DNA of 64,000 nucleotides from Trinickia fusca. GTDB taxonomy: Bacteria; Pseudomonadota; Gammaproteobacteria; Burkholderiales; Burkholderiaceae. Below are positions 1 to 64,000 of this stretch, piece after piece. Under the pieces are notes generated by a model. The model saw only the letters and a program-made list of their open reading frames with translations. It was not told the DNA's origin and did not search any database. Each line of letters begins with the position of its first letter. Positions within the stretch are counted from its first letter, which is position 1. The DNA lies in contig NZ_RBZV01000011.1 of assembly GCF_003628145.1 (NCBI RefSeq), positions 62,001 through 126,000 of the forward strand. Reading direction: 5' to 3'. The translations under genes and the position numbers were made by a program.

Positions 1-12
1 TACGCGGTCCGC

Positions 13-1104
13 TTAGAACAGGTGCTGGATACCGGCGTAGACGCCCGACTGGCTGTGGCCAGGCAGGGGGTTGTCCGGGTCCGACACACCGTTCGCTTCG
101 AGGCCGAAGTTCGCATTCTTGCTGTTACGAGCCGTGGCGATCTGGAGGTCGAGCAGCGTGCGCTTGGACAGGTTGTAGGTGCCGCCGACCGTATAGATCG
201 TCGCGTTGCCGGCGCCGTTGTTGCCGTTCACGTGATAGACGGCTGCGATCGCGGCCAGAGCCGGCGTCGCTTGCCAGGTCACACCGCCCCATTCGTGATC
301 GAGCGTCGTCGGCGTGCCGAGTGCAACGCCCGTGGCACCCGACGTGCGGATCGCCTGATACGCGCCTTGGATCTTGAATTGGCCGAGGAACACGTTGGCC
401 GCAGCCGTGTATTCGCGCGAGAACGAGAACGCGCCGTCGCTGCCATTGAGCGTGCCGTTCGCTTGATTGCGGATTTCGTCGTAAATGCCGCGCACTTGGA
501 ACAGCGACGACGTGTAGGTCAGTTGCAGACCAGCCCAACGACCTTGCGCCGTGGTGCCGTTGCCGTTCCAGCTCGTCGAGTTCGACAGCGCATACTGGCC
601 GTAGAGGTCGAAGCCGTTCCACTTCGGCGACTGGTAAGAAATGTTGTTGGCCGAGTGTTGCCAGTTGCGCCCGCGCACGAGCGAAGCCGACGACCAGTTC
701 GACTGACCGAACGGGTCGAAGTCCCACACGCCGTTCGAGATGAAGAGTTCGCGGCCGAGCAGGAACGTACCGTAGTTGTCGTTCGCGAAGCCCACGGTGG
801 CCCAGCGATCCCAGATCGTACCGGTCTTGCCGAGGCTGCCGGTCATCGTGTTGAACGCGCCTTCCAACTGGAATACTGCCTTGGTGCCGCCGCCGAGGTC
901 TTCCGAGCCCTTCAAGCCCCACAGGCTCGTGCCCCAGTCGCCGCTCTCCGCGCGCCAGCGCGAGGTCGAGCCACCGTTGCCGTTGTTCAGGCCGCTCATG
1001 TATTCGAGGCCTGCATCGATACGCCCGTACAGCGTGACGCTGCTCTGTGCGTGTGCAATTACGCCGGCAGACATCAGTGCCGCCGCGAGCAATGCTTTCT
1101 TCAT
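13..1104 (-). CDS. Gram-negative general porin (Burkholderia OmpC-like)
   Basis: Outer-membrane trimeric beta-barrel porin for passive diffusion of small hydrophilic solutes. The 363-aa product begins with a signal peptide (MKKALLAAALMSAGVIAHA, cut before QSSVTLYG). It continues with the SSVTLYGRIDAG opening strand typical of Burkholderia porins and ends in an aromatic residue (IQHLF), the signal for BAM-dependent assembly. I chose the ATG at 1104: a GGAGGAG Shine-Dalgarno sits just upstream and itself overlaps an ATG four codons earlier at 1116. The leader carries two strong hairpins (annotated separately). Solute specificity cannot be read from sequence. Confidence 0.93.
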   Translation of the reverse strand: MKKALLAAALMSAGVIAHAQSSVTLYGRIDAGLEYMSGLNNGNGGSTSRWRAESGDWGTSLWGLKGSEDLGGGTKAVFQLEGAFNTMTGSLGKTGTIWDRWATVGFANDNYGTFLLGRELFISNGVWDFDPFGQSNWSSASLVRGRNWQHSANNISYQSPKWNGFDLYGQYALSNSTSWNGNGTTAQGRWAGLQLTYTSSLFQVRGIYDEIRNQANGTLNGSDGAFSFSREYTAAANVFLGQFKIQGAYQAIRTSGATGVALGTPTTLDHEWGGVTWQATPALAAIAAVYHVNGNNGAGNATIYTVGGTYNLSKRTLLDLQIATARNSKNANFGLEANGVSDPDNPLPGHSQSGVYAGIQHLF

Positions 1105-1151
1105 CTTCTCCTCCATACCCTGTCAAAAAGTGAGGCCACTACTGCGAATAG

Positions 1152-1176
1152 CGCTCGGGCGCATATCGCCCGAGCG
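1152..1176 (-). promoter_or_regulatory. Perfect hairpin in the porin leader
   Basis: A ten-base perfect inverted repeat (arms 1152-1161 and 1167-1176, loop of 5) lies about 48 bases upstream of the porin start codon. No T-run follows on the porin strand, so it is not a simple terminator. It could be an mRNA-stabilising leader stem, an RNA-binding target or a protein-binding dyad. Confidence 0.5.
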
Positions 1177-1258
1177 GGAATTCAGTGTCCAGGGAGAGCC
1201 CAACGGAAGGTGCGGCGGGAGCGGGGCCGTTGTGCGGTGCTCCGTGCTGCTGGTCCGG

Positions 1259-1275
1259 ACCGCTCGTCGAGCGGT
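1259..1275 (-). promoter_or_regulatory. Second hairpin upstream of the porin
   Basis: Seven-base perfect arms (1259-1265 and 1269-1275) with a 3-base loop lie about 155 bases upstream of the porin start. It may be part of the leader RNA or a regulator-binding dyad. The promoter itself was not pinned down. Confidence 0.35.
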
Positions 1276-1609
1276 GTCTCCTCGTTTGAAGTAAAACTAC
1301 ATTTGCTGAACTGCGTTTTGCTACTTTGGTTACTAATTTAGCAAAAATACACATTGCTGGCGAAAGAAATCGTAGTCTCGCTAGAGGGTGTCTCGGAATT
1401 GCCATAGCAATATGTTGGAAGTGGGTGGCACGGATGCGTCAAAATTGCCGAAAAGCCTTGCCCCGTAAAGGACACACACTATGTGGCGAATGGCGTAAAG
1501 GAATTTCAGTATTGACGCTGATATTTGGCTGCTATATGCGAACTGAATTGCATAAGCGGTCATGGCGCCGGCGACGGCAATTGGCCATGCCAGCTCGAGC
1601 CATAAAAGC

Positions 1610-1633
1610 AAAAAGGCGCTGATGCGCCTTTTT
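1610..1633. terminator. Bidirectional intrinsic terminator downstream of hisP
   Basis: Perfect ten-base arms (1610-1619 and 1624-1633) enclose a TGAT loop. The GC core is flanked by five A on the left and five T on the right, so it can terminate in both directions. It lies about 50 bases past the hisP stop and would end the hisQMP transcript. Confidence 0.85.
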
Positions 1634-1684
1634 GTTTGTTGCCGATCGGATCGGTGCGTGTGCTGTCGCGCCGGTCGTCGTCCG

Positions 1685-2464
1685 TTATTTGAGACTGCCC
1701 GATAGGAATTGCTTGAGCCGTTCGCTCTTGGTGTGGGTGAATACTTCGTCGGGGTGGCCTTCTTCTTCGATGTGGCCTTGATGCAGGAACACGACATGGT
1801 TCGACACGTTGCGCGCAAAACCCATCTCGTGCGTGACGACGATCATCGTGCGGCCTTCTTCTGCCAGCTTCTGCATGACCTTCAGCACTTCGCCGACGAG
1901 CTCGGGGTCGAGCGCCGACGTCGGCTCGTCGAACAGCATCACGTCGGGGTTCATCGCGAGCGCGCGCGCGATCGCCACGCGTTGCTGCTGACCGCCCGAC
2001 AAGTGCGACGGGTATTGCTTCTCGAGTCGCGGCGCCAGGCCGACCTTCTCGAGGTACATGCGCGCGCGTTCCTCGGCTTCGCGGCGCGGCAAGCTCAGCA
2101 CGTTCACGGGGGCCTCGATCACGTTCTCGAGCACGTTCATGTGCGACCACAGGTTGAAGTGCTGGAACACCATCGACAGCTTCGTGCGGATGCGCTGCAG
2201 CTGCTTTTGATCGGACACGCGCAGTGCGCCGGATTTGTCCTTCTGCGTCCGTACTTCCTCGCCGTCGACGAAGATACGCCCGGCGCTCGGTTGCTCGAGG
2301 AAGTTGATGCAGCGGAGCATCGTGCTCTTGCCGGAGCCCGAGGAGCCAATGACGCTGATCACGTCGCCGGCGTTCGCCTTGAGCGACACGCCTTTCAGAA
2401 CTTCGTGGTTGCCGTAGTGCTTGTGCAGGTCGTCGATGTAAAGCTTGTGCATCGGAGAAGTCAT
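1685..2464 (-). CDS. hisP: Histidine/lysine/arginine/ornithine ABC importer, ATP-binding protein
   Basis: Cytoplasmic ATPase of a polar amino acid uptake transporter; the HisP dimer drives the HisQ-HisM channel. The 259-aa protein has Walker [10 protein letters not shown] (about residues 36-44), Q-loop VFQHFNLW, signature LSGGQQQR, Walker [13 protein letters not shown] and the switch His in VVTHEMGFA. Length and motifs match enterobacterial HisP throughout. It is the last gene of hisQ-hisM-hisP, seven bases after the hisM stop. No periplasmic binding protein gene (hisJ/argT) lies in this operon. Confidence 0.95.
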
Positions 2465-2471
2465 TGAGGAA

Positions 2472-3185
2472 TTACTTGCCTTGCGGGCGCAGATAAGCGA
2501 GCCAGCGTTGCTCGGCGCGGCGGAACAGGGCGACCAGCGCGAACGAGATGCCGAGGTAGAGCAGTGCGGCGATGCCGAAGGACTGGAACGACAGATACGT
2601 CGCCGAGTTCGCGTCGCGCGCGATCTTGAGAATGTCGGGCACGGTGGCCGTGAAGGCGACCGTCGTCGCGTGCAGCATGAGGATCACTTCGTTGCTGTAC
2701 AGCGGCAGCGCGCGGCGCAGCGCCGACGGCAGGATGACGCGGCGGTACAGCGTGAACTTCGACATGCCGTAGGCGCGCGCCGCTTCGATCTCGCCGTAAG
2801 GCGTGGCCTTGATCGCGCCGGCGAAGATCTCGGTCGTGTAGGCGCACGTGTTCAGCGTGAAGGCCAGCAGCGTGCAGTTCATGCCTTCGCGGAAGAACGC
2901 GTTGAGCAGCTCGTGCGAGCGCACGACGTCGAGGCTGTAGAGACCCGTGTAGCAAAGCAGCAGCTGGACGTAGAGCGGCGTGCCGCGAAACACGTAGGTA
3001 TAGAACCACACGGCGCTCGACAGCACCTTGTTGCGCGAGACGCGTGCGACGGCAAGCGGCACCGACAGGCAAAAGCCGATGCCGATCGACACGACGAGCA
3101 GCCACAGCGTGATGGCCAGGCCCGTGATCCGATAGCCGTCGGTGAACAGAAAGTTACGCCAGTAGTCGTGAATGAGCTCGATCAT
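2472..3185 (-). CDS. hisM: Histidine/lysine/arginine/ornithine ABC importer, permease HisM
   Basis: Inner-membrane permease subunit pairing with HisQ. The 237 aa align closely with E. coli HisM from the N-terminus ([22 protein letters not shown]) through [11 protein letters not shown] and [14 protein letters not shown] to the EAA loop ([11 protein letters not shown]) and the FRRAEQRWL end. It has about five hydrophobic segments. It starts three bases after the hisQ stop, so translation is probably coupled. Confidence 0.95.
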
Positions 3186-3188
3186 CGT

Positions 3189-3878
3189 TTATAGCTCGGC
3201 CTTGCGGACGCCGATCGAATAGCGCTTCTCGAGCCACAGCAGCACGAGGTTCGATACGGTCGTGATCGCGAGATAGATGGCGCCCGCGATCAAGGTGAAA
3301 AAGAAAAAGCGCAGTGTGCCCTTGCCGGCATCCTGCGACGCCTTCACGACGTCGGCCAAGCCGATGATCGAGACGAGTGCCGTTGCCTTGACCATCACCT
3401 GCCAGTTGTTGCCGATGCCGGGCAGGGCGAAGCGCATCATCTGCGGGAACATGATGCGCGAGAACGTCTGCCAGGCCGTCATGCCGTACGCGGCGCCCGC
3501 CTCGAGCTGGCCGCGCGGTACCGACAGGAACGCGCCGCGGAACGTCTCGGTGAAGTACGCGCCGTAGATGAAGCCGAGCACGACGATGCCGGCCACGAAC
3601 GGGTCGATGTCGATCTGATCCCAGCCCATGAGGTCGGTCAGGTTGTTGAGCCAGATCTGCAGGCTGTAGAAGAGCAACAGCATCAGCACGAGATCGGGCA
3701 CGCCGCGGATCAGCGTCGTGTAGACGGTGCCTGCGCCATGCGCGAACCGGTTCTTGGAGAGCTTCGCCGCCGCGCCGAGGAGGCCGAGCACGAATGCGAG
3801 CGCCAGCGACAGCAGCGCGAGCTTGATGGTCTGCCAGGTGCCGGCGAAGAGCAGCGGGCCGTAGCCTTGAAGAGACAT
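3189..3878 (-). CDS. hisQ: Histidine/lysine/arginine/ornithine ABC importer, permease HisQ
   Basis: Inner-membrane permease partner of HisM. The 229-aa protein from the ATG at 3878 (MSLQGYGPLL) fits the family length. An upstream in-frame start would add 37 residues of non-membrane sequence with no family match, so I rejected it. Recognisable segments are TLIRGVPDLVLMLLLFY, the FIYGAYFTETFRGAFLSV region and the EAA loop LEAGAAYGMT. It is the first gene of the operon. No clear promoter was found and no good Shine-Dalgarno precedes the start. Confidence 0.93.
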   Translation of the reverse strand: MSLQGYGPLLFAGTWQTIKLALLSLALAFVLGLLGAAAKLSKNRFAHGAGTVYTTLIRGVPDLVLMLLLFYSLQIWLNNLTDLMGWDQIDIDPFVAGIVVLGFIYGAYFTETFRGAFLSVPRGQLEAGAAYGMTAWQTFSRIMFPQMMRFALPGIGNNWQVMVKATALVSIIGLADVVKASQDAGKGTLRFFFFTLIAGAIYLAITTVSNLVLLWLEKRYSIGVRKAEL

Positions 3879-4249
3879 GGTAGGAAGTGTGCAGTCCTTG
3901 ACGGCGCACGACAGGGTGCGCGCCGCGAAAATTCCAGGCTGCCAAAAATGGCGTGCCGCGAGATCGGGGTCGATGCCGTCGGCATGCACGAGCCCATGAG
4001 CGCTCGCGCGCTCGACGCGCGTCTTGCCGGATTGCTGCGCCCATGCGAGGCCGCAGGGGGCGAAAAGGGCAGCATTTTACCCGAAGCCGGGGGGCGCGCT
4101 AGTGCTGCGAACCCGGGGGTGGTCAGACGAAAGCGGGGTGCGGGCCGGCGCGCGCATGCGGCGCCATGGTGCTGCGATGGGTGCGACGCCGCGGCCGGGA
4201 TGGCGTGCGGCGTCGCAGGCAGGGGTGGGGATGGCTGGCGAGGCTCGTG
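3879..4249. other. 371-bp gap upstream of hisQ
   Basis: GC-rich, G-tract-containing spacer between the Spy-like gene and hisQ, both on the minus strand. It should hold the hisQMP promoter and any ArgR-type site, but I found no convincing -35/-10 or operator. No gene is supported. Confidence 0.5.
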
Positions 4250-4810
4250 TTACGGCTTGGGTTCGGCCGCGCCGGCCCCGCCGTGCTGTTGCCAGAACTG
4301 GTGCATCTTCTCGTGACGGGCCCGCATCTGGGCGAGATGCTGCTTGAACGAGGTGCTGACCGTCATCTTTTGCTGGTCGTCGAGCCCGTTGTAGAGGGCC
4401 AGCCAGGCCGCCGTCGTCTGTTCGCGCAACTGGTGGTTCTGTTGCTCGAAGTCCTCATGCGCGGCGTGCATCGCGTTCAGATCGAGCACGCTCTGCTGCG
4501 ACAGCGTCTCCATGCGCTGATGCAGCTTCTCGTGGTTGGCGCGCTCGGCCTCATGGTTCTGCTTCATCAATGTGAGCGCGCTTTGCCATTGCTGCTCCTG
4601 CGCCGGCGTGAGCTTGAGCTGGCTGTGCAGCTGCTCGAGTTGCTTGCCCATCGGCATCATCATCATGCCGCCATGCTCATGCCAGCCGCCGGGCCCTGCC
4701 GGAGCGCCCGGGCTGCCGGGGGCAGCGGCGTAGGCGGAACCGAACGTCAGCGCGAGCGCCGCCGTGGCGGCGGCCATCCAACGCGACGAGGTGCGTGAAA
4801 TCGAAGTCAT
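4250..4810 (-). CDS. Spy/CpxP-like periplasmic LTXXQ-motif protein
   Basis: Likely periplasmic chaperone or envelope-stress sensor of the Spy/CpxP superfamily. The 186-aa precursor starts at the ATG at 4810, behind an AGGAGAG Shine-Dalgarno. A signal peptide (WMAAATAALALTFGSAYA, cut AYA|AA) is followed by a Gly/Pro/His/Met-rich linker (HEHGGMMMMPMG) and an all-helical amphipathic core. The first family motif is visible as LTPAQEQQW. The His/Met-rich linker might bind metal (inference). It is divergent from an OmpR/EnvZ-like pair, the layout seen for cpxP and cpxRA in enterobacteria. Confidence 0.8.
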   Translation of the reverse strand: MTSISRTSSRWMAAATAALALTFGSAYAAAPGSPGAPAGPGGWHEHGGMMMMPMGKQLEQLHSQLKLTPAQEQQWQSALTLMKQNHEAERANHEKLHQRMETLSQQSVLDLNAMHAAHEDFEQQNHQLREQTTAAWLALYNGLDDQQKMTVSTSFKQHLAQMRARHEKMHQFWQQHGGAGAAEPKP

Positions 4811-4966
4811 CGAACTCTCCTGGAAGGAAAACGACACACGATGCGAGGGGGTGCGATACGACACAGACCTCATCGGTGATTGAGCACTAGACTAGGACGG
4901 TGCGTATCAGGTCCGTGTTACGGTCGCGGTGAGCCGGTTTACAGCGGATTACGCGCGGCTTTGGCA

Positions 4967-4981
4967 GTAACGTCCGGTAAC
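4967..4981 (+). promoter_or_regulatory. GTAAC-N5-GTAAC tandem, candidate OmpR-family response-regulator site
   Basis: Two exact GTAAC pentamers (4967-4971 and 4977-4981) are spaced by five bases, giving a 10-bp direct repeat. This is the geometry of OmpR-family sites; the CpxR box is GTAAA-N5-GTAAA. The site lies between the divergent Spy-like gene and the response regulator, 55 bases before the latter. Further GTTAC/GTTTAC elements lie nearby at about 4918 and 4937. Regulator identity is inference. Confidence 0.5.
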
Positions 4982-5035
4982 CCTTTGAGCGGCGCGCGAC
5001 GTTGGGGCGTGGGCGGCTCGCGTTAAACTTCGCCC

Positions 5036-5758
5036 ATGGCTACTCAAATCCTGGTCGTCGACGACGACGCCGAGCTGCGCGACTTGCTGCGCGAATATCT
5101 GGTCAAGCAGGGCATCGAGGTATCGGTGCTGCACGATGCGGGCGCGCTCGAGCGCCGGCTCGAGCGCGAGCGCCCCGATCTGATCGTGCTCGATCTGATG
5201 ATGCCCGGCGTCGATGGGCTCACCGCGCTGCGCCGGCTGCGCGCCACCGGTGACGACATTCCCGTGATCATGCTGACCGCGCGCGCCGACGACGTCGACC
5301 GCATCGTCGGCCTCGAGCTCGGCGCCGACGACTACCTCGGCAAGCCGTTCAACCCGCGCGAGCTGCTCGCCCGCGTGCAGGCCGTGCTGCGGCGCCGGCG
5401 CACGGTGCCCTCGGCCGCCCCCGAACAGCGCGAGCCTTATTCGTTCGGGCGTTTTCAGCTCGACTTCCAGACACGCACGCTGTATCAGGACAGCCGGCCG
5501 GTCACGCTGTCGGGCAGCGAATTCGCGCTGCTGAAGATCTTCGTCAACCATCCCATGCGCACGCTGACGCGCGAGCGGCTGCTCGAACTGCTGCACGGCC
5601 CCGAGTACGACGGTACGGACCGCGGCATCGACGTGCAGGTGTGGCGTCTGCGGCGCATCCTCGAATCCGATCCGTCGCTGCCGCGTTTCATCCAGACCGT
5701 ACGCGGGCGTGGCTACGTGTTCGTGCCCAATGGCGAACCGAATGCGCAGACCCATTGA
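5036..5758 (+). CDS. OmpR-family two-component response regulator
   Basis: Transcription factor activated by phosphorylation. The 240 aa comprise a receiver domain (acidic pocket VVDDD at 7-11, phospho-acceptor Asp about 53 in IVLDLMMPG, Lys in GKPFNP) and a winged-helix domain ending in QTVRGRGYVFVP. Receiver and linker motifs (VDRIVGLELGADDY, KPFNPRELLARV) and the C-terminal FVPNGE are closer to E. coli OmpR than to CpxR. It overlaps the downstream kinase gene by 17 bases. Promoter targets probably include the divergent Spy-like gene. Whether it regulates the porin at the start of the window is unknown. Confidence 0.9.
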   Translation: MATQILVVDDDAELRDLLREYLVKQGIEVSVLHDAGALERRLERERPDLIVLDLMMPGVDGLTALRRLRATGDDIPVIMLTARADDVDRIVGLELGADDYLGKPFNPRELLARVQAVLRRRRTVPSAAPEQREPYSFGRFQLDFQTRTLYQDSRPVTLSGSEFALLKIFVNHPMRTLTRERLLELLHGPEYDGTDRGIDVQVWRLRRILESDPSLPRFIQTVRGRGYVFVPNGEPNAQTH

Positions 5759-7055
5759 TTCGCTGTTCGGGCGGCTGGCGCTGCTCGTCGTCGCGGTATT
5801 GCTGATCTCGCATTTCGCGTGGTTCATCCTCATGCGGGTCGAGCGCAGCCAGGCGCAGACGCGCTACGCCGTCGAAGAGGCGACGTTCCTCGTCGATGCG
5901 GTGCGCCAGCACGTCGCGCATACGCCGAATCTGCCGCTGCCTTCGCGTGTGCGTCTCGTCGATCCGGCGAGCCCCGACGTACCGTCCGCGCAAGCCGATC
6001 TGCCGCATCCGATCAAACAGTTCGTCGACGAGGTGCGTGACCGCATGCCGCCGGGCTCGGTCGTGCGCGTGGGCGTAGCCGGGCGTCCGCCGATGCTGTG
6101 GGTGCATGAAGCCGGCGACCGCCAATGGATCGTCGTACCGATGCTGTCGCTGCATCCAAGGCCGCGCGACCTCATGTTCGTGTGGCTCGGCACGATCTTT
6201 TCGCTGGCCGTCATGTGCGCGTTGTTCGTCGCATGGCGGCTGCAGCAGCCGCTGACCGCGCTGGCCCAGGCCGTGATGCGGTTCGGCCGCGGCCAGCCTG
6301 TGCCGCCCGTGCCCGAGCGCGGTCCGCGCGAGCTGCGCGCGCTTACGCACGGCTTCAATCAGATGGTGCAGGAAGTGTCGCGCACCGAGAAAGACCGCTC
6401 GGTGATGCTCGCGGGCGTCGCGCACGACCTGAAGACGCCGCTGGCACGCATGCGGCTGCGCGCCGAGATGATGGACGACATCAAGCTGCGCGATGGCGTG
6501 GTGCGCGACGTCGACTCGATGACGCACATCGTCGAACAATTCCTGGCGTTCGCGCATGGCGGTGCGGATCGTAGCGAGCCCGTCGGCGTCGACGCGCAAT
6601 GCGAGCGGATGGCGCGCAGCTATCGGGCCGTGGCCCCGGGCGCGCAGCCCGTGCGGACCGAGCTTGCGGCTGGCGCCGATTTCTGTCTCCCTGCCGCGAC
6701 GCTCGATCGGATCCTGTCCAACTTGCTCGACAATGCGCATGCCTATGGCGCGCCGCCCGTCGTGATCGCGACCGACCGCACCCCGCATGGCTGGCAGTTG
6801 AGCGTCAGCGATCACGGCTCCGGCATCGCGCCGCAGGATCTCATCAACGCGAGCCGGCCGTTCGTACGGCTCGATCCGGCGCGCGGCGGCAACGGCCACA
6901 GCGGGCTCGGGCTCGCGATCGTCGAGCGGCTCGTCCGGCGCCAGGGCGGTGCATGCGAGATCGGCAACGCCGACGGCGGCGGCCTGCGCGTCGCCATGAC
7001 GTTCCCGCTCGAGACCCCGGCCCGCGCGCAAGCGCAATCCGAAAGCGTCTGGTGA
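5742..7055 (+). CDS. EnvZ-like sensor histidine kinase
   Basis: Inner-membrane sensor kinase partner of the preceding regulator. The 437 aa have a TM segment at about 10-31, a periplasmic region at about 32-145, a second TM at about 146-166 and a HAMP linker. The DHp H-box is LAGVAHDLKTPLARMRLRAE, with phospho-His about 228. The ATPase has an N box (NLLDNAHAYG), G1 (SDHGSGIAP) and G2 (GHSGLGLAI). The EnvZ-like features are the H-box and the short periplasmic domain. I placed the start at 5742 (MRRPIDSLFGRLALL); an in-frame ATG at 5730 is the alternative. Confidence 0.9.
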   Translation: MRRPIDSLFGRLALLVVAVLLISHFAWFILMRVERSQAQTRYAVEEATFLVDAVRQHVAHTPNLPLPSRVRLVDPASPDVPSAQADLPHPIKQFVDEVRDRMPPGSVVRVGVAGRPPMLWVHEAGDRQWIVVPMLSLHPRPRDLMFVWLGTIFSLAVMCALFVAWRLQQPLTALAQAVMRFGRGQPVPPVPERGPRELRALTHGFNQMVQEVSRTEKDRSVMLAGVAHDLKTPLARMRLRAEMMDDIKLRDGVVRDVDSMTHIVEQFLAFAHGGADRSEPVGVDAQCERMARSYRAVAPGAQPVRTELAAGADFCLPAATLDRILSNLLDNAHAYGAPPVVIATDRTPHGWQLSVSDHGSGIAPQDLINASRPFVRLDPARGGNGHSGLGLAIVERLVRRQGGACEIGNADGGGLRVAMTFPLETPARAQAQSESVW

Positions 7056-7112
7056 CCGGCAAATAGCAAGCGGGCGGCACGGCGGCCGCTGCCGTCCACC
7101 GCCTTGCTCGCG

Positions 7113-7379
7113 CTACTCGGCGAACAGCGCGTCGAGCGCGGCGGCCGCTTCGCTGTCGACCGTGTTGTAGGTGACGCTGTCGGCCTCGAAGATGTAATGG
7201 GTGGTGTACTTGCCGAGGCGCGCCAGAATCTCTTCCTGTACGGCCTCAGGGGCCGCATCGAGCTTCAGATACCAGGTCGTGGACGACAGCCTCGTCTGGA
7301 AGGCGCCGTACTCGGCCATCAGTTGATCGAACGCGTCGGCGTCCGGGTCGCGACAGACGATGACCAGATTTCCCTTCAT
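7113..7379 (-). CDS. Small protein of Cas2/SinR-like ferredoxin-fold character
   Basis: 88-aa cytoplasmic protein starting at 7379 behind a CGGAGG Shine-Dalgarno. I do not recognise a defined function. A beta strand (NLVIVCRD) is followed by a helix, then a RLSSTTWYLKL strand, an AAPEAVQEEILARL helix and a THYIFEADS strand. This resembles the layout of Cas2-fold small proteins (SinR/VapD-like) not linked to CRISPR. No cas genes or repeats are nearby. It lies 94 bases downstream of the diguanylate cyclase on the same strand and may be co-transcribed with it. Confidence 0.6.
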   Translation of the reverse strand: MKGNLVIVCRDPDADAFDQLMAEYGAFQTRLSSTTWYLKLDAAPEAVQEEILARLGKYTTHYIFEADSVTYNTVDSEAAAALDALFAE

Positions 7380-7473
7380 GCGCACCTCCGGCTCCAGGTA
7401 GATCGGTAGCTTCTCGCCACGGAAAGCCGATGATACCCGCTCTCTGGGATCCACCGCGCAAGACGTGCTCTTT

Positions 7474-9153
7474 CTACGAGACGGCCTGCAAGTCGTCGGG
7501 GGTGGTCTGCGTGTCATCGCGCGGCAATGCTTCGATGCGATCGCGCCCCGCCGATTTCGCTACATACAGCGCGCAGTCCGCGCGGCTCAACAAGCGCTCG
7601 AGCGTATCGGCGGGCGACAGTTCCGTCACGCCGATGCTGACGCTCACGAGTACCTCGGACGGTAGATGGGGTGAGCGATGCGTCTTGAGCCGTTCGCGCA
7701 AACGTTCGGCGACGCGGATGCTGTCCGCCAACGGGGTCCCCGTGAACAGGATCGCAAACTCTTCCCCGCCGAGCCGGCCAATCGTGTCGTTTCCGCGCAG
7801 CTCGTCACGGCAGAGCGCGACGAAGTGCTCGAGTGCGCGATCGCCGGCCGTATGGCCGAAGCGGTCGTTGATCTGCTTGAAATGGTCGAGATCGGCGATG
7901 GCCAGGCATAGCGGCTCGCCGCGGGCGCGCGCCGTTTCGATGCCCTGGCGCAGCAGACTCAGGAAGTAGCGGCGGGTCAGGGCGCCCGTGAGCACGTCCT
8001 CGCGCACTTCGGCCGAGAGCAACGTATTGGTGGCGCGCAGTTGTGCCGCCAGTCTGCGGGCGGCGCGGTGATGGCGCTTCTCGCGTCGGTACGACGCCGC
8101 GATGACATAGGCGAGCAGCGCCGCGCCGGAGATCAGCGCGAACGCGAGCCACTTGATGAAACGGCGATGGCGCTCGAGTTCGGGCCAGGAGACGAGCGGT
8201 TCGACGAGATGGGCCGACAGGCCGGAATTGAGCCCGCCGCGCGCAGCGTAGAGCGACGGCACGTGCGTGCCCGGCAGTTCGAACAGCTGCGCGGCGAGCG
8301 CGGGCGGCACCCATGGCGCGTTGCCTTCGAGCCGGCGGGCCAGCGGTTCGATGTCGAGGACGGCGAAGGTGTCGCGCTGGTAGCCGTCCATGCGCTGGGC
8401 TGCGCTCAGCTGCATGATGCGTGCCTGCGGCAGCCGACGTCCCTCGAGCGCGCTGTCGCGGGCCATGATGACGACGCCGTTCTCGTCGGCGACGAACGAG
8501 CCCGGCGCCGCGACCCAGTGGCGCAGCCGGCCGAGCCCCACCTTGGCGACGATCGCGCCGACCAGCATGCCGTCCTCGTACACCGGGGAGGCGAAGAAGA
8601 TGCCGGCCTCTGCGCTCTTGCGTCCGATGCCGTACGCCTGGCCGAACGAGCCGAGCAGCGCGTTGCGCAGGTAGCCGCGCGTCGACAGATCGAGGCCCAC
8701 GAACGACTGCGCGCTCCGCGCGTTGCTCGAGGCGATGCAGAGACCGTTCGGATTGACGAGCCAGAGGTTGTCGAGCCCCGAAAAACCTTGCGCGTCGTGC
8801 AAGAAGGCGTCAGTGGCGGCGAGCTCGGGGTTGCCGAGCAGCTCGGCGCGCCGGGTGGATTCCCCGCCGGCACGCTTCACGGCATAATTGCGCGATTGCG
8901 CGAGCACATGCTGAATCGTGCGCGTCTGGGCCAACGTTTCGGGGATTGCACGCGCCATCGCGAGGTCGCTTGCAATGATCTGCACCATCGCATCGGCCGT
9001 GGCCGAGGACAGTTGCCCCTCGACGCGCATGGCGTCGTCGAGTTCGTGTTGCGCGGTGCGGTCGGCCACGGCGCCCGCGACGATCCAGCACGCGAGCGCG
9101 GCCGCCATGAAGCTGACGAGCGAGATCACCCGGTGCGATGTTGCCTTGTTCAT
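7474..9153 (-). CDS. Membrane diguanylate cyclase with extracytoplasmic Cache-type sensor
   Basis: Makes cyclic di-GMP from two GTP in response to a periplasmic signal. The 559 aa run as follows: TM at about 10-29; a large periplasmic Cache-like sensor with features GLDNLWLVNPNGLCIAS and FFASPVYEDGMLVG; a second TM at about 335-355; and a GGDEF domain with DLDHFKQINDRFGHTAGD and active-site GGEEF from residue 462. An RxxD product-inhibition site (RGND, 453-456) sits at the correct distance before it, so allosteric feedback is expected. The ligand is not predictable. Confidence 0.92.
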   Translation of the reverse strand: MNKATSHRVISLVSFMAAALACWIVAGAVADRTAQHELDDAMRVEGQLSSATADAMVQIIASDLAMARAIPETLAQTRTIQHVLAQSRNYAVKRAGGESTRRAELLGNPELAATDAFLHDAQGFSGLDNLWLVNPNGLCIASSNARSAQSFVGLDLSTRGYLRNALLGSFGQAYGIGRKSAEAGIFFASPVYEDGMLVGAIVAKVGLGRLRHWVAAPGSFVADENGVVIMARDSALEGRRLPQARIMQLSAAQRMDGYQRDTFAVLDIEPLARRLEGNAPWVPPALAAQLFELPGTHVPSLYAARGGLNSGLSAHLVEPLVSWPELERHRRFIKWLAFALISGAALLAYVIAASYRREKRHHRAARRLAAQLRATNTLLSAEVREDVLTGALTRRYFLSLLRQGIETARARGEPLCLAIADLDHFKQINDRFGHTAGDRALEHFVALCRDELRGNDTIGRLGGEEFAILFTGTPLADSIRVAERLRERLKTHRSPHLPSEVLVSVSIGVTELSPADTLERLLSRADCALYVAKSAGRDRIEALPRDDTQTTPDDLQAVS

Positions 9154-9582
9154 CGACTCTTTACGTCTCTACGTCCGACTGTTGCTGGCGGCTCGTCCGC
9201 GAGCGACATATCGCGCGCGGGGGCCGCGAGGGGCCGATCACGTTCCCGATGGGGGCGTGTCGACCGACCACGAGGCGCATTATCGGTAATGCCGGGGCGG
9301 TTTGGACACGTCTTGGGGTTTTTCTTGATTCCCGCCCTTGCAACGTGTGCCGCGCGGTTGTGCCTGAAACATAGGTTGTAGTAGTGTCGTGCCGTCTGGA
9401 AAGAAGCAGCTGAGCCGGATCGCTTTGCCGTCAATCATTCGTAGTTAACGAGTTACCGCACCTATTCGCTTCGTCATGCTTTCATCCCGTCTTCCGGATC
9501 GCCCAGCCGCTTCGGGCTCCTGCTCCGACACGGGCCGCCTGCGCGCGGCCGTGCTTTCGCCGACCGCCGCGGAGGGTGCCTG
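9154..9582. other. 429-bp divergent intergenic region
   Basis: Lies between the diguanylate cyclase (minus) and the ABC permease (plus) and should hold both promoters. I could not identify a convincing -35/-10 pair or operator. A good Shine-Dalgarno (GGAGG) precedes the permease start. No gene is supported. Confidence 0.5.
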
Positions 9583-11343
9583 ATGGATCTCGGCTTCAAT
9601 CTGAACCGCACGGCCAATGCCTCCGCCTGGCGGCTGCTGCCGAACCGGTGGGACTTCGTCGCGTTCCCGCTGATCATCTGCCTGATCGCCATGACCGCGA
9701 TCGGCTTTCATCAGACGATGGCGCCGATCTCCACGCTCAAGACGCAGGTCATCTCGCTCGACGTGGCCAGCCTGCCCGAATACGCGCTGCGCACGACGCT
9801 GCGCATGCTCGCGGCGATGGTCGCCTCGCTCGTGTTCACGCTCGTCTACGGCACGCTCGCGGCCAAGAGCCGGCGCGCCGGCATGGTGCTGATCCCGATT
9901 CTCGACATCCTGCAGTCGGTGCCGGTGCTCGGCTACATTTCGTTCACCGTAACGTTTTTCCTGGCGCTGTTTCCGAATCGGGTGCTCGGTGCCGAATTCG
10001 CGGCGATCTTCGCGATCTTCACGGCCCAGGCGTGGAACATGACGTTCAGCTTCTACCAGTCGCTGACCACCCTGCCGCGCGATCTCGACGAAGTCTCGCG
10101 CGGCTTCCACCTGACGGGCTGGCAGCGGTTCTGGAAGCTCGAAGTGCCGTACTCGATGCCCGGGCTCATCTGGAACATGATGATGTCGATGTCGGGCAGC
10201 TGGTTCTTCGTGGTCGCCTCGGAGGCCATCACGGTCGGCAACAGCACGATCACGCTGCCCGGTATCGGTGCCTATCTGGCGCAGGCGATCTCCGACAAGA
10301 ACCTCGCTGCGATCGGCTGGGTGATCCTGGCGATGACGCTTGTGATCCTCGCCTATGATCAACTCATGTTCCGCCCGCTCGTGGCCTGGGCCGACAAGTT
10401 CCGTATGGAGACGACGAGCTCGGGCAACGCGCCCGAGTCGTGGGTGCTCGATCTCGTGCGCCGCACGCGCCTCATTCATCAGCTGCTCGTGCCGGCCGGC
10501 TGGGTGCTCGCCAGGTTGGCGCGCGTGCCGCTGCGCGTGCCGTTGAGAAACGCCGTGCGCTTTGCCCTGCCCCTGCAGCAGGGCAACAAAAAATCGTCGA
10601 TCGTCGGCGACATCCTCTGGGGCCTGCTCGTGCTGGTCGGCACCCTCTACGTGGTCTGGCGCGTCGTCGCCTACGTGCGCACGGGCGTCACCGGAGCCGA
10701 GGTCGGCCACGTGTTCCTGCTCGGCTTCTTCACGCTCGTGCGCGTGGTGATGCTGATCGCACTGTCGTCGCTGATCTGGGTGCCCCTCGGCGTACAGATC
10801 GGCCTGCGGCCGGCCCTCGCCGAGAAGATCCAGCCGCTCGCGCAGTTCCTCGCGGCGTTTCCCGCGAACCTGCTGTTCCCGGTGTTCGTGATCGTGATCG
10901 TGCGCTTCCACCTGAATCCCGATCTGTGGCTCTCGCCGCTGATCGTGCTCGGGACACAGTGGTACATCCTCTTCAACGTGATCGCCGGCGCCTCCGCGTA
11001 TCCGAACGATTTCCGCGAAGCGGCGACGAACTTCCGCATTCGAGGCTGGCAGTGGTGGCGCCAGATCATGTTGCCCGGCATCTTCCCCTACTACGTGACG
11101 GGCGCGATCACGGCGTCAGGCGGCGCATGGAACGCGAGCATCGTCTCGGAGCTCGTGCAATGGGGCGATACGAAGGTGATGGCGCATGGCTTGGGTGCTT
11201 ACATCGCTCAGACGACCGCCGCCGGCGATTTTCCGAAGATCATTCTCGGCATTACCGTGATGTCGCTGTTCGTCACGCTGTTCAATCGCGTGCTGTGGCG
11301 GCCTCTGTACAACTATGCCGAAGCGAAGCTGCGGCTCGATTGA
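9583..11343 (+). CDS. NitT/TauT-type ABC transporter permease, two fused BPD domains
   Basis: Inner-membrane permease of a nitrate/sulfonate/bicarbonate-like ABC system. At 586 aa it is twice the normal permease length and contains two tandem binding-protein-dependent transport domains. Each has its own EAA-type loop: LDEVSRGFHLTGWQRFWKLEVP near 170-190 and FREAATNFRIRGWQWWRQIMLP near 475-495. A single polypeptide thus forms the whole channel. The ATPase gene follows 44 bases downstream. No substrate-binding protein gene is adjacent, so the substrate is unknown. Confidence 0.88.
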   Translation: MDLGFNLNRTANASAWRLLPNRWDFVAFPLIICLIAMTAIGFHQTMAPISTLKTQVISLDVASLPEYALRTTLRMLAAMVASLVFTLVYGTLAAKSRRAGMVLIPILDILQSVPVLGYISFTVTFFLALFPNRVLGAEFAAIFAIFTAQAWNMTFSFYQSLTTLPRDLDEVSRGFHLTGWQRFWKLEVPYSMPGLIWNMMMSMSGSWFFVVASEAITVGNSTITLPGIGAYLAQAISDKNLAAIGWVILAMTLVILAYDQLMFRPLVAWADKFRMETTSSGNAPESWVLDLVRRTRLIHQLLVPAGWVLARLARVPLRVPLRNAVRFALPLQQGNKKSSIVGDILWGLLVLVGTLYVVWRVVAYVRTGVTGAEVGHVFLLGFFTLVRVVMLIALSSLIWVPLGVQIGLRPALAEKIQPLAQFLAAFPANLLFPVFVIVIVRFHLNPDLWLSPLIVLGTQWYILFNVIAGASAYPNDFREAATNFRIRGWQWWRQIMLPGIFPYYVTGAITASGGAWNASIVSELVQWGDTKVMAHGLGAYIAQTTAAGDFPKIILGITVMSLFVTLFNRVLWRPLYNYAEAKLRLD

Positions 11344-11387
11344 GCAGCTTTCCCTGACAGGTCATTCAAGATCAAGAGTGAAGCGCA

Positions 11388-12734
11388 ATGCAAAATCCGA
11401 AAGCTGATCTGACCGCCGCCGCAGTGCAAGGCGCCGCGGCCGTGCCGCGCATCGGCGCCGATGTCCTGAACGTGAAGAGCGTACGCCGCGGCTTTTCCAA
11501 GGCGCAAGGCGAGCTGCTCGTGCTCGACGACGTGAATCTTTCGCTGTGCGAAGGCGAGATCGTGGGGCTGCTCGGCCGCTCGGGCTCGGGCAAGTCGACG
11601 CTGCTGCGTATCATTGCCGGGCTCATCGAGCCGACCGCGGGCGATGTCGATTATCTCGGCAAGCCGCTCTCGGGCCCGGCCGAAGGCGTGGCGATGGTGT
11701 TCCAGACGTTCGCGCTGTTCCCGTGGCTCACGGTGTTGCAGAACGTCGAGGCGGGGCTCGAGGCCCAAGGCGTCGGCGCGCGCGAGCGGCGCGAGCGGGC
11801 GCTCGCCGCGATCGACCTGATCGGTCTCGATGGGTTCGAAAACGCCTACCCGCGCGAGCTGTCGGGCGGCATGCGTCAGCGCGTGGGCTTCGCGCGCGCG
11901 CTGGTCGTCGACCCGACGCTGCTGCTGATGGACGAGCCGTTCTCGGCGCTCGACGTGCTGACGGCCGAGACGCTGCGTACCGACTTGCTCGATTTGTGGA
12001 CCCAAGGCCGCATGCCGATCAAGTCGATGCTGATCGTCACGCACAACATCGAGGAAGCCGTGTTCATGTGCGACCGCATTCTCGTGCTGTCGTCGAACCC
12101 GGGCCGCGTGATCGCCGAAATCAAAGTGCCGTTCAAGCATCCGCGCAACCGGCTCGACCCGGCGTTCCGGCGCCTCGTCGACGACATCTACGCGAAGATG
12201 ACGGCGCGCCGCACCGACGAGGCCACCAAGAAGGGGCTCGAACTCGGCAGCTGGCTGCCCAGCGTGTCGACGAACCTCATGGCCGGTCTCATCGAAACGC
12301 TGGCCGCGCCGCCGTATCACGGTCGTGCGGACATGCCCGAGATCGCGCGCACGCTGCACCTCGAAGTCGACGATCTGTTCCCGATCGCCGAAGTGCTGCA
12401 GCACCTCGGCTTTGCCGACGTGCGCGAAGGCGACATCTTCCTCACGCCGCCCGCGCGCGTGTTCGCCGAGTTCGGCACGCAGGAGCGCAAGATGATGTTC
12501 GCCGAGCATCTGCTGCGTCACGTGCCCCTTGCCGCGCGGATCAAGAAGGTGCTCAACGAACGGCCCGGCCATCGCGCGCCGCGCGTGCGCTTCGAGCAGG
12601 AGCTCGAGGACTTCCTGTCCGACAGCGCCGCCGAGGAAACGCTCGATGCCGTCATCAACTGGGGGCGTTACGGCGAGATCTTTTCGTACAACGACCAGAC
12701 CGAAATCTTCAGTCTCGAAGACGTCGAGTCCTAA
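11388..12734 (+). CDS. NitT/TauT-type ABC transporter ATPase with C-terminal AAA-associated domain
   Basis: ATP-binding subunit of the preceding transporter, 448 aa. The N-terminal about 260 residues are a standard ABC domain: Walker A GRSGSGKST, Q-loop VFQTFALFPW, signature LSGGMRQR, Walker B LLLMDEPFSALD and switch His in IVTHNIEEA. The remaining about 180 residues form the AAA-associated C-terminal domain found on a subset of nitrate/sulfonate ATPases (helical, with HLLRHVPLAARIKKVLNE). Its role is not established; a regulatory domain is likely. A strong terminator follows. Confidence 0.9.
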   Translation: MQNPKADLTAAAVQGAAAVPRIGADVLNVKSVRRGFSKAQGELLVLDDVNLSLCEGEIVGLLGRSGSGKSTLLRIIAGLIEPTAGDVDYLGKPLSGPAEGVAMVFQTFALFPWLTVLQNVEAGLEAQGVGARERRERALAAIDLIGLDGFENAYPRELSGGMRQRVGFARALVVDPTLLLMDEPFSALDVLTAETLRTDLLDLWTQGRMPIKSMLIVTHNIEEAVFMCDRILVLSSNPGRVIAEIKVPFKHPRNRLDPAFRRLVDDIYAKMTARRTDEATKKGLELGSWLPSVSTNLMAGLIETLAAPPYHGRADMPEIARTLHLEVDDLFPIAEVLQHLGFADVREGDIFLTPPARVFAEFGTQERKMMFAEHLLRHVPLAARIKKVLNERPGHRAPRVRFEQELEDFLSDSAAEETLDAVINWGRYGEIFSYNDQTEIFSLEDVES

Positions 12735-12760
12735 GACGACCGAAGGCCTTTGTCTGCAGT

Positions 12761-12799
12761 AGAACGCCCGGGTGTTCATTCACCCGGGCGTTCTTGTTT
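12761..12799 (+). terminator. Intrinsic terminator after the NitT/TauT-type ABC operon
   Basis: Perfect 14-bp stem (12761-12774 with 12781-12794), six-base loop, then TGTTTG. It ends the ABC transporter transcript and lies between it and the converging enhancer-binding-protein gene. Confidence 0.88.
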
Positions 12800-12834
12800 G
12801 CACGCTTCGCGTCGAGGAACAGCGGGATCGGCGA

Positions 12835-13890
12835 TCAGCCGTCGGTGGAATCGTCTTCGTCCTCGTAGGCGCCGAGCCGGTTGTACAGCGTCTTCAGGCT
12901 CACGCCTAGCGCCTTGGCTGCGCGCCGCTTGTCGCCGCCGCAGAATTTGAGGGTGCCGAGGATGATCTGGCGCTGTGCTTCGGCGAGCGGCGTGCCGACC
13001 CAGATGCTCATCGCATCGCCTTGCGTGACGGCTTTCTTCGAGCGTGCGGCCAGACGCGGGTGTTCGATCTCGACGGTCTTCTCGGCGAGGATGAAGGCGC
13101 GATAGACGCTGTTCTTGAGCTCGCGCACGTTGCCGGGCCACGAGTAAGTGCGCAGCGTCTCCTTCGCGCGCTTGCCGAATGCCTTGTTCGTGCCTTCCTG
13201 TGCGTTGAGCTCGGCGAGGAAGTGTTGCGCGAGCAGTTCGCGGTCGCCTTCACGTTCGCGTAGCGGTGGTGCGCGTAGCGGGAAGACGGCGAGCCGGTAC
13301 ATGAGGTCCTCGCGCAAGCCGTTCTCCTTCACGGCCAGGAGCGGATCACGGTTGGTCGCGGCCACGACGCGCACGTCGCTGCGCTGAAGCTCGGAGCCGC
13401 CCACGCGATAGAAGGTGCCGGTCTCGAGCGCGCGCAGCAGCTTGACCTGCCGCACGGGCATCATTTCGGTGATTTCGTCGAGAAACAGCGTGCCGCCGTT
13501 CGCGTGCTCGAAGTAGCCGGCGCGGCCCTGCACAGCGCCCGTGAAGCTGCCGCGCTCGTGGCCGAACAGCTCGGCTTCGATGAGGCTGTCCGGAATCGCG
13601 CCACAATTGACGGCCACGAACGGGCCGTCCTTGCGCGCGCTACGGTCGTGGATCGTGCGCGCGATGAGCTCCTTGCCGGTGCCCGACTCGCCGACGATCA
13701 ATACCGCAGCATCCGTGGCGGCCACGCGTTCGATCTGCGCATAGAGCTCGAGCATCACCTGTGACGAGCCATACAGCAAGCCGTATGATTCGAGCCCTGC
13801 CGCATTGCGCGTGAGGCTCTTCTCGAGCCGTTGCGAGGCGCCGTTGTCCGGCGCCGTGGCGGGGGTGTCGTAATCGCTTGATGCGGTCAT
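12835..13890 (-). CDS. Sigma-54 enhancer-binding protein lacking a receiver domain
   Basis: AAA+ activator of sigma-54 RNA polymerase, 351 aa from the ATG at 13890. It opens with about 35 residues of poorly ordered sequence rather than a sensory domain. The AAA+ core has Walker A GESGTGKE (67-74), a GSFTGA sigma-54-contact loop (114-119; Ser replaces the usual second-position Ala), Walker B GGTLFLDEITEM and the arginine finger region. A Fis-type HTH (AAKALGVSLKTLYNRL) closes the protein. With no receiver or PAS it may be controlled by a partner protein (PspF-like) or be constitutive. It diverges from the small membrane protein gene at 14167. Confidence 0.92.
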   Translation of the reverse strand: MTASSDYDTPATAPDNGASQRLEKSLTRNAAGLESYGLLYGSSQVMLELYAQIERVAATDAAVLIVGESGTGKELIARTIHDRSARKDGPFVAVNCGAIPDSLIEAELFGHERGSFTGAVQGRAGYFEHANGGTLFLDEITEMMPVRQVKLLRALETGTFYRVGGSELQRSDVRVVAATNRDPLLAVKENGLREDLMYRLAVFPLRAPPLREREGDRELLAQHFLAELNAQEGTNKAFGKRAKETLRTYSWPGNVRELKNSVYRAFILAEKTVEIEHPRLAARSKKAVTQGDAMSIWVGTPLAEAQRQIILGTLKFCGGDKRRAAKALGVSLKTLYNRLGAYEDEDDSTDG

Positions 13891-14166
13891 GTACTCGCAG
13901 TCCCGAGAATACGCTCGCCGGTGGAGGGGGGGCTCATGCCCGACGGCGCGCTTCGCTAATCGCAAACAGCTATTTAACCATGCGTCGGGTCCGCCGCGCC
14001 GCAGGCTCGCCATGACAGGGGCTGGCGCGCAACGTGTGGGAGCATGCTGCCGCACGTTGCGGAACTCACCGCCGCCGAATCGATCCGATCGTTTGACCGG
14101 CTATCTGATCGTCCGTATTTCGGGCGGCATTCGTCATTCGTTTCGAACCAATGCGAGGGGGATACG

Positions 14167-14433
14167 ATGGCTCATCCCAGAATCGGCTTTTTCGGTGCGC
14201 TCGTCGCGGTGGGCGGCTTGATCGCATGGCGCTGGGCGCAGAAGCATCGCGCGTCGCAGGCCCGGCTCGTTAGCGAGTTGAACCGCTGGGAGGGCGAGGG
14301 CGGCGCGGTGACCTCCGCCTCGCAAACGGCGCCTGCCATGTCGGAAGCTGGTACGCCACCCGGCATCGTGCCGAACGGAGCGGGCCGTGCAGGCAGCACG
14401 CACGACGCGTGGCATTTTCCGCATGGCGCCTAG
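14167..14433 (+). CDS. Small single-pass membrane protein
   Basis: 88-aa protein starting at the ATG at 14167 behind GAGGGGG. One hydrophobic segment at about residues 7-21 (IGFFGALVAVGGLIAW) is followed by a basic flank (QKHRASQARL) and a polar, Gly/Pro-rich tail, suggesting an N-in or N-out bitopic inner-membrane protein. I do not recognise a family. It lies between two sigma-54 activator genes and might be a partner of one of them (inference only). Confidence 0.6.
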   Translation: MAHPRIGFFGALVAVGGLIAWRWAQKHRASQARLVSELNRWEGEGGAVTSASQTAPAMSEAGTPPGIVPNGAGRAGSTHDAWHFPHGA

Positions 14434-14637
14434 GGTCTGTCGTCGATGTAGACAGGCTTGGCAAGCCGTGCAAAGTAGTGGCCGGTAGCGTGGGTGGCTC
14501 GCCGGCAAGCGCGAGAGGCACAAGCGCAGGCACAATGATGCAACTGATCGAGTGCGCAGGCCGAGAGCCCGGCGCGCCGGCGACTGTGCGCTCGAGTGCA
14601 TTCGCTCAACCCTGATAAACGACACGATAGAGTTCCG

Positions 14638-16044
14638 ATGCCTCATGTGCTGATTGTCGACGACGACCCCCAAACCCGCGAAGCCCTCGTAGCGATCATC
14701 GCCGAAGACGGCCTGACCACGGCGACGGCCGGCGATCTGCGCGAGGCGCGCATCCAGCTGGTGCGGCAGACGCCGGACGTCGTGTTCACGGATTTGCAGT
14801 TGCCCGACGGCAGCGGCGTCGATTTGTTCGAAGATCTGGATCCGCGCTCAGGCGTCGAGATCGTCGTCATCACCGGTCACGCGACCGTCGAGTCGGCCGT
14901 GACGGCGCTCAAGATGGGTGCCTCCGACTATCTCGTCAAACCCATCAACATGCAGCGCGTGAAGGCCGTGCTTGACCGGCTGCCGCGCGCGGGCGACCTG
15001 AAGGCACAGATCGGCACGCTGCGCGGCGAGCTGCGGCGCATGGGCCGCTTCGGCCTCATGCTGGGCGGCTCGCCAGCCATGCAATCGGTCTACGACCAGA
15101 TCGGGCGGGTCGCGCCGACGGCTGCGTCGGTGCTGCTCGTCGGCGAGTCGGGCACCGGCAAGGAAGTGGCGGCGCAGACGATCCACGAACTGAGCTTGCG
15201 GCGCAAGCATCCGTTTTTGGCCGTCAATTGCGGCGCGATCTCGCCTAACCTGATCGAGTCGGAGATGTTCGGACACGAGCGCGGCTCGTTTACGGGTGCC
15301 GATCGTCAGCACAAGGGCTATTTCGAGCGCGCCGGCGGCGGCACGATCTTCCTTGACGAAATCACCGAGATGCCGGCCGAGCTGCAGGTCAAATTCCTGC
15401 GGGTGCTCGAGACCGGGATGTTCATGCGCGTGGGCACGACCAAGGAGATCGAGACCGACGTGCGTGTGATCGCCGCGACGAACCGCGATCCCGAAGAGGC
15501 CGTGCTCGAAGGCAAGCTGCGGCTCGATCTTTATCACCGCTTGAACGTGTTTCCGATCAGCCTGCCGCCGCTGCGCGAGCGCGGCAACGACGTGTGGCTG
15601 CTCGCGCAGTCGTTTCTCGACGAGCACAACGAGCGGGGCGGCACACACAAGGCGTTCCCGTCTGCGACCAAGGAGATGCTGCTGTCATACCCGTGGCCTG
15701 GCAACGTGCGAGAGCTCAAGAACTACGTGCAGCGTGCCTACATCATGGCCGGCGAGCAAGCCGATACGACGGCTGCGGTGCCGCTGCAGATCTCGCTGTC
15801 CAAACCGTCGACGGGCACGGCCGTGACGATTCCGTTCGGTACCTCGCTCGCGCAAGCCGACCGTCAACTGATCCTCGCGACGCTCGAGCAATGCGGTGGC
15901 GTGAAGACGCGCGCGGCCGAGATTCTCGGCATCAGTTTGAAGACGCTCTACAACCGGCTCGTCGAATATGGCGACGAGGCGAAGCAGACGGGCGGCGAGG
16001 CTGCCGCGACTGGCGAACCGGGTGCAACGGCGTCCGGCAAGTGA
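14638..16044 (+). CDS. Sigma-54-dependent response regulator, NtrC family
   Basis: Two-component activator of sigma-54 promoters, 468 aa from the ATG at 14638. The receiver domain is at 1-115 (IVDDD, phospho-acceptor Asp52 in VVFTDLQLPDG, Lys about 101 in LVKPIN). The AAA+ domain has Walker A GESGTGKE at 169-176, a GSFTGA loop at 216-221 and GGTIFLDEITEM. A Fis-type HTH (AAEILGISLKTLYNRL) closes it. The AAA+ and HTH are strikingly similar to the protein at 12835-13890. No cognate kinase gene is in the window. It lies upstream of otsA and rpoN. Confidence 0.93.
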   Translation: MPHVLIVDDDPQTREALVAIIAEDGLTTATAGDLREARIQLVRQTPDVVFTDLQLPDGSGVDLFEDLDPRSGVEIVVITGHATVESAVTALKMGASDYLVKPINMQRVKAVLDRLPRAGDLKAQIGTLRGELRRMGRFGLMLGGSPAMQSVYDQIGRVAPTAASVLLVGESGTGKEVAAQTIHELSLRRKHPFLAVNCGAISPNLIESEMFGHERGSFTGADRQHKGYFERAGGGTIFLDEITEMPAELQVKFLRVLETGMFMRVGTTKEIETDVRVIAATNRDPEEAVLEGKLRLDLYHRLNVFPISLPPLRERGNDVWLLAQSFLDEHNERGGTHKAFPSATKEMLLSYPWPGNVRELKNYVQRAYIMAGEQADTTAAVPLQISLSKPSTGTAVTIPFGTSLAQADRQLILATLEQCGGVKTRAAEILGISLKTLYNRLVEYGDEAKQTGGEAAATGEPGATASGK

Positions 16045-16195
16045 GCGGCATGACGCTTTTCATAGGCATCCGATGAATGCCGCACGGTACGCGTTACAAA
16101 TTTGGCGCAATTGTTACCGCGCGAACGTGTGCTCGGCATCCTAGACTTAGTTCTTGAGTTGCCCGCCGGGCATTCGCCTTCTGTCGGAGGCTTCC

Positions 16196-16417
16196 ATGAG
16201 ACACCCAGCGTTGCGGCGCTCTGCGCGCCGGTCGTCGAAGCGCGAAGCAAAAAACGGCATCGTCCCGGGGATGACGCCGCCGCCGATCTCCGAAGATCCG
16301 GCCGCGCAAAACCGCGTGGCGCCCGACACGCCGCCTGACGGCGAGCACAACCAAGGCGGGGCCCGTCGCGAAGGGATCGAGTATCAACGCGATCTCGGCT
16401 CCGAGCAGGACGCCTGA
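16196..16417 (+). CDS. Small hydrophilic hypothetical protein
   Basis: 73-aa protein starting at 16196 behind CGGAGG. It has an Arg/Lys-rich N-terminus (RRSARRSSKREAK), then a Pro/Asp/Gly-rich, probably disordered segment (PPPISEDPAAQNR, PPDGEHNQGG) and an acidic end. There is no membrane segment or signal peptide. No family is recognised; the good ribosome-binding site and biased codon use support coding. It lies between the response regulator and otsA, within the sigma-54 block. Confidence 0.55.
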   Translation: MRHPALRRSARRSSKREAKNGIVPGMTPPPISEDPAAQNRVAPDTPPDGEHNQGGARREGIEYQRDLGSEQDA

Positions 16418-16509
16418 TCTTTCCCTTTCGCGAGGTCTTTTTTCGCGAGACGACACCCGAGCGAACTGATCGCGCGGCCTGATACGGTCGTGCGACAGGT
16501 GCCGCGTCG

Positions 16510-16525
16510 GTGTCTTACAGGACAC
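16510..16525 (+). promoter_or_regulatory. GTGTC-N6-GACAC dyad upstream of the otsA -24/-12 element
   Basis: Inverted repeat with arms 16510-16514 and 16521-16525, extended by near-matching GCGTCG/CGACGC flanks. It sits about 16 bases upstream of the -24 element. It could be an activator-binding site, although enhancers usually lie farther upstream. Confidence 0.35.
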
Positions 16526-16539
16526 GCGACGCACTCATG

Positions 16540-16556
16540 CGGCACGGCACTTGCAT
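16540..16556 (+). promoter_or_regulatory. Sigma-54 (-24/-12) promoter of otsA
   Basis: The element reads CGGCACG, four bases, TTGCA. GG at 16541-16542 and GC at 16553-16554 are separated by exactly ten bases. Against the consensus TGGCACG-N4-TTGCW only the leading T differs. Predicted transcription start is about 12 bases downstream, leaving about a 55-base leader before the otsA ATG at 16622. Flanking genes encode two sigma-54 activators and RpoN. Confidence 0.75.
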
Positions 16557-16621
16557 GTCGAAGCAATCGGCGGTGGATTTTCCCCGTCATGCGAGAAGCC
16601 AATCGAAGAGGTAGTGCCGCA

Positions 16622-18043
16622 ATGAGCAGACTAATCGTGGTGTCGAACCGCGTTGCGCCGACGCAGGAGGGCAGTCCGGCTGCCGGAGGGCTTGCCATAG
16701 GCGTGCTGGACGCTTTGAAGGAGACGGGCGGCGTCTGGTTCGGGTGGAACGGCGAGATCGTCGGGCACGCGCAGCCACCCTCGATCGAGAAGCAGGGCAG
16801 CGTGACCTACGCGACCGTCGGCTTGACGCGGCGCGATTATGATCAGTACTACCGAGGATTCTCGAACGCCACGTTATGGCCGACGTTCCACTATCGCACC
16901 GATCTGTCGCGCTACGATCGTCAGGAGTACGCCGGCTATCTGCGCGTGAACGTATCGTTCGCCAAGCAATTGGCTGCGATGCTGGAGCCTGGCGACATGA
17001 TCTGGGTGCACGACTATCACCTGCTGCCGTTCGCGTGCGCGCTGCGCAATCTCGGCGTGACCAACCCCATCGGATTCTTCCTGCATATTCCGTTTCCGGT
17101 GCCCGAGATGCTGCGCACGGTGCCGCCGCACGAAGAGCTCGTCAAATGCCTGTGCAGCTATGACCTCGTCGGGTTTCAAACCGAGTCCGACCGTCAGTCG
17201 TTCGTCGACTACGTCGAACGCGGGGGCTTTGGGAGCGTCAGCGAAGACGGCATGATGCAGGCGTTCGGCCGTGTTCTGAAGGTGGGCGCCTATCCGATCG
17301 GCATCTATCCCGATGCGGTCGCGCAGGCGGCCGAGCAGTACGCTCATCGCAAGCCTGTTTTGGCGCTGCGCGATGCGACACGCGGGCGCCAACTCATCAT
17401 GAGCGTCGATCGGCTCGATTACTCGAAGGGGCTCGTCGAGCGCTTCCAGGCGTTCGAGCGGTTGCTGCTTCATTCGCCCGGCTTGCACGGACGGGTCTCG
17501 CTCGTCCAGATTGCTCCGCCGACACGCTCGGACGTGCAGACCTATCAGCGCATCCGTCAGACGCTCGAAGGCGAAGCAGGACGTATCAACGGCCGTTTCG
17601 CGCAGCTCGACTGGACGCCCATTCAATACCTGAACCGCAATTACGAGCGCAATCTGCTGATGTCGTTGTTCAGGCTTGCTCAGGTCGGTTACGTGACGCC
17701 GCTGCGCGACGGCATGAATCTCGTTGCCAAGGAATACGTCGCATCGCAGGACCCGAGCGACCCGGGTGTGCTGGTGCTGTCGCAGTTCGCGGGCGCCGCC
17801 GAGCAACTGCCCGGTGCACTCGTCGTCAATCCGTTCGATCTGACACAGATGGCCGATGCGCTCGCGCGTGCGCTGGCGATGCCGCTCAAGGAGCGTCAGG
17901 CGCGGTATGCCGACATGATGGCGAGGCTGCGGGCGAACGATCTGTCGACGTGGCGCGACGCATTCCTCGACGATTTGCGTCACGTCGCCACGGCAGCCTC
18001 CGTGACGCGCAAGGCCGTCAAGCTTGCCGATATTGCGGCGTAA
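16622..18043 (+). CDS. otsA: Trehalose-6-phosphate synthase (GT20)
   Basis: Condenses UDP-glucose with glucose-6-phosphate to trehalose-6-phosphate in osmotic, heat and desiccation tolerance. The 473 aa start at MSRLIVVSNRVA (ATG 16622), the family N-terminus. Recognisable features are the N-loop (AGGLAIGV), the YYRGFSNATLWPTFHY segment, WVHDYHLLPFA, SVDRLDYSKGL and the nucleotide-sugar site TPLRDGMNLVAKEYVA. An upstream frame extends to 16490 but runs through the promoter and is not used. No otsB phosphatase gene is adjacent. A near-consensus sigma-54 promoter precedes it. Confidence 0.96.
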   Translation: MSRLIVVSNRVAPTQEGSPAAGGLAIGVLDALKETGGVWFGWNGEIVGHAQPPSIEKQGSVTYATVGLTRRDYDQYYRGFSNATLWPTFHYRTDLSRYDRQEYAGYLRVNVSFAKQLAAMLEPGDMIWVHDYHLLPFACALRNLGVTNPIGFFLHIPFPVPEMLRTVPPHEELVKCLCSYDLVGFQTESDRQSFVDYVERGGFGSVSEDGMMQAFGRVLKVGAYPIGIYPDAVAQAAEQYAHRKPVLALRDATRGRQLIMSVDRLDYSKGLVERFQAFERLLLHSPGLHGRVSLVQIAPPTRSDVQTYQRIRQTLEGEAGRINGRFAQLDWTPIQYLNRNYERNLLMSLFRLAQVGYVTPLRDGMNLVAKEYVASQDPSDPGVLVLSQFAGAAEQLPGALVVNPFDLTQMADALARALAMPLKERQARYADMMARLRANDLSTWRDAFLDDLRHVATAASVTRKAVKLADIAA

Positions 18044-18092
18044 GCGGCAGGGTCGGCAGGTAATCAGTCCGCAGCGGCTCGCGTGATGTCCG

Positions 18093-19586
18093 TTATGGCT
18101 GGCGCCGCAACGGTGCCGGCGGCACCTTGAGCAGGTTGCGGTACTTGGCGACCGTGCGGCGGGCAACGATCATGCCGTCTTGCGAGAGCCGCTGCGCGAG
18201 GCTCACATCCGACAGCGGATGGCGTGGGTCTTCCTGCTCGATCATCTCCTTGATCAACGCGCGCACGGCCGCGGCCGAGCAGCGCCCACCCGTTTCGGTC
18301 GCGAGTTCGCGCGGGAAGAAGTGGCGGAACTCGAAGATGCCGCGCGGCGTGGCCATGTACTTGTTGCCCGAGGCGCGCGAGATGGTCGATTCGTGCAGGC
18401 CGAGCTCATCGGCCAGCTGGCTCAGCACGAGCGGTTTCAGCGCGATCTCGCCGTAGTCGAAGAACGCCTTCTGATACGACACGATGCATTGGGCGACACG
18501 CTGGATCGTCGTGAAGCGTTGCGCACAATTGCGCAGCAGCCAGCGCGCTTCCTGCAACTGTTGCGCGAGCGGTGAGCCGCTTCGGCCCGCCGATTGCGAG
18601 AACAGCTCTACGTAGACGCGATGGATGCGCGCACGCGGCAACACGGCCGGATTGATCGTCGCGACCCAGCGCTGCTTCTCGCGGCGCACGATCACATCGG
18701 GGATCACATAGTTGTCGTCGACGCGCGCATAGTGTTGGCCTGGCTTCGGATCGAGCTTGCGCACGAGTGCGCAGGCCGTACGCAGCGCCTGTGCCGAACA
18801 GCTGAGCTGCTTCTGCAATTCGGCATGCTCGCGGCGCGCGAGGCGCTCGAGATGGTGCTCGACGATCTCGAGCGCGAAGGCGCGTCCCGGGGTGTCGGCA
18901 GGCAGCGCATCGAGTTGCAGGCTCAGGCATTCGGACAACGAACGGGCGCCGACGCCGGGTCGATCGAGCGTCTGCACGAGCCGCAACGCCACGCGCAGCT
19001 CCGCTTCGGTCAGCGGCGGAGCGGTCGGGAACGCCGTGGCAAGGTCGGCCAGCGATTCGCGCAGATAGCCGTCGTCTTCCAGCGTTTCGATGACGATCTG
19101 AGCAGCCGCGCGGTCGCGCTCGCCGAGCGGATACAAGTGCAGCAGATCGAGCAGATGCTCGTGCATCGTCGGTTGCGAATGGGCCCAGGCACCCGGGTCG
19201 ACGTCGTCGCCATCGCCGTGATGGCGCGGGGCGGTGTGCGTCGACCAGTCCTGGGCGAAATCTCCGGGTGCGTCGTCGCCGACGGTGGCCGGCGCGGTAT
19301 CGGCGCCGGCCAGGTTGTCGTAGCGGTCCGTCGGCTCGGCCATGGCGGGAGGCGCGACGTCGCCTCCCGCATCGATCGTTGCGTGCGATTCATGCGCGCC
19401 GTTTACGGTGGCCGCCGGATCTTCCGTCAGCGGCTCGTCGGGTTCGAGGAACGGATTGGTGTCGAGGGCCTGCCGCAACTCGCGCTCGAACTCCAGCGAC
19501 GACAACTGCAGCAGCCGCACCGATTGCTGAAGCCGAGGCGTCAGTGCGACGTGTTGTTTGTTGCGCAGTTCCAGAGTGGGTGGCAT
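18093..19586 (-). CDS. rpoN: RNA polymerase sigma-54 factor
   Basis: Alternative sigma factor recognising -24/-12 promoters. The 497 aa have the N-terminal activator-interacting region I (RLQQSVRLLQLSSLEFEREL), an acidic linker region II (about 50-150), the core-binding domain and C-terminal DNA-binding elements with the RpoN box ARRTVAKYRN about 20 residues from the end. The usual betaproteobacterial rpoN lies in an lptB-rpoN-hpf-ptsN cluster; none of those genes is here, so this may be a second copy. It converges on otsA with about 50 bases between the stops. Confidence 0.94.
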   Translation of the reverse strand: MPPTLELRNKQHVALTPRLQQSVRLLQLSSLEFERELRQALDTNPFLEPDEPLTEDPAATVNGAHESHATIDAGGDVAPPAMAEPTDRYDNLAGADTAPATVGDDAPGDFAQDWSTHTAPRHHGDGDDVDPGAWAHSQPTMHEHLLDLLHLYPLGERDRAAAQIVIETLEDDGYLRESLADLATAFPTAPPLTEAELRVALRLVQTLDRPGVGARSLSECLSLQLDALPADTPGRAFALEIVEHHLERLARREHAELQKQLSCSAQALRTACALVRKLDPKPGQHYARVDDNYVIPDVIVRREKQRWVATINPAVLPRARIHRVYVELFSQSAGRSGSPLAQQLQEARWLLRNCAQRFTTIQRVAQCIVSYQKAFFDYGEIALKPLVLSQLADELGLHESTISRASGNKYMATPRGIFEFRHFFPRELATETGGRCSAAAVRALIKEMIEQEDPRHPLSDVSLAQRLSQDGMIVARRTVAKYRNLLKVPPAPLRRQP

Positions 19587-19730
19587 GGCGGTTGTCCTGG
19601 GAAGTCAGTTTCCCGTTTGTTTAAGCAACCGTCATACCAGTCGCTGCCATTTGCGTGTCGAATACGTTCTTGGCCCATTGTCTGCTGGTCGGCGCAAGGC
19701 AATGCGCGGCATGTTTTACAGGGTGCAGTG

Positions 19731-19773
19731 CAAAAAACGCGGGGTCGCGCAGAAAGCAGGGAGCGACCCCGCG
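19731..19773 (-). terminator. Intrinsic terminator of the 20943-19864 operon
   Basis: Perfect 11-bp GC-rich stem (19738-19748 with 19763-19773) and a 14-base loop. On the minus strand a run of six T follows (complement of 19732-19737). It lies about 90 bases past the stop of the four-helix-bundle gene. Confidence 0.85.
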
Positions 19774-19863
19774 TGCGGCACGGTCCGCGTGTTGCAACTG
19801 GGGGAAGCACCTTACCGGAGGAGGGGGAGCGCGGCTGCGTTCACGGTCACCCCATTCGTTATC

Positions 19864-20319
19864 CTAATGATTGAGCGGGAGCGTGTAACGCACGCGCAAC
19901 TCGTCGAGCCGCGCGTGGTTGTACAGCACGCCGCGATATTGACGCTCGACGATGAGCCGCACATCGGCCGGCAAGTCTTCGTCGAGCGCCTCACGGTAGT
20001 GCTTGCGAGCGAGCTCCTCGCCCTTTGTGCGTTCTTCGATGATCTCGCGGTCGTCGCGCGCCGCGAACACCGTGCGCAAGTCGAGCCAGCCGCGATGCAG
20101 CGCGCCCGTGAGCGTACCGTGCGTATGCGGTCGTCCGCCCAGGCGAGCGACGATGTCACCCAGTTCGAGCGCATCGTGCGAGCAGTCATTCGCCCGGCTC
20201 GTGAACAGCGGCCTGAGCTGCCGGCTGAGCGTCTCGCCGGCTGCTTTGCGAAAGTCGCGCTCACTATCCTTCGACGTTTCCGCGAGGTCGTTGAGTACTG
20301 CAATCAACCGGCTTCCCAT
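19864..20319 (-). CDS. PA2169-family four-helix-bundle protein (DUF2383)
   Basis: 151-aa cytoplasmic helical protein of the ferritin-like DUF2383 family. Function is not established; members are often found near stress genes. Features include the N-terminal helix VLNDLAETSKDSERDF, the LGGRPHTHGTLTGALHRGWLDLR core with conserved His and Gly, and ALDEDLPADVRLIVERQY before the last helix. It is the second gene of a two-gene operon, 36 bases after the glycine-zipper gene, with a strong terminator beyond. Confidence 0.85.
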   Translation of the reverse strand: MGSRLIAVLNDLAETSKDSERDFRKAAGETLSRQLRPLFTSRANDCSHDALELGDIVARLGGRPHTHGTLTGALHRGWLDLRTVFAARDDREIIEERTKGEELARKHYREALDEDLPADVRLIVERQYRGVLYNHARLDELRVRYTLPLNH

Positions 20320-20355
20320 TCCAGCTCCTCAATGTCCTCGATGCGCGGGTCACCG

Positions 20356-20943
20356 TCAGGCTTCGCGCTGATTGACCTCGAGCGGCACGGGCGGCGTGGT
20401 CGGATCGAAGTCGGCCCAGCGACCTTGCTGCCAGCGTCCGTTCGCCCGCTCGATGGCTTGACCCCCGGCGTGCGCGAGCACCTGTGCCGCGCGCAATTGG
20501 TTGTCGGGCGACACATGCACGGCCACGAGCACACCCGAATCGCGCGTTTCGCGGTGAACGGCGTGTTGCGCGACCTCGCTCACGCTCGGCGACGTGCTCA
20601 TGCGTCTGTGCACGGTGGCACCCAGCATGGCCCCGACGTAGGCGCCCACGCCCGCTGCGGCAATGGCGACGACGACGGAACTCGATGTTGCGGCAAACAC
20701 GGCGACGCCGACCACGGCGCCGGCCACTGCACCGACGATCGCTCCGCGACCGGGATGTTTGACGGGATTGAGCACGAACGGCGCGGCATGCAGGCTGTCG
20801 GCTGCCACATGTGCGTGTTGCCCGCGCGGGTTCACGAAAAACAGGGTGACGTCTTCCTCGATGAAGCCTTCGGCGAACAACTGCCGGGCGCCGGCTTCGG
20901 CAGCGGAGAACGTGGTGAAGCGTCCTGCGACGATCAGTGACAT
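20356..20943 (-). CDS. Glycine-zipper-type membrane protein
   Basis: 195-aa protein. The N-terminal about 60 residues are soluble and resemble a stress-type alpha/beta fold (IVAGRFTTFSAAEAGARQLFAEGF). A central 80-125 stretch is Gly/Ala/Val-rich with small-residue spacing (RGAIVGAVAGAVVGVAVFA, GVGAYVGAMLGA), typical of glycine zippers that insert in membranes. The hydrophilic C-terminal region (VLVAVHVSPDNQLRAAQVL) resembles a second ferredoxin-like unit. It is the first gene of the operon with the DUF2383 protein and has an AAGGAG site before its ATG. Confidence 0.75.
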   Translation of the reverse strand: MSLIVAGRFTTFSAAEAGARQLFAEGFIEEDVTLFFVNPRGQHAHVAADSLHAAPFVLNPVKHPGRGAIVGAVAGAVVGVAVFAATSSSVVVAIAAAGVGAYVGAMLGATVHRRMSTSPSVSEVAQHAVHRETRDSGVLVAVHVSPDNQLRAAQVLAHAGGQAIERANGRWQQGRWADFDPTTPPVPLEVNQREA

Positions 20944-21177
20944 GGCGACTCCTTAACGGCTGTCTTGCGCGTAAGCCATAAGAAAGAAGCGAAGTGCCCG
21001 GGTGGCGCAGGCGGCGTCGCGCACCGCGGGCTATGCGTTGGACTGCGTTGCCGGCCGCAAGTGCGGCGCGCTGGGGTTTGTCCGGGGAAGGAAGGGGGGA
21101 GTCGGATGCGCATTACCGCGCGCGGCATGATCGATGCTTTCGGCGTGGCTGCAATGCAGCGCCACGGCTGCTGATGC

Positions 21178-22536
21178 TTATCGGATAGGGTTGGTGCGCA
21201 TGCGCAGCAGGCTTACGGCCGCCGCCACGGCAGCAAAGGCCGCGGCCGTCTCGAGGGCGATCGTCGGGCCGTGCGTGGGCGCGACCCCAAAAATCAGGGC
21301 GACGAGTGCCGCGCCGAGCGTCTGGCCGGTCAGCCGCGCGGTGCCCAGCATGCCGCTTGCACCGCCGCTGCGCTCGCGCGGCGCAGCCGACAGCATCTGC
21401 CGGTTGTTCGGCGACTGGAACATGCCGAAACCGGCGCCGCAGACGGCCATGCGCCAGGCGATGTCGGTGGCGGCCGGATGGGCGCCCATCGTGGCGAGCA
21501 GAACGAGCCCGGCCGTCAGAATGAGCAGCCCGATGCCGCCGAGCGCGCCGGCCGAATAACGGTCGGACAGCACGCCCGAGAGCGGTGCCGCGAAGACGAT
21601 CGCGAGCGGCCACGGCGTGATCAGGAAGCCGGTTTCGACCTGCGTGCGTCCGAGTGTCCCCTGAAGCAGGAACGGTAGCGAGACGAACGCGAGCATCTGC
21701 GCGCAGAACGAGCAGACCGACGTCGCGACCGACAGCGCGAACACGGGAATCCTGAGCAAATCGACGGGCAGCAGCGGCGCACGCTGCGTGAGCTGTCTGC
21801 GCACGAACACGTAGCCGACCGCGAGCACGACGAGCGCTTGGGCGAGCACATAGCCGATCGGCTCATCGTGGCCCAGGCCTTGGATCGTGAAGATCAGGAG
21901 ACCGAACACCACCGCATTCATGGCCGCGCTCAGGTAATCGTAAGGGGCATCGTGGGCGGGATTGGAGGGCAGTGCCTTCACGGCGCCCGCCACGGCGGCG
22001 ATACCGATCGGCACGTTGATCGCGAACAGCCACGGCCAGGAGGCGAGCGCGAGCACCGCCGAGGCGACGGTCGGCCCGACGGCCGAGGCGATGGCGACGA
22101 CCATCGCATTGATTGCGACGCCGCGTCCGAGCTGTGCAGGAGGATAGATGGCGCGCACGAGCGCGGTGTTCACGCTCATGATCCCGGCGGCGCCGAAGCC
22201 CTGGACCACGCGCGCGAGCGCGAGCGCGGACAGCGAGCCAGCCAGCGCACAACCGAGCGACGCCACGGTGAACAGTGCGAGCCCGGCCATGTAGACACGA
22301 CGATAGCCGATGCGATCGCCGAGCGAGGCGAGCGGCAGCAGCGAGATCGTGATCGACAATTGATAGGCGTTGACGACCCAGATCGAGCCCGCCGCGGTGG
22401 CGCGCAGATCGCGTGCGATGGTGGGGAGGGCGACGTTGGCGATGGCGCTGTCGAGCACGGCGAGCGTGATGCCGAGCGCGATCACGACGATTGCCCCGTA
22501 GCGCTGGGGAACGGGAAGGCCTTGTTCTACTTCCAT
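21178..22536 (-). CDS. MFS efflux transporter, DHA2/QacA-EmrB type
   Basis: Proton-coupled drug or metabolite exporter of the inner membrane. The 452 aa have about 14 hydrophobic segments. Motif D1 is LDSAIANVALPTIARDL near the start, motif A is GDRIGYRRVY in the TM2-3 loop, and the motif C-like region follows later (VVQGFGAAGIMSVN). I took the ATG at 22536; a TTG six codons earlier (22554) is possible and neither has a good Shine-Dalgarno. Substrate is unknown. No TetR or MarR regulator is adjacent. Confidence 0.88.
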   Translation of the reverse strand: MEVEQGLPVPQRYGAIVVIALGITLAVLDSAIANVALPTIARDLRATAAGSIWVVNAYQLSITISLLPLASLGDRIGYRRVYMAGLALFTVASLGCALAGSLSALALARVVQGFGAAGIMSVNTALVRAIYPPAQLGRGVAINAMVVAIASAVGPTVASAVLALASWPWLFAINVPIGIAAVAGAVKALPSNPAHDAPYDYLSAAMNAVVFGLLIFTIQGLGHDEPIGYVLAQALVVLAVGYVFVRRQLTQRAPLLPVDLLRIPVFALSVATSVCSFCAQMLAFVSLPFLLQGTLGRTQVETGFLITPWPLAIVFAAPLSGVLSDRYSAGALGGIGLLILTAGLVLLATMGAHPAATDIAWRMAVCGAGFGMFQSPNNRQMLSAAPRERSGGASGMLGTARLTGQTLGAALVALIFGVAPTHGPTIALETAAAFAAVAAAVSLLRMRTNPIR

Positions 22537-22712
22537 CGGGGAGATACGCGGCAAGCGAGGTAGCGGCGGATGTCTCGCATTCTAAGCGCGCAACCCTCGA
22601 GCACGCTTGTGGTGCCTGCCCGCTGGTTGTGAGCGCAACGGGTGTTCCACGCCACGCCGCGCGCGAATGCAAGCGCGCGCGGGCAGGCGTGACGTTGCTG
22701 GTGTCGCTGCCG

Positions 22713-23222
22713 TTATTTGAGCTCGTATAGGCCCGTGTACGTGGTGGAGTCGAGCTCGTTCAGATGGATCATGAAGCGCGCCACCGCGTTGGTGGTCTCG
22801 GCTGAGATCGGCAGATGAGCGACCTTCAGCGCATGCAGACGGAACAGGTAGCGATGCGGTTTGTCGCCGCGCGGCGGCGCTGCACCACCGAAGCCTTGTG
22901 TGCCGTAGTCGTTGCGCACTTGCAGCGCGCCGGCCGGCAGCAGGCTGCCGTCGGCCTTGCCCGCACCCAGCGGCAACGAGCGCGCATCGACGGGAATGTT
23001 GACGACGACCCAATGCCAGAAGCCGCTGCCCGTGGGCGCGTCGGGATCGTAGACGGTTAGCGCGAGGCTCAGCGCATCTTCGGGCGGCGCCTCCCATTGC
23101 AGCGACGGCGAGAGGCTGCCGCCATCGCCGTCGACGCCGAACGACTTGTCGTTGAATTCCTGTGCCTTGGGCATGAAGCCGTTGCTGGGAAAGTCGTCGG
23201 ACCAGACTCGGAAATCAGCCAT
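22713..23222 (-). CDS. YbhB/YbcL-family PEBP-like protein
   Basis: Phosphatidylethanolamine-binding-protein fold, cytoplasmic here because no signal peptide is present; the physiological ligand is unknown for the bacterial family. The 169 aa start at 23222 behind AAGGAGG. Family motifs are SPSLQWEAPPEDALSLALT, YDPDAPTGSGFWHWVVVNIP (the DPDAP ligand-pocket strand) and GGAAPPRGDKPHRYLFRLHAL. A secreted relative is encoded at 54542-55102. Confidence 0.9.
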   Translation of the reverse strand: MADFRVWSDDFPSNGFMPKAQEFNDKSFGVDGDGGSLSPSLQWEAPPEDALSLALTVYDPDAPTGSGFWHWVVVNIPVDARSLPLGAGKADGSLLPAGALQVRNDYGTQGFGGAAPPRGDKPHRYLFRLHALKVAHLPISAETTNAVARFMIHLNELDSTTYTGLYELK

Positions 23223-23441
23223 CGGATGCCTCCTTGTTTCGAAACGGGTTCTGCGGTGGACCTCGATGCTCCGCAAAGCGGCGAGCGAGCCGAGTGTATC
23301 ACCGGTATTGCCGCTGTTCGGCGTGCCTGCGCACCCAGCCCGTTAGCGCAAATACCGGTATGGCCGCGCAACTGTTTGGGTGCCTCACGCCTCGCTACGA
23401 TGGCCGTTTCCGTGTCCGTCACACGTCAAAGGAGTGTTCAG

Positions 23442-23774
23442 ATGAAGCGCTTTCACATCGCGTTGGCCGTCGCCGACTTGCAGGCGTCGATCGTCGACTA
23501 CAGCGAACGTCTCGGGCAACCGCCGACGGCGGTCGTGCCGGGCAAATACGCGATGTGGCGTACCGATCTGCTGAACTTCTCGATCAACGAGATGCCGTCG
23601 CGCGCGGGCGAGCTGCGTCATGTCGGCTTCGAGGACGATAGCGTCACGGGCTACAGCAGCACACGTGATGTGAACGGTATCGAGTGGGAGCGCTTTTCGA
23701 CGCGGGAACAGGATGAGCGGATCGTCGAGGCCTATGGCGTCGCCGTTTATGCGGATGCGCAGGTACGGCGCTGA
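23442..23774 (+). CDS. VOC/glyoxalase-fold protein
   Basis: 110-aa protein of the vicinal-oxygen-chelate superfamily, starting at 23442 behind AAAGGAG. The opening FHIALAVADLQASIVDYSERLG is the typical first beta-alpha unit. PGKYAMWRTDLLNFSINE and LRHVGFEDDS resemble the ArsI/CadI-like branch, but the cysteine pair that marks ArsI is not present, so a C-As lyase role is not supported. It is transcribed alone, convergent with the dehydrogenase. Confidence 0.8.
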   Translation: MKRFHIALAVADLQASIVDYSERLGQPPTAVVPGKYAMWRTDLLNFSINEMPSRAGELRHVGFEDDSVTGYSSTRDVNGIEWERFSTREQDERIVEAYGVAVYADAQVRR

Positions 23775-23843
23775 GCTGCGCCATGCGACGAGGCTGGCAC
23801 CCGCCCGGCCACGCAGGTGCGCGGCCGGGCGGGCGCTGTCGAC

Positions 23844-24770
23844 TTACTTGCCGGCGAGCTTGCGCAGACGCCAGATCAGACTCGACGTATCGAACCGACT
23901 GCCGCCGAGCTGCTGCACGTCGCCATAGAACTGGTCGACCAGCGCCGTGAGCGGCAGCGAAGCGCCGTTGCGCTTGGCCTCATCGAGGCAGAAGCCAAGA
24001 TCCTTGCGCATCCAGTCGACGGCGAAGCCGAAGTCGAACTTGTCCTCGATCATCGTCTTGCCGCGGTTGTCCATTTGCCAGCTCGCGGCGGCGCCCTTGC
24101 CGATGACTTCGAGCACACGCGGCATATCGAGTCCCGCGCGCTCCCCGAAGTTGATCGCTTCGGCGAGGCCCTGCACGACGCCGGCGATACAGATCTGATT
24201 GACCATCTTCGTGAGCTGGCCCGCGCCGACCGCGCCCACGCACGTGACGGCCACCGCGTAGTGCGCAAGCACCGTGGCTGCGCGCTCGAACGCGCCAGTA
24301 TCGTCGCTGCCGCACATGATCGTGAGCTTGCCGTTCTTTGCGCCCGCTTCACCGCCCGAGACGGGCGCGTCGATGAATGCGAGGCCGCGTCCGGCCGCGA
24401 CGGCCGCTAGCTCGCGCGCGACGTTCGCGGAAGCGGTCGTGTGATCGGCGAACGTCGTCCCTGCGGCCATACCGGCAAATGCGCCGTCTTCGCCGAGCAC
24501 GACGCTGCGCAGGTCATCATCGTTGCCGACGCAGGCCAGCACGAGCTCGGCGCCTTGCGCGGCTTCACGCGGCGTGCGGGCGGCGCGGCCGCCGTATTCG
24601 GCTACCCAGCGCTCGGCTTTCGCATAGGTGCGGTTGTAGACGACGACGTCCAGGCCCGCTTTCGCGAGGTGGCCTGCCATCGGATAGCCCATGACGCCTA
24701 GGCCCAGAAATGCGACGCGGCGCGGTGTGGCGTGGGCGGAAGGAGCGGGAGAAGACGATGCATCGCTCAC
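23844..24770 (-). CDS. NAD(P)-dependent beta-hydroxyacid dehydrogenase
   Basis: Oxidoreductase of the 3-hydroxyisobutyrate dehydrogenase / tartronate semialdehyde reductase family. The 308 aa have the Rossmann motif FLGLGVMGYPMAGHL near residue 20, the substrate-binding signature DAPVSGGEAGAKNGKLTIM and the catalytic Lys in GAGQLTKMVNQ. The helical C-terminal domain includes FDFGFAVDWMRKDLGF. The exact substrate cannot be set; no mmsA, gcl or hyi gene is adjacent. Confidence 0.9.
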   Translation of the reverse strand: MSDASSSPAPSAHATPRRVAFLGLGVMGYPMAGHLAKAGLDVVVYNRTYAKAERWVAEYGGRAARTPREAAQGAELVLACVGNDDDLRSVVLGEDGAFAGMAAGTTFADHTTASANVARELAAVAAGRGLAFIDAPVSGGEAGAKNGKLTIMCGSDDTGAFERAATVLAHYAVAVTCVGAVGAGQLTKMVNQICIAGVVQGLAEAINFGERAGLDMPRVLEVIGKGAAASWQMDNRGKTMIEDKFDFGFAVDWMRKDLGFCLDEAKRNGASLPLTALVDQFYGDVQQLGGSRFDTSSLIWRLRKLAGK

Positions 24771-24919
24771 AGCGGTTCCTTTTTGACTGAAGTGGGGTGG
24801 GGTGCGCCAATTATGTCAGCGATGCGGGTAAATCCGCAGTGGTGCGTGCGCAGGCCGGCATTCGCAGGTGCTGCATGCGTGGCTAGAATATGAGCATCAC
24901 GATGACGGCGGAGGTCATC

Positions 24920-25075
24920 ATGCTCGATTCGGTCGGTTTCATGTTGGGGCTCGCGGTGTTCGTCGGCGTCGCGCTCGCGCTGGCCACGCGTTATCAGACC
25001 GAGCATCCGTTGCACGATCTTGCGCACTGGGTCGGCGAGCATCACTGGCTCGACTGGATGCATCGGCGTCATTGA
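24920..25075 (+). CDS. Small single-TM hypothetical protein
   Basis: 51-aa protein starting at 24920, supported by a GGAGG six bases upstream; an earlier in-frame ATG at 24890 lacks such a site. One TM segment at about 5-22 (GFMLGLAVFVGVALALA) is followed by a His/Trp-rich tail (HDLAHWVGEHHWLDWMHRRH). Five His in 20 residues might bind metal or heme (inference). No known family. Confidence 0.5.
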   Translation: MLDSVGFMLGLAVFVGVALALATRYQTEHPLHDLAHWVGEHHWLDWMHRRH

Positions 25076-25374
25076 GGCCGCTTTCTTTTTCCTTTCTCCT
25101 TACCGGCGAGGCTGTTGCGGTTCGTCGGTTGCCTTACCGTGTGCACGCGCGGGGTACCTGCGTGCGCGATTACGGACTCGGAGCAGCACATCGGCTCAGG
25201 ATTTGTCGGATCATAGGGCGAGCCTGCAACAGGGGGCGGCAGTACCGCGGCGACGTTTACAATGCGCTGACTTGAAACGAATTCGCTCGTGATATGCAGC
25301 ATGCTTGCGCGCAAGGCGCGGCGGCCATCGTTTCGACGTGATCCGTCAACGAAGAATGAAGTGAACCGCTCTCT

Positions 25375-25905
25375 ATGCCCCAACGAAAAGTGATCGAAAA
25401 ACTGCTCGAACGTTTGTTGTTCAACTCGCGCTGGCTGCTGGCCCCGTTCTATCTCGGGCTGGTGTTTTCGCTCGTGATGCTGCTCGTCGCGTTCGTCGGC
25501 GATCTGACGCACGTGGTGCCGCGCCTGTTCGTGGCCGGTCCGGAGGAGATCATCTTGGCTGTGCTGACGCTGATCGACTTGTCGCTGGCGGGCAATCTCG
25601 TCGTGATCGTCATGTTTTCGGGCTACGAGAACTTCGTGTCGAAGATCGACACGGGCAGCAGCGAAGACCGGCCGGACTGGATGGGTACGCTCGATTTCTC
25701 GGGGCTCAAGATGAAGCTGATCGGCTCGATCGTGGCGATTTCGGCGATTTCGCTGCTGCGCGCGTTCATGACGCTGACGGAGCCCGACGTGCCGCTCGAC
25801 GAGGTGCGCGTGCGCTGGCTCGTCCTGCTGCATTTGACGTTCGTCGGCTCGGGGTTGCTGTTTGCGCTGATGGATTGGGTCGCGGCGCGGGCGGAGAAGC
25901 ATTGA
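25375..25905 (+). CDS. yqhA: YqhA/UPF0114 family inner-membrane protein
   Basis: 176-aa protein with three or four TM segments. It shows the family opening LLFNSRWLLAPFYLGL, the central LTLIDLSLAGNLVVIVMFSGYENFVS with a conserved Asp and Asn in the membrane, and MKLIGSIVAISAISLL. The biochemical role is not established. The about 300 bases upstream hold no gene; a weak sigma-54-like match there was rejected. Confidence 0.9.
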   Translation: MPQRKVIEKLLERLLFNSRWLLAPFYLGLVFSLVMLLVAFVGDLTHVVPRLFVAGPEEIILAVLTLIDLSLAGNLVVIVMFSGYENFVSKIDTGSSEDRPDWMGTLDFSGLKMKLIGSIVAISAISLLRAFMTLTEPDVPLDEVRVRWLVLLHLTFVGSGLLFALMDWVAARAEKH

Positions 25906-25909
25906 GCCA

Positions 25910-25928
25910 GGGGCGATCGTCCCGTTTT
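25910..25928 (+). terminator. Weak terminator after yqhA
   Basis: Short 5-bp stem (25910-25914 with 25919-25923, one G-T pair) with a four-base loop and a following GTTTT. Weak but correctly placed. Confidence 0.35.
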
Positions 25929-25992
25929 GCTGCCTGCAGAGCAAAGTAGGCTCCGTACATTGCTGAAATGACGGGTCTAACTTTCTATGGCT

Positions 25993-26026
25993 ATGACGTG
26001 TTGCGTTATATAACGCGACGCGTCAT
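25993..26026 (+). promoter_or_regulatory. 34-bp near-palindrome, higBA operator and promoter
   Basis: Centred at 26009.5, with 15 of 17 base pairs matching; the core 26003-26016 is a perfect 14-bp palindrome. It contains TTGCGT (26001-26006) and partly overlaps CATAAT (26024-26029), separated by 17 bases, a plausible sigma-70 promoter. Placement directly before higB indicates autoregulation by the HigA antitoxin. Confidence 0.7.
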
Positions 26027-26034
26027 AATCACTT

Positions 26035-26319
26035 ATGGCGATCCACAACTTTGTTGACAGGGAAACAGCGCTTATTTGGGCTGGCCAGCGGTCGAGACGG
26101 TTGCCCGCAGACATTCAACAGGTCGCTCGGCGCAAGCTGCGGATGCTCAACAATGCCCACGAGCTAGCCGATTTGAAGATTCCACCGGCGAATCGGCTCG
26201 AAGCGCTGAAGGGGGATCGCGCCGGGCAGTACAGCATTCGGATCAACGACCAGTGGCGTGTGTGTTTCCGCTGGGACGACGGTCATGCGCATGACGTGCA
26301 AATCGTCGACTACCACTGA
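26035..26319 (+). CDS. higB: HigB-type toxin (RelE/ParE superfamily)
   Basis: Ribosome-dependent mRNA interferase of a toxin-first type II module. The 94 aa contain the family core RRKLRMLNNAHELADLKIPPANRLEALKGDRAGQYSIRINDQWRVCF and the C-terminal VQIVDYH with the terminal His usual for HigB. No Shine-Dalgarno precedes the ATG, and the best -10 hexamer ends five bases before it, so the message may be leaderless. higA follows 16 bases later. Confidence 0.93.
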   Translation: MAIHNFVDRETALIWAGQRSRRLPADIQQVARRKLRMLNNAHELADLKIPPANRLEALKGDRAGQYSIRINDQWRVCFRWDDGHAHDVQIVDYH

Positions 26320-26335
26320 GGCTGAGGACCAGGTC

Positions 26336-26620
26336 ATGAAGAAGCTTTCCAACGTCCATCCGGGCGAAGTGCTCAACGAGGAGTTTCTGCTCCCAATGGG
26401 CATTAGTCAGAATGGGTTGGCTCGGGCCATGAAGGTGCCGCCGCGGAGGATCAACGAGATCGTTCACGGCGCTCGGGCTGTTTCGGCGGATACGGCGCTG
26501 CGTCTGGCTATCGTGCTGGGCACTACGCCGCAGTTCTGGCTTGGCTTGCAGGCAGATTACGATCTGGAGGAGGCCGCCAGGACCAACATGTCGGATTTGC
26601 GGCCGTTAGCGGTTGCCTGA
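26336..26620 (+). CDS. higA: HigA antitoxin, XRE-type HTH
   Basis: 94-aa labile antitoxin and autorepressor starting at 26336. It shows the HigA opening LSNVHPGEVLNEEFLLPMGIS, an HTH with SQNGLARAMKVPPRRINEIVHG, and ALRLAIVLGTTPQFWLGLQADYDLE. A GAGGA-type site precedes the ATG. It is expected to bind HigB and the 34-bp palindrome upstream of higB. The module sits next to tRNA-Arg, a common insertion neighbourhood, but no integrase or att repeat is visible. Confidence 0.93.
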   Translation: MKKLSNVHPGEVLNEEFLLPMGISQNGLARAMKVPPRRINEIVHGARAVSADTALRLAIVLGTTPQFWLGLQADYDLEEAARTNMSDLRPLAVA

Positions 26621-26710
26621 ATGTGGGAGCGGTAGCTCCACGACGCCGCCTGAGCAGTAGCACGCTTTATCACAAACGTGTCACGGCGGTCGATGAAAGC
26701 CTTATCTGGC

Positions 26711-26785
26711 TGGTCCCCCCGACAGGAATCGAACCTGTATCTAGCGCTTAGGAGGCACTTGTTCTATCCATTGAACTACGGGGAG
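26711..26785 (-). tRNA. tRNA-Arg (anticodon CCT)
   Basis: 75-nt cloverleaf including the encoded CCA at 26711-26713. The acceptor stem is CTCCCCG paired with CGGGGGG with one T-G wobble. The D arm is GTTC/GAAC, the anticodon loop CTCCTAA gives CCT, and the T arm is ACAGG-TTCGATT-CCTGT. It reads AGG codons. It lies between higBA and rubredoxin. Confidence 0.95.
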
Positions 26786-26897
26786 TGGACCTGAATGGCC
26801 GGGCTGCAACAAGTGGCAGGCCCGGGTGCGCTGGCGCGGCAGAGTATAGCAAAGATGTCGCGCACGGCGAGCCAACTCGGAATTCCCCGTCCCGGAC

Positions 26898-27080
26898 TCA
26901 GAATTCGACGACGCTGAACTCCGTCTTACCCACGTCGCACAGCGGGCAGCGCCAGTCTTCGGGGATCTCGGCGAAACGCGTGCCCGCCGGGATGCCCTCG
27001 CCGGGCAGACCTTCTTCCTCGTTGTAGATCCAGCCGCAGATCAGGCAGATCCAGCTCTTGTACTCGATGACTTCGCTCAC
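26898..27080 (-). CDS. Rubredoxin
   Basis: 60-aa cytoplasmic one-iron electron carrier. Two CxxC knuckles coordinate Fe(Cys)4: CLICG at about 12-16 and CPLCD at about 45-49. Between them is the family segment WIYNEEEGLPGEGIPAGTRFAEIPEDWRCP. Possible partners are rubredoxin reductase and alkane or other oxygenases, none of which is adjacent. It is divergent from uup with about 200 bases between starts. Confidence 0.96.
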   Translation of the reverse strand: MSEVIEYKSWICLICGWIYNEEEGLPGEGIPAGTRFAEIPEDWRCPLCDVGKTEFSVVEF

Positions 27081-27286
27081 AGCGTCCTACCCTTATTCAT
27101 CTCAAAACTCGATACGGTAACGTCGCTCGCCCGATTCAATGATCTGGCGAATTGTCGCAGTGCAGACGCAGACAAGCGACGTTCTCGCGTGCAACCCGCG
27201 ATTTTACCCAATCGGCTAGCCAGGCCGCTTTACGCGCGGCCGGTACAATGAGCGCTTTGCTTCTCAAGCGCAGACGCGTTTCCCTC

Positions 27287-29224
27287 ATGTCGCTCTATTC
27301 CATCACCGATGCGCAACTCGCGTTCGGCCACGTCGCGTTGCTCGACCACGCGGATTTCTCGCTCGAAGCCGGTGAGCGTGTCGGCCTGATCGGCCGCAAC
27401 GGCGCCGGCAAATCGTCGCTTTTGAAGATCGTTGCCGGCCTCATGCATCACGACGACGGGCTGGTCACGCGCCAGCAGGACCTCACGACGGTCTACGTAC
27501 CACAGGAGCCCGAGTTCGATGGCGAGGCCAGCGTGTTCGACGCCGTCGCCGAGGGACTGACGGGTGCGCGGGCCTCGCTCGACGAATACGATACGGTCGC
27601 GCACGCACTCGCGCAGACGCCCGAAGGCCCCGAACACGACGCGCTGCTCACGCGCATGAACGCGTTGCAATCGACGCTCGATGCAACCGATGCCTGGAAC
27701 TGGCGCACACGCGTCTCGACGACGCTCGCCCAGCTGAGCCTGTCCGGCGAGGTGCGCGTCGGCACGCTCTCGGGCGGCATGCAAAAGCGCGTCGCGCTGG
27801 CTCGCGCGCTCGTCGTCGACCCCGACGTGCTGCTCCTCGACGAACCGACCAACCACCTCGATTTCGATGGCATCCGCTGGCTCGAAGAATTGCTCGTGGG
27901 CTCGCGCGCAGGGCTGCTGTTCATCACGCATGATCGCGCGTTTCTCGATCGCGTCGCCACGCGCATCGTCGAGCTCGACCGCGGCAGGCTGCTCTCTTAT
28001 CCGGGCAACTTCTCGGCGTATCAGACGCGCAAGGCGCAGCAGCTCGAAGTCGAACGCATCGAGAACGAGAAGTTCGACAAGCTGCTCGCACAGGAAGAGG
28101 TCTGGATCCGCAAGGGCGTCGAGGCCCGGCGCACGCGCAGCGTCGGACGCGTCGCGCGGCTCGTGGAGATGCGCCAACAGCGCGCCGAGCGGCGCAACGT
28201 GCAGGGCAACGTGAAGCTCGACGTCGGGCAGGGCGAGCGTTCGGGCAAGATCGTCGCCGAGCTCGTCGACGTCACGAAGCGCTACGGCGGGCGCACCGTC
28301 GTCGATCGTTTCCCGACGACGGTCATGCGCGGCGACAAGATCGGCTTCGTCGGCCCGAACGGCGCCGGCAAGACGACGCTGCTCAAGCTGATCCTTGGCG
28401 AGCTCGCGCCCGACGAAGGGACCGTGCGCGTCGGCACGAATCTGCAGGTGGCCTACTTCGATCAGATGCGCGCGCAGCTCGATCCCGAGAAGAGTCTCGC
28501 CGATACGATCAGTCCCGGCAGCGACTGGATCGAGGTCAACGGCCAGCGCAAGCACGTGATGAGCTATCTCGGCGATTTCCTGTTCGCGCCCGAGCGTGCA
28601 CGCTCGCCGGTCAAATCGCTCTCGGGCGGCGAGCGCAACCGGCTGCTGCTCGCGCGGCTGTTCGCCCGGCCGGCGAACGTGCTCGTGCTCGACGAGCCTA
28701 CCAACGACCTCGACATCCCGACGCTCGAGTTGCTCGAGGAATTGCTGGACGACTACGACGGCACCGTGCTGCTCGTGAGCCACGACCGCGCGTTCCTCGA
28801 CAACGTCGTGACTTCGGTGATCGCCTCCGAAGGGGCGGGCCAGTGGCGCGAATACGTCGGTGGCTTCACCGACTGGCAGGTGCAGAGCGAGCGTTCGCAG
28901 CGTCTCGCGGAAGAGGCAGCCGCCAAGAATGCACCGAAGGAGCCTGCGCGCGAGGTCGCGCCGAAGGAAAGCGCCAGCGGCCGCAATGCACAGCGCACGG
29001 TCAAGCTGTCGTTCAAGGAGCAGCGCGAGCTCGAGGCGCTGCCCGATCAAATTGCGGCGCTCGAGGCCGAGCAAAAGACGATTGGCGCGCAGCTCGAGGA
29101 TGGCTCGATCTTCGCGAAGAACGCGCAGGAAGGCGCGCGCCTGACCGAACGGTATGCCGCGATCGACGAAGAGCTGCTTGCCGCGCTCGAGCGCTGGGAA
29201 GCGCTCGAAGCCAAGCGCAAATGA
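27287..29224 (+). CDS. uup: ABC-F ATPase, Uup-like
   Basis: Soluble tandem ABC ATPase of the ABC-F family that acts on ribosomes or on branched DNA intermediates (Uup limits precise transposon excision in E. coli). The 645 aa start at MSLYSITDAQLAFG (27287). The two ATPase domains have Walker A GRNGAGKSS and GPNGAGKTT, signatures LSGGMQKR and LSGGERNR, and Walker B LLLDEPTNHLD and LVLDEPTNDLD. The about 90-residue charged C-terminal extension (FKEQRELEALPDQIAALEAEQ) is the Uup coiled-coil DNA-binding tail. Confidence 0.92.
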   Translation: MSLYSITDAQLAFGHVALLDHADFSLEAGERVGLIGRNGAGKSSLLKIVAGLMHHDDGLVTRQQDLTTVYVPQEPEFDGEASVFDAVAEGLTGARASLDEYDTVAHALAQTPEGPEHDALLTRMNALQSTLDATDAWNWRTRVSTTLAQLSLSGEVRVGTLSGGMQKRVALARALVVDPDVLLLDEPTNHLDFDGIRWLEELLVGSRAGLLFITHDRAFLDRVATRIVELDRGRLLSYPGNFSAYQTRKAQQLEVERIENEKFDKLLAQEEVWIRKGVEARRTRSVGRVARLVEMRQQRAERRNVQGNVKLDVGQGERSGKIVAELVDVTKRYGGRTVVDRFPTTVMRGDKIGFVGPNGAGKTTLLKLILGELAPDEGTVRVGTNLQVAYFDQMRAQLDPEKSLADTISPGSDWIEVNGQRKHVMSYLGDFLFAPERARSPVKSLSGGERNRLLLARLFARPANVLVLDEPTNDLDIPTLELLEELLDDYDGTVLLVSHDRAFLDNVVTSVIASEGAGQWREYVGGFTDWQVQSERSQRLAEEAAAKNAPKEPAREVAPKESASGRNAQRTVKLSFKEQRELEALPDQIAALEAEQKTIGAQLEDGSIFAKNAQEGARLTERYAAIDEELLAALERWEALEAKRK

Positions 29225-29422
29225 CCTGCTGCCGTGCGCCTGCCGCCGTTCGCACGCGGCGTTGTGCACGGCATGAACCCGCATTGCCCGCGAGATCGAA
29301 ACCAGTAAAATACGCCGCGACCAGGTCGCGCCGGCTTGCTGCGTCTTGCGCGCGATGCACGCTTCGCACGCACGCCGGCTGCGCCCGTTGTTTCGATTCG
29401 CTTTTTTTGAACTTTCAACGCT

Positions 29423-29457
29423 TTGTCCACGCGGATATCCACACGCGCTGTGGACAA
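29423..29457. promoter_or_regulatory. Cluster of three DnaA-box-like 9-mers upstream of parE
   Basis: TTGTCCACG at 29423-29431, ATATCCACA at 29435-29443 and TTGTCCACA on the minus strand at 29449-29457 lie within 35 bases. The middle and last differ from TTATCCACA by one base each; the first differs by two. The outer pair also forms an 8-bp inverted repeat (TTGTCCAC/GTGGACAA). They end 19 bases before the parE start codon. Confidence 0.4.
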
Positions 29458-29476
29458 CGATGACCTAGACGACACG

Positions 29477-31462
29477 ATGTCCACGAAAAAGACCAGCCCC
29501 GCCTATAGCGAGGCCTCGATCAAGGTGCTAAAGGGTCTCGAGCCGGTCAAGCAACGGCCGGGCATGTACACGCGCACCGAGAATCCGCTGCACATCATTC
29601 AGGAAGTCATCGACAACGCTTCCGACGAAGCCCTCGGTGGCTACGGCCGAAAGATCACGGTGACGCTGCATGCGGACCACTCGGTATCCGTCGAGGACGA
29701 CGGCCGCGGCATTCCGTTCGGCCTGCACCCCGATGAAGGCGTGCCGGTCGTCGAGATCGTGTTCACGCGGCTGCACGCGGGCGGCAAGTTCGACAAGGCT
29801 GCCGGCGGTGCCTATACGTTCTCGGGTGGTTTGCACGGCGTTGGCGTGTCGGTGACGAACGCGCTGTCGTCGCGGCTCGACGTGACGGTGTGGCGCGACG
29901 GCAAGTGCGCGCAACTCGGCTTCGCGCACGGCGACGTCGTGCGCCCGCTGCAAGTGCAGCCCGCTGAGCGCGGCGCCAAGCGTTCCGGCACGCGCGTGAC
30001 CGCGCTGCCCGATCCCAAGTATTTCGACTCGGCGAACCTGCCGCTCGGCGAACTGCAACGTCTGCTGCGGTCGAAGGCCGTGCTGCTGCCAGGCGTCGAA
30101 GTCGTTCTCGTGAACGAGAAGAATGGCGAGCGCCAGAGCTGGAAGTACGACGACGGCCTGCGCGGCTATCTGCTCGAAGGCATGGCCGACAGCGAGCTCC
30201 TGATCCCGCTGTTCGAGGGCGAACGCTACGCCGACAGCGCGCGTGCGAACGAGGATGCCTTCGCGGAAGGCGAGGGTGCAGCCTGGGTCGTCGCCTGGAG
30301 CGAGGAAGGCCCGCTTCAGCGCGAGTCGTACGTGAACCTGATTCCGACGCCCGCGGGCGGCACGCACGAGCTCGGTCTGCGCGACGGTCTCTTTCAGGCC
30401 GTCAAGAGCTTCGTCGAACTGCACAACCTGCAGCCCAAGGGCGTGAGGCTGCTGGCCGAGGACGTGTTCGCGCGCGTCTCGTTCGTGCTGTCGGCCAAGG
30501 TGCTCGATCCGCAGTTCCAAGGGCAGATCAAGGAGCGCCTGAACAGCCGCGACGCGGTCAAGCTCGTGTCCTCGTTCACGAAACCCGCGCTCGAGCTGTG
30601 GCTCAACCAGCATGTCGAGCACGGCAAGAAGCTCGCGGAACTCGTCATCAAGCAGGCGCAGGCCCGCACGCGTGCAGGCCAGAAGGTCGAAAAGCGCAAG
30701 AGCTCGGGCGTGGCTGTGCTGCCTGGCAAGCTGACCGATTGCGAGACGACCGATATTTCGCGCAACGAACTATTTCTCGTCGAAGGCGATTCGGCTGGCG
30801 GCTCGGCGAAGATGGGCCGCGAGAAGGAATACCAGGCGATCCTGCCGCTGCGCGGCAAGGTGCTCAATACGTGGGAAACCGAGCGCGATCGCCTCTTCGC
30901 GAACAACGAGGTGCACGACATCTCGGTGGCGATCGGCGTCGATCCGCACAACCCCGACGATACGGTCGATCTCTCGAACCTGCGCTACGGCAAGATCTGC
31001 ATCCTGTCGGACGCCGACGTCGACGGTTCGCACATCCAGGTGCTGCTGCTCACGCTGTTCTTCAAGCACTTCCCGCAGCTCATCGAGCGCGGCCATGTGT
31101 TTGTGGCGCGCCCGCCGCTGTTCCGTGTCGATGCGCCCGCGCGCGGCAAGAAGCCTGCGCAGAAGCTGTACGCGCTCGACGAGGGCGAGCTCGAGGCGAT
31201 TCTCGACAAGCTCGCGAAGGACGGCGTACGCGAGTCGCAGTGGTCGATCAGCCGCTTCAAGGGCCTCGGCGAAATGAGCGCCGAGCAGCTGTGGGACACC
31301 ACGATGAACCCCGACACGCGCCGGCTCATGCCGATTGCGCTCGGCGAGCTCGATTACGACAGCACCGTCGCGCGCATGACGATGCTGATGGGCAAGGGCG
31401 AGGCGGCCGCGCGTCGCAGCTGGCTCGAAGAGAAGGGCAACGACGTCGAAGCGGATATCTGA
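29477..31462 (+). CDS. parE: DNA topoisomerase IV subunit B
   Basis: ATPase subunit of topoisomerase IV, which decatenates daughter chromosomes. The 661 aa start at MSTKKTSPAYSEASI (ATG 29477). The GHKL ATPase has VLKGLEPVKQRPGMY, the catalytic Glu and Mg-Asn in EVIDNASDEAL, and DGRGIPFG. The TOPRIM domain carries EGDSAGGSAKMGR, PLRGKVLN and SDADVDGSHIQ. Length near 660 distinguishes ParE from the about 820-residue GyrB of this group. parC follows 43 bases later. Confidence 0.95.
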   Translation: MSTKKTSPAYSEASIKVLKGLEPVKQRPGMYTRTENPLHIIQEVIDNASDEALGGYGRKITVTLHADHSVSVEDDGRGIPFGLHPDEGVPVVEIVFTRLHAGGKFDKAAGGAYTFSGGLHGVGVSVTNALSSRLDVTVWRDGKCAQLGFAHGDVVRPLQVQPAERGAKRSGTRVTALPDPKYFDSANLPLGELQRLLRSKAVLLPGVEVVLVNEKNGERQSWKYDDGLRGYLLEGMADSELLIPLFEGERYADSARANEDAFAEGEGAAWVVAWSEEGPLQRESYVNLIPTPAGGTHELGLRDGLFQAVKSFVELHNLQPKGVRLLAEDVFARVSFVLSAKVLDPQFQGQIKERLNSRDAVKLVSSFTKPALELWLNQHVEHGKKLAELVIKQAQARTRAGQKVEKRKSSGVAVLPGKLTDCETTDISRNELFLVEGDSAGGSAKMGREKEYQAILPLRGKVLNTWETERDRLFANNEVHDISVAIGVDPHNPDDTVDLSNLRYGKICILSDADVDGSHIQVLLLTLFFKHFPQLIERGHVFVARPPLFRVDAPARGKKPAQKLYALDEGELEAILDKLAKDGVRESQWSISRFKGLGEMSAEQLWDTTMNPDTRRLMPIALGELDYDSTVARMTMLMGKGEAAARRSWLEEKGNDVEADI

Positions 31463-31505
31463 CGCGCGCGTCGCCCCTGTCTCCTGAATACGGACACCAC
31501 ACTCG

Positions 31506-33821
31506 ATGGCTCAACAAGACGATCTGTTCGCCCCGGCCACCGTGCCCGACGGCGATTCCCTGACACTCGGCCACTACGCCGAGCGTGCCTATCTCGACTA
31601 CGCCGTGAGCGTCGTGAAGGGCCGTGCGCTGCCCGACGTCAGCGACGGGCAAAAGCCCGTGCAGCGTCGGATCCTGTTTGCGATGAACGAGATGGGCCTG
31701 GCTGCCGATGCCAAGCCCGTGAAGTCGGCGCGCGTGGTCGGCGACGTGCTCGGTAAGTACCATCCGCACGGCGACCAGTCGGCCTACGACGCACTCGTGC
31801 GGCTCGCGCAGGATTTTTCGATGCGCTATCCGCTGATCGACGGCCAGGGCAACTTCGGCTCGCGCGACGGCGACGGCGCGGCGGCCATGCGCTACACCGA
31901 AGCGCGGCTCACGCCGATCGCGAAGCTGCTGCTCGACGAAATCGACGAGGGTACCGTCGACTTCGGTCCGAACTACGACGGCTCGTTCCAGGAGCCCAAG
32001 CTGTTGCCGGCGCGCTTGCCGTTCCTGCTGCTGAACGGCGCATCGGGCATCGCGGTGGGTCTCGCGACGGAGATGCCGTCGCACAACCTGCGCGAAGTCG
32101 CGGGGGCCGCTGTGGCGATGATTCGCCATCCGAACATGACCCATGCCGAACTGATGGAGCATGTGCCGGGACCGGATTTTCCGGGCGGCGGGCAGATCAT
32201 CTCGAGCGCGGCTGAAATTTCGGCCGCTTACGAAACGGGCCGCGGCAGCCTGAAGGTGCGGGCGCGCTGGAAGATCGAAGAGCTCGCGCGCGGCCAATGG
32301 CAGCTCGTGGTGACCGAACTGCCGCCCAATACGTCGTGCCAGAAGGTGCTCGAGGAAATCGAGGAGCTGACGAACCCGAAGATCAAGCTCGGCAAGAAGG
32401 CGCTGACACCTGAGCAGCTGCAGACCAAGCAGACGCTGCTGGCGCTGCTCGATGCCGTGCGCGACGAGTCGGGCAAGGACGCGCCGGTGCGGCTCGTGTT
32501 CGAGCCGAAGTCGAGCCGCATCGACCAGACCGAATTCATCCACTCGTTGCTCGCGCACACGAGCCTCGAATCGAACGCGCCGCTCAACCTCGTGATGATC
32601 GGCGCCGACGGCCGTCCGCGTCAGAAGGGGCTGGCCGACATCCTCAAGGAGTGGATCGGCTTCCGCTTCGTCACGGTGACGCGGCGCACACGTCACCGTT
32701 TGACGAAGGTCGACGATCGCATCCATATCCTCGAAGGGCGGATGATCGTCTTCTTGAACATCGACGAGGTGATCCGCATCATTCGCGAGTCCGACGAACC
32801 GAAGGCCGCGCTGATCGCCGCGTTCGGACTGTCGGAGCGGCAGGCCGACGACATTCTCGAGATTCGCCTGCGGCAGCTCGCGCGGCTCGAGAAGATCAAG
32901 ATCGAGAAGGAGCTCGAAGCGCTGCGCGAGGAGAAGTCCAAGCTCGAAGAGCTGCTCGCGAACGAGAGCTCGATGAAGCGCTTGATCATCAAGGAAATCG
33001 AAGCCGATGCGAAGCAGTACGGCGACGAGCGCCGCACGCTGATCCAGCAGGAAAAGCGCGCGACGTTCGAGGCGCGTGTCGTCGACGAGCCTGTGACCGT
33101 CGTCGTGTCGCAGCGCGGCTGGGTGCGCGCGCTGAAGGGCCATGGGCTCGATCCCGCCGGTTTCTCGTTCAAGGACGGCGACAGCCTCTACGCCGCGTTC
33201 CAGTGCCGTACGCCCGATACGCTGATCGCGTGGGGCAGCTCGGGGCGCGTCTACTCCGTGGCTGTCGCGATGCTGCCGGGCGGGCGTGGTGATGGTGTGC
33301 CCGTCACGTCGATGATCGAGCTCGAAGCGGGCACCCGCCTGCTGCACTACTATGCGGCCAGTGCCGAACAAGCGCTGCTGCTGGCCTCGGGCAACGGCTT
33401 TGGCTTCATCGCGAAGGTCGGTGATATGGTGAGCCGTCAGAAGGGCGGCAAGTCGTTCATGACGATCGACGAGGGGGTGACGCCGCTCGCGCCGATGCCG
33501 GTGCTGCCCAATGCGACGCAAGTTGCGTGCTTGTCGAACACCGGGCGCCTGCTCGTGTTCGGCATCGACGAAATGAAGACGCTGAGCGCGGGCGGGCGCG
33601 GCATCACGCTGATGATGCTCGACGAGAAGGAAGCGTTGGTGCAGGCGCTCGCGATCGGGTCGGCCGGTGTCATGCTCCTTGGCACGGGACGTGGCGGCAA
33701 GCCGCAGGAAGAACTGCTGGCCCGAGACGCGCTGGCGCCGCACGTGGGCAAGCGCGCTCGCCGTGGTCGTGCACCCGACACGCGCCTGAAGGTCGGCGCG
33801 CTGCGTCCGGCGTTGGGCTGA
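31506..33821 (+). CDS. parC: DNA topoisomerase IV subunit A
   Basis: Breakage-reunion subunit of topoisomerase IV. The 771 aa contain the opening [43 protein letters not shown] and the catalytic Tyr130 in [14 protein letters not shown]. The coiled-coil gate ([25 protein letters not shown]) comes next, then a C-terminal beta-pinwheel with degenerate blades ([15 protein letters not shown]). At the quinolone-determining site the residue after HPHGD is Gln, where E. coli ParC has Ser80. Confidence 0.95.
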
Positions 33822-33873
33822 TGCGGCCCGCTGTACGTCCGCTGTCCCATTCGAATCCGTTTCGGAGATCCGC

Positions 33874-34332
33874 ATGTCGATCGTCATGAACGTCGCTTTG
33901 TTTCTGCATCTTGCGGCTGTCGCCGTGTGGGTCGGCGGCATGGTGTTCGCGCAGTTCTGCTTGCGCCCCTCGCTCGCCGACGTGTCGCCGCAGCTGCGGC
34001 TGCCGCTCATCGAGGCCGTCTTCGGGCGCTTCTTCAACTGGGTCGGCGCCTCGGTCATCGTCGTGCTCGCGTCAGGCGGCTTCATGATGGCGCGCTTCGG
34101 CGGCGCGCATGCGCCATGGCCCGTGCACGTGATGGCCGGCTTCGGCATCTTGATGATGCTGACGTACGGGCACGTGCGGTTCGCCGTGTTTCCGCGTATC
34201 CGCCGTGCCGTGCAGGCGCAGAAGTGGCCCGACGGTGCCCGTGCCGTCGACACGATGCGCCGCCTCGTGGCGTTGAATCTCGTGTTTTCGGTCATCGCGA
34301 TCGGTTCGGCGGTGCTCTCGCGCGGCTTCTGA
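33874..34332 (+). CDS. CopD-family membrane protein
   Basis: 152-aa integral membrane protein with four TM segments and family motifs FLHLAAVAVWVGGMVFAQF (His in TM1), FGRFFNWVGASVIVVLASGG and HVMAGFGILMMLTYGHVRFAVFPR. Members are linked to copper import or heme-like integral membrane functions. Without copC or other copper genes nearby the role stays open. It lies 52 bases after parC and may be read from the same transcript. Confidence 0.8.
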   Translation: MSIVMNVALFLHLAAVAVWVGGMVFAQFCLRPSLADVSPQLRLPLIEAVFGRFFNWVGASVIVVLASGGFMMARFGGAHAPWPVHVMAGFGILMMLTYGHVRFAVFPRIRRAVQAQKWPDGARAVDTMRRLVALNLVFSVIAIGSAVLSRGF

Positions 34333-34456
34333 TCCGGAGCGGAAGGGCGGAGCCCGCCTGTCTCGCACGCCGCGTACGTCACGCGCGTGCGAGGTCCCAA
34401 GCGATTTGCAAGCTCGGCGCGCGATACTCGGTGTTTTGTAGCCGAGCCTGTCTGCC

Positions 34457-35038
34457 ATGCCCGCCGATTCTTCCGCACCCGCACCCGACCCAACCTCTTC
34501 CCGCCACTCGCCGCTCGCGCCAGCGGACCTGTTTCGCGCGTTTTGCGAGATGGGTTTGTACGGCTTTGGTGGCGTGCTGCCATGGGCCCGCCGAATCCTC
34601 GTGAGCCGGCGCCGCTGGCTCAGTGACCGCGAGTTCGCAGAATTGCTCGCGATCGGTCAGATCCTACCCGGCCCGAACATCTGCAACATCGCCGTCATCA
34701 TCGGTTATCGCCACGCGGGCTGGCGTGGCGCGCTGGCGGCCCTGGGTGGCTTGATCAGCGTGCCGTTCGTGATCGTGCTGACGCTCGGCGCGCTCTATCA
34801 CCGCTTCGGCGGGCTCGCGGCGGTGCAAGGGGCGCTGCGCGGCATGACGGCCGTGGCGGCAGGCCTCGTGCTGGTGACAGGTATCAAGCTCGCACAAAGC
34901 CAGCCGCGGACTGTGCGTGCGCTCGTGTTCGGGCTGCTTGCGCTGGGTGGGATAGGGTTGCTGCATCTACCGCTCGGCTGGACCATGCTGGTCTTGATTC
35001 CATTGGCGCTGTTCACCGAATGGAGGGCGCAGCGATGA
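34457..35038 (+). CDS. Chromate transporter, short-chain CHR, first subunit
   Basis: 193-aa single-CHR-domain membrane protein with about five or six TM segments. Motifs are LFRAFCEMGLYGFGGVLPWARR, EFAELLAIGQILPGPNICNIAVIIGY (the GPN signature) and GALAALGGLISVPFVIVL. Short-chain CHR proteins work as pairs with inverted topology. The ATGA overlap with the next gene (35035-35038) indicates translational coupling. Transport of chromate, sulfate or another oxyanion is family-level inference. Confidence 0.85.
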   Translation: MPADSSAPAPDPTSSRHSPLAPADLFRAFCEMGLYGFGGVLPWARRILVSRRRWLSDREFAELLAIGQILPGPNICNIAVIIGYRHAGWRGALAALGGLISVPFVIVLTLGALYHRFGGLAAVQGALRGMTAVAAGLVLVTGIKLAQSQPRTVRALVFGLLALGGIGLLHLPLGWTMLVLIPLALFTEWRAQR

Positions 35039-35553
35039 TGCTGATCGAATTGGCCTGGCGCTTCGCGCTCGCCTCGATGATGGCGTTCGGTGGCGCCACA
35101 GCCGTGCTGCCCGAGATGCATCGGTTCCTCGTCGAGGAACATCACTGGATTGCCGAGCCGACGTTCGCCGCGCTGTTCGCGATCTCACAGGCGTCGCCGG
35201 GGCCCAACGTGCTGTTCGTCGCGTTGTTCGGCTGGCAGGTGGCTGGCATAGCCGGTGCGGTCGTATCGACGATCGCGATGTGCGGGCCGTCGTCGCTGAT
35301 CGCGATCGGCTTCGAGCACTACACGGGCGCGCATCGCGACGCGCGCTGGATGATCGTGTTCCGCCGCGCGCTCGCGCCGGTCACGATCGGGCTCTTGACC
35401 GCGACGGGCGTGATTCTCGCGCAGGCCGTCGATCATTCGGTCACGACGATCGCGCTGACGCTCGCGACGGTGTTCGTCGGCTTGCGGACGCAATGGAACC
35501 CGCTCTGGTTGATCGGGGCGGGGGCGGTGTTGGGCGTGCTCGGCTTTGCCTGA
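35035..35553 (+). CDS. Chromate transporter, short-chain CHR, second subunit
   Basis: 172-aa partner of the preceding protein, starting at the ATG at 35035 inside the upstream stop (ATGA) with GGAGGG just before. Motifs are LASMMAFGGATAVLPEMHRFLVEE, FAALFAISQASPGPNVLFVALFGW (SPGPN signature) and TIAMCGPSSLIAI. The two subunits together equal one long-chain ChrA. It converges on a third CHR gene with only 13 bases between stops. Confidence 0.87.
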   Translation: MMLIELAWRFALASMMAFGGATAVLPEMHRFLVEEHHWIAEPTFAALFAISQASPGPNVLFVALFGWQVAGIAGAVVSTIAMCGPSSLIAIGFEHYTGAHRDARWMIVFRRALAPVTIGLLTATGVILAQAVDHSVTTIALTLATVFVGLRTQWNPLWLIGAGAVLGVLGFA

Positions 35554-35566
35554 GGGGCTCGTCCCG

Positions 35567-36838
35567 CTATCGGTACCCCAACGCCACCGCAACCCCATAC
35601 ACGAGCGCGACACTCGCATACACGGCATACACGGGCACTTTGAACCGCCCGAGACACACGAGCGCGAACGCCGCCGTGCATAGGTAGATCGGCTTGAACG
35701 GCACATGCTCGCAGACGCGCACGACGGCCGTCACGAGAAACGCCGTCGTCGCCGCGCGCAGCACGCGCATGCCGTGCTCGAAGCGCGCATTGGCTTCGAG
35801 CCGATGCAGGTGGCGCCGCGCGAGCACGATCAGCACGCCCGAGGGCACGAACAGCGCGAGCGTCGCGCTGACGGCGCCGAGCCAACCCTGCGTCAAATAG
35901 CCGAGGAACGGCACCACGTTCAACAGCGGCCCCGGCGAGACCGGCGACAGTGCGAACGCGAGCGTGAAGTCGTGCGCCGAGACACCGAGCGCGGACGTCA
36001 CGAACAGCGTCTTCAATACCGGCAAAGCAGAGAAACCGCCGCCGAACAGCGTCATGCCGGCACCGGCCAGCCGCGGCCAGATCAGCGCAACCTGGTAATG
36101 CGTCGACAGCGGCATCGCGAACAGCGCGATCAGCACCGTCAACGTGAGCGTGAGCAACTTGTCGGCGAGGCTCAGCGAGAACTCGAGGTGCCCGTCGCGC
36201 GAGCGGCTCGCGAACCAGCCGCTGGCGAACGCGCTGACCAGCAGCAGCACGAACGCAGCCGCGTTGTGCGTGTACAGCAGCACCGCACAGGCGAGAACCG
36301 CCGCGCCCCATTCGAGCGGGCCACGCACGAGCGAGCGCATCTGGCGATACCACGTCAGCGCAATGAGCGCGGCGAGTACGACGGCGAAGTGATCGAGCAA
36401 CGCGGGAGAGGCGAGGCTGCGCACGAATGCGGTGTGATAGAAGACCGCGAACGCGCTCATCGTGCAGAAGAACGGCAGCACGCTCGCGAGGCCCGCGATC
36501 CATGCGCCGGCGCGCCCGCGCAGCGCATGGCCCACCTGCACGGCCACGTTGCAGCTGACGGCGCCCGGCACCATCCAGGCCAGCGCGACGAGATCGGAGA
36601 ATTCGAGGCGGGTGAAGCGTCGCTCGCGATCGACATAGTGGATTTCGAGCTGCGCCATCAGCGCGAGGCCGCCCCACGAGACCGCCGACAAGCCGAACAC
36701 GATGCGAAAGAGCGCCCAAAGCGATTCGGGCCTCTCATGCGTGGTTGCGGCTTCCTGGGGGGACGCTTCATGCGCATGGGCATGCGCGGCATACAACGCC
36801 GGCGCGCTGCGCCGGCGTTCGGTTCTTGCATCGGTCAT
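35567..36838 (-). CDS. Chromate transporter, long-chain CHR (ChrA-like)
   Basis: 423-aa membrane protein with two CHR domains. The first has FGLSAVSWGGLALMAQLEIHYV and LAWMVPGAVSCNVAVQVGHAL, with SCN in place of the usual GPN. The second has GAGMTLFGGGFSALPVLKTLF and FALSPVSPGPLLNVVPFLGYL (SPGP kept). A His-rich N-terminal stretch (ALYAAHAHAHEA) precedes the first TM. I placed the start at 36838; the upstream frame is poor. It has drifted from canonical ChrA, so its substrate is uncertain. It lies 56 bases downstream of the GGDEF-EAL gene on the same strand. Confidence 0.82.
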   Translation of the reverse strand: MTDARTERRRSAPALYAAHAHAHEASPQEAATTHERPESLWALFRIVFGLSAVSWGGLALMAQLEIHYVDRERRFTRLEFSDLVALAWMVPGAVSCNVAVQVGHALRGRAGAWIAGLASVLPFFCTMSAFAVFYHTAFVRSLASPALLDHFAVVLAALIALTWYRQMRSLVRGPLEWGAAVLACAVLLYTHNAAAFVLLLVSAFASGWFASRSRDGHLEFSLSLADKLLTLTLTVLIALFAMPLSTHYQVALIWPRLAGAGMTLFGGGFSALPVLKTLFVTSALGVSAHDFTLAFALSPVSPGPLLNVVPFLGYLTQGWLGAVSATLALFVPSGVLIVLARRHLHRLEANARFEHGMRVLRAATTAFLVTAVVRVCEHVPFKPIYLCTAAFALVCLGRFKVPVYAVYASVALVYGVAVALGYR

Positions 36839-36894
36839 CGGCTCGATCCCTCGCGCGGCATGTCGCAAGTCGAGCGCCCTGACACCGGCGCCGG

Positions 36895-39327
36895 CTATGC
36901 GGACTGTCCGCTTGTTTTATAGTTGCGGTTCGTATTGCCCATCAGGGCTTCGCGTGTGCCGCAGACGCCAAAGCGCTCGAGCAGCGCCGGTATGCCCTCG
37001 GCCGGTACGGGCCGAGAGAAGAGGAAGCCTTGCGCTTGAATGTTGCCGAGCGCCGACAGCCACGCGATTTGTTCTTCGGTTTCCGTGCCTTCGACGACGA
37101 CGGTCAGCCCCAGCGAGCGCGCAAGATTGACGATGGCCGACACCATCACGCACACGCTGCGATCGGCCGGGATCGCCTGCACGAATGAGCGGTCGACCTT
37201 CAGCGTGTCGACCGAGAAGCGGTTCAGGTACGACAGCGACGAGTAGCCGGTGCCGAAGTCGTCGAGCGCGATGCCCACGCCGAGCCGCTTGAGCGCGACG
37301 ATCTTCTCCGAGACGAGCTCGGGGTACTCCATCATCGCGGTTTCGGTAATTTCGAGCTCGAGCCGGTGCGCCGCGATGCCGGTATCTTCGATGGCGCGCG
37401 AGATCGTCTCGTACAGATCACCGCGCCAGAACTGCACGGCCGAAATGTTGACGGCGAGCGACAGCGTCTCGTAGCCGTCGCGCTGCCAGGCCGCGAGCTG
37501 CTTGCAGGCCGTTTCGATCACGAAGTCGCCGATCGGCACGATGAGGCCCGTCGACTCGGCCACGGGGATGAACTCGCTCGCCGAGATGACGCCCTGCTGC
37601 GGATGGTTCCAGCGCGCGAGCGCTTCGAAGCCCGTGATGCAGCGGCGCGCGAGATCGATCTTCGGCTGATAGACGAGGAACAGCTGGCGCTCGGCGAGTG
37701 CCACGCGCAGCTGCTGCTCCCACTGCATGAGGTGATCGGCGCGATGCGACAAATGCGGCGAGTAGAACTGGTAGCAGTTCTTGCCGGCGTCTTTCGCGCT
37801 GTACATCGCGAGGTCCGCTTTCTTGAGCAGGTCGATTTCGCTTTCGCTCGCGACCGAGTACAGCGCGATGCCGATGCTCGCATGGAGCACGAACGACGTG
37901 CCGCGCACGTCGAACGGCTGTTCGAAGATCTCGCGCACGCCCTCGGCGAGCTGCACGGCCTGACGTTCGACGTCGCCCCCCTTGAGCACGACCACGAATT
38001 CGTCGCCGCCGATGCGCGAGAGCACGCCGGCGCCGCCGACCGCGTCGGCCAGCCTCGACGCCGTCATTTGCAGCACGATGTCGCCGGCGTTGTGGCCCAG
38101 CGTGTCGTTGACGGTCTTGAAGTTGTCGAGGTCGATGAACAGGATCGCGAGGCGCCCGACGTTGCCGGGGTCGCTCACGTCATGGCGCAGGCTTTGTAGC
38201 GTCGCATAGCGGTTGCGCAAGCCGGTGAGCAGATCGTACTCGACGAGGTGCGTCATTTCGCGCTCGCGCCCGAGCAGCTTGCCGATCAGGCCGGTCGCGA
38301 CGGCGAAGAAGCCCAGCATCGCGAGCGAAATGAAGCTCGCCATCAGCAGATAGACGTTGCGCGTGTGGTTGTAGTCGGCGAACTCCTCGGCTTGCGAGAG
38401 CCCGACGAGCACGCCCATCGGATAGCCGTCGATGTGGCGGTACGAGACGATGCGCTTGACGCTGTCGATCGGGTCGGTCTGCGTGCCCGAGACATGCTCC
38501 GAGATCGGATAGACGCCGCTGGCCGAGAACGCGCCGGCCGGGCTGCGCGCCACGCCCGTGCGGCGCGCGAGCACGGCGCCGTTGTCGGAGATCACGGCGA
38601 TCACGCCGTCTCTGCCGATCGCCGCGTTGTTGTAGAAGTCGCTCGTGAAGTAGCTCGGGTCCTCGGAGACGACCACCACGCCCGCGAACGAGCCGTCCTG
38701 GTGATTGAGCCGCCGGGTCATCTGCAACGTCCACTGATGCGAGATGCGGCCGAGCACCGGTTTGCTGATGTAAAGCTGGTCGTCGTTTTCGTGCTCGTGC
38801 ACCTTGAAGTGCTCGCGATCGGACAGGTCGATCGGCACCGGATTGGGCTCGGCCGTGCTGGCGATCAGCATGCCGTGCTCGTCGATGATCGACACCTGCA
38901 CGAGCGTGTCGCTTTGCACGACGCCTTTCTCGACGGTGCCGGCCAGCTCGAAACGGCCAGGATTCTTTTCGAATTCGTATTTGACGAACCGGGTGATCTG
39001 ATCGACCTGGTGAATCGCCTTGACCGTATGCTGCTCGAGCGCGGCGGACAGGATCGCGGCCGAGGCCGTCGCTTCCCGGTAGGTCGTGTCGCGCTCGACC
39101 GACAGCCGGGCCGAGATCACCGTCCACAACAACGCGAGCACCAGCACGCCGAGCACGGGGATCGCGATCAGCGCGCGGCGGCGCGAGCCGGCGGCGCCGT
39201 GCTTCGCGCGTGTGTCACGGGTGGAATGGAGCCGGGCGAAGTTCATCGGGGGCGGCGGATGGTCGACGGGCTGGACTGCAGGTTTCTCGAGTGGCGCGGA
39301 TTCGTTATGGGCTGCATGGGCGAGCAT
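36895..39327 (-). CDS. Cache-GGDEF-EAL cyclic-di-GMP signalling protein
   Basis: 810-aa membrane protein that may both make and degrade c-di-GMP. It has a TM at about 52-72, a periplasmic double-Cache-type sensor (VQVSIIDEHGMLIAS, LYISKPVLGRISHQWTLQMTRRL), a TM at about 324-347, a GGDEF domain with intact GGDEF at about 440, and an EAL domain with EALARW at about 568, the LEITETAMM Glu and DDFGTGYSSL. There is no RxxD inhibition site before GGDEF, unlike the cyclase at 7474. Start is uncertain: ATG 39327 is used, with GTG 39390 and ATG 39246 as alternatives. Confidence 0.9.
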   Translation of the reverse strand: MLAHAAHNESAPLEKPAVQPVDHPPPPMNFARLHSTRDTRAKHGAAGSRRRALIAIPVLGVLVLALLWTVISARLSVERDTTYREATASAAILSAALEQHTVKAIHQVDQITRFVKYEFEKNPGRFELAGTVEKGVVQSDTLVQVSIIDEHGMLIASTAEPNPVPIDLSDREHFKVHEHENDDQLYISKPVLGRISHQWTLQMTRRLNHQDGSFAGVVVVSEDPSYFTSDFYNNAAIGRDGVIAVISDNGAVLARRTGVARSPAGAFSASGVYPISEHVSGTQTDPIDSVKRIVSYRHIDGYPMGVLVGLSQAEEFADYNHTRNVYLLMASFISLAMLGFFAVATGLIGKLLGREREMTHLVEYDLLTGLRNRYATLQSLRHDVSDPGNVGRLAILFIDLDNFKTVNDTLGHNAGDIVLQMTASRLADAVGGAGVLSRIGGDEFVVVLKGGDVERQAVQLAEGVREIFEQPFDVRGTSFVLHASIGIALYSVASESEIDLLKKADLAMYSAKDAGKNCYQFYSPHLSHRADHLMQWEQQLRVALAERQLFLVYQPKIDLARRCITGFEALARWNHPQQGVISASEFIPVAESTGLIVPIGDFVIETACKQLAAWQRDGYETLSLAVNISAVQFWRGDLYETISRAIEDTGIAAHRLELEITETAMMEYPELVSEKIVALKRLGVGIALDDFGTGYSSLSYLNRFSVDTLKVDRSFVQAIPADRSVCVMVSAIVNLARSLGLTVVVEGTETEEQIAWLSALGNIQAQGFLFSRPVPAEGIPALLERFGVCGTREALMGNTNRNYKTSGQSA

Positions 39328-39687
39328 CGTGCAAAGACGGCGGCGCAAAGAATAACTTAGGACGTCGCCGGATCGCTCTGTGGCGCTCACTCCTCATCCG
39401 AGGATATTACTGAATGGATAAAAATTAAGATAGCGTCCGTTTATCGGGTAAACGTTTGTCCATTCAGGCACGGTTCCGTCATCGAGCATGCGCCGGCCGG
39501 CATCAAGCGCTCGCTCAGCAAGGCTGGGCGGGGCTTTCCGCGATTGGAGGGAGAGGTCTAGGCGCATGGATGCATGCGCTGGCGCTTTTTGTGCAACCCG
39601 TTTTAGTTTTGCGTTTTTTTGTGTGTTTTGCGTGAAAGGAAAGCGCCGGCGCATGCATTTGTTGCAATACGCCGACGCGATGCGCCT
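39328..39687. other. 360-bp intergenic region with AT-rich inverted repeats
   Basis: Upstream of the GGDEF-EAL gene and downstream of phzF. It holds an AT-rich block at about 39400-39460. Arms 39411-39422 and 39455-39466 form an inverted repeat (11 of 12 match) and a smaller hairpin lies inside (39438-39443 with 39449-39454). These could be regulator sites. A T-rich stretch near 39590-39625 precedes the phzF stop region. No gene is supported. Confidence 0.45.
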
Positions 39688-40572
39688 TCAGGGCAGGCGC
39701 ACGGTGCCGTCGACGATCGTCGTGGCGGCGCCGCCGATCCACGTTTTGCCGGTGGCGTCGTCGTAGTCGACGAAGATCCGGCCGTCGCGCCCGAGTACGG
39801 TGCCCTGGCGTGCCGTGTAACGCTGCCCAGGGCGGCGCTCGTACGCCGTCAGCAGGCAGGCGAGGCCGGCATTGGCACTGCCGGTGATCGGGTCTTCGTA
39901 GCAGTTGGCGCCACGGCCCGTCACGATGCAGCGCACTTCGAACGTCGCGGGACCGCCCTCGGCGTACAGGCCATAGGCGGCCAGCCCCGACATGCCCGTG
40001 CGGCGCACGAGCGCGGCCAGTGCGGCCAGATCGGGCTTCAGTGCAAGGCACGCCGCGGCGGACTTCAAGCGTACGGCGAACCAGCGCGCGCCGTTATGCA
40101 TCGCGCATGGCGGTGTCGTGAAATCGATCTGGTCGGTTCGCAAGGCAGCACGCAGCGCGTCGTACTCGTGCTCGGCGAGCGGCGTGAGCCGCGCGGGCGG
40201 CGCGGCGAATGCCCGCACACCCGCATCGCGATCCTCGATCTCGACGAGCCCGATGCCGCATTGCTGCACGAGCCGGCCCGCCGTACGAGGACGATAGCCG
40301 CTCTCGACGAGCGCATGCGCCGTGCCGAGCGTCGGGTGCCCCGCGAACGGCAGCTCGCCGTCGATCGTGAAGATGCGTACCAGGTAGTCGGCGGCCGGAT
40401 CGCGCGGCTTGCAGATGAAGGTCGTCTCCGACAGGTTCGTCCAGCGCGCGAACGCTTGCATCTCGTCGTCGCTGAGCCCATCTGCGTCGAACACGACGGC
40501 AAGCGGATTGCCCTTGAGCGGCACAGCGGAGAACACGTCGACTTGCTTGAAGCGGACCTGGCGTGCGCTCAC
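39688..40572 (-). CDS. PhzF-family isomerase-like protein
   Basis: 294-aa cytoplasmic protein with the diaminopimelate-epimerase-like fold. The key acid is kept in LSETTF (Glu about 49), with FTIDGELPFAGHPTLGTAHAL and the C-terminal EDPITGSANAGLACLL. PhzF itself isomerises a phenazine precursor; most relatives act on unknown substrates and there are no other phz genes here. It is the last gene of a five-gene operon with RidA, an aminotransferase, an EamA exporter and a glyoxalase-like protein, 13 bases after the ridA stop. Confidence 0.88.
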   Translation of the reverse strand: MSARQVRFKQVDVFSAVPLKGNPLAVVFDADGLSDDEMQAFARWTNLSETTFICKPRDPAADYLVRIFTIDGELPFAGHPTLGTAHALVESGYRPRTAGRLVQQCGIGLVEIEDRDAGVRAFAAPPARLTPLAEHEYDALRAALRTDQIDFTTPPCAMHNGARWFAVRLKSAAACLALKPDLAALAALVRRTGMSGLAAYGLYAEGGPATFEVRCIVTGRGANCYEDPITGSANAGLACLLTAYERRPGQRYTARQGTVLGRDGRIFVDYDDATGKTWIGGAATTIVDGTVRLP

Positions 40573-40585
40573 TGGCTTCGCTCGC

Positions 40586-41047
40586 TTAAGCGACTTCGGC
40601 GATCAGTTCGATTTCGACGCACGAGCCCGTCGGAATCTGGGCGACGCCGAAGGCCGAGCGTGCATGCTTGCCGGCCTCGCCGAACACTTCGCCGAACAGC
40701 TCCGATGCGCCGTTCGTGACGAGGTGCTGCTCGGTGTATTCGAGCGTCGAGTTCACGAGGCTCATGACTTTGACGATGCGCTTGATGCGGTTCAGGTCGC
40801 CCGTGTGTGCATGCAGCGTGGCGATGAGGTCGATCGCCACCGCGCGGGCGGCTTCCCGGCCTTGCTCGGTCGTCATGGTTGCGCCGAGCTTGCCGACCCA
40901 CGACTTGCCGTCCTTCTTCGCCACGTGGCCCGAGAGGAAGACGGTGTTGCCCGTCTGGACGGACATCACGTAGGCGGCGGCTGGCGTGGCGGCCGTCGGC
41001 AGTTCGATACCGAGTTCCTTCAGCTTGTCGTAGACGTTGTGAGCCAT
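40586..41047 (-). CDS. RidA-family enamine/imine deaminase
   Basis: Hydrolyses reactive enamines or imines, typically released by PLP enzymes. The 153 aa, slightly longer than the about 130-residue RidA core, have VFLSGHVAKKDGK, EQGREAARAVAIDLIATLHAHTGDLNRIKRIVKV and the catalytic Arg130 in HARSAFGVAQIPTGSCVEIE. It lies directly downstream of an aminotransferase, as expected for removal of its side products. Confidence 0.9.
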   Translation of the reverse strand: MAHNVYDKLKELGIELPTAATPAAAYVMSVQTGNTVFLSGHVAKKDGKSWVGKLGATMTTEQGREAARAVAIDLIATLHAHTGDLNRIKRIVKVMSLVNSTLEYTEQHLVTNGASELFGEVFGEAGKHARSAFGVAQIPTGSCVEIELIAEVA

Positions 41048-41122
41048 GACTTTCCTTTAAGTATCAAGAAGGTAGAGGGGAGCCCGGCACGCTGCTTCGC
41101 GCGCGCCGGGCGGGAGAGGGGA

Positions 41123-42319
41123 TTACAGGCGCTCGCGGATCAGCGCGGCGAGACGCGCGACGCCTTCGTCGATGCGGGCCGGCGGCACCGTGACGAACGA
41201 CAGGCGCAGCGTGTGCGCTTCGGCTTCGTCCGCGAAGAACGGGCCGCCCGGCACGAACGCGACGTTCTGTTCGATGGAGGCCTCGAGCAGCTTCATCGTG
41301 TCGATGTGCTTGGGCAGCGACGCCCAGACGAACATGCCGCCTTCGGGGCGGTTCCAGGTCACGCCTTCGGGCATGTGCCGCTCGAGCGACGAGAGCATGG
41401 CCTCGCATTGGTCGCGGTACAGCTCGCGGATCTTCGGGATCTGCTCGTCGAGGAAGCCATCCTTCACGACTTCATACACGATGCGCTGCGTGAGGCTCGG
41501 CGTGTGAAGGTCCGTGGCCTGCTTGGCCTGCACGAGCTTGAAGTGCAGCTCCTCGGGGGCAATGATGTAGCCGAGGCGCAGGCCCGGGGCCAGCACCTTC
41601 GAGAACGAACCGCAGTGCACGATGTGGTCGGGTGCCATCGACAGCATCGTCGGCAGCGGCGTGCCCGCGTAGTCGAGCGCACCGTACGGATCGTCCTCGA
41701 CGACCGGGAACGGGCTCGTGCGGGCGAACTCGGCCAGCGCACGGCGCCGCTCGAGCGACAGGCGGCGGCCCGTCGGGTTCTGGAAATTCGGTTGCGCGTA
41801 CAACAGCCGCGCGCCTTGTGTGAGCGCGGGGCTCAGGGCTTCGGGGATCAGACCGTTATCGTCGGTCGGCACCTGCACGTAGCTCGCTTCATACACCGAG
41901 AACGCCTGCAGCGCGCCGAGGTAGGTCGGCGTTTCGACGAGCACGGGGCTGCCTGCATCGATGAGCACCTTGCCGAGCAGGTCGAGCGCCTGCTGCGAGC
42001 CCGTCGTGATCAGCACTTGCGAGGTGCGGATCTGCACGCCGTCCTTCGAGTAGCGCGCGGCGATCCACTCGCGCAGCGGCAGATAGCCTTCGGTTGCGCT
42101 GTACTGGAGTGCCGCGCCCGGCGCATCGCGCAGGACACGATCGGCCGCCTCGCGCATGCGCTCGGCCGGGAACGTGGCCGGCGACGGCAGTCCGCCTGCG
42201 AACGAAATGACCTCGGGCCGTTCGGTGACTTTCAGGATCTCGCGGATCGCCGAGCTGGTGAGCTTGCGCGCGCGCTCCGAAAGTTGCCAGTCTTTATGCG
42301 GCAGGTCGCTGTGATCCAT
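41123..42319 (-). CDS. PLP-dependent aminotransferase, class I/II fold
   Basis: 398-aa aminotransferase resembling 2-aminoadipate/valine-pyruvate type enzymes. Visible motifs are SFAGGLPSPATFP, the substrate loop YLPLREWIA, FQNPTGRRLS, the PLP-binding Asp/Tyr segment VEDDPYGALDYAG, the Schiff-base Lys in CGSFSKVLAPGLRLGY, and the carboxylate-binding Arg in LRLSFVTVPP. The substrate is not predictable. It lies in the MocR-associated operon between the EamA exporter and ridA. Confidence 0.9.
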   Translation of the reverse strand: MDHSDLPHKDWQLSERARKLTSSAIREILKVTERPEVISFAGGLPSPATFPAERMREAADRVLRDAPGAALQYSATEGYLPLREWIAARYSKDGVQIRTSQVLITTGSQQALDLLGKVLIDAGSPVLVETPTYLGALQAFSVYEASYVQVPTDDNGLIPEALSPALTQGARLLYAQPNFQNPTGRRLSLERRRALAEFARTSPFPVVEDDPYGALDYAGTPLPTMLSMAPDHIVHCGSFSKVLAPGLRLGYIIAPEELHFKLVQAKQATDLHTPSLTQRIVYEVVKDGFLDEQIPKIRELYRDQCEAMLSSLERHMPEGVTWNRPEGGMFVWASLPKHIDTMKLLEASIEQNVAFVPGGPFFADEAEAHTLRLSFVTVPPARIDEGVARLAALIRERL

Positions 42320-42401
42320 AAAAACGTCTCCTTATTTCTCGGTGGTGGGGCTGGCTGTGAAAGGCCAAACGGCAAGGCCCATTGGCAGGGCGAAGCTGTG
42401 A

Positions 42402-43325
42402 TTATCGCTCTAGTCGCCACGCTGCGGGCATCGGTGCTGCACCGGATCTTACAGAAGCCTTGCGTCCGGCGATGACGGTGGCGATGACGGCGGCCGCGAA
42501 CAGCCAAGTGGACGGCGCGACGGCTTCGCCGAAAAACACGGCGGAGAAGGCGATCGTGAAGAAAATCTGCAACAACTGCACTTGGCCCACGCGGGCCGTG
42601 CCGCCCATCGCCAGGCCTGCGTACCAGGCAAAGAAGCCGATGAGCTGCGAAAACAGTGTCACATAACCGAACGCGAGCCAGGTCTTGAGTGCGACAGGGC
42701 CAGGGTGCTGCAGATGGTGCTGCCAGCCGAGCCAGCCGACCGGCAGCACCAGAAACGGCGCGGCCACGACGAGCGCCCAGCAGATCACCTGCCAGCCGCC
42801 AATCTGCCGGGCCAGCCGCGCGCCTTCGGCATAGCCGAGCGCGCCGATGGCCACGGCCCCGAGCATCAGCGCATCGCCCGGCTGCAGCGAGCCGCCGCCT
42901 GCGTGCAGCGCATAGCCGACGACGAGCGCGCTGCCGAGCGCCGCGCAGGCCCAGAACGCCGGCGACGGCCGTTCATGCGAGAGCCAGGCCGCATAGACCG
43001 CGACGAACAGCGACTGCAGGCCGTTCACGAGCGCGCCGTGCGACGCGGGCACCGTTTTCATCGCCCAAGCCGAGAATACCGGGAACGCCACGATCACCCC
43101 GAGCGCGACGACCGCAAGACTCTTGAGCTGCGCGCGCGTGGGCCACGCTTCACGACGCCACGCCAGCAGCGCGCCGGCCGGCACGGCGGCGACCAGCGCG
43201 CGGCCGAGGCCGTTCAACAGCGGGTGAAACTCTTGCACGACGATGCGCGTCATCGGCAACGTGAGGCTAAAGATGATCACGCCGACGAGACCGAGCAGCA
43301 TGCCTTGCGATTCGCGCGACTTCAT
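42402..43325 (-). CDS. EamA/DMT-family transporter
   Basis: 307-aa inner-membrane protein with ten TM segments and two EamA repeats: GVIIFSLTLPMTRIVVQEFHPL opens the first and MLGAVAIGALGYAEGARL the second. Conserved end-of-repeat motifs are PASHGALVNGLQSLFVAVYAAWL and QLLQIFFTIAFSAVFFGE. These carriers usually export amino acids or metabolites. Operon context suggests efflux of the amino compound handled by the adjacent aminotransferase. Confidence 0.9.
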   Translation of the reverse strand: MKSRESQGMLLGLVGVIIFSLTLPMTRIVVQEFHPLLNGLGRALVAAVPAGALLAWRREAWPTRAQLKSLAVVALGVIVAFPVFSAWAMKTVPASHGALVNGLQSLFVAVYAAWLSHERPSPAFWACAALGSALVVGYALHAGGGSLQPGDALMLGAVAIGALGYAEGARLARQIGGWQVICWALVVAAPFLVLPVGWLGWQHHLQHPGPVALKTWLAFGYVTLFSQLIGFFAWYAGLAMGGTARVGQVQLLQIFFTIAFSAVFFGEAVAPSTWLFAAAVIATVIAGRKASVRSGAAPMPAAWRLER

Positions 43326-43367
43326 GACGGACGAGTTCCTTGCGGTGGGGCGGGAAGAAAGGGGGCG

Positions 43368-44069
43368 TCAGCGCAGCTCGCGCACGCCGGCCGGCGTTTC
43401 GATTTGCGCGACGAGTGCGGGCGCTTGCGCGTCGTTTTCGTCGAGCTCGATCAGATGCGCGCAACCGAGCCAGTCGAGTTGCTCGCGCACGGCGGTCGCA
43501 CGCGGGTGGCGGGCCTTCAGTGCTTTGATCGCGAGGCCCGTCTGTGGCAGGCGCTCGCTCGGGTGCTGCGGTGTGTCCCACTGAATCAGCGTCGGCACGA
43601 CGCCGTCTCCCGCGCCTTGCCAGCTCGGGAACGCACCGTCGCCCGGTACCGTGATGCGCCAGGTCAGCTCGCCGCGCGCCATCGGGATCACGGGCGCAAT
43701 GCGTTGCGGGTATTGCGACTGCCAGCGCGCGAGATCCTTGGGGCGCGGCACGCGCACGGCCCAGTGCGCGAGAAACGGTCCGTGCGCGAGGCGTGCCTGC
43801 ATGGCCGGCTCGTCGAGCGCGAACCAGCGCGGCCGGCGTTGGCTCGGGTCTTGCCCGGCGCTGTCTTCGGCCTGCGGGTCGATCGCGATGATTTCGAGGT
43901 AGGCGCCGCCCCACAGGCCCAGCAGGCGGTTGTGCGTGCCCATCGCGGCATGTGCGCCGCCGGCAACGGGTTCGACACCGAGCGTGTCGGCGACGAAGCG
44001 CGAGCCTTCGTCGAGCGTGCGAGCCGCGACGACGAGATGATCGAGTTCGAGCACGGGAACGTTCTTCAT
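43368..44069 (-). CDS. Glyoxalase-like (VOC) protein
   Basis: 233-aa protein of the glyoxalase-like domain family, from the ATG at 44069. The opening LELDHLVVAARTLDEGSRFVADTLG is the first VOC unit with a metal-type His, then GTHNRLLGLWGGAYLEIIAIDP with His and Glu as further possible ligands. It is the first gene of the five-gene operon, divergent from the MocR regulator with 120 bases between starts. The reaction is unknown. The frame stays open far upstream on this strand, but that region is antisense to the regulator. Confidence 0.85.
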   Translation of the reverse strand: MKNVPVLELDHLVVAARTLDEGSRFVADTLGVEPVAGGAHAAMGTHNRLLGLWGGAYLEIIAIDPQAEDSAGQDPSQRRPRWFALDEPAMQARLAHGPFLAHWAVRVPRPKDLARWQSQYPQRIAPVIPMARGELTWRITVPGDGAFPSWQGAGDGVVPTLIQWDTPQHPSERLPQTGLAIKALKARHPRATAVREQLDWLGCAHLIELDENDAQAPALVAQIETPAGVRELR

Positions 44070-44143
44070 ACGGGAAAAGGGCTCAATGAGTCGACGGGAA
44101 CGGATTGTCGCATTCACTTTAATCGGCGTGACCTGCACAGTAA

Positions 44144-44174
44144 CGGTACAATCGCTGCGATACTTTTCGGTACA
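44144..44174. promoter_or_regulatory. Direct repeats between the MocR gene and its divergent operon
   Basis: CGGTACA occurs at 44144-44150 and again at 44168-44174, same orientation, 24 bases start to start. Each is followed by a related A/G-T-TCG context. Spaced direct repeats are typical operators for MocR/GntR-aminotransferase regulators. The pair sits just before the regulator gene and within the shared divergent promoter region. Confidence 0.55.
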
Positions 44175-44189
44175 GTTCGGTGGGTCTCC

Positions 44190-45668
44190 ATGTCCGTTCC
44201 GCTCGATTTGATCCCTGCACCGCACGGCGCATCGTCGCTTACGCTCGTCGAACAACTCGTACAGTGGGCACGGCGCCGCATCGAAGAGCGCGTATTCCGC
44301 CCCGGCATGCGCATGCCCTCGATCCGCAAGCTGGCCGAGGACAAAGGCGTGTCGCGCTTCACTGTCGTCGAGGCTTATGAACGGCTCGTGGCGCAGGGCT
44401 TCCTCGATTCGCGGCGCGGCTCCGGCTTTTACGTGCGCGAGCGCGCCGGCGCCGCTGCCGAGCACCCGGCCCGTCGCGCGTCGGGGCCGGCGGGCATGCC
44501 GGCCGCCATCGACGTCACCTGGCTGCTGCGTAACACGCTGCACACGGGCAGCCCCGAGAAGGGGCCGGGGCTCGGCTATCTGCCGGCGCGCTGGCTCGAC
44601 GGCGAACTCGTGGCCGGCGCGCTGCGCACGCTGGGCCGGCAAAGCGGGGCGCAATGGCTCGGCTGCGGCACCGCGCAGGGCTTCCTGCCGCTGCGCCAGC
44701 AACTGCAGACGCGCCTGCAGGAGTTCGAGATCGGTGTCGCGCCCGAGCAGCTCGTGCTGGTGTCCGGTATCACGCAGGCGATCGACCTCATCGCGCGCCT
44801 CTACGTGCAGCCGGGCGATACCGTCATCGTCGGCGATCCGGCCTGGTTTCAGATGTTCGGCCGTTTCGCGGCGCAGGGCGCCCGGCTCGTCGGCATGCCC
44901 TACACGCCGGCCGGCCCCGACATCGACGCGCTCGAGACGCTCGTGAAGACCTGGCGGCCGCGCATGCTCGTCATCAACTCGGTGCTGCAGAATCCGACCG
45001 GCACGTCGCTGTCTCCGGCGCAGGCGTTCCGCATCCTGCGTCTGGCTGAAGAGTACGACTTCATCGTCGTCGAGGACGACATCTACGGCGACCTGTGCCC
45101 GCCCAGCTATCCGGTCACGCGCCTGGCGAGCCTCGATCAGCTCAAGCGCGTGATCTACCTGGGCAGCTTCTCCAAAACGCTGACGGCGAACCTGCGCGTG
45201 GGCTTCGTCGCATGCAGCCCAGCGCTCGCGCAGGCGATCGCCGACCAGAAGGTGCTGATCGGCATGACGACGCCCGAGCTCAACGAGCGTGTCCTGTACA
45301 AGGTGCTGACCGAAGGTCACTATCGGCGCCATATCGAGCGTCTGCGTTCGCGTCTCGACGGCGTGCGCGACCAATGCGCGCGCATGCTCGAGGCGGTCGG
45401 TTTCACGCTGTTTTCGATGCCGGCCGCCGGCATGTTCCTGTGGGTCGATACGGGCGTGGACGCCGATGCGCTCGCGGCTTACGGGCAGGAGGCCGGCTTC
45501 TTGCTCGCCCCCGGCAGTCTGTTTTCGCCGCAGCAATCGCCGACCACCTGGATGCGCTTCAATGTCGCGAATTGCGGCGATCCGGCCCTGCCGGGCTTTC
45601 TGGCCCGGTATCTCGACACGCATCGCGCCGCGCGGCCCTTGAAAACGCCGGCTGCCGCCCCCATCTGA
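44190..45668 (+). CDS. MocR-type regulator (GntR HTH fused to aminotransferase fold)
   Basis: 492-aa PLP-binding transcription factor. The N-terminal winged HTH (about 20-90) has [44 protein letters not shown] linker leads to an aminotransferase-fold domain with [24 protein letters not shown] and the PLP Lys in [16 protein letters not shown]. It probably senses an amino compound or aldehyde through PLP and controls the divergent five-gene operon. I set the start at the ATG at 44190; a far longer open frame upstream is antisense to the operon and not real. Confidence 0.93.
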
Positions 45669-45745
45669 GCGCCCGTTCGGCGCATATCAGCGTCAGCGCC
45701 TCGCGCTTTACCGTCATCGCTATTCACGAAAAGGAACTCGAGACC

Positions 45746-47638
45746 GTGGCCCAACAAACCATGAGCTTTCAGGCAGAAGTCAAGCAGCTTCTGCAATTGA
45801 TGATTCACTCGCTGTACAGCAACAAGGAAATCTTCCTGCGAGAGCTGATCTCGAACGCATCGGATGCCGCCGACAAACTGCGCTTCGAGGCGATCGAAAA
45901 GAGTGAGTTGTTCGAGAGCGATCCCGACCTGCGCATTCGCGTGTCGTTCGACAAAGACGCGCGCACGGTGACGATCGACGACAACGGCATCGGCATGAGC
46001 CGCGACGAGGCTATTTCGCACCTGGGCACGATCGCGCGCTCGGGCACGAAGGAGTTCTTCGGCAAGCTCTCGGGCGATCAGCAAAAGGACGCGGCGCTGA
46101 TCGGCCAGTTCGGCGTGGGCTTCTACTCGGGCTTCATCGTCGCCGATCGCATCACCGTCGAGTCGCGCCGCGCCGGGCTGCCGGCTGCGGAAGGCGTGCG
46201 CTGGGTCAGCGCGGGCGAGGGTGACTTCTCGGTCGAGCAAATCGAACGCGCGCAACGCGGCACCACGATCACGCTGCACCTGCGCGAAGGCGAAGACGAG
46301 CTGCTGTCGGCATATCGCATCAAATCGATCATCCGCAAGTACTCGGATCACGTCGCGCTGCCGATCCTCATGAAGCACGAGGAGTGGGACGCCGAGAAGG
46401 GCGAGATGGTGGAGAAGGACGAAGACGAGACCGTCAATCAGGCGAGCGCGCTGTGGACGCGTTCCAAGAGCGAGATCGACGACGAGCAGTACAAGCAGTT
46501 CTATCAGCACCTCGCTCACGATCACCAGGACCCGCTCGCGTGGACGCACAACCGCGTCGAAGGCCGCAGCGAGTACACGCAGCTGCTGTACGTGCCGTCG
46601 CACGCGCCGTTCGACATGTGGAATCGCGACCGTCAGGGCGGCCTGAAGCTCTACGTCAAGCGCGTGTTCATCATGGACGACGCCGAGCAGTTGCTGCCTC
46701 AATACCTGCGTTTCATCAAGGGCGTCGTCGATTCGAGCGATCTGCCGCTCAACGTGTCGCGCGAAATCCTGCAGGAAAGCCGCGACGTGAAGGCGATCCG
46801 CGAGGGCGTGACCAAGCGTGTGCTGTCGATGCTCGAGGATCTCGCGAACGCGGAGACCGACGAAGGCAAGGCCAAGTACGCGACGTTCTGGAACGAGTTC
46901 GGCCAGGTGCTCAAGGAAGGCCTCGGCGAGGACTTCGGGAACCGCGAGCGCATCGCCAAGCTGCTGCGCTTTGCGACGACGCATACCGACTCGCCCGAAC
47001 AGAACGTGTCGCTGGCCGATTACGTGGCGCGCATGAAGCCCGAGCAGACGAAGATCTACTACGTGAGCGCCGACACGTGGCAGGCCGCGAAGAACAGCCC
47101 GCATCTCGAGGTGTTCCGCAAGAAGGGCATCGAAGTGCTGCTGCTGACCGATCGCGTCGACGAATGGGCGCTGTCGTACTTCACCGAGTTCGACGGCAAG
47201 CCGCTCGCGAGCGTCGCGCGTGGCGACCTCGACCTGAACGCGTTCAACGACGAAGAGAAGAAGGCGCACGAGGAAATCGGCGAGACGCTGAAGCCGCTCG
47301 TCGAGAAGATGAAGGAAGCGCTCAAGGACAAGGCCAAGGACGTGCGCCTGACCTTCCGCCTGACCGATTCGCCGTCGTGCCTCGTCTCCGACGAAGGCGA
47401 CATGAGCGGCAATCTGCAGCGCATGCTGAAGGCGGCCGGCCAACAGGCGCCCGAGTTCAAGCCGATCCTCGAGGTCAATCCCGAGCACGCGCTCGTGAAG
47501 GCGCTCGCGCCGGAGCGGGGCGATTTCGGCGACTGGTGCCATCTGCTGTTCGATCAGGCGCTGCTTGCGGAAGGCGGCGCGCTCGACGATCCGGCCACCT
47601 TCGTCAAGCGCACCAACGCGCTGCTGCTCGCGCGCTGA
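45746..47638 (+). CDS. htpG: Molecular chaperone HtpG (Hsp90)
   Basis: Dimeric cytosolic ATP-dependent chaperone, 630 aa. It starts with GTG at 45746 ([16 protein letters not shown]), preceded by AAGGAA; an in-frame ATG at 45761 is the alternative. Motifs are [45 protein letters not shown] and GTTITLHL in the ATPase. RVFIMDD and [11 protein letters not shown] mark the middle domain, and the dimerisation domain ends in ALLLAR. No CIRCE-type site was found. Its stop overlaps the ubiC start (TGATG). Confidence 0.96.
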
Positions 47639-48378
47639 TGCACGCTGCGCTGTTGCGTTTCGATGCGGCCGGCGCGGCTTGGCGCGCCACGCCGCATCCT
47701 GCGTTTTCGTTCGATCAGAAAGACTGGCTCACGCGCGGCGGCTCGCTGACCGCGCACCTGCGTTCGTTGGGGCTCGTGCGCCTGCGCGTCACGCGCGAGG
47801 CCGTCGCGCTCGCGTGGCGCGACGAAGCGGCGGCGCTCGGCATCGCGCCACGTGCGCCCGTATGGGTGCGCGAGATCGTGCTCGAAGTGAATGGCGTGCC
47901 GTACGTCGCCGCGCACAGCGTCACGCCGCTCGCGGCGAGTCGCCACACCTGGCAGGCGATGCGGCGGCTACGCACGCGTCCGCTCGCCGAATTGCTCTAT
48001 AGCGACAGCAGCGTCACGCGGTCGGTTCTCGTGAGCGCGCAGCTCACGGCGCGTCATCCGCTTTACGTGCTGGCACGCCGTGAAATCGCCATAAACGTGC
48101 CGCATGCGTTGCTGGCTCGGCGCTCGGTGTTCGTGCGCCACGGTGCGCCGTTGATGGTGACCGAATGCATGTTGCCCGCGCTGTGGGCGCATCTGGCCGA
48201 GCAGCGGCGCGAGGGTGGCCGAGAGGAGGGAAGCGGAGCACCGCGTCCGCCTGTGCTCCCGATTCCACACGACCGCGGCGGCCGGCCGGCGCGCCCGGTC
48301 CATCCTGCGCATCCCACACCATCTTCGTCGTCCTTGCCGTGCGCTTCGGGCGGTGCGCCGAAACGGCCCGCATCGTGA
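47638..48378 (+). CDS. ubiC: Chorismate lyase, with unusual C-terminal tail
   Basis: Releases 4-hydroxybenzoate and pyruvate from chorismate, the first step of ubiquinone synthesis. The 246 aa start within the htpG stop. The catalytic domain (about 1-190) shows [44 protein letters not shown] and an [11 protein letters not shown] end with the key Glu. The last about 50 residues are Gly/Pro/Arg/Ser-rich, lack family sequence and are duplicated at 51934-52059. The stop overlaps the next start (GTGA). Confidence 0.9.
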
Positions 48379-48870
48379 CGCTCAAACGCTCGTTCGCGCC
48401 CGTTGTCGATGCACGCACACGCGTGCTCGTGCTCGGCAGTCTGCCCGGCGACGCTTCGCTCGCACAAGGGCAGTACTACGCGCATCGGCAGAATCGGTTC
48501 TGGCATTTGATCGGGGATGTGATCGGCGAAGCGCTGCCCGGCATGGAATACGAGGCGCGGCTGCAAGCGCTGCTCGAGCATCGCGTGGGGCTATGGGACG
48601 TGATCGAGAAGGCGAAACGCGAGGGCAGTCTCGACAGCCGAATTCGCGATCATGCGCCGAACGATCTTGCGGCGCTCGTGGCTGGGTTGCCGGATCTCGC
48701 GGCTGTTGCCTTCAACGGCGGCACGGCGGCCAAGATCGGGATCCACGCTTTGGCCGAGACCCGCCTGTCGCTCGATCTCATCAGGCTCCCGTCGAGCAGC
48801 CCTGCCTATGCGGCTGTGCCTTACGCCGACAAATTGCGCGCATGGGAAGCTTTGCGGCAGTGGTTGCGGG
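48253..48870 (+). repeat. Diverged direct repeat, copy 1 (ubiC tail plus glycosylase)
   Basis: Matches 51934-52545 in the same orientation at an offset of 3681-3682 bases. It covers the last about 125 bases of ubiC and the whole glycosylase gene. By eye the first about 190 bases are most alike and the rest diverges, with about 65 percent protein identity. Confidence 0.85.
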
Positions 48871-48875
48871 AATAG
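48375..48875 (+). CDS. DNA-deoxyinosine (hypoxanthine) glycosylase, UDG superfamily
   Basis: Removes deaminated bases, mainly hypoxanthine, from DNA. The 166 aa use a GTG start overlapping the ubiC stop. Family motifs are [32 protein letters not shown] (motif 1 and the active-site loop), [29 protein letters not shown] and the C-terminal [18 protein letters not shown]. It is co-transcribed with htpG and ubiC. A frameshifted relative is at 52056-52548. Confidence 0.88.
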
Positions 48876-48984
48876 CTTCCGTCCCTGCATCGGGCGTCGC
48901 GCCGACGCCTGTCCGCGGCTGCACGCCTCCACAAGGCCACACCCGCTATGTTCATGAACGCATTCGATAGAAGCGAATCCCGCA

Positions 48985-51246
48985 TTGAAACTCGTGAAAT
49001 TGCAGGACCCCTCCAGCCAGCGAAGCGAGAGGGTATTCGTCCCTTCGGTGCAATTGACCCTAGCCACGCAGCGTGGCGCGACGAAAGGCGGACGTGCGAT
49101 CGCTGCTGGCGCGATATTTTGTGCCACGGCCGCTGGCCATGCATACGCGCAGACCGCGCAACCCGCGGACGATACGCAAGCGACGGGTGCCGCGCTGCCG
49201 GAGATCGTGGTGAACGGCGTGGCGAACGCGCCATCAGTCGGGCTCGTCGGTAAGCGCACCGTAACGGGCACGAAGACCGATACGCCGATCACCGAGATTC
49301 CTCAAACGATCAACGTCGTCACCGAGCAGCAGATCGAGATGACGGGCTCCACCGACCTCAATCTGGCGCTGCGCTACCTACCAGGCTTCGCCTCGTATGG
49401 ATCCGACAACCGTTCGGACCTGTATGCGATGCTACGAGGCTTCAAGCCGGCTCTGTTCGTCGACGGATTGCAAGCGCCGAATACGACGACCATCGCGGAT
49501 TGGCGCGTTGACCCGTATGCGATCAATAGCGTCACGGTGCTACGTGGGCCGACGTCGGTGCTGTATGGGGCTGGTGATCCGGGCGCGATCGTCGATGTGC
49601 AGACGAAGCAGGCCGACGGCCAGCGCGTGCGCGAGGCTGGGGTGCAGATCGGCAACTACGCGCGTAAGGAGACGATGTTCGATATCGGCGACAAGCTCGA
49701 CTCCGACGGCACGTATGCCTACCGCTTCGTCGGCGTTACCCGCGACGGCAACGCACAGACAGGCCCGAATGGGGACCAGCGCGTCGCGCTTGCGCCTTCA
49801 CTGCGCTGGCGGCCGGATGCCGATACCTCGCTGACCCTCACGACGACCTATCTGCAGGACTGGAACGATTTTTCACACAACTTCCTACCTGCGCAGGGCA
49901 CCGTACTGCCGAACCCTAATGGACAGCTCACGCACGACGTCTACACCGGCGTCCCGACATTCAACGACTACCGGAAGAAACAGTGGTCGCTCGGCTACCA
50001 GTTCTCGCACAACCTCGATTCGACGTGGACGTTGCGCCAGGACGTACGCTGGATGCACCTGTCGCTTGACGATGCATCGGTCTTCGGCGCCGGCCTGGCC
50101 AAGGGCAGCACGACCGACATAAGGCGTTACGCAGGACTGTTCCAACTCAACTACAGCCGCTTCGATATCGACAACAACGTACAGGCGCGCTTCGGCACCG
50201 GGCCGCTCGAGCATACGGTGCTGCTCGGCTTGCAGTACAACCGGCAGACGACGACCGACAGCGAGTGGCTCGCGCTGGCGCCGAACCTGAACCTTTACGA
50301 TCCGGTCTATACGCCGGTCACGAGCGAGATCTTCTCGGGCCCGACGTCCTTGGGCCACCCCGATCTGTACACGGAGATGAACACGGTCGGTACCTACGCG
50401 CAAGATCAGATCAAATGGGACCGCTGGACGTTGACGCTGGGTGGCCGCGAGGATTGGGTCAACCTGCGCCAGGAAGACCGCGAGGCCGGGACCCAGGCGA
50501 ACCAGGACGTCAGTGCGTTCTCGGGCCGCGTCGGCCTCACGTATCGCGGCGACTACGGCCTATCGCCGTACGTCAGCTATTCGACCTCATTCGATCCGGT
50601 CATCGGTGTGAAGATGTTCGGTGGCGGATTGCCCCAGCCAACGCGTGGCAGGCAGATCGAGGCAGGCCTGCGCTGGCAGCCGCTCGGCAAGAACCTGATG
50701 TTGAGCGCGGTCGCCTACCAGATCAACCAGACGAACGTCGTGACACCGGCGCCGACGAATCTCGATCCGATCGGCACGTTCTCCGTGCAGACTGGCGAGG
50801 TGCGTTCGCGCGGCATCGAGCTGAGCGCGGTCGGAAACGTGACGCGCGAGATGTCGATCATCGCGTCGTACGTCTATCAAGACGTAAAGAACATCAAGGC
50901 GAACGGCGCGTCGCTGAACAACTGGCCTGTCGACATTGCTCGGCCGCGCCAGATGGCGTCGCTGTGGGCCGATTGGACATGGCATACCGGGGCCCTCGCG
51001 GGATTCGGCATCGACGGCGGGATCCGCTATCAGAGCGCGTCGGCGGGGGCGCCGGACAACTCGCTGACGATCCCGAGCTACACGCTGTACGATGCGGCGC
51101 TGCACTATGCCACTCGCTATTGGCGTTTTTCACTGAACGTGGCAAACCTGTTCGACCGTCGGTACATCAGCGGTTGCCAGTCGTATGCGGTCTGCGCATT
51201 CGGCAACGAGCGAACCGTGCTGGCCAGCGCCAAATACAACTGGTGA
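48985..51246 (+). CDS. TonB-dependent siderophore receptor (FhuA/FpvA-like)
   Basis: Outer-membrane ferric-siderophore receptor, 753 aa. A long N-terminus leads to a signal-peptide-like AIAAGAIFCATAAGHAYA. The plug domain has ITEIPQTINVVTEQQIE, LDLNLALRYLPGF-type sequence, FVDGLQ and SVTVLRGPTSVLYGAGDPGAIV. The barrel runs to SLNVANLFDRRYISG and a terminal aromatic (KYNW). No ATG start exists; TTG 48985 is used and GTG 48994 is an alternative. No ECF sigma/anti-sigma pair, siderophore reductase or ABC genes adjoin. It lies inside a 3.7-kb direct duplication. Confidence 0.88.
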   Translation: MKLVKLQDPSSQRSERVFVPSVQLTLATQRGATKGGRAIAAGAIFCATAAGHAYAQTAQPADDTQATGAALPEIVVNGVANAPSVGLVGKRTVTGTKTDTPITEIPQTINVVTEQQIEMTGSTDLNLALRYLPGFASYGSDNRSDLYAMLRGFKPALFVDGLQAPNTTTIADWRVDPYAINSVTVLRGPTSVLYGAGDPGAIVDVQTKQADGQRVREAGVQIGNYARKETMFDIGDKLDSDGTYAYRFVGVTRDGNAQTGPNGDQRVALAPSLRWRPDADTSLTLTTTYLQDWNDFSHNFLPAQGTVLPNPNGQLTHDVYTGVPTFNDYRKKQWSLGYQFSHNLDSTWTLRQDVRWMHLSLDDASVFGAGLAKGSTTDIRRYAGLFQLNYSRFDIDNNVQARFGTGPLEHTVLLGLQYNRQTTTDSEWLALAPNLNLYDPVYTPVTSEIFSGPTSLGHPDLYTEMNTVGTYAQDQIKWDRWTLTLGGREDWVNLRQEDREAGTQANQDVSAFSGRVGLTYRGDYGLSPYVSYSTSFDPVIGVKMFGGGLPQPTRGRQIEAGLRWQPLGKNLMLSAVAYQINQTNVVTPAPTNLDPIGTFSVQTGEVRSRGIELSAVGNVTREMSIIASYVYQDVKNIKANGASLNNWPVDIARPRQMASLWADWTWHTGALAGFGIDGGIRYQSASAGAPDNSLTIPSYTLYDAALHYATRYWRFSLNVANLFDRRYISGCQSYAVCAFGNERTVLASAKYNW

Positions 51247-51386
51247 CGCTGCAGCAGCGCCAGTGTCCGAAGCGTCCTTGAGAGATTGCCTTATCCGTTC
51301 GTCACTGCGCCGCATTTACCGCTTGCCGGGCGGATAGAATCGCATGCATTGTGCCGAATGCACCGGACGAAATCAGTGAACCCGCA

Positions 51387-51914
51387 ATGACCGATACATC
51401 CTTTCCCTCATCCGACTCCGCCACCGATCTCCATGACAGGGAGATCCCTGAAACGCTGCACGAGGACGGTTTGTGGCGCGACAGCGGCTGGACCGCGCGT
51501 GTAATCAAGAACGAGGACGACGATGGGTGGGCCGTCGAAATGATCAGGGACGGTGAGCCGGAGCCGGCGCTTGTCGGTCCATGGACGATGGGCCGCAACA
51601 AGAAGGATCCGAAGCCGCTCGATGCTTCGGCATTCAATACGCTGGTGAAAACGGCGTCGGAGGTATTGCGCCGGCACGAGCAGCAGCTTCGCGCGCAACT
51701 GCATAAGAGCCTGACGGTGGCGGCGGCAACGGGCGATGGCGAATTGAAGATCACGCTGGACATCGTTCCCGACGAGGACGAGCCTTACGCGCTGCTGACT
51801 GCTCTCGATGCCTTTGGCGAGCAGCTTGCTCAAGTGCAGGTGGCGGTGAACTTCAAGCTCAGCAAGGCCAGTGCCGCGAGCTGGGTGGAAAACGAGTTTC
51901 GCCGGCCAAGCTGA
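51387..51914 (+). CDS. Conserved-looking hypothetical protein
   Basis: 175-aa soluble acidic protein from the ATG at 51387 (a GTG at 51351 is also possible). The N-terminal half holds a small beta-rich region (LWRDSGWTARVIKNEDDDGWAVEMIRDGEPEPALVGPWTMGRNKKDPKPLD shape). A helix with HEQQLRAQLHKSLTV follows, then strands ELKITLDIVPDEDEPYALLTA. I do not recognise a family. It lies between the TonB receptor and the degraded glycosylase copy. Confidence 0.65.
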   Translation: MTDTSFPSSDSATDLHDREIPETLHEDGLWRDSGWTARVIKNEDDDGWAVEMIRDGEPEPALVGPWTMGRNKKDPKPLDASAFNTLVKTASEVLRRHEQQLRAQLHKSLTVAAATGDGELKITLDIVPDEDEPYALLTALDAFGEQLAQVQVAVNFKLSKASAASWVENEFRRPS

Positions 51915-51933
51915 TAGTCGATTTTGGCTGATT

Positions 51934-52545
51934 GCCCTGCCTGTCCCGCACGACCGCGGCGGCCGTCCGGCGCGAGCGGTGCATCATGCGCATCCCGCAC
52001 AATCCTCGCCATCTCTGCCGTCCACTTCGGGTGGCGCGCCGAAACGGCCCGCATCGTGACCCTCAAGCGCTCCTTCGCGCCCGTCGTCGATGCGCAGACG
52101 CGCGTGCTCGTGCTCGGTAGCCTCGCCCGGCGAGGCTTCGCTGGCACAAGGGCAGTACTACGCGCATCGGCAAAACAAATTTTGGCAGTTGGTGGGGGAC
52201 GTGATCGAACGAGACTTGATCGGTATGGAATATCCGGCGCGTCTCGATACGTTGCTCGAACATCGCATCGGATTGTGGGATGTCGTGGCCGAAGCTCAAC
52301 GCATCGGTAGCTTGGATAGTCGTATCCGTAACCATGCCAGCAACGACCTGATCTCGCTTGTCGAAACCCTGCCGAATCTGGTTGCCATAGCCTTCAATGG
52401 TGGGACTGCAGCCAAAATCGGAATGAAGGTGCTAGGTGAGAAGGCGGAACGATATCAACTCGTTCGTTTGCCGTCGAGCAGCCCGGCGTACGCAGCCATT
52501 TCATACGAAGAGAAATTGGCCGGCTGGCGTAGACTGCGGGACATT
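51934..52545 (+). repeat. Diverged direct repeat, copy 2
   Basis: Second copy of 48253-48870. It keeps a remnant of the ubiC tail ([16 protein letters not shown] and [10 protein letters not shown] in the same frame) ending in the same GTGA overlap, followed by a glycosylase sequence with a one-base insertion. Confidence 0.85.
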
Positions 52546-52548
52546 TAG
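52056..52548 (+). pseudogene. Frameshifted DNA-deoxyinosine glycosylase copy
   Basis: Relative of the 48375-48875 gene. It begins with the same GTG context ([23 protein letters not shown]). An extra C near 52121-52126 then shifts the frame, and the remainder ([19 protein letters not shown] to [20 protein letters not shown]) reads in the +1 frame to the stop at 52548. The rest of the reading frame is clean, so the insertion is recent or a sequencing error. Confidence 0.8.
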
Positions 52549-52688
52549 ACGGATAACCCTGTGTATGGCAGCGATTGCACAGGTGCGTTCGCTCGAGGCT
52601 TGGAGCGGGGTCGCATCAGCACGAGTCTCCGGGGTGCAGCCGCATAGCTTGCGCGCCCCCAGTAGACCCAAAACAGAGGGAATCCCAC

Positions 52689-53471
52689 TTGTCGGACAAC
52701 ATCAATTTTCAGTGCACGATGTGCGGCAGGTGCTGCCACGATCTCCTTCTGCCGGTTACGCTTGCCGAGGCTCGGAAGTGGCTGGGGCGTGGCGGACAGG
52801 TGGACGTGTTGTGCGAAGCGACGCCGTGGCCAGTGGAACCCGATTCGACGAACGCATTTGCCGGATACAAGCGAAGGAGGACGTTCGCTGCCAGCAGCGG
52901 CACCTTGCCGATCAGAGTGGCGGTGACGCTGGCGGCATCATTCGCGGGTGCCTGTCCCAACCTGGGCGACGATATGCGGTGCGGCATTTACGAAGAGCGT
53001 CCGTTCGTTTGCCGCGTTTATCCGGCGGAGATCAATCCATTTATTCGCCTGCAGCAAGAGCATAAGCTTTGTCCATCCGACGCATGGCAGGTCCGGACGC
53101 CTTTTGCCGTTGGCGGCGTATTGGTCGATTCTGCAACGCGCGTATCAATCGAACAAAGCCGGCGCGCCGCCGAGGATGAGGTCAATGACAGGCGCGCGCT
53201 TTGTGAGCGATTGCATATCGATAAGGCCTCGGTCGCCAACGAGGGCTTCTTGATCGTCTCGCCGCCTCGGGAGCAGTTACTCGCAGCGTTGCTCGATACG
53301 CAGGCAGGCAATGGCCCGGGTACAGATAACGGGGCGTGGACGCTTATTTCGAATCGACGCGCAACGGTGGATACGCTGGCGAAGGTCGGTGCGCTCAGTG
53401 AACTGGATAATGGGCAGCCGGGTGACGGTTACCGCTATGTCGGGGTTCAAGGCGCTGCGGCAGACGTCTGA
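52689..53471 (+). CDS. YkgJ-family cysteine-cluster protein
   Basis: 260-aa protein with a probable Zn- or Fe-S-binding CxxCxxCC cluster (FQCTMCGRCCHDLLLPV) near the start and a second set of cysteines (GACPNLGDDMRCGIYEERPFVCRVYP), as in the YkgJ/UPF0153 family of unknown function. Start is TTG at 52689, seven to eight bases after GAGGG; no ATG lies in frame close by. The C-terminal about 100 residues (from SRRAAEDEVNDRR) are less conserved-looking. It converges on the toxin-antitoxin pair. Confidence 0.82.
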   Translation: MSDNINFQCTMCGRCCHDLLLPVTLAEARKWLGRGGQVDVLCEATPWPVEPDSTNAFAGYKRRRTFAASSGTLPIRVAVTLAASFAGACPNLGDDMRCGIYEERPFVCRVYPAEINPFIRLQQEHKLCPSDAWQVRTPFAVGGVLVDSATRVSIEQSRRAAEDEVNDRRALCERLHIDKASVANEGFLIVSPPREQLLAALLDTQAGNGPGTDNGAWTLISNRRATVDTLAKVGALSELDNGQPGDGYRYVGVQGAAADV

Positions 53472-53537
53472 GCCGGGTGCAGGGCAAAACTGACCGTGAC
53501 AGTCTGTATCCCGACGTTCTACCGTTGCCGAGGGACA

Positions 53538-53906
53538 TCATGCAAACGACAGTTCCAACTCCACGCCCGAGTAGTTGACGCGCGGCGCCACTTCTCGACC
53601 CTCGCCTTCTTCGAAATGAACGAGCCCGTATCGCTCCATTGTCCGAAGCGTTCGTGAGAGATTGGATTTCGCGCGACCGGAGCGTTCGGCCAACTCGCTC
53701 AGTGACGCTGGCTTTGTCTCTGCGATCAGCGCAAGCAGGGACCGGTTTCTGTCGGAAAGCACCTGTGCCAGCGTTTCGAGTGACTGGAACCACACTTTGG
53801 GTTCGTCGGGGCCGGGCACATAGTCACCCCGGGCGATTGCCATCGTCCGAGCCTTGTATTGCTCCAATGATGTAATCCCGACCTTCAAGACGTTGGCTGT
53901 ACTCAT
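53538..53906 (-). CDS. Winged-HTH antitoxin of the TumE-type module
   Basis: 122-aa HTH protein of the HVO_A0114/MarR-like type. The N-terminal dimer region GITSLEQYKARTMAIARGDY is followed by a winged helix (LLALIAETKPASLSELAERSGRAKSNLSRTLRTMERYGLV). The ATG at 53906 has an AAGGAG site and lies inside the toxin gene, overlapping its 3' end by 83 bases. It probably neutralises the toxin and represses the operon. Confidence 0.82.
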   Translation of the reverse strand: MSTANVLKVGITSLEQYKARTMAIARGDYVPGPDEPKVWFQSLETLAQVLSDRNRSLLALIAETKPASLSELAERSGRAKSNLSRTLRTMERYGLVHFEEGEGREVAPRVNYSGVELELSFA

Positions 53907-54276
53907 GCTGACTGCTCCTTCTCTTGAGAATCGCTTCGACTTCGATCAAGAAGTCCGCCAGTAATGTCGCGGCGTCCTCGTAGACATAGAAACGAACCTG
54001 GGGGCCACGGTGTTTGTGGTCATATTCGATGCGCGTACGCGCCCCCGGTCCTGAGCCCTCACGGATTGGATGCGCATTATCGAAGCCCAAGAGGCGAGAG
54101 CCCGACTCGTCATGAAGCGTGAGCGAATACCGAAGCCGCTGAGGACGCTCCGCTGTCATGGCGCACTGTTTCACCTCAAACTTCACCCAACATTTGCCGC
54201 TGGAATCCAGGACGAGCGTTTCCCCATCGAGGTAGAGCAGCGTATCCAGGCCGGGATCGCGCCCATTCGGTTGCAT
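53824..54276 (-). CDS. TumE-family toxin
   Basis: 150-aa protein from the ATG at 54276 (GTG 54288 possible). Recognisable family features are WVKFEVKQC, RLRYSLTLHDESGSRLLGFDNAH, YDHKHRGPQVRFYVYEDAATLLADF and an EAILKRR helix. The module is toxin-first with the antitoxin gene overlapping the C-terminus. The residues beyond the core (about 125-150) lie in the overlap. The toxic mechanism is not established here; the family assignment is from memory of the motif pattern. Confidence 0.8.
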   Translation of the reverse strand: MQPNGRDPGLDTLLYLDGETLVLDSSGKCWVKFEVKQCAMTAERPQRLRYSLTLHDESGSRLLGFDNAHPIREGSGPGARTRIEYDHKHRGPQVRFYVYEDAATLLADFLIEVEAILKRRSSQHEYSQRLEGRDYIIGAIQGSDDGNRPG

Positions 54277-54280
54277 GAAT

Positions 54281-54299
54281 GTTATCACCGGATCATAAC
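54281..54299 (-). promoter_or_regulatory. GTTAT-N9-ATAAC dyad at the toxin start
   Basis: Imperfect 19-bp palindrome (7 of 9 pairs) immediately upstream of the toxin ATG at 54276, in an AT-richer stretch. It overlaps the expected ribosome-binding region and would suit antitoxin autorepression. Confidence 0.45.
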
Positions 54300-54541
54300 C
54301 TTATCAATCGACTCGCTCCGAGACCGTCCGTGCAGAAACCGTTGCAGTATCGATCCCGTCTGTCATTCGCCGACACACCGCGCTACACGGGTATGCGCAG
54401 ATTCGTGAAATCGCCAGATGCTAACGAGGGAGTGGTGAAACTGCTTGGCATGGACTCCGTGACACTACGCTACGTCGCGCAAACATGCGGTAGCCGGTGG
54501 TAGGCTGGCGTCACTGTTCCATTTGGAAAAGGACGCGCGAG

Positions 54542-55102
54542 ATGAAAAGCAACGCAAATGCAATCCGGCATGTGCTTGGCGCGAGCCTGTGCGCACTCTT
54601 GCTGCAGGGTACGGCCGCGTACGCTGCAGACGCGTTCGAACTGACTTCACCGGATCTGCCCGACGGCGGCACGCTCGCTCTGAGTCATGCGGGGAGCCAG
54701 AACAATTGCGGTGGCAGCAATGTGTCGCCGGCATTGCAATGGCGCAATGCACCCGCCGGCACGCGCAGCTTCGCGATTACGATCTTCGATCCGGACGGTG
54801 CGAAAGGCTTGGGCGTCGTGCATTGGGTGATGTATGGCATTCCCGCTTCGACGACGTCGCTTGCAGCGGGCGGCGAACCCCCGGTTGGCGCGCATCTGGG
54901 CCTCAACGTCAGGGGGCAGGCGGCTTACATCGGGCCGTGCCCACCGGTCGGCGAGATCGCCCATCACTATATCGCGCAGATCTACGCGCTCGACCTCGAG
55001 CCTGATGCCCTCGCGGCTGGGCTGACACGCGATGCGTTACAGGCGGCGATAAAGGGGCATGTGTTGGCCAATACCGGCACCGTGATGCGGTTTGGGCGCT
55101 AG
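54542..55102 (+). CDS. Secreted YbhB/YbcL-family PEBP-like protein
   Basis: 186-aa precursor with a clear signal peptide (HVLGASLCALLLQGTAAYA, cut before ADAFELTS), so periplasmic, unlike the relative at 22713-23222. Core motifs are NVSPALQWRNAPAGTRSFAIT, FDPDGAKGLGVVHWVMYGIP (ligand strand) and YIGPCPPVGEIAHHYIAQIYAL. Two Cys (about 57 and 145) could form a disulfide. It is a single-gene unit and its ligand is unknown. Confidence 0.9.
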   Translation: MKSNANAIRHVLGASLCALLLQGTAAYAADAFELTSPDLPDGGTLALSHAGSQNNCGGSNVSPALQWRNAPAGTRSFAITIFDPDGAKGLGVVHWVMYGIPASTTSLAAGGEPPVGAHLGLNVRGQAAYIGPCPPVGEIAHHYIAQIYALDLEPDALAAGLTRDALQAAIKGHVLANTGTVMRFGR

Positions 55103-55265
55103 TGCGTACCACTGAGGTGATGTGCGAGCGATGGTTGCGCGACTGAGTCGAACGTATTCATCTAAAGAATTGCCGCGCGCGAGCCGTTAATCATTCGAAA
55201 GACACGCATGCGCCGCCAAGCCGATGACCGCGCGGCAGCACCTCATTCCCAGGAAGCCTCGATCG

Positions 55266-56810
55266 ATGCGCACTAACGGCCCCGTCACCCGCCAAGAATA
55301 CGAACTGTCCGACGACGACACGCTGATGTCGACCACCGATACGCAAAGCTACATCACGTATGCCAATGCGGCGTTCGTCGAAGTCAGCGGCTTTGCGCTC
55401 GAGGAGCTGCAGGGCGAGCCGCACAACATCGTGCGGCATCCGGACATGCCCAAGGAGGCGTTCGCCGACATGTGGTCGACGCTCAAGGGCGGCGAGCCGT
55501 GGACAGCACTCGTCAAGAACCGTCGCAAGAACGGCGACCACTACTGGGTGCGTGCGAACGCGACGCCGGTCGTACGCAACGGCCGGCCGGTCGGCTACAT
55601 GTCGGTGCGCACGAAGGCCTCGCGCGAAGAAATTGCAGCGGCCGAGGCGTTGTATCGCGACTTCCGCGAAGGCCGCGCGGGTGCGAAGCGCTTTCACAAA
55701 GGGCTGATCTTGCGCTCGGGCTGGCTGGCCTGGACGCACGCGCTGAAGGTGATGTCGGTGCGCTGGCGCATCCGCTCCGGCCTCATTGCACTCGTGCCCA
55801 TGCTGATTCTTGCGGCCTGGGCCTCGGGCCAGTCGGGCCTTGCGCTCGCTGGATTCGGTGCAGCGGCGGCCGTTGCCGCTGCACTCGTGTCGTTCTGGCT
55901 CGAGGTGCAGATCGCGGCGCCGCTGGAGCATGTGCGCGCGCATGCGTTAAAGGTCGCCTCGGGCGAGGGCCGTCAGAGCGCCGAAGTCGATCGCGTCGAC
56001 GAAATCGGCATGACGCTGCGCACGATCAATCAGCTGGGCCTCATGTTCCGTTGGCTCGTCGACGACGTAAGCGAGCAGATCCGCCACGTGCAGACCTCGA
56101 TCAACGAATTCGCCCAAGGCAATACGGACCTCAGCGCCCGCACCGAGCAGGCAGCCTCGAGCGTGCAGCAGACGGCTTCGTCGATGATGCAGATGACTTC
56201 GACCGTCAAGAGCAACGCCGAAACGGCATCGGCGGCGAACCAGCTCTCGACCCACGCGAGCGCGGCGGCCGTCGAGGGTGGGCGTGCCGTGTCGGAAGTC
56301 GTGCACACGATGAACGAAATCAACGGCAGCTCGCGCAAGGTCGTCGACATCATCGGCGTGATCGAAGGCATCGCGTTCCAGACCAACATCCTCGCGCTGA
56401 ACGCGGCCGTCGAAGCCGCGCGCGCCGGCGATCAAGGGCGCGGCTTCGCGGTCGTGGCGGGCGAGGTGCGCAACCTCGCGCAGCGCAGCGCCAATGCGGC
56501 GAAAGAGATCAAGAGTCTCATCGATGCGAGCGTCGAAAAGGTCGAGTCGGGCTCGAAGCTCGTCGACGACGCGGGGCGCACGATGGACGACATCGTCGCG
56601 CAAGTGAAGCGCGTCTCGGATCTCATCGCCGAGATCAGCTCGGCCACGACCGAGCAGAGTGCCGGCGTCGTGCAAGTGGACCGCGCGGTCAGCGAGCTCG
56701 ACAACATCACGCAGCAGAACGCGGCGCTCGTCGAGCAGAGCACGGCTGCGCTCACGAACCTCAAGCAACAGGCCACGCGGCTTGTCGACGCGGTCAGCGT
56801 GTTCCGCTGA
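55266..56810 (+). CDS. Aer-like PAS-containing methyl-accepting chemotaxis protein
   Basis: 514-aa chemoreceptor. An N-terminal PAS domain (about 20-115; [39 protein letters not shown]) fits FAD or redox sensing as in Aer. One or two TM segments lie at about 170-215 ([28 protein letters not shown]), followed by a HAMP-like region. The signalling domain has the hairpin tip [32 protein letters not shown]. There is no C-terminal CheR/CheB pentapeptide. Start ATG at 55266. No che genes adjoin. Confidence 0.92.
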
Positions 56811-56878
56811 TTGGGCAGTCGTCAATGCTATGCTCTCGGGCGCATTCAACCCTAGAGCATTTCACGCGATAACTGTCC

Positions 56879-57841
56879 ATGACCGATTTGATCAAGCGCG
56901 CTTCGGCCGAAGCGCGCGCTTTCAGCAAGTCCCGCACTCCCTCCCGCAAGAAGTCTTCCCGTCGCGCCGAAACCGAAGCGCAAGCCGAACTCGCAACCGA
57001 AGCCAAGCGTGCCGCGCCCAAGCGCAAGCGTGCCGCACAGGCCGCCGAGCTTGACGATGCACCGCGCATCGAGATGCCGCGCAAGCCGCGCTTCGCGCCC
57101 GTGACGTTCTCGGAAGAGGGCGGCGTGCGGTATCTGCACTTCGGGACCGAATGGGTCCAAGGCGCGATGCGCCTCAAGAAGCCCGACCACATCGAGCTCG
57201 AATACGCGCAGCAAATGATGGCGTGGCTGCTGTTTCTCGAGACACCCAAGCGCGTCGTGCAACTGGGCCTCGGCGCGGCGGCGCTGACCAAGTTCGCGCA
57301 TCGCTTCCTGTCGCGCGCGCATGTCGAGGCCGTCGAGTTGAATCCGGCCGTCGTCGTCGCGGCGCGCACGATGTTCGCGCTGCCGCCCGACGATGCGCGG
57401 CTGACCGTGCACGAAACCGATGCCTGGGACTTCGTGCACGACCGCGCCAATCACGGCACGATCGGCGCGCTGCAGATCGACCTCTACGACGCGACTGCGC
57501 GCGGTCCCGTGCACGACACGGTGGCGTTCTATCGCGCCGTGCGCGCATGCCTGACCGGGGCAGGCGTCGTGACGATCAACCTGTTCGGCGATCACCCGAG
57601 CTTCGTGCGCAACATGAAGCACCTGACGGCGGCATTCGACGGCCGCGTGATCGCGCTGCCCGAAGTGCATGAAGGCAACCGCGTCGCACTGGCGTTTTCG
57701 GGGCCCGCGCTCGAGGTGCCGTTCGCGACGCTGCAACGGCGCGCGAAGCTGATCGACGAGAAGCTGGGCCTGCCCGCGCGCAAGTGGGTGACGGGCCTGC
57801 GCGCCTCGCTGAGCCAGTCGGGCGACACGTTCGCGATCTGA
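56879..57841 (+). CDS. Spermidine-synthase-like SAM-fold protein
   Basis: 320-aa protein. The first about 65 residues form a highly basic, Ala/Lys/Arg-rich extension (SRKKSSRRAETEAQ, KRAAPKRKRAAQ). The rest is a class I methyltransferase/polyamine-synthase fold with motif I VVQLGLGAAALTKFAHRF, VEAVELNPAVVVAARTMF (acidic loop) and LQIDLYDATARGPVHDTVAFYRAV. Active-site Asp residues of true SpeE are only partly matched, so the aminopropyltransferase activity is uncertain. Confidence 0.82.
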   Translation: MTDLIKRASAEARAFSKSRTPSRKKSSRRAETEAQAELATEAKRAAPKRKRAAQAAELDDAPRIEMPRKPRFAPVTFSEEGGVRYLHFGTEWVQGAMRLKKPDHIELEYAQQMMAWLLFLETPKRVVQLGLGAAALTKFAHRFLSRAHVEAVELNPAVVVAARTMFALPPDDARLTVHETDAWDFVHDRANHGTIGALQIDLYDATARGPVHDTVAFYRAVRACLTGAGVVTINLFGDHPSFVRNMKHLTAAFDGRVIALPEVHEGNRVALAFSGPALEVPFATLQRRAKLIDEKLGLPARKWVTGLRASLSQSGDTFAI

Positions 57842-57864
57842 CGCAACGCACGCGAGCGTGGGAT

Positions 57865-57897
57865 ACGGGGCGGTGCCGCTTGGCGGCATCGCCCCGT
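57865..57897 (+). terminator. Hairpin after the spermidine-synthase-like gene
   Basis: 14-bp stem (57865-57878 with 57884-57897, one G-T pair), 5-base loop. No proper T-run follows, so it is a likely 3'-end stem or Rho-assisted terminator. Confidence 0.45.
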
Positions 57898-57950
57898 CGT
57901 GCTTTCAGGGAGCGCGCGGCTGGGACGCTCGAGCCCTGGGTCGGCCCCGC

Positions 57951-57978
57951 TTGACCGCCGCTCGCGCACTCTTATACT
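57951..57978 (+). promoter_or_regulatory. Sigma-70 promoter of the DUF3311-symporter operon
   Basis: TTGACC at 57951-57956 and TATACT at 57973-57978 are separated by 16 bases. Predicted start is near 57985, giving about a 105-base leader before the ATG at 58091, which has AAAGAGGAG as its ribosome-binding site. Confidence 0.65.
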
Positions 57979-58090
57979 CTTTTGGGGCTTGATGAAAATG
58001 TCCGGAAAGCTCGCTGCGGCGCGGTTTGTGTCGGAGCAGGCCGGTCACGATACGGGTCGAAGTTTCGAAAAAGAGTAAAGAGGAGACGTC

Positions 58091-58333
58091 ATGGCGCATG
58101 ATGCCGACGCGAACCGGGCCGCCAAGGGCTGGCTCTGGTTGCTGGTACTACCCTGGATCGCGATGATCTGGGTGCCGTCGTACAACAAGATCGACCCGCA
58201 GCTGTGGGGCTTTCCGTTCTTCTACTGGTATCAGCTGCTGTGGGTGCTGGTGAGCGCGGTCATCACCGCGGTCGTGTACTTCAAGACCAAGCCGCGTTCG
58301 AAGACGGGCACGGGCCAGGGAGGTGCACGATGA
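58091..58333 (+). CDS. DUF3311 small membrane protein
   Basis: 80-aa protein with two TM segments (WLWLLVLPWIAMIWVPSY and FFYWYQLLWVLVSAVITAVVYF) and the family motif PQLWGFPFFYWYQ. DUF3311 proteins are encoded directly before sodium/solute symporters and probably act as accessory subunits. The stop overlaps the symporter ATG (ATGA), so the two are translationally coupled. A good sigma-70 promoter lies upstream. Confidence 0.9.
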   Translation: MAHDADANRAAKGWLWLLVLPWIAMIWVPSYNKIDPQLWGFPFFYWYQLLWVLVSAVITAVVYFKTKPRSKTGTGQGGAR

Positions 58334-59880
58334 ACGCCACGGCAACCTTTGTCTTCATCCTGTTCTTCATCGGCGTGACGATCCTCGGCTTCTTCGCAGC
58401 GCGCTGGCGCCGCGGCGATCTCGCCCATCTCGAGGAGTGGGGCCTCGGCGGCCGCCGCTTCGGCACGATCGTCACATGGTTCCTGCTCGGCGGCGATCTC
58501 TACACGGCCTACACGTTCGTGGCCGTGCCCGCGCTCGTGTTCGGCGCGGGCGCGACGGGCTTTTTTGCCTTGCCCTACACGATCCTCATCTATCCGTTCG
58601 CGTTCGTCGTGTTCCCGAAGCTGTGGAGCGTCGCCAAGCGGCATGGCTACGTGACTTCCGCCGACTTCGTGAGCGCGCGCTACGGCAGCCGCATGCTTGC
58701 GCTCGCAGTGGCGGTGACGGGCATCGTTGCGACGATGCCGTACATCGCGCTGCAGCTCGTCGGCATCGAAGTGGTGATCGGCGGCCTCGGCTTCGACACG
58801 ACCGGCTTCGTCGGCGATCTGCCCTTGATCATCGCGTTCGCGATCCTCGCGGCCTACACGTACACGTCGGGCCTGCGCGCGCCGGCCATGATCGCGATCG
58901 TCAAGGACCTGCTGATCTACATCACGATCGGCGTCGCCATCGTCGTGATCCCCGCCAAGATGGGCGGCTTCGGCCACATCTTCAGCGCAGTGCCGCCGGC
59001 CAAGCTGCTGCTCAAGGCGCCCGATGCCACGAGCCTGAACGGCTATAGCGCCTATGCGACGCTGGCGGTGGGTTCGGCGCTCGCGTTGTTCCTGTATCCG
59101 CACTCGATCACGGCCATCCTGTCGTCGTCATCCGGCAATACGATCCGCCGCAACATGGCGATGCTGCCCGCGTATTCGCTCGTGCTCGGCCTGCTCGCGC
59201 TGCTGGGCTTCATGGCGCTGGCCTCCGGTGTGAAGGACATGCCCGAATTCGCCCCGTACTTCAAGGCGTTCGGCCCGAACTTCGCGGTGCCCGCGCTGTT
59301 CCTGCACTTCTTCCCGTCATGGTTCGTCGGTGTCGCGTTCGCGGCGATCGGCATCGGCGCGCTGGTGCCGGCAGCCATCATGTCGATCGCGGCAGCGAAC
59401 CTGTACACGCGCAACATCCATCGCGAGTTCGTGAATCGCAACATGACGCATGACCAGGAAACGAACGTGGCCAAGCTCGTGTCGCTGATCGTGAAGGTTG
59501 GCGCCGTGGCGTTCATCCTCGGTCTGCCGCTCACCTACGCGATTCAGCTGCAGCTGCTCGGCGGCATCTGGATCATCCAGACGCTGCCCGCGATCGTATT
59601 GGGCCTGTACACGCGCAAGCTCGACTATCGCGGTCTGCTCGTGGGCTGGGCCGTCGGGATTGGTTTCGGCACCTGGATGGCGGCTTCGCAGAACCTGAAG
59701 AGCTCGATCTACGCGCTGCACCTGGGCGGCTACGCGATTCCCGGCTATGCGGCGCTGTGGTCGCTCGCCGTGAACGTCGTGGTGGCGATCGTCGTCAGCG
59801 TGATCGTGCGTGCGCTCGGCATGAGCGCCTCCGAGGACAGCACGCGGCCCGAGGATTATCTCGACGCCGTCGAAACCTGA
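58330..59880 (+). CDS. Sodium:solute symporter family protein, MctP-like
   Basis: 516-aa inner-membrane carrier with about 13 TM segments. Features are EEWGLGGRRFGTIVTWFLLGGDLYTAYTF, the GYVTSADFVSARYGSR loop, SGLRAPAMIAIVKDLLIYITIG and HSITAILSSSSGNTIRRNMAMLP. Together with DUF3311 it resembles the MctP monocarboxylate (lactate, pyruvate, propionate) permease of rhizobia. The substrate is inferred. Start ATG 58330 behind GGGAGG. A strong terminator follows. Confidence 0.88.
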   Translation: MNATATFVFILFFIGVTILGFFAARWRRGDLAHLEEWGLGGRRFGTIVTWFLLGGDLYTAYTFVAVPALVFGAGATGFFALPYTILIYPFAFVVFPKLWSVAKRHGYVTSADFVSARYGSRMLALAVAVTGIVATMPYIALQLVGIEVVIGGLGFDTTGFVGDLPLIIAFAILAAYTYTSGLRAPAMIAIVKDLLIYITIGVAIVVIPAKMGGFGHIFSAVPPAKLLLKAPDATSLNGYSAYATLAVGSALALFLYPHSITAILSSSSGNTIRRNMAMLPAYSLVLGLLALLGFMALASGVKDMPEFAPYFKAFGPNFAVPALFLHFFPSWFVGVAFAAIGIGALVPAAIMSIAAANLYTRNIHREFVNRNMTHDQETNVAKLVSLIVKVGAVAFILGLPLTYAIQLQLLGGIWIIQTLPAIVLGLYTRKLDYRGLLVGWAVGIGFGTWMAASQNLKSSIYALHLGGYAIPGYAALWSLAVNVVVAIVVSVIVRALGMSASEDSTRPEDYLDAVET

Positions 59881-59900
59881 TCGGTTCGAGCTGCCCCAGG

Positions 59901-59940
59901 AAGGCGTTGCCCCGCGAGTGCGCGGCAACGCCTTTTTTAT
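59901..59940 (+). terminator. Intrinsic terminator after the symporter gene
   Basis: Ten-base perfect outer stem (59901-59910 with 59925-59934) with further GC pairing inside, followed by six T from 59933. It is about 20 bases past the symporter stop. Confidence 0.88.
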
Positions 59941-60024
59941 TTGGCGGATCCGCCGCGCCGTGTATCTCGCCCCAAAAAAACGCCATATCGACGCGCCCGC
60001 CGAGATGATCGACAATCAGTCGCT

Positions 60025-61140
60025 ATGGCTCCGCCCCTGACTTCCCGCCTTCGCTTGCTCGTGGCACCGCTCGCGCGCGTGCTCGTTTCGCCGTACTACC
60101 GCTATCGCAACGCGCAACGGCTCCACGCGATCCGCGTAGGGCTCGCGATGCTCGTGTCGATTCTCGTGACGACCGGCATCGACGTGCCGCACGGACTATG
60201 GGCGTCGGTCACCGTGCTCGTCGTGATCGGCGGCTTGCAGCATCACGGCAACATTCGCAAGAAAGCGACCGACCGCGCGATCGGCACGCTGCTCGGCGCG
60301 TTGCTGGGGCTGCTGCTGATCGTACAGATGCGCTGGCTCGGCTCGGCTGCGCTCACCTATGTGCTGATGTCGATCATCGCGGGCATCTGCGGCTATTACG
60401 CGATCGGTGCGTCGGGTTACGTGGCGCTGCTGACGGCGATCACGATGATCATCGTCGGCGGCCACGGCGACAGTTCGATCGACGGCGGCCTGTGGCGTGC
60501 GTTGAACGTCGCGATCGGCATCGTCATCGCACTCGCGTTCTCGTTCGCGCTGCCCTTGTATGCGACGTATTCGTGGCGCTATTTGCTCGCGCGCAGTCTG
60601 CGCGATTACGCGCACACCTATGTGCGCCTAGCGAGAGGCGCGCCGATCGATCCCGAGGCGCAGCTCGCGGCATTTGCGAAAATGGGGGAGAGACTCGTCA
60701 AGCTGCGCGCGCTGATGGCGTCGGTGTCGAAGGAGGTCGATCTGTCGGTCAAGCAGCTCGAGGCGATTGCCCGGCTGAACCGGTCGCTGCTGAGCGCGCT
60801 CGAGATGATGGCGAGTGCGGCGCTTGCGCGGGCCGAAGCCGCGGGCGGCGTGCGGCCCGTGCGCGAAGCGGATGCGGGTGAGCGCGAGGTGCGCGCGACG
60901 CTCTTGAGGCTGGCGCGCGCCTTGCGCTTCGGCTCAGGTCAGCCGCTCGCCGCACCGGTCGACGCGGTGCCGCATGCCACGCCCGACATGGGCGGCTCGG
61001 AATGGGTGTCGCAACATTTCGGTGAACTCGTGGCACGGCTGTACGCGCTGGTGGCCGAAATCGAGCCACAGTGGAACATCGAGCGGCGCGAGTCGCCGGC
61101 CGTGCGGCGACTCGAATCGTCGGCCCGCGCGCGACGTTGA
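60025..61140 (+). CDS. FUSC-family membrane protein
   Basis: 371-aa protein of the fusaric acid resistance/aromatic acid exporter-like family. The N-terminal half has about six TM segments (AIRVGLAMLVSILVTTGIDVPHGLWASVTVLVVIGG opening, RAIGTLLGALLGLLLI, MSIIAGICGYYAIGASGYVALLTAITMIIVGG). It is followed by a helical cytoplasmic half with SVSKEVDLSVKQLEAIARLNRSLLSALEMM. Start ATG at 60025. No membrane-fusion partner is adjacent, so efflux is only inferred. Confidence 0.85.
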   Translation: MAPPLTSRLRLLVAPLARVLVSPYYRYRNAQRLHAIRVGLAMLVSILVTTGIDVPHGLWASVTVLVVIGGLQHHGNIRKKATDRAIGTLLGALLGLLLIVQMRWLGSAALTYVLMSIIAGICGYYAIGASGYVALLTAITMIIVGGHGDSSIDGGLWRALNVAIGIVIALAFSFALPLYATYSWRYLLARSLRDYAHTYVRLARGAPIDPEAQLAAFAKMGERLVKLRALMASVSKEVDLSVKQLEAIARLNRSLLSALEMMASAALARAEAAGGVRPVREADAGEREVRATLLRLARALRFGSGQPLAAPVDAVPHATPDMGGSEWVSQHFGELVARLYALVAEIEPQWNIERRESPAVRRLESSARARR

Positions 61141-61183
61141 CGCCGCCAACCTCAAGTCGCGGCGGGCCGGTTCGCGAGCCGCG

Positions 61184-62137
61184 TCAGCGCAGTGCGTCGA
61201 TGAGCTTTTCGAGCTTCACCGCATCGGCTGCGAACGCGCGAATGCCTTCGGCGAGCTTCTCGGTCGCCATGGCATCGTCGTTGAGCTGATAGCGGAACGA
61301 CGCTTCGTCGATCGCGAGCCGCTCGATCGTTTCGCCCGCCAGCGCTTCGGGTGAGAGCTTGGGTTCGACCGTCTCGGTGCTGTCGTGCAGCTTTTGCAGC
61401 AGCTCGGGGCTGATCGTGAGCAGATCGCAGCCGGCGAGCTCGACGATCTGGCTCGTCGTGCGGAAGCTAGCGCCCATCACCTCGGTGGTGTAGTCGAATT
61501 TCTTGTAATAGGCATAGATGCGGCGCACCGATTGCACGCCCGGATCATTGGCGCCCCCGTTCTTCACCTCATCCCAGTCGGCGCCGGCCTGCTTTTTGTA
61601 CCAGTCGTAGATGCGGCCGACGAACGGCGAGATCAGTCTGGCGCCGGCTTCGGCACAGGCCGCGGCCTGCACGGGCGCGAACAGCAGCGTCATGTTGCAG
61701 TTCACGCCTTCCTTTTGCAGCGCTTGCGCCGCGCGCACGCCTTCCCATGTCGAAGCGAGCTTGATCAGCACTCGGCTGCGGTCGATGCCGGCTGCCTCGT
61801 ACAGCTTGATGAGCTCGTGTGCCTTGTCGATCGAGCGTTGTGTATCGAACGAGAGGCGCGCATCGACTTCGGTCGATACGCGGCCCGGGATGATGTTCAG
61901 GATCTCGTTGCCGAAGGCGATCAGCAGATGGTCGATGATCGCGGCCGCCGGCTTGCTCGCGTGGTCGCGCACGGTTTTCTCGAGCAGCGGCTTGTACGCG
62001 TCTTTCTGCACGGCCTTCAGGATCAGCGACGGGTTCGTCGTGGCGTCGCGTGGCTTGTATTGAGCGAGTTGCTGGAAGTCGCCGGTATCCGCGACGACGA
62101 TCGTGTACTGCTTCAGTTGGTCGAGAGCATTGGTCAT
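61184..62137 (-). CDS. tal: Transaldolase
   Basis: Pentose-phosphate enzyme moving a dihydroxyacetone unit from sedoheptulose-7-phosphate to glyceraldehyde-3-phosphate. The 317 aa have [34 protein letters not shown] and [16 protein letters not shown]. The Schiff-base Lys is in [16 protein letters not shown], and [32 protein letters not shown] and [12 protein letters not shown] follow. Length matches the classical TalB class. Convergent with FUSC. Confidence 0.96.
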
Positions 62138-62312
62138 GGCAGATAGTGGGCGCTGAGCGCCATAGCAGGAAACGGAAAAGCGGGGCCGAACGGCGCCGTG
62201 CGGCAGGCAGCGCCGTGACCGACACCGCCTATTCTATGGCCGTGATGCGAAACGCGTCGAATGCAAAACGCGTCGAGGTGTTTTTTGCCGTTGCCCTGCC
62301 GGGCGGGCGTCT

Positions 62313-63536
62313 TCATGGGCGCCGGGCGTTCAGCACGACCTGCGTGACGACGCCGGCCACGAGCCCCCAGAACGCCGAGCCGATGCCGGCCAGTGTGAGG
62401 CCCGACGCCGTGACCATGAACGTGACGAGCGCGGCCTCGCGCTCGCGCGCGTTGCTCATCGCGTTCGTGAGCCCGCTCTGAATCGAGCCGAACAGCGCGA
62501 GCGCCGCGACCGAGACGACGAGCGCCTTGGGCAGTGCCGCGAACAGCGCGGCGATCGTTGCGCCGAAGATGCCGGCCACGAGATAGAACAGGCCACACCA
62601 CAGCGCGGCCGTATAGCGTTTCGACCGATCCTCGTGCGCTTCGGGGCCGGTGCAGATCGCGGCCGTGATCGCTGCGAGCGTGACGCCGTGCGAGCCGAAC
62701 GGCGCGAGCAGCAGCGACATCACGCCGGTCGTGCCGATCAGCGGCGAGGACGGCGTGGTATAGCCGTCGGCGCGCAGCACGGCGACGCCGGGCATGTTCT
62801 GCGAGGCCATCGCGACGACGAACAGCGGCAAGCCGAGGCTCACGGCTGCCGCGAGCGAGAAGCTCGGCATCGTGAAGACGGGCTTGGCGAGCGTCACGTG
62901 AAAGCGGGTCAAGTCGATGAGCCCGAGCACGCCGGCCATGGCCGTGCCGACGACGAGCGTCGTCACGATCGCATAGCGTGGCGCCATACGCTTGACGCCC
63001 AGGTACACGAAGAACATCGTGAGCACGAGCATCGTTTGTACCTGAGCGGCATGAAAGATTTCGATGCCGATCTCGAACAGGATGCCCGCGAGCAGCGCGC
63101 TGGCGATGCCGGCCGGCACACGCTTCATCAGCGCGTCGAACCAGCCTGTCAGGCCGATGGCCGTCACGAGCGCCGCGCTGACGATGTATGCGCCGATGGC
63201 CTCGGCGTACGGCACGTGCGGCAGCGAGGCGATCAGCAGCGCGGCGCCCGGCGTCGAGAAGGCCACCACGATCGGCGAGCGAAAGCGTAGCGACAGCGTG
63301 ATCGTCGACACGGCCATGCCGATCGATATGGCCCAGATCCACGATGAGATCTGGGCATCGGTCAGATGGGCCGCGCGGCCGGCCTGGAAGATCAGTACGA
63401 GCGAGCTCGTATAGCCGGTCATCATCGCGACGAAGCCCGCGACGACCGCGTGCAGCGAGGTATCGGCAAAGGGGCGCAGCAGCGGGTGGCGCATCGGCGG
63501 CGGCGAACGAAGCTCGCGTGTCGAGGGCGGATTCAT
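62313..63536 (-). CDS. benE: Benzoate/proton symporter BenE-like
   Basis: 407-aa inner-membrane carrier with about 11-12 TM segments. Family features are GFVAMMTGYTSSLVLIFQAG, SWIWAISIGMAVSTITLSLRFRSPIVVAFSTPGAALL, QNMPGVAVLRADGY and PFGSHGVTLAAITAAICTGPEAHED. No ben/cat catabolic genes lie beside it, so benzoate as substrate is family inference. Start ATG 63536; an ATG 14 codons later (63494) is possible. Confidence 0.92.
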   Translation of the reverse strand: MNPPSTRELRSPPPMRHPLLRPFADTSLHAVVAGFVAMMTGYTSSLVLIFQAGRAAHLTDAQISSWIWAISIGMAVSTITLSLRFRSPIVVAFSTPGAALLIASLPHVPYAEAIGAYIVSAALVTAIGLTGWFDALMKRVPAGIASALLAGILFEIGIEIFHAAQVQTMLVLTMFFVYLGVKRMAPRYAIVTTLVVGTAMAGVLGLIDLTRFHVTLAKPVFTMPSFSLAAAVSLGLPLFVVAMASQNMPGVAVLRADGYTTPSSPLIGTTGVMSLLLAPFGSHGVTLAAITAAICTGPEAHEDRSKRYTAALWCGLFYLVAGIFGATIAALFAALPKALVVSVAALALFGSIQSGLTNAMSNAREREAALVTFMVTASGLTLAGIGSAFWGLVAGVVTQVVLNARRP

Positions 63537-63605
63537 CGTGGCGTAACGGCGGTTAAAGGGGGAAAGGGGTAGCGGGGGGACGGATCGCTCCGACGGCGGC
63601 GCTGC

Positions 63606-64000
63606 TTACTTGCTGAGCACCCGCATGGCTGTCTCGAGGCCGGCCAGCGTGAGCGGATACATGCGCGTGCCGAGCAACTGACGGATGACCGCGACGGATT
63701 GCCGGTATTCCCATAGGCCTTCGGGCTCGGGATTGAGCCACGCGTGGTGCGGGAACTTGTCGGCCAGGCGGCGCAGCCAGACGGCGCCGGCCTCCGGGTT
63801 GTTGTACTCGACGGAGCCGCCCGGCTGCAGCACTTCGTAAGGGCTCATCGTCGCATCGCCGACGAAAATGAGCTTGTAGTCGGGCGTGAACTTGTGCAGC
63901 ACGTCCCAGGTCGGCACGCGTTCGGCGTGGCGGCGGCGGTTGTTCTTCCACAGGAAGTCGTAGACGCAGTTGTGGAAGTAATAGAACTCGAGATGCTTGA
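63606..64000 (-). CDS. VWA-domain protein (CoxE-like), 5' end beyond the window
   Basis: C-terminal about 130 residues of a gene whose start lies outside the window; the frame is open to base 64000. Readable segments are HLEFYYFHNCVYDFLWKNN, WDVLHKFTPDYKLIFVGDATMSPYEVL (MIDAS-like DATMSP), GGSVEYNN, WLNPEPEGLWEYRQSVAVI and YPLTLAGLETAMRVLSK. These match CoxE-type von Willebrand factor A proteins, which act with MoxR-type AAA ATPases on metal-enzyme maturation. The partner would lie further right. Confidence 0.82.
   Translation of the reverse strand, partial: KHLEFYYFHNCVYDFLWKNNRRRHAERVPTWDVLHKFTPDYKLIFVGDATMSPYEVLQPGGSVEYNNPEAGAVWLRRLADKFPHHAWLNPEPEGLWEYRQSVAVIRQLLGTRMYPLTLAGLETAMRVLSK

Follow-up and report, generated by a model that had tools for sequence, protein, structure and literature searches.

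A conserved candidate sigma-54 promoter precedes otsA at a locus encoding an NtrC-type response regulator and a second RpoN in Trinickia fusca and its relatives

The window analysed here is a stretch of 64,000 nucleotides from Trinickia fusca (contig NZ_RBZV01000011.1, positions 62,001 to 126,000). In it, a trehalose-6-phosphate synthase gene lies among genes for two sigma-54 activators and a sigma-54 factor, with the following features:

12838-14055, minus strand: gene for a second sigma-54 activator (Pfam; open frame as listed, the true start may lie further in)
14638-16044, plus strand: gene for an NtrC-type response regulator, here called RR (Pfam; ATG at 14638, with an in-frame GTG also at 14596)
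16196-16417, plus strand: small conserved frame of 73 aa (MRHPALRR...GIEYQRDLGSEQDA) between RR and otsA
16540-16555, plus strand: P1, predicted sigma-54 promoter of otsA, CGGCACG-N4-TTGCA (motif, spacing, conservation)
16622-18043, plus strand: otsA, trehalose-6-phosphate synthase, 473 aa (TIGR02400)
18093-19586, minus strand: rpoN2, second sigma-54 gene (Pfam)
19624-19639, minus strand: predicted sigma-54 promoter of rpoN2, TGGTATG-ACGG-TTGCT, 37 bases before the rpoN2 ATG

An equivalog model predicts that the trehalose gene encodes OtsA: the protein scored 591.1 bits against TIGR02400, above the curated cutoff of 564.85, and 628.5 against the other OtsA model, NF007513, under that model's cutoff of 759. 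No otsB gene was found beside it in the window. Since otsA is followed by the convergent rpoN2, it is probably transcribed alone. RR has a receiver (motif TDLQLPDG), an AAA+ domain with GSFTGA and Walker A motifs, and a Fis-type helix-turn-helix domain, a make-up that predicts an NtrC-type bacterial enhancer-binding protein. The second activator likewise has an AAA+ domain with GSFTGA and Walker A motifs and a Fis-type helix-turn-helix domain; Pfam found no receiver in it. RpoN2 carries the AID, core-binding, and DNA-binding domains of RpoN proteins and ARRTVAKYR, the usual RpoN box. The genome has two rpoN genes, rpoN2 in the window and another copy on contig C23. The earlier note on this DNA had placed the promoter between two sigma-54 activators and rpoN; Pfam supports that description, with the refinement that this rpoN is the second copy in the genome. 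The 73-aa frame had no Pfam match, and 46 of 48 scanned loci have a member of its family between RR and otsA.

P1, CGGCACGGCACTTGCA on the plus strand at 16540-16555, reads CGGCACG-GCAC-TTGCA. Its GG (16541-16542) and GC (16553-16554) are separated by ten bases, and 66 bases (16556-16621) lie between it and the otsA ATG at 16622, exactly as the earlier note had described. The spacing and the TGGCAC-like and TTGC-like context are those of a sigma-54 promoter. The single mismatch, C instead of T at the -26 base, was also correctly identified, with the refinement that a base other than T is normal at this promoter, T being present at only 1 of 50 orthologous activator-bearing loci. The otsA transcription start would be expected about 12 bases past the GC, near 16566. 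An upstream shift of the otsA start to a GTG at 16490, which would make the motif coding sequence, was ruled out: indels are frequent throughout the upstream alignment, and the OtsA match starts at an ATG in all 65 orthologous loci described below. No known RNA element was detected by Rfam at the gathering threshold in 14000-20500.

Searches with the motif gave mixed results. P1 was the only match in the window to YGGCACGN4TTGCW with zero mismatches. With up to two mismatches allowed, the window held 37 matches versus 33.4 expected, and in the whole genome (6.1 Mb, 41 contigs) the looser pattern YGGCAYRN4TTGCW matched 14 times versus 26 times for a reversed control pattern. Because the motif is not enriched in the genome, it does not by itself prove P1, and these counts favor a chance match in a GC-rich upstream region. 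A sorting of the 14 genome-wide matches by their position in long frames was dropped; 13 of them, the otsA site included, lay inside stop-to-stop frames of at least 450 bases.

The decisive comparison was with relatives. OtsA was searched in 150 genomes of the family, yielding an orthologous group of 65 loci (L083-L147) with at least 71% identity. An RR match of at least 81% identity was found in 51 of these 65 genomes, which are called RR bearing; the best match in the other 14 was at most 61% identical. The strict core, GGCAYRN4TTGC, for which a first-order Markov model gives a chance of 0.0012 per upstream region, was present at all 51 RR-bearing loci, in eight genera. At 50 of them it was no more than 120 bp from the ATG; at the remaining one, L147, it was at -321, ahead of a frame for a proline-rich peptide directly upstream of otsA. 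The core was lost at 12 of the 14 RR-less orthologous loci (present at 0/12 for L127-L138 and 2/2 for L121 and L122), and among 71 other otsA loci (L012-L082) it was found at none within 120 bp and at two within 400 bp. Loss of the motif and of RR may have been a single event, as the 14 RR-less loci are all of one genus. Fisher tests on these counts take no account of relatedness and serve as description alone. Eight of nine named relatives outside the main count (L003-L011), all but Burkholderia pseudomultivorans, had the strict motif; L007 and L009, both among the eight, appear to repeat genomes already counted, those of L098 and L123.

An alignment of 50 upstream regions that was not anchored on the motif, and that left out L147 (because of its distant site), L121, and L122, gave the same picture. 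The only positions before the ATG conserved in at least 90% of the rows were 16541-16544 (GGCA), 16551-16554 (TTGC), and 16556 (T), and the columns gapped in the window never reached 75%. Because the core is conserved at orthologous loci, at 51 of 51 amid scrambled flanks, a chance match is rejected as highly improbable. The check that the earlier note had suggested, conservation of GG and GC in related genomes, thus came out in its favor. Direct sigma-54 control of otsA, as proposed there, is supported as probable by this conservation of a promoter-like core in orthologous upstream regions and by the presence of sigma-54 genes in the genome.

The same data bear on how much of otsA expression P1 would account for. 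P1 might be a minor or condition-specific promoter, with housekeeping or general-stress promoters driving most transcription. The Burkholderia-like relatives that lack the motif keep otsA, so another promoter can serve there, and trehalose genes of Caballeronia insecticola are also expressed at higher levels in stationary phase than in log phase (PMC10100943). Against this, a simple scan of 16040-16640 for sigma-70-like sites, which covers that promoter type alone, found none, and the highly conserved upstream positions are those of the sigma-54 core only. We regard a minor role for P1 as unlikely, though a serious contender.

If P1 is a sigma-54 promoter, RR is its most likely activator. For 49 of the 51 RR-bearing loci, the fetched sequence contains both RR and otsA, and at L141 a kinase gene lies between the two. 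The main activator of a genuine P1 could instead be the receiver-less neighbor or a remote protein such as NtrC. L121 and L122, both Burkholderia-like, keep the otsA core with neither RR nor the second activator at the locus; there, some other activator may serve, or the site may be a relic. Further, the second activator gene was beside RR at all seven RR-bearing loci fetched with wide flanks, and no RR binding site was recognized in a search for enhancers: gapped dyads exceeded those in shuffled sequences, the stretch takes in the small coding frame and terminator-like repeats, and none was assigned to an activator. The presence of RR near otsA at 49 of 51 loci and the intervening kinase gene argue against a different activator, as does the finding that neither activator was beside otsA at the RR-less loci, although the last observation applies equally to RR and to the second activator. 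On this evidence we consider it improbable that a protein other than RR is the main activator.

Other loci suggest a wider circuit around RR. Two genomes of one genus (g16) have a further gene between RR and otsA (L178, 6799-9411; L179, 6948-10058). It is preceded by a sigma-54 site and encodes a hybrid histidine kinase with a PAS domain, a candidate partner kinase of RR. Among the 49 loci that gave an RR-otsA interval, 26 have a second strict sigma-54 site (P2) about 100 to 200 bases past the RR match (e.g., L119, L143, and L172). P2 is followed by a frame for a small proline-rich protein, as judged by eye, in the listed rows of an alignment of 18 loci. No strict P2 was found in any genome of the window's genus, and the best candidate in the window, at 16103, departs from the pattern at four positions and has no GC; none is claimed. 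In two genomes of one genus (G016 and G037, loci L165 and L169), RR, the second activator, and rpoN2 occur together without otsA. RR must have other work in these genomes, because RR and rpoN2 are present there without this otsA. At L165, genes for hemerythrin-like and BrkB-like proteins occupy the place of otsA.

The predicted sigma-54 site upstream of rpoN2 was missed by the earlier note. Sites with at most two mismatches were found at 41 of 46 rpoN2 loci, that of the window included: 22 of the first 26 loci had one within 90 bp, nine of them perfect, and 19 of 20 further loci had one. The loci that failed were L167, L169, L175, L179, and L214. The rpoN2 start codons in this set were placed by similarity, and some of the site distances are approximate. 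No sigma-54 site was found upstream of the canonical rpoN (L001 and L180, which are the same gene).

The rpoN2 and otsA promoters differ at the -26 base. With up to four mismatches allowed, 45 of the 46 rpoN2 upstream regions contain a TGG-type site with GG-N10-GC. At the otsA promoters, T at -26 is present at a single RR-bearing locus; L121 and L122, the two RR-less loci with the motif, also have it. In a dereplicated set of 42 upstream regions, which includes these two and omits L147 and which is anchored on the motif and hence biased, T was found in two; with a background of 0.2 and relatedness ignored, the binomial tail is 0.006. Because T is at 1 of 50 otsA promoters and the TGG type is in 45 of 46 rpoN2 regions, the contrast is a lead for a preference between the sigma-54 paralogues, and no more than a lead. 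In Rhodobacter and Bradyrhizobium, sigma-54 paralogues are reported to have promoters that differ at -11 or -12 (as quoted in PMC3162934).

A fuller scheme could be built on this lead. Canonical RpoN would read the TGG-type promoter and thereby make RpoN2, and the non-T promoters (CGG, AGG, or GGG) that precede otsA and the proline-rich peptide frame would be read by RpoN2 together with RR. The base at -26 would contribute to distinguishing between the promoters of the two sigma-54 factors. Such a circuit would switch on osmoprotection as the bacteria enter a host. As a whole we hold this scheme to be doubtful. In two genomes (G085 and G149), P1 is retained and the one rpoN match has a score close to that of the canonical copy; the RpoN box in the window is of the usual form. 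Because of that single canonical-like match, RpoN2 is not strictly needed in these two genomes, and the idea that P1 depends on rpoN2 was dropped; the rpoN to which the earlier note pointed need not be the one that serves P1.

Taken together, the data lead us to assign a probability of roughly 85% to the following reading: otsA is driven by a sigma-54 promoter that has its -24/-12 core at 16540-16555 and is opened by the neighboring RR, in a locus whose rpoN2 is itself driven by sigma-54. Sigma-54 RNA polymerase would bind P1 as a closed complex, and RR, once phosphorylated by some kinase, would open that complex through ATP hydrolysis, after which otsA would be transcribed alone. The locus would also produce RpoN2, itself under a sigma-54 promoter, giving a probable feed-forward or positive loop. 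The likely purpose would be more trehalose-6-phosphate synthesis in response to an environmental cue, perhaps osmotic or host derived, apart from the other otsA copies in the genome. In this model the motif, its conservation, its loss from most genomes without the activator, and the domains of the proteins are observations; we infer that sigma-54 is required, which activator and which sigma paralogue act, and what the signal is.

Parts of this arrangement have parallels in known systems. The Barrios consensus, TGGCACRN4TTGCW, used to scan the Ralstonia solanacearum genome (PMC4371752), has the same core elements and spacing as P1. R. solanacearum also resembles the window in having a sigma-54 site before rpoN2; the site is 63 bases upstream, and rpoN2 expression requires rpoN1 (PMC4371752). 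The sigma-54 promoter of rpoN2 is therefore not new, since this case is published. In contrast with the window, where the promoter is on otsA and an activator gene adjoins it, otsA is not named in approximately rows 21 to 40 of the 40 target rows of that scan, and the word "trehalose" is absent from the main text (PMC4371752). In another relative, Paraburkholderia phymatum, the sigma-54 regulon has been studied in nodules; unlike here, the main text of that study mentions neither "trehalose" nor "otsA" (PMC5979394). Escherichia coli shares with the window the OtsA enzyme and its place in stress protection. Its otsBA genes are under RpoS, according to the discussion in PMC10100943, whereas otsA in the window has no otsB beside it and carries a predicted sigma-54 promoter. 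A link between sigma-54 and otsA in this family was not found in the part of the literature covered, and one may already have been published. The promoter is of an ordinary type, and the target gene is unexpected.

A phenotype for this otsA may come from Caballeronia (Burkholderia) insecticola, which has three otsA paralogues (PMC10100943). One of these, ACDS08420 (BRPE64_ACDS08420), is 12-fold upregulated in gut symbionts; no induction is reported for ACDS13990 or ACDS19490 ("data not shown"), and otsB is ACDS19500 (PMC10100943). An otsA deletion mutant, which we take to be a mutant of the ACDS08420 paralogue, is osmosensitive and poor at initial colonization (PMC10100943). On the contig taken to be chromosome 1 of strain RPE64 (3,013,410 bases; PMC3703598), we located otsA copies at 892,728, 1,446,107, and 2,037,241, the last beside otsB. 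Their order matches that of the locus tags, at about 1.03 to 1.06 kb per tag step. The first copy is the orthologue of the window gene and has AGGCACAGCTTTTGCA 55 bases upstream of otsA, and a sigma-54 site also lies 55 bases upstream of rpoN2 in this species. No strict site was found at the other two copies in the fetched loci. Because copy order matches the locus tags, the otsA gene with the sigma-54 site would be ACDS08420, and it thus appears to be the paralogue induced in the insect gut, a gene-order inference with no sequence match to the named tag. ACDS08420 is then like the window gene in its gene order and in the sigma-54 sites before otsA and rpoN2. The published account differs from ours in that "promoter" and "rpoN" occur 0 times in its main text; the sections covered name no regulator of the induction (PMC10100943).

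The finding would place trehalose synthesis, which textbooks describe as a general-stress output, under sigma-54 and probably under a two-component activator as well, in several genera. For Caballeronia, it provides a specific candidate for the control that induces otsA on entry into the bean bug gut. It also points to a possible function of the second rpoN in these bacteria, a gene that is poorly understood.
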